DNA of 13,482 bases from Methylobacterium sp. (GTDB taxonomy: Bacteria > Pseudomonadota > Alphaproteobacteria > Rhizobiales > Beijerinckiaceae), in contig JADCCH010000344.1 in the NCBI GenBank assembly GCA_020252865.1, positions 1 to 13,482 of the forward strand. The letters are read 5' to 3'. Position numbers and translations under genes: made by a program. This document shows positions 1-13,482 of the stretch, piece by piece. How positions within the stretch are numbered: position 1 is the stretch's first letter; the number at the start of each line of letters is the position of its first letter. Under the pieces are notes generated by a model. The model ran no database searches. It was given only the letters and a program-made list of their open reading frames with translations, and was not told the origin of the DNA.

Positions 1-1082
1 AGGAATATGTCGCGCGGGGAACCTGGATCTTTCCCGTACGGCCGTCGATGCGGCTCATCGCCGACACCATCGAGTTCTCGGCCGAGACGACGCCGCGCTT
101 CAACCCCATCTCGATCGCGGGGGCGCACGTGCGCGATGCGGGCGCCACGGCGGTTGAGGAGATGGCCTACACATTGGCCAACGGAGCGGCCTATGTTCAG
201 GAGTTGAAGCGGTGGGGCGGCGACCTGGCGAAGTTCGCTGCCCGCCTCAGCTTCTTCTTCTACGTCCATATGGACCTCCTGGAAGAGGTCGCCAAGTTCC
301 GGGCTGGTCGGCGCATCTGGGCTACGATCATCCGCGACCAGTTCAACATCGAGTCCAAACAGGCGCAGCTCTTTCGGTTCGGCGTCGTTTGTGGCGGCTC
401 TTCGCTCACGAGCGCGCAACCCTACAACAACATCGTCCGGGTCGCGGTCGAGACGATGGCGGCGGTGATGGGCGGCGCCCAGTCGATCTTCACCTGCGCT
501 TATGACGAAGCATTCCAAATCCCGACCGAGTTTTCTGCCGAACTCGCGCTGCGGACCCAGCAGATCATCGCGCACGAGAGTGGTTTAGCGCGCAGCGTCG
601 ACCCGTTCGGCGGCATCTACGTCATGGAGGACCTTACCGACCGGACCGAAGAGGCGATCCGGGCGGTCATGCAGGAAATCGAGGATTACGGCGGCGTGGA
701 GAAGGCGATCGAGGAGGGCTGGCTCCAAGCCAGGCTTGCCCATCGCGCCTATGAGCGCAAGCGCAAGGTCGATACCGGGGAGACGGTCATCGTTGGGCGG
801 AACCTCTTCCGCAACGAGGCTCGCGACGACGATTTTGGCGAGGTTTTCAGGCTCGACCCGGACGGTGCGCGCCGCGTCACAGAGAAGTACGAGCGCATCC
901 TGGACACGCGATCCAATCCGAGCGTCCGCACGTCGCTTGCGGCGCTTCGCCGAGCGGCCGCCGGCGAAGCCAACGTGCTGCCTTACCTTGTCGACTGCTG
1001 CAACACCTACGCGACCGTGGGCGAAATGGTGGCTGAGCTTAAGGCCGTGTGGGGCGAGTTCAGGGAGCCCATCACGCTATGA
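1..1082 (+). CDS. B12-dependent acyl-CoA mutase, large (catalytic) subunit, 5'-partial
   Basis: The first full codon in this frame is at nt 3 and the frame is open to TGA at 1080-1082, giving 359 residues. Alignment by eye to the 2-hydroxyisobutyryl-CoA mutase large subunit suggests about 200 N-terminal residues lie outside the window. Family landmarks are EYVARGTWIFP at the window start, PSMRLIAD, FNPISIAG, RLSFFF, EEVAKFRAGRR, QPYNNIVRV, RTQQIIAHESG and VDPFGG. There is no fused B12 domain; the next gene supplies it, as in IcmA/IcmB and HcmA/HcmB. The Arg at nt 15-17 aligns with Arg207 of Propionibacterium methylmalonyl-CoA mutase, which holds the free carboxylate; isobutyryl- and hydroxyisobutyryl-CoA mutases have Gln there. 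This argues for a dicarboxylic acyl-CoA substrate. The conserved QSLHTN motif, with His244, reads QSIFTC, and the usual RFHTQT stretch reads RFGVVC. Family membership is secure; the substrate is unknown. Confidence 0.92.
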   Translation, partial: EYVARGTWIFPVRPSMRLIADTIEFSAETTPRFNPISIAGAHVRDAGATAVEEMAYTLANGAAYVQELKRWGGDLAKFAARLSFFFYVHMDLLEEVAKFRAGRRIWATIIRDQFNIESKQAQLFRFGVVCGGSSLTSAQPYNNIVRVAVETMAAVMGGAQSIFTCAYDEAFQIPTEFSAELALRTQQIIAHESGLARSVDPFGGIYVMEDLTDRTEEAIRAVMQEIEDYGGVEKAIEEGWLQARLAHRAYERKRKVDTGETVIVGRNLFRNEARDDDFGEVFRLDPDGARRVTEKYERILDTRSNPSVRTSLAALRRAAAGEANVLPYLVDCCNTYATVGEMVAELKAVWGEFREPITL

Positions 1083-1504
1083 CTGGAGAGACATCACCTT
1101 TGAAGGGGAAACGAATCCTCATTGCGAAGCCCGGTCTTGATGGCCATGACATCGGTGCCAAGGTTGTTGCGCTGGCGCTGCGCGATGCCGGTGCTGAGGT
1201 CATCTACACCGGCCTGCGCAAGGCGCCGGACTACATCGCGCGCGTGGCCGTGGAGGAGGATGTGGATGCGATCGGGCTGTCAATCCTTTCCGGCAGTCAT
1301 CGCGAGCTTGTCACCGAAATACTCAGTCACCTCGCGGCCCTCGAGGCCTCCGATATCCCCGTCTTCCTGGGAGGGACGATCTCGCGCGAGGACCATGACG
1401 ACCTGCGACGCGCGGGCGTGCGCGACATCTTCACGAGCGACATGAACCTCACCGACGTCGTGGTCCGCTTCGCGGCGCAGTTGGCTGCCGAAAGGCGCGA
1501 CTGA
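1079..1504 (+). CDS. Cobalamin-binding small subunit of the acyl-CoA mutase
   Basis: This 141-residue protein is a stand-alone B12-binding domain of the methylmalonyl-CoA mutase C-terminal type. The signature DGHDIGAK (residues 21-28) has the D-x-H-x-x-G pattern in which His23 would be the lower axial ligand of cobalt. The later S-x-L (GLSILSGSH) and GG (FLGGTIS) elements of the Rossmann-like B12 fold are also present. I chose the ATG at 1079 because it overlaps the preceding stop codon as ATGA, a usual sign of translational coupling between two subunits of one enzyme, and because the protein then begins about ten residues before the first strand, KRILIAK. An in-frame ATG at 1049 would extend it into the large-subunit gene and is less likely. 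It should pair with the adjacent large subunit. Confidence 0.93.
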   Translation: MTGETSPLKGKRILIAKPGLDGHDIGAKVVALALRDAGAEVIYTGLRKAPDYIARVAVEEDVDAIGLSILSGSHRELVTEILSHLAALEASDIPVFLGGTISREDHDDLRRAGVRDIFTSDMNLTDVVVRFAAQLAAERRD

Positions 1505-2649
1505 TGCGAGGTCCGCTTGCCGGTATCAGGATCCTCGAATTGGGCCATATGCTGGCCGGCCCCTATTGCGGCCTGGTCCTCGCCGACCTGGGCGCCGAGG
1601 TCATCAAAGTGGAGACAGCCGACGGCGACATCGCGCGACGGATTGGCCCCAACATGGTCGGCGAGCAAAATGTGTATTTCGCAAGCCTCAACCGCAACAA
1701 GAAGAGCGTTTGCCTCGATGTCTCGCAGCAGGATGACAGAAAGAAGTTCAATGCGCTCGTTGCATCCTCGCACGCGCTGATCACCAATCTGCGTCCGTCT
1801 GCGATCCGCAAACTCGGATTGACTTATGACAACCTGCGCCACATCAATCCGCGCATCGTCTGCGTTGCTCTCACCGGTTACGGCCTCGACAGCCCCAAGG
1901 CCGAGTATCCGGCCTATGATTACGTGATCCAGGCGCTGACCGGCGTCATGGCGCTGACCGGCGATCCCGACAGCCCGCCGACAAAGACGGGCTACTCGGC
2001 CGTCGACAACTCCGCCGGCCTTGGCGCGGCCGTCGGGCTTCTGGCCAAGATCGTCGAAGGTCGGGGTGGGCAGGTTGACCTTGCCATGTACGACATAATG
2101 CTGTCGCAGATGAACTACTTGGCCGCAGCCTGGCTAAACGCTCAGGATCCGCCGATGCGTTATGCCGGATCAGCCCATCCCTACATCGTACCGGCCCAGC
2201 TCTTTCGGACGAGTGACCATTTCCTGTGCATTTTCGTCACCCATGACGACTTCTGGCGCAGACTGGCCGAGGAGGTCGGGCATCCGGAATGGGTAAGCGA
2301 TCGGGCTTTCGCCACGATGTCAGCGCGTCGCGAAAACCGCGAAGCGGTTGTTGGCGCGCTGCAAGAGGTTCTGCTGACGGACACCACCGAGCGCTGGCTC
2401 AAGCGCCTGCAGCCGACCGGTATCGTGGTCTCGGGCGTGGAGACATTGGCGACAGCCCTCGCCGACGAACAGATTGCGGCGCGCCGGATGACGATCTCCA
2501 TCGAGTCGGAAAGTGGAGTGATCAGGACGTTGGGCAACCCCATCAAGTTCGGACCCGTCGACATTGAGCCGACGCCGCCACCGCGACTTGGCGAGCATAC
2601 CGACATGCTGCTCTCCCGCAGCCCATCCGGCGGTCCGGATGAGCACTGA
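1504..2649 (+). CDS. Class III (CaiB/BaiF family) CoA-transferase
   Basis: The 381-residue product is a normal-length class III CoA-transferase, which moves CoA between carboxylic acids through an aspartyl-CoA thioester. The start reads GPLAGIRILELGHMLAGPYC, followed by LADLGAEVIKVE, the N-terminal family signature. NRNKKSVCLD and NLRPSAIRKLGL fit the CoA-binding half. Asp168 in GYSAVDNSAG is the probable catalytic residue. The ATG at 1504 overlaps the previous TGA by one base (TGATG), so it is translated with the mutase subunits. In this setting it most likely activates the pathway acid, with succinyl-CoA or a later pathway thioester as donor. Substrate cannot be read from sequence, because this family spans formate, carnitine, benzylsuccinate and others. 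Confidence 0.92.
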   Translation: MRGPLAGIRILELGHMLAGPYCGLVLADLGAEVIKVETADGDIARRIGPNMVGEQNVYFASLNRNKKSVCLDVSQQDDRKKFNALVASSHALITNLRPSAIRKLGLTYDNLRHINPRIVCVALTGYGLDSPKAEYPAYDYVIQALTGVMALTGDPDSPPTKTGYSAVDNSAGLGAAVGLLAKIVEGRGGQVDLAMYDIMLSQMNYLAAAWLNAQDPPMRYAGSAHPYIVPAQLFRTSDHFLCIFVTHDDFWRRLAEEVGHPEWVSDRAFATMSARRENREAVVGALQEVLLTDTTERWLKRLQPTGIVVSGVETLATALADEQIAARRMTISIESESGVIRTLGNPIKFGPVDIEPTPPPRLGEHTDMLLSRSPSGGPDEH

Positions 2650-3568
2650 ACTCGACCGTAGAGCCCTGGGGCGGGCGCTCACGAAGGCCGCCAATGCGAG
2701 TGTTGCGGATGTCCTTTCCAGTGGCCTGTCAGTTGGATCGTCGCCCATGCACCGCATCGCAATCACAGGCGCGCCGGGCGTCGGCAAGAGCTCGCTGACG
2801 GGCCTGCTCGCGAAGGAGCGTCTTGAGGCTCGACCCAAGGCCCGCATCGGCATCCTCGCCATCGATCCATCCAGCCGCTATTCCGGCGGCGCGGTCTTGG
2901 GAGATCGCATCCGCATCGACGCGCTGGCGTCGGACCCGCGGCTGTTCATCCGCTCTCTCGCGAGCCGCACCGGTTTGGAAGGCCTGGCCGACAACATCAG
3001 CCTCGTCTTTGCAACGTTGGAGCGCTTCGATTTCGACGAGGCCATCATCGAGACCGTGGGAGCGGGCCAGACCGACTGCGCCGTGCGAGAGCTCGCCGAT
3101 ACCGTGGTGCTCGTCACGAACCCTGAATCAGGCGACACGATCCAGGCCATGAAGGCCGGGATCATGGAGACGACCGACATCTATGTGATCAACAAAGCGG
3201 ATCTCCCCGGCGCCGCTCAGGCTGCGTCCTTCCTGCGATCGGGGCTGGAGGGGCGCATGCGCGGCAGCTGGGTACCGCCGATCATCGAGACCTCACAATC
3301 GGACAGAGCCTCGGCGGAGCGCCTCTCGCAGGCGATCGATGCCCATCAGGGATGGCTCGCCCAAGCAGCGGACCCGGACGCCACCGGACGCAAACGCGCC
3401 GCCCAGGTTCTGCAAGCACTGGTGCAGCGCCGCGTAAGCCAGATCCTCGCCGATACGGATGATCAGCCCTTCGCGACGCTGAGGCGTCTTGGCGAGGCTT
3501 TTTCCGAGATGTCGCGCGCTGCACAGAAGTTCAGATCGAACGAAACCGAGCCAGCAAATGACGCTTAG
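2639..3568 (+). CDS. meaB: MeaB/ArgK-type GTPase, mutase chaperone
   Basis: This 309-residue G3E-family GTPase belongs to the MeaB/ArgK group, which gates cofactor loading and repairs or protects B12 acyl-CoA mutases. Visible motifs are the P-loop GAPGVGKSS (residues 44-52), the MeaB signature AIDPSSRYSGGAVLGDRIR, ETVGAGQTD (usually ETVGVGQSE in the family) and the guanine-specifying NKAD (185-188). I took the ATG at 2639, which overlaps the CoA-transferase end by 11 nt; the open frame extends upstream to 2564 but that part lies wholly inside the previous gene. MeaB genes are typically adjacent to the mutase they serve, so this is a dedicated chaperone for the divergent mutase encoded upstream, and supports that mutase being a working B12 enzyme. 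Confidence 0.93.
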   Translation: MSTELDRRALGRALTKAANASVADVLSSGLSVGSSPMHRIAITGAPGVGKSSLTGLLAKERLEARPKARIGILAIDPSSRYSGGAVLGDRIRIDALASDPRLFIRSLASRTGLEGLADNISLVFATLERFDFDEAIIETVGAGQTDCAVRELADTVVLVTNPESGDTIQAMKAGIMETTDIYVINKADLPGAAQAASFLRSGLEGRMRGSWVPPIIETSQSDRASAERLSQAIDAHQGWLAQAADPDATGRKRAAQVLQALVQRRVSQILADTDDQPFATLRRLGEAFSEMSRAAQKFRSNETEPANDA

Positions 3569-4679
3569 CTTTCCCCAACCGTCTTCGATTCCAAGCGAGG
3601 CCGCGCTGCGCCGCGAAGTGCGCGCCTTCCTGGCGGACCATGCTGCGGCCTGGTCATCACGCGACCGTGCCCGCTCATGGATCGGCTTCGACCGTGATTT
3701 TTCCCGCGCCGTGGGCGCGCGGGGTTGGATCGGAATGACGCTTCCAAGGCCCTATGGCCACGGTCGCAGCCACGTCGAGCGCTACATCGTGGTCGAGGAG
3801 ATGCTCGCCGCCGGCGCTCCCGTCGGAGCCCATTGGATAGCCGATCGACAAAGCGCGCCGCTCATCGTCAAGCGCGGAACCGAGCGGCAGAAGCAGCTCC
3901 TTGTTCCCGGGATTGTTCGCGGCGAGACCTGCTTCTGCATCGGCATGAGCGAGCCGGCTTCCGGCTCCGATCTCGCATCGATCACCTCGCGAGCCACTCG
4001 GGTCGATGGCGGCTGGCGGCTCGATGGTCGCAAGGTCTGGACGACAGGCGCGCACCACGCGGACTTCATGATCGCGCTTTTCCGCACTGGGCAAGGCGGG
4101 TCAGCCGATCGTCAGGAGGGTCTCACACAGTTTCTCGTCGACATGCGTTCTTCGGGGCTCGAGATCCGTGGAATCCGGGATCTCACCGGAGAGCGCCACT
4201 TCAATGAAGTTCTCTTTGATGGCGTCTTCGTCCCTGAAGACATGGTGCTGGGCGAGCCCGGCAACGGCTGGACCCAGGTGATCGCCGAGCTTGCGCATGA
4301 GCGCAGCGGCCCGGAACGGTACATGAGCGCGTTTCCGCTGTTTCTGGCGGCGCTCAGACAGACAGGCGAGACCATCGACGCAAACTGCCTCGGCGAAGCG
4401 ATCGCCGACTACGTTACGCTCAGGCTGGTGTCGCTCTCGGTCGCCGGGCAAATGGACGAGGGTAAAGACATTGCGCAAGCGGCCGCGCTTGCCAAGGAGT
4501 TGGGTGCCGACCTCGAGCAGCGCACGCCAGACGTGGTCCGCCGCCTCGTTCCCGATCCGGACGAAGCGCTTTCCGAAATGATCGACTATGTGACCTGCGT
4601 AGCGCCGACTTTCTCGATCCGCGGCGGAACAAGAGAAATCATGCGCGGCCTCTCCGCGCGCGGGTTGGGATTACGCTGA
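3558..4679 (+). CDS. Acyl-CoA dehydrogenase, probable catalytic subunit
   Basis: This 373-residue flavoprotein of the acyl-CoA dehydrogenase family introduces an alpha,beta double bond into an acyl-CoA. Visible are the helical N-terminal domain with WIGMTLPRPYGHG, the flavin/substrate loop MSEPASGSDLA (130-140), VWTTGAHHADF of the beta domain, and a C-terminal GGTREIMRGLSARGLG resembling the usual GTSEIQRN end. The Glu used by MCAD, just before GT in that end motif, is Gly here. Glu248 in AHERSG lies where isovaleryl-CoA and steroid side-chain dehydrogenases (FadE/ChsE type) place the base, so it is the likely catalytic residue. The ATG at 3558 (MTLSFPQ) overlaps the meaB end by 11 nt; an upstream ATG at 3489 lies inside meaB. 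It probably pairs with the next gene product. Confidence 0.9.
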   Translation: MTLSFPQPSSIPSEAALRREVRAFLADHAAAWSSRDRARSWIGFDRDFSRAVGARGWIGMTLPRPYGHGRSHVERYIVVEEMLAAGAPVGAHWIADRQSAPLIVKRGTERQKQLLVPGIVRGETCFCIGMSEPASGSDLASITSRATRVDGGWRLDGRKVWTTGAHHADFMIALFRTGQGGSADRQEGLTQFLVDMRSSGLEIRGIRDLTGERHFNEVLFDGVFVPEDMVLGEPGNGWTQVIAELAHERSGPERYMSAFPLFLAALRQTGETIDANCLGEAIADYVTLRLVSLSVAGQMDEGKDIAQAAALAKELGADLEQRTPDVVRRLVPDPDEALSEMIDYVTCVAPTFSIRGGTREIMRGLSARGLGLR

Positions 4680-5749
4680 TGAACATCGGACAGCAGGTAG
4701 CGGACGCCACCGACCGCCTTCTGGCGGCCCACGGATCCCCGGACGCACTCACGCGCGCGGAGGAGGGTCTTTGGCCTGCGGCGCTCTGGAACCAGCTCCT
4801 GGGGCTCGGGCTGGGCGAAGCCATGGTCGATGAGGAGCGCGGGGGACACGGCTTCGGCTGGTCCGACCTGGCCGGGACATTCATCGCGATCGGCCGGCGC
4901 GCCTGCCCCGTGCCGATCGGGGAGCACATGGTGGCCCGCGCGCTCGTCGAGCGCTCGGGCCTGAAAGCACCCGACGGAATCCTCACGCTCTCCACGCGGA
5001 TTGAACCGCGCATCCAGATCGATGCAAACCGTGTCAGCGGAGAGCTGCCCGCGGTCGTCTGGGGCGGAGAGTCCCGTCACATTGTCTTCTCATGCGATAG
5101 CGAAAGTGGAGGCGGCCGGCTTGGGGTCGTTGAGTTGTCGGCCGGCACAACCATGCCGCGTCCGAGCATTTCCCGAACACCTCATGCCGACCTGACCTAT
5201 CGAAGTGCCGAGGTGCGGCTGGCACCTGCCGAGCGTGGTGCCGTGACGCTTGCCGGTGCCCTCCTGCGTTCGCTGCAGATTACCGGGGCGATCGAGCGGG
5301 TACTCGCGGACACGGTCACCTACGCCAACACGCGCGTTCAGTTCGGTCGGCCCATTGGCCGTTTTCAAGCCATCCAGCAACTCGTTGCGGAACTCGGCAA
5401 TGAGGCAGCGGCCTCGACAGCAACGGCCATGGGGGCTGCCCGGGCCTTGGACCGAAACGAGGGTCACCTGGCTGTTGCTGTCGCGAAGGCGCGTAGTTCG
5501 GCGGCCGCCGGCCGTGTGGCAGCCATCGCCCATGAGGTCCATGCTGCGATCGGGGTCACACTGGACTTCAACTTGCACCATATGACGCGGCGGCTCTGGC
5601 AGTGGCGGAATGACTTCGGTGACGAGTTCTATTGGCGAGCGGAACTCGCCCGGGCCGCTACGGCAGAAGGGCGTGACGGACTCTGGTCTCTCATCATCGC
5701 CGCATCGGGCGGCGTGGATGCGAATGCTCCAGCCTCAGAAACAACCTAG
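4679..5749 (+). CDS. Acyl-CoA dehydrogenase-like partner subunit
   Basis: The 356-residue product has the acyl-CoA dehydrogenase fold but is strongly divergent from its neighbour. The N-terminal helical region contains LGLGEAMVDEERGGHGFGW. The middle beta domain is shortened and lacks the SEPxxGSD loop. The C-terminal domain keeps RVQFGRPIGRFQAIQ (from residue 219), the FAD-contact motif that the preceding subunit lacks, and HEVHAAIG near the end. Neither a GTSEIQR end nor the HERSG glutamate is present. This complementarity is typical of alpha2beta2 heteromers such as the steroid side-chain ChsE pairs, where one subunit carries the base. The start overlaps the previous stop as TGATG. The stop TAG (5747-5749) is also the first three bases of a palindromic repeat, so the native C-terminus may have been altered. 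It is the last gene of the operon. Confidence 0.88.
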   Translation: MNIGQQVADATDRLLAAHGSPDALTRAEEGLWPAALWNQLLGLGLGEAMVDEERGGHGFGWSDLAGTFIAIGRRACPVPIGEHMVARALVERSGLKAPDGILTLSTRIEPRIQIDANRVSGELPAVVWGGESRHIVFSCDSESGGGRLGVVELSAGTTMPRPSISRTPHADLTYRSAEVRLAPAERGAVTLAGALLRSLQITGAIERVLADTVTYANTRVQFGRPIGRFQAIQQLVAELGNEAAASTATAMGAARALDRNEGHLAVAVAKARSSAAAGRVAAIAHEVHAAIGVTLDFNLHHMTRRLWQWRNDFGDEFYWRAELARAATAEGRDGLWSLIIAASGGVDANAPASETT

Positions 5750-5820
5750 AGCATTTTCTTCGATCAATCACAAAAACAGAGAGCGGTCGATCTGATTCAT
5801 TCAGATCGAATTTCGCTCTA
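5747..5820. repeat. Palindromic intergenic repeat (TAGAGC...GCTCTA) with 9-bp hairpin
   Basis: The segment is bounded by 6-bp inverted ends, TAGAGC at 5747-5752 and GCTCTA at 5815-5820. Inside it, TCGATCTGA (5787-5795) and TCAGATCGA (5801-5809) form a perfect 9-bp stem with a 5-nt loop. It begins TAGAGCATTTTC, which I recall as the start of short dispersed intergenic elements in Hyphomicrobiales genomes. At the end of a six-gene operon the hairpin could also attenuate or stabilise the transcript, but there is no clean U-tract, so a Rho-independent terminator call would be weak. The left end supplies the stop codon of the upstream acyl-CoA dehydrogenase gene. Confidence 0.6.
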
Positions 5821-6045
5821 ACGGTGCTGCCGGACAGACCAGAAAAGCCTTGAAAGGTCCCCTGCCCCGGCCTGGATGTCGGGTATCGTTCCCGATTGAA
5901 CCGAAGGTCCGCGAAGCGAATTCTCGACACGATTGTTCAGCCAGCGGCCAACCTCGCAGCGGAACTCGATCTTGCAGCCACGGATGGCTCTGCTGGTCTC
6001 CTCGCACCCGCCTGACCAGTCAGATCGCAATGGTTCCTCGACTGC
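5821..6045 (-). pseudogene. Decayed IS6-like transposase fragment (C-terminal part)
   Basis: On the minus strand, around 6039-5917, one frame reads EVGRWLNNRVENS, which closely resembles the RWLNNRAENSH region of IS6-family transposases; this carries the third acidic residue of the DDE triad. The expected continuation, an LPFRRRERAM-like stretch then TLQKFASVH, appears only in a shifted frame (from about 5930) as DLRFNRER and TFQGFSG. A frameshift therefore lies at roughly 5917-5930. No N-terminal DDE residues or start codon were found, and the fragment stops at the palindromic repeat. The gene is dead. IS6 family is my best match by eye; another DDE family with a similar NNRAE motif is possible. 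Confidence 0.55.
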
Positions 6046-6352
6046 CGGGACCCTCGTCACCGGCAGGAGCACTCGGACCAGGCGTCGCAACCTCGAAGAG
6101 GACTGCGCGCTTCTGATCCTCCGGCCGGCCAGGACCCTCACCCCCCCTCAGCATCCTCGTCCGGCCCATCCGAAACCTTGCGACCTCGCCAAACCCGGAA
6201 TCAGTGACGTCACTTCAGGTGCTCGCGGGCAATCCAAAAGACCAATTCGCCGGGCGCTTACGTCAGTTCGTCCCCGCCGCAAGATCTCCCGCGGCTTCAT
6301 CCGCTTGAAGGCACCCGTGCCAGCCGACGGAGTTTCAATGGAGCGTTCCGCC
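6046..6352. other. Intergenic stretch, no recognisable gene
   Basis: About 300 bp between the transposase remnant and the stop of the alpha/beta-hydrolase gene. Frames on both strands give only low-complexity Arg/Pro-rich translations with no family resemblance. It includes a cytosine run near 6140-6146 and a GTGACGTCAC palindrome near 6203-6212. It may hold further degraded insertion-sequence DNA, but nothing firm is visible. Confidence 0.5.
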
Positions 6353-7972
6353 TTACGGGCCGCTTCGCTTCAGCCTTTCGAGGCCTTGGGCTGTCCAGCC
6401 CGGCGCGTCGGTGAGCGATGCCCATGCATCGACGTAATGCGGAAAAGCATACACATGCCCGTGGCCTTTCGGCGGCAGGGTGGCAAGCATCACGTCGAAT
6501 GTCAGCTGGAGGAACGTAACGATCGGGATCCATACGAAATCGGGTGAAACATCCGGTCCCATCGGCTGCGCCATCCATGCGGGGCGTCGCCAGAGTGAAC
6601 GCGGATCGTAGAAGACAATCGCATCGCTCGCATATTGCAGGAAGATGATGCGATACGGTCCCCAGGGCTTATGGGAATCGCCGAGATGGTTCTGTTGGGC
6701 GGTGAAGCGGATGACGGAACCATCGCGGAACCGCGGCAGCCAGGCTGGACTTCCGGCATTCCGGTTCGCGGTGATGTTGCGCCAAGTCTGGCTCGCGAAG
6801 GGCGGACCGGCCCACAAGGCACCCGCATAGGGATCGGCGATCACCTGATGGAGATCATGACTGAGATCGGAATTAAAGGCACCAAGGCTCAGGCCATGAA
6901 GGAAAAGGCGGGGGCGGCTCTTGCTCGGTAAGCGCGTCCAGTGCCCGTAAATGGCAGCAAACACGGCGCGTGCCGTCTCCACGCCATAGGCCGGCTCGGT
7001 CAGCAGCGCAATCCAGCTCGCCAGATAGGAATACTGCACTGAAACAGTCGCGACATCACCGCGTAGAACATGCTCAAGTGCGGTCTGGCTCTCTGGATCG
7101 ACCCAGCCTGTGCCGGTGGGCGTGACAATGACGAGGTTCGCCCTGTCAAATGCCCCGATGCGGATCAGCTCGGCCAGCGCCAGTTCCGCGCGCGCAACGG
7201 GATTTTCAGCTGAATTGAGCCCGACATAGACCCGCAAAGGTTCGCGCGCAGTCAAACCTGAAAGCTCGGAAATCCGCATGGCATTCGGGCCGGAGGAAAC
7301 AAATTCCCGCCCGGCACGCCCCAGGCCAAGCCAGGCAACCAGCGAACCGGGGCCTCCGGTCTTGTTGGCCTCCGTTGGCTGCGGACTCGCTTCCTCGAAG
7401 AGCGCATTGAGCTTCTGGTAGGAAGCGTCGAGCAGTCGCAGGGCGCTGGCGGCGAGCACGCCGTTCCCGATCATCCAGAAAAGTGCCGCGGTGAGTGCGA
7501 TACCGAACAAGGCCGCCTGCGGGCCCGGAACAAGGCCTCCAAGGCGGAATGTCAGGCTTTGCGCCGTAAACCGGATCAATCGCCCGATCAGAAGCAGCAC
7601 AAGGAACAAACCGAAGGCAAGCCCCGCGATGAAAAGGGAACCGCCGCCATCCACGGGCGGCATGTCCATCAGGGCTCGGAGCCGGTTCTGCCATCCAGAG
7701 GCCCACCATAATGCCAATGCGCACGCACCGGTGCAGGCAAGGATCGCCAGCCCATTGCCGAACGCACGGACCCGCCCCTCGACAACCGGCAATTCAAGCC
7801 AAAGCCAGAGGCTGCGGAGAAGAACCCCCGCCCCGTAGCCGGCAGCCAAGCAGAAGCCGCCCAGCAGCCCCTGGATGACGGGCGATCGCGGCACCAGGCT
7901 CGGAGTCAACGATGCGGCGAAGAATAGCGTGCCAATCATCAGGCCTGCACCTGAAAACGACGGCAGCATCAT
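6353..7972 (-). CDS. Membrane-anchored alpha/beta-hydrolase (Abhydrolase_9-like)
   Basis: This is a 539-residue protein from the ATG at 7972; a TTG at 8002 would add ten residues, and neither start has a clear ribosome site. The N-terminal third is hydrophobic with about five predicted membrane helices (GTLFFAASLTPSL, GGFCLAAGYGAGVLL, AILACTGACALALWW, FIAGLAFGLFLVLLL, ALFGIALTAALFWMIG). A soluble hydrolase domain follows FVSSGPNAMRISELSG. LHGLSLGAF carries the nucleophile-elbow pattern G-x-S-x-G as GLSLG (Ser362 by this start), and DAIVFYDP and GHGHVY near the end probably supply the acid and His. This architecture matches the Pfam alpha/beta-hydrolase family with a dedicated N-terminal membrane domain. 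Its substrate is unknown. It is transcribed away from the DUF4344-like gene. Confidence 0.85.
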   Translation of the reverse strand: MMLPSFSGAGLMIGTLFFAASLTPSLVPRSPVIQGLLGGFCLAAGYGAGVLLRSLWLWLELPVVEGRVRAFGNGLAILACTGACALALWWASGWQNRLRALMDMPPVDGGGSLFIAGLAFGLFLVLLLIGRLIRFTAQSLTFRLGGLVPGPQAALFGIALTAALFWMIGNGVLAASALRLLDASYQKLNALFEEASPQPTEANKTGGPGSLVAWLGLGRAGREFVSSGPNAMRISELSGLTAREPLRVYVGLNSAENPVARAELALAELIRIGAFDRANLVIVTPTGTGWVDPESQTALEHVLRGDVATVSVQYSYLASWIALLTEPAYGVETARAVFAAIYGHWTRLPSKSRPRLFLHGLSLGAFNSDLSHDLHQVIADPYAGALWAGPPFASQTWRNITANRNAGSPAWLPRFRDGSVIRFTAQQNHLGDSHKPWGPYRIIFLQYASDAIVFYDPRSLWRRPAWMAQPMGPDVSPDFVWIPIVTFLQLTFDVMLATLPPKGHGHVYAFPHYVDAWASLTDAPGWTAQGLERLKRSGP

Positions 7973-8469
7973 GACGCGGTGGGTATCAGTCTTCAGCGAC
8001 AAATACTTGACCCCGATTTCCCATTGACATCCCAGCCTGGCGCGACCCCATGTCTGAACTCAGCAAGCTCCCACATGATCCCCCTAACTCTCGTTGGCGG
8101 GCCTCGTTCGGTGCCCGGTTGGCAGCGGGCTGCCCATAGCGGATTGGGAAGCACTATCTTGCGGCGCGCGCTTCGCCACCCGGCGCCGCAGGCGGGAATG
8201 CTGCAAGGGGCAGACCATGAACAACACTTCGGGATTGCCCCAGGACAGCACCTAACCGAAGGATGCCGTCCGATCAAGGTATCGGTAGGCGCGGCAGTGT
8301 CAATTCGCTCCTCGGTCGACACGGGAAAAGGGGGAACTTCGAATTTCCCGGAAGGGACGATCAGGCAGCGACCGGCTTCTCCTTTGGATACGAACCCTTT
8401 TGGCAGTTTTGCCTTGATGATTATCGTCGCTCGTCTACCTTTGATCCCCGAAGCAGGAGGGAGCGCAAC
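7973..8469. other. Divergent intergenic region, no convincing gene
   Basis: About 500 bp between the two divergent starts. Both strands have open frames running through it, but they are extensions or antisense of neighbouring genes with no family resemblance. Promoters for both genes should lie here, yet no clear -35/-10 pair stands out. On the minus strand, 8005-8050 shows spaced GGGGTC, TGTCAATGGGAAATC and GGGGTCAAG elements that resemble the ends of IS21-type insertion sequences; this is only a weak likeness. TTCCCGGAA near 8345-8353 is a short palindrome. Confidence 0.45.
8455..8460 (+). promoter_or_regulatory. Strong Shine-Dalgarno AGGAGG deciding the downstream start
   Basis: AGGAGG sits nine bases before the ATG at 8470. 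No other upstream in-frame start has such a site, so it fixes the start of the DUF4344-like gene and leaves the signal peptide at the true N-terminus. Confidence 0.8.
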
Positions 8470-9348
8470 ATGACCGGCATGGGCAGGCTCGCGCGCATCA
8501 TGGTACTGCTGGCTGGCATCTCTTTTTTCGCAGGCGTCTCTCTGGCGCAAGCGTCGGAAGCCAATCAGATCCTGATCGATTACCGCGCGCCGTCCAACCC
8601 TGCGCATCAGGCCCTTCACGAGAGGCTGAAGCAGAAGGGTGCCCTCGAACGAATCCAGATGCTCCTGTCCCCTTTTCGCCTGCCGCGGCCGCTGACCATC
8701 CGCACGGCGGGTTGTGATGGCGAGATCAATGCCTGGTTCGAACTGGATTCCGTCACGGTCTGTTATGAATACATCGAATATGTGTTCGAAAGTGCCGCAA
8801 GCTGGAAGCGCCCGGAATGGGTGAGTGAGCACCACGCGATCATGGGCGCCATGATTGATGTGTTCCTGCACGAGGCCGGACATGCCCTGTTCGATTATCT
8901 CGACATCCCCATCTTTGGCCGGGAAGAGGATGCGGCCGATCAGTTCGCAGCCTATATGCTGCTGAGCCTTGGTCGGCAGGATACGCCCCAACTCATCGCA
9001 GGCATCATCTACATCTACCTGAACGAAGCGGGCGTCCGCGATTTCTCGGTCCTCCAGCGCAAGAGGCTTCGCATCGTCGATCACAAGCAGCACGCCGATG
9101 TGCACAGTCTGCCATTGCAGCGGATGTACAACACGCTCTGCCTCGCCTATGGCGCAAATCCTGCTCTGTTCAAGGAAGCCGTTGAACGCGGCGCCTTGCC
9201 CGCCGATCGAGCGGAAAGCTGTGCCGAAGAATTCCAGCAGGTGGAAAAGGCCTTTCGCAAGCTCATCCAGCCCCACATCGATCTCGATGTCTTGAGCAAT
9301 GTGCTTTCGAGCGACACGCTTTCATTGGGGCGGAAGGTAGAACCGTAA
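8470..9348 (+). CDS. Secreted DUF4344-type putative zinc metallopeptidase
   Basis: The 292-residue product starts with a classic signal peptide (basic MTGMGRLAR, hydrophobic IMVLLAGISFFAGVSLA, cleavage near AQA-SEA), so it is exported. HEAGH at residues 134-138, with the flanking FLHEAGHALFDYLDIP, is a zinc HEXXH site. GREEDAADQFAAYMLL (151-166) follows closely and supplies the third acidic ligand, a layout typical of DUF4344 putative metallopeptidases. Cys in RTAGCDGEINAW, VTVCYEY, NTLCLAYG and ESCAEEF could form disulfides in the periplasm. The frame is open upstream to 8263, but the strong ribosome site and the signal peptide set the start at 8470. It is monocistronic and divergent from the membrane hydrolase gene; a functional link between them is not shown. 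Substrate is unknown. Confidence 0.85.
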   Translation: MTGMGRLARIMVLLAGISFFAGVSLAQASEANQILIDYRAPSNPAHQALHERLKQKGALERIQMLLSPFRLPRPLTIRTAGCDGEINAWFELDSVTVCYEYIEYVFESAASWKRPEWVSEHHAIMGAMIDVFLHEAGHALFDYLDIPIFGREEDAADQFAAYMLLSLGRQDTPQLIAGIIYIYLNEAGVRDFSVLQRKRLRIVDHKQHADVHSLPLQRMYNTLCLAYGANPALFKEAVERGALPADRAESCAEEFQQVEKAFRKLIQPHIDLDVLSNVLSSDTLSLGRKVEP

Positions 9349-9508
9349 GGCGTTTCAAGGTTCAGAGGTTTTTCGTTCCTCGCCAGGCCAGTGCGCCGTC
9401 TTCATGCCGGGTTCGGAAAGCCCGGTTGCTGATCCGGCAAACCGCGTCAACAGGCCGGGCACATGACCGATGCCTGTCTCATGGCTGCCGCCACTCCTTG
9501 ACATTGGC
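9349..9508. other. Short non-coding stretch after the metallopeptidase gene
   Basis: No gene is seen. CCGGG (9407-9411) and CCCGG (9421-9425) can form a small hairpin with a 9-nt loop, and GAGG/CCTC (9365-9381) a weaker one around a T-rich loop. Neither has a terminal T-run, so a terminator is possible but not well supported. Confidence 0.4.
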
Positions 9509-9722
9509 GGTGATGCCCCAATGCGTGGTGGAGCATCTGATCACCGCGGACCTGCCGACGGAGAAGGTCGAGCAGTTGTCATGCTGCCGCAGCGGACATG
9601 CTGACGAGGGGCTTGCAGCTCATCGGCGCGATGGTTCCCAGTGTCTTGGAACGGGCCCGCCGGACGGCCCATTCATCGTTCTGCTCAGGCAGGATGGCGC
9701 CGGCGGCACCCCGCATGGGAAA
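9509..9722 (-). mobile_element. IS256-family insertion sequence remnant (3' end of transposase and likely terminal repeat)
   Basis: On the minus strand, 9722-9582 encodes about 47 residues ending at a stop at 9579-9581. They include GAILPEQNDEWAV, RRARSKTLGTIAP and KPLVSMSAAAA. This matches the C-terminal signature of IS256-family transposases, which typically reads like GAILLEQNDEWAVQRxRYMTLETIAPLSDDP. Beyond the stop, TCCACCACGCATTGGGGCA (minus strand, near 9534-9516) resembles the usual terminal inverted-repeat region of the family. The catalytic domain and the other end are missing, so the element is a relic. Its truncated edge lies about a dozen bases from the stop codon of the alcohol dehydrogenase gene. 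Confidence 0.75.
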
Positions 9723-9735
9723 CGCGACAAGCCCC

Positions 9736-10737
9736 TCAGCCGGCGGGCAGCAGCACGATCTTGGCGGCGATCGCCCTGCCCGCGTCGATGTCGGCGAAGG
9801 CGGCGGCGCCCTCGCGCAGGGGCCGCATCTCGATCCAGCCCAACCCCCCGAGGCGGCCGGCAGCCAGCGCGTCCACGCAATGGATGAAGTCCTGCGGCGT
9901 GTAGCAATAGGAGCCGGTGAGGGTGATCTCCTGAAGGGTGATCTTGCGGATGTCGAGGCCCTCATGCCCCGGCAGGAGCCCGAGATGCACGATGACACCG
10001 CCGGGCCGGACCATGGCACAGGCCGCCGCGCGCGTCGCGCCCGCTCCGACCGCATCGATCACGAGGTCGATGGAATTGTCGGCGGGCGAGAACCCGTCGC
10101 CCGGCGCATAGGTGGCGAAGCCCTCGGTCCGCGTGATCGCCGCCTTGCGCAGGGGATTGGCCTCGCAGATCAGGATCTCGCCCGCGCCGAACAGCCGCGC
10201 CACGATGGCCGCCGCGAGCCCGATGGCACCCCCGCCGAGGATCACGACGCGGGCCGCGGCGAGCGGCAGATGAAGCTTCTGCATGCCCAGCCGGACCGCA
10301 TGCCAGGACACCGCGATGGGCTCGGCGAGGGCCGCGTGGGCGATGGGCAGGCCGTCGGGAACGGCGATGAGGTTGCCCTCCGGGATCGTGACGTACTCCG
10401 CGAAGGCGCCGGGGCGCGGCGGCATGGATATGATCTGGCGCGTCGGCGAGAGGTGCCAGCGTCCCTCCCGCGCATCGGGGCAGGCGGGATCGACGACCAG
10501 CGGATTGATGGTGACGCGCTCGCCGTCGCGCGGGCCCCCGAGGATGCGGCCCGCGGCCTCGTGGCCAAGAACGAGCGGCGGCGGCCGGCGGCTGTCATGG
10601 CCGTGATAGGCGTGCATGTCCGAGCCGCAGATGCCGACCGCCTCTATCTTCACGAGCAGTTCGCCGGGTTTGGCGACGGGGTCGGGTTCGTCGCGGTACG
10701 CGAGCGCGTGAGGCGCGGTGTAGACGAGCGCTTTCAT
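9736..10737 (-). CDS. Zinc-type medium-chain alcohol dehydrogenase (HpsP-like)
   Basis: This 333-residue MDR-superfamily dehydrogenase has GICGSD (Cys37), GHEAAG (His59, Glu60) and AEPIAVSWHA (Glu139), which form the catalytic zinc site, and the dinucleotide motif GGGAIG (168-173) followed by Glu192 at the end of the second strand, favouring NAD over NADP. The lobe that normally holds the structural zinc (C-x2-C-x2-C-x7-C) reads Asp83, Cys86, Ala89, Ser97, so that zinc is almost certainly absent. It lies 8 nt behind the short-chain dehydrogenase gene. In DHPS clusters HpsP, together with HpsO, interconverts (S)- and (R)-dihydroxypropanesulfonate; family and gene order support this, but other polyol or sugar substrates cannot be excluded. 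It is the last gene before the IS256 remnant. Confidence 0.88.
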   Translation of the reverse strand: MKALVYTAPHALAYRDEPDPVAKPGELLVKIEAVGICGSDMHAYHGHDSRRPPPLVLGHEAAGRILGGPRDGERVTINPLVVDPACPDAREGRWHLSPTRQIISMPPRPGAFAEYVTIPEGNLIAVPDGLPIAHAALAEPIAVSWHAVRLGMQKLHLPLAAARVVILGGGAIGLAAAIVARLFGAGEILICEANPLRKAAITRTEGFATYAPGDGFSPADNSIDLVIDAVGAGATRAAACAMVRPGGVIVHLGLLPGHEGLDIRKITLQEITLTGSYCYTPQDFIHCVDALAAGRLGGLGWIEMRPLREGAAAFADIDAGRAIAAKIVLLPAG

Positions 10738-10745
10738 GCCGATGC

Positions 10746-11518
10746 CTATTTCGCCGTGAAGCCGCCATCCACCGCGAGCGTCTGGCCCGTGACGTAGGCG
10801 GAGGCCTTGGAGGCCAGGAACACCGTCGCGCCGATGAGATCGTCGAGCTCGCCGTTGCGCCCGATCGCCGTCTGCGCGGCGTTGCGCTGGACGCGCTGCG
10901 GATCGACGAAAACCGGCGCGGTCAGCGGCGTGGGAAAGAACCCGGGCGCGATGGCGTTGCAGGTGACGCCGTGGCGGGACCAGGCCTCGGCGATGGCGCG
11001 GGTGAGCTGCACGACCCCGCCCTTGGCCGCGCCGTAAGGCGCGCTGTCAGCGAAGGCGCGATAGCTCTGCAGCGAGGCGATGTTGAGGATGCGGCCGAAC
11101 CCCCGTTCCGCCATGCCCGGCGCCAGCGCCTGGGTGAGCAGGAACGGCGCGCGAAGATGTACGGCCATGTGCAGGTCGAAGTCTTCCGCGCCGACCTCCT
11201 GGAACGGCTGGCGCAGATTCATGCCCGCCGCGTTGACGAGGATGTCGACCTTGCGCTGGCGTTCGACGCAGGCCGCGCCGATCCGCGCGCCGCAGCCGGG
11301 ATCGGCGAGATCGGCCGCGATCGCCTCGGCCTCGATGCCCGCGCCCGCAAGGTCCCGCGCCGCGTGCTCCAACGCGTCGGCCCGGCGCGCGACAAGGATC
11401 AATCTGGAGCCGGCCAGTCCGAGCGCACGCGCCATCGCCAGACCGATGCCGCTGTTGCCGCCGGTCACGAGCGCCGTGCGCCCCGTAAGGTCGAACAGAT
11501 CGGAGAGACGAAAGGTCA

Positions 11519-11519
<1 letters not shown>
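10746..11519 (-). CDS. Short-chain dehydrogenase/reductase (HpsO-like)
   Basis: This 257-residue classical SDR has the cofactor loop TGGNSGIG (19-26), NAAG (96-99), Ser149 in NIAS, and Tyr162-x3-Lys166 (PYGAAKGG); the 13-residue Ser-Tyr spacing is standard. Arg45 and Arg46 after the second strand (LVARR) hint at NADP(H) but do not prove it. The C-terminal end YVTGQTLAVDGGF is typical. It resembles the gluconate-5-dehydrogenase-like subgroup acting on secondary alcohols. Its ATG overlaps the stop of the HisD-like gene by one base (TGATG), so the two are translationally coupled. By analogy with hpsN-hpsO-hpsP it would oxidise the C2 hydroxyl of one DHPS enantiomer, with the next enzyme reducing it to the other. 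Confidence 0.9.

Positions 11520-13482
<1,963 letters not shown>

Follow-up and report, generated by a model that had tools for sequence, protein, structure and literature searches.

Carbon-skeleton mutases are one of the few cellular routes for quaternary or branched carbons. The catalytic residues of the methylmalonyl-CoA mutase (MCM) structure 1REQ are Tyr89, His244, Lys604, Asp608 and His610 (PMC3205055). Two-subunit alkylmalonyl/alkylsuccinyl-CoA mutases have already been proposed, with MatB/MatQ and ActD put forward in PMC5719088 as hexylmalonyl-/pentylsuccinyl-CoA mutases of matlystatin and actinonin biosynthesis. Among open-licence PMC full texts on the operon, acyl-CoA mutases, dimethylmalonate/dimethylsuccinate and active-site residues, a scope outside which most of the subscription literature lies, we found no paper on this subfamily, and the consulted parts of PMC10481361, PMC6759758 and PMC10356863 contained no active-site residue list.

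The stretch of DNA analyzed here (the window; 13,482 nucleotides, G000:C273:1-13482) carries a mutase gene, truncated by the contig start, of a bacterial branch that appears not to have been studied and whose active site is rebuilt. The features of the window are as follows, with residues in MCM numbering.

3..1082, forward: the C-terminal two thirds of the mutase large subunit; 359 codons are present out of about 542, the start being off the contig
15..17, forward: codon of Arg207, the carboxylate-binding Arg, retained by alignment to solved mutases
123..125, forward: Ala in place of Tyr243, fixed among the family rows
126..128, forward: codon of His244, retained (numbering as in PMC3205055)
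261..269, forward: Y-V-H in place of the Gly, Ile and Gly that Propionibacterium freudenreichii MCM has at 289-291, giving a new Tyr289 and His291
375..392, forward: RFGVVC, corresponding to R-T-H-S-Q-T of MCM at 326-331 (H328G, Q330V, T331C)
480..497, forward: QSIFTC, corresponding to QSLHTN of MCM at 361-366 (H364F, N366C)
507..509, forward: codon of Glu370, retained
1079..1504, forward: mutase small (B12-binding) subunit, ATG at 1079 (Pfam B12-binding, PF02310, E 1.4e-21)
1504..2649, forward: CaiB-type (class III) CoA transferase
2639..3568, forward: MeaB-type GTPase chaperone with an intact P-loop, GAPGVGKS
3558..4679, forward: acyl-CoA dehydrogenase half, matching the N-terminal and middle domain models but not the C-terminal one
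4679..5749, forward: acyl-CoA dehydrogenase half, C-terminal domain and a weak N-terminal match, IpdE2-like below the cut-off

Between the mutase operon and a dehydrogenase cluster, the list of open reading frames gives two long open frames, at 6353-8002 (reverse) and 8263-9348 (forward). The cluster itself is a single gene run on the reverse strand (9736-13481) that encodes a Zn-type alcohol dehydrogenase, an SDR, a histidinol-dehydrogenase-like protein and a C-terminal protein fragment; the best NCBIfam matches in the run are hisD, SDR and threonine-dehydrogenase-like, and the fragment, without an NCBIfam match, may from its sequence be a substrate-binding protein. We take this run to resemble dihydroxypropanesulfonate (HpsNOP-type) catabolism.

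The frame at 3..1082 is open and matches Pfam MM_CoA_mutase (PF01642) with an E-value of 3.9e-120, and its full-length relative P0001 (542 aa) is 98% identical to the window fragment. Together with the B12-binding domain match, this bears out an earlier interpretation of the same DNA from its letters (the sequence-only reading), which had called the gene a B12 mutase, had aligned the Arg codon at nt 15-17 with Arg207, as we also find, and had described a two-subunit enzyme with its own MeaB, here the genes at 1079..1504 and 2639..3568. The nearest solved relatives of the CoA transferase by sequence are CaiB/BaiF (4ed9), YfdE (4hl6), a formyl-CoA transferase (10uh) and succinate-hydroxymethylglutarate CoA-transferase (9br6).

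Residues were numbered on 1REQ chain A (PDB number equal to chain index + 1), with which 12 of 12 residue identities expected for MCM agree, and HMMER alignments of the window to solved mutases span the region. Between positions 207 and 370, the MAFFT alignment of the window with P. freudenreichii MCM contains a single one-column gap. His244 is the His of SISGYHMQEAGA (SISGYH in P. freudenreichii MCM), 37 residues past Arg207, and the window counterpart SIAGAHVRDAGA (SIAGAH) keeps it at nt 126-128, whereas QSLHTN has its His at residue 364 and RTHSQT at residue 328. The sequence-only reading was correct in reading RFGVVC at nt 375-392 and QSIFTC, with its Phe at nt 489-491. Its title claim, that the conserved active-site His is lost with this Phe replacing His244, is wrong because the QSLHTN His is residue 364: the Phe occupies position 364, and His244 is present in the window and in all 206 family rows defined below. 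The argument that a radical shield was lost while Arg207 was kept falls as well. A mutase with Arg207 and without His244, whose sole support is the mis-numbered motif, is refuted by the alignment and by the residue list published for 1REQ (PMC3205055), and can be set aside with near certainty. The attached proposal of a mutase of unknown specificity survives in outcome, in that a substituted succinyl- or malonyl-CoA is still the best guess, although the loss of His244 no longer argues for it.

At the positions compared in the alignment, to which these lists are confined, the window departs from P. freudenreichii MCM by S241A, Y243A, W288F, G289Y, I290V, G291H, T327F, H328G, S329V, Q330V, T331C, W334S, L363I, H364F, N366C, S367A and L368Y, and keeps R207, H244, R283, S285, F287, M292, R326, Q361, S362, T365, D369 and E370. 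The full-length relatives show the further changes H122Q, R123C and A139V. The signature R207 A243 H244 Y289 H291 G328 V329 V330 F364 E370 (RAHYHGVVFE) occurs in 206/206 family rows and in 0/15 other mutases. Of these rows, 120 are database proteins (the best 120 listed of 7999 matches, from 8000 scored candidates) and 84 come from loci; the other two are the window and L001, its own copy. Distinct rows number 204, and in 11 cases a locus row duplicates one of the database proteins across the core that was compared. Since all are close matches, with the lowest locus 67.5% identical to P0001, fixation within them is partly expected. Judged from these alignments, the fixed signature shows one coherent subfamily rather than independent trials, and because it is shared by every row the motif changes are not sequencing errors. 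With the window excluded (120 database and 84 locus rows), H244, A243, G328, V330 and F364 are each found in 204/204 rows, position 366 is Cys in 193/204 and Ala in 11/204, Y89 is present in all 201 rows having that column and Q197 in 203/203. For the window, the Tyr89 column lies off the contig; it is seen in P0001 and the full-length relatives. Glu370 contacts the adenosyl ribose. We infer that the pocket has been opened by Ala243 and by the disappearance of His328, Gln330 and Asn366, and reshaped by Tyr289, His291 and Phe364.

The catalytic machinery around this pocket is preserved. The KPGLDGHD motif of the small subunit gives Lys604, Asp608 and His610, SGSH and GGT motifs are also present, and all three are conserved in the 82 aligned family small subunits; the MeaB P-loop is kept across 75 aligned copies, and a cobalamin adenosyltransferase gene lies near 8 of the 85 family loci. 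The published 1REQ catalytic set is thus complete, with His244 in the window, Lys604, Asp608 and His610 in the small subunit and Tyr89 in the relatives. The disappearance of several motif residues of the MCM, IcmF and HCM rows could suggest that the protein has decayed, or moonlights, and no longer catalyzes, but with all five published residues kept (Tyr89 in relatives), open frames and fixed new residues, such decay is highly improbable. The window mutase is very probably an active dicarboxylic acyl-CoA mutase of a new subfamily.

In a careful tree of 51 rows, the family (22 rows) formed a 100/100 clade apart from the other mutases, among which MCM (11 rows), ethylmalonyl-CoA mutase (ECM; 5 rows), HCM with Xaut_5021, three PCM-like rows and IcmF were further 100/100 clades; the deep order of this tree is weak. 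A second careful tree, to which Xaut_5043 and E. coli ScpA were added, had 42 rows, 11 of them from the family. It again recovered the family at 100/100 and placed Xaut_5043 with the PCM-like rows (100/100); ECM grouped with MCM at 96/90, and L125/L126 with the family at 98/90. This last pairing had an SH-aLRT of 92 in a quick tree and was not recovered in the 51-row tree. If the 42-row order holds, ECM and the family lost their motif residues separately. Both careful trees omitted L092_p_3082 (probably an MCM small subunit) and the long branches L091, L133 and L137. The tree placement that the sequence-only reading had proposed as a check thus puts the family inside none of the characterized clades included in the trees. 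We take Xaut_5043 to be a PCM and Xaut_5021 an HCM. Identity to P0001 is 41-44% for MCM, 43% for HCM, 35-37% for ECM and 31% for IcmF, and the nearest relative outside the family, among those compared, is an Ilyobacter two-subunit mutase from an operon with an epimerase and a sodium pump (48%). None of the NCBIfam models among the matches is named for this subfamily or for ECM.

Mutases next to crotonyl-CoA carboxylase/reductase (ccr) are ECMs by context. Of the six ECM-type mutases whose residues were read, five are beside or near ccr, at a distance of up to 0.6 kb in G016, G313, G332 and G307 and of 4.4 kb in G301; the sixth is that of G330. All six combine G328, Q330, V331, Q364 and P366 with R207, Y243 and H244. 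The replaced motif residues to which the sequence-only reading drew attention are therefore real but not unprecedented, and by these alignments the loss of His328, His364 and Asn366 is not unique to the family.

Membership of MCM, ECM, HCM, ICM and PCM was rejected on residues and trees. The family lacks the MCM pocket (Y243, H328, Q330, H364, N366) and falls outside the MCM clade in both careful trees; it is outside the ECM clade and without G328 Q330 V331 Q364 P366; and it has Arg207 and Tyr89, where HCM, IcmF and Xaut_5043 have Gln/Asn207 and Ile/Phe/Leu89, which excludes HCM, ICM and PCM. An ordinary methylmalonyl-CoA mutase with drifted residues would agree with the retention of Arg207, His244 and, in relatives, Tyr89, and with the Ilyobacter epimerase-operon mutase as nearest outsider among those compared. 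Yet MCM rows, a separate 100/100 clade, keep all five pocket residues, from which the family differs in 206/206 rows at 243, 328, 330 and 364, and the window's own genome already has a canonical MCM (L002), so that we regard mere drift as improbable. A variant ECM serving the ethylmalonyl-CoA pathway is similarly improbable: R207, Y89, H244, Q122 and V139 are common to the ECM rows and the family, and H328, H364 and N366 are absent from both, but ECM is its own 100/100 clade at 35-37% identity with another signature (G, Q, V, Q and P at 328, 330, 331, 364 and 366), and ccr is below the cut-off in the window's genome G000 (best E 2.6e-17; assembly 78% complete).

At most family loci, a conserved gene set comprises a crotonase, the two mutase subunits, a CoA transferase and MeaB. 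Across 85 loci, with each gene scored where the flank permitted, the small subunit was found at 85/85, CaiB at 74/81, MeaB at 74/77 and an IclR regulator at 51/65. The crotonase is directly upstream of the mutase at 75/80 loci by script and at 77/80 when L027 and L071, in which it touches or overlaps the mutase start, are included; no crotonase match was found at L028, L031 and L065 (3/80), and the window itself ends before the crotonase position. Among the seven CaiB-less loci (7/81), L015 has instead a butyryl/succinate CoA-transferase of the YgfH/ScpC kind, L013 and L026 share the same ORF cluster as L015, and no replacement CoA transferase was identified at L031, L045, L062 and L065. Because the replacement is of the kind found in E. 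coli scpA-argK-scpB-scpC, CoA transfer seems to be part of the module.

Rat crotonase uses the catalytic residues Glu144 and Glu164. The Glu of the GGgaELa motif is kept in at least 95% of 75 aligned family crotonases, and the second catalytic Glu of hydratases is Gln in most of them, which argues against a plain hydratase. The five best alignments to ScpB show 24-29% identity, with E-values from 9e-16 to 4e-19, and for the guessed decarboxylase role there is otherwise a sequence resemblance to ECHDC1.

Further neighbors were counted up to 11 kb from the mutase, or to the end of the locus where it stops sooner, as many of the 85 do. Transport genes include Bug (27), LivK (10), DctP (9), TAXI (8), fused TRAP (8) and MFS (15), and oxidative genes include 2OG-Fe oxygenase (17), ALDH (15) and SDR (9), besides LldD-like (9), LLM (7), TauD (6), HIBADH-like (11), citryl-CoA-lyase-like (10), PaaK-like (5), amidase (4) and SMP-30 (4) genes. 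BVMO-like genes adjoin L038 and L042, and a P450 adjoins L062. The theme is alcohol-to-acid oxidation, acid transport and CoA transfer, which points to no single substrate. Genes for a two-subunit TPP decarboxylase lie near some loci (beta 11/85, alpha 10/85); at L032, L072, L048 and others this enzyme is divergent, sulfopyruvate/phosphonopyruvate-decarboxylase-like, and accompanied beside the operon by a beta-hydroxyacid dehydrogenase. The two acyl-CoA dehydrogenases of the window recur solely at L004 (2/85 loci including the window's own).

The probable role of the enzyme is in the breakdown of a branched dicarboxylic acid. In the explanation we tentatively favor, at somewhat under an even chance for the whole, a dicarboxylic acyl-CoA mutase in an ScpABC-like module converts a substituted succinate into a substituted malonyl-CoA that is then decarboxylated. 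The dicarboxylic acid would be imported, or made through methyl oxidation (2OG-Fe oxygenase or P450, SDR, ALDH), and thioesterified by the CoA transferase; MeaB would keep the mutase loaded, Arg207 and Tyr89 would hold the free carboxylate, and the mutase would shift the thioester group between adjacent carbons, from substituted succinyl-CoA to substituted malonyl-CoA. The crotonase, as a predicted decarboxylase (a guess), would take CO2 off this product, and the branched acyl-CoA would enter beta-oxidation, in the window through the alpha/beta acyl-CoA dehydrogenase. The succinyl-to-malonyl direction and the decarboxylating crotonase, taken jointly, are a tentative proposal that we hold slightly less likely than not to be right. 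The specific example of 2,2-dimethylsuccinyl-CoA to isopropylmalonyl-CoA to isovaleryl-CoA, which would need no further dedicated gene, is a long shot.

Mutase, MeaB, CoA transferase and a crotonase-fold gene do occur together at most loci, as this explanation expects. Against it stand the low identity of the crotonase to ScpB (just 24-29% in the best five alignments) and its absence from 3/80 loci, the use at most loci of a CoA-transferase family other than that of ScpC, with 7/81 lacking CaiB, the restriction of the acyl-CoA dehydrogenase pair to just 2/85 loci, and the TPP decarboxylase and reductase genes (10-11/85 loci), which fall outside the scheme.

Denitrifiers growing on dimethylmalonate are known, and the reaction could also start from a quaternary-carbon malonyl-CoA, such as 2,2-dimethylmalonyl-CoA, and yield methylsuccinyl-CoA, with Y243A making space for the second methyl. 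Arg207 together with the larger pocket at 243 would suit such a substrate, Xanthobacter Xaut_5043 (the presumed PCM) is also altered at 243, from Tyr to Gln, and the adjoining oxygenase, SDR and ALDH genes could take a gem-dimethyl methyl to the carboxylate. 2,2-Dimethylmalonyl-CoA has been tentatively identified in mouse tissue (PMC8473548). However, HCM acts on a quaternary carbon and yet retains Tyr243, no methylsuccinyl-CoA dehydrogenase, hydratase or lyase recurs in most loci, and the crotonase would be left without an obvious job; we consider this route unlikely. Somewhat less unlikely, though still doubtful, is a further substrate class of B12 acyl-CoA mutase, namely a proteobacterial enzyme for quaternary-carbon or bulky branched dicarboxylic acyl-CoAs (2,2-dimethylsuccinyl-CoA to isopropylmalonyl-CoA, for instance), in which radical control would have to be done differently because His328, Gln330, His364 and Asn366 became Gly, Val, Phe and Cys.

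The family occurs in alpha-, beta- and gammaproteobacterial records, and four plasmids, from Marinobacter, Diaphorobacter, Sulfitobacter and Paraburkholderia, carry the module, each of them non-mobilizable by PLSDB typing. In 9 of 24 genomes searched (completeness not given), the family mutase is the sole PF01642 match at E 1e-40 or better, so it seems not to need a housekeeping MCM; the window's own genome also encodes the canonical L002. Among 299 genomes sampled across the phylum, 3, the own genome included, have a match at E 1e-170 or better, and the two same-genus genomes in the sample have none at that threshold; hence the operon appears patchy and was perhaps acquired.

Several other unusual mutases were met along the way. 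L133 (8881, forward) and L137 (3985, forward) have Gly244, lack Arg207 and appear to lack His244, and the very divergent L091 (4923-6644) on a Sphingobium herbicidovorans plasmid has Gln244 and no Arg207 in a less certain alignment; the proposed loss of the His fits these three better than it fits the window. L125, L126, L132 and L135 (genomes G299 and G305) make up a second uncharacterized clade that keeps Arg207, Tyr243 and His244 and has Asn287, Ile328, Gly330, Ala364 and Cys366 (L125/L126 also G331). In Bradyrhizobium manausense (G346, the genome of L026), contig C12 carries mutase matches at 290983-292518 and 322417-323958, about 30 kb apart, both with family-like E-values and the second being the L026 site. 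The Diaphorobacter plasmid also carries a second mutase set grouping with Xaut_5043 (L085, 1852-5145), upstream of the family operon at a distance of about 10 kb.

The occurrence of a conserved module with an unassigned mutase in records of three proteobacterial classes, and also on plasmids, points to an unrecognized catabolic route. The active site of the mutase amounts to a natural experiment, in which the catalytic core is kept and residues of the MCM, IcmF and HCM rows are replaced; the family can thus be used to test which residues control the substrate and which control the radical.

Compared with known systems, the family shares with MCM (1REQ, human MMUT, E. coli ScpA) the fold family, Arg207, His244, Glu370, the B12 ligands and the MeaB partner, as well as Tyr89 and Gln197 in full-length relatives, and differs in Y243A, H328G, Q330V, H364F, N366C, G289Y and G291H in the window, in its 41-44% identity and in its separate clade. 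With ECM it has in common Arg207, His244, Q122 and V139 and the absence of H328, H364 and N366; ECM rows, in contrast, keep Tyr243 and Gln330, neighbor ccr, form a separate clade at 35-37% identity and carry the B12 domain within the same chain (L127), whereas the family has separate subunits. HCM (4R3U) likewise has a separate large subunit and is 43% identical, but combines Ile89 and Gln207, without the carboxylate Arg, with retained Y243, H328, Q330, H364 and N366. MatB/MatQ and ActD, likened here by description rather than sequence, are two-subunit mutases with proposed alkylmalonyl/alkylsuccinyl-CoA substrates and, according to PMC5719088, belong to actinomycete biosynthetic clusters with ccr and an epimerase. 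The E. coli scpA-argK-scpB-scpC operon also unites a mutase, MeaB, a crotonase-fold enzyme and a CoA transferase in one gene run, whereas in the family the crotonase is only remotely similar, the CoA transferase is mostly CaiB, the mutase is split, its active site differs, and IclR and transporter genes lie nearby.
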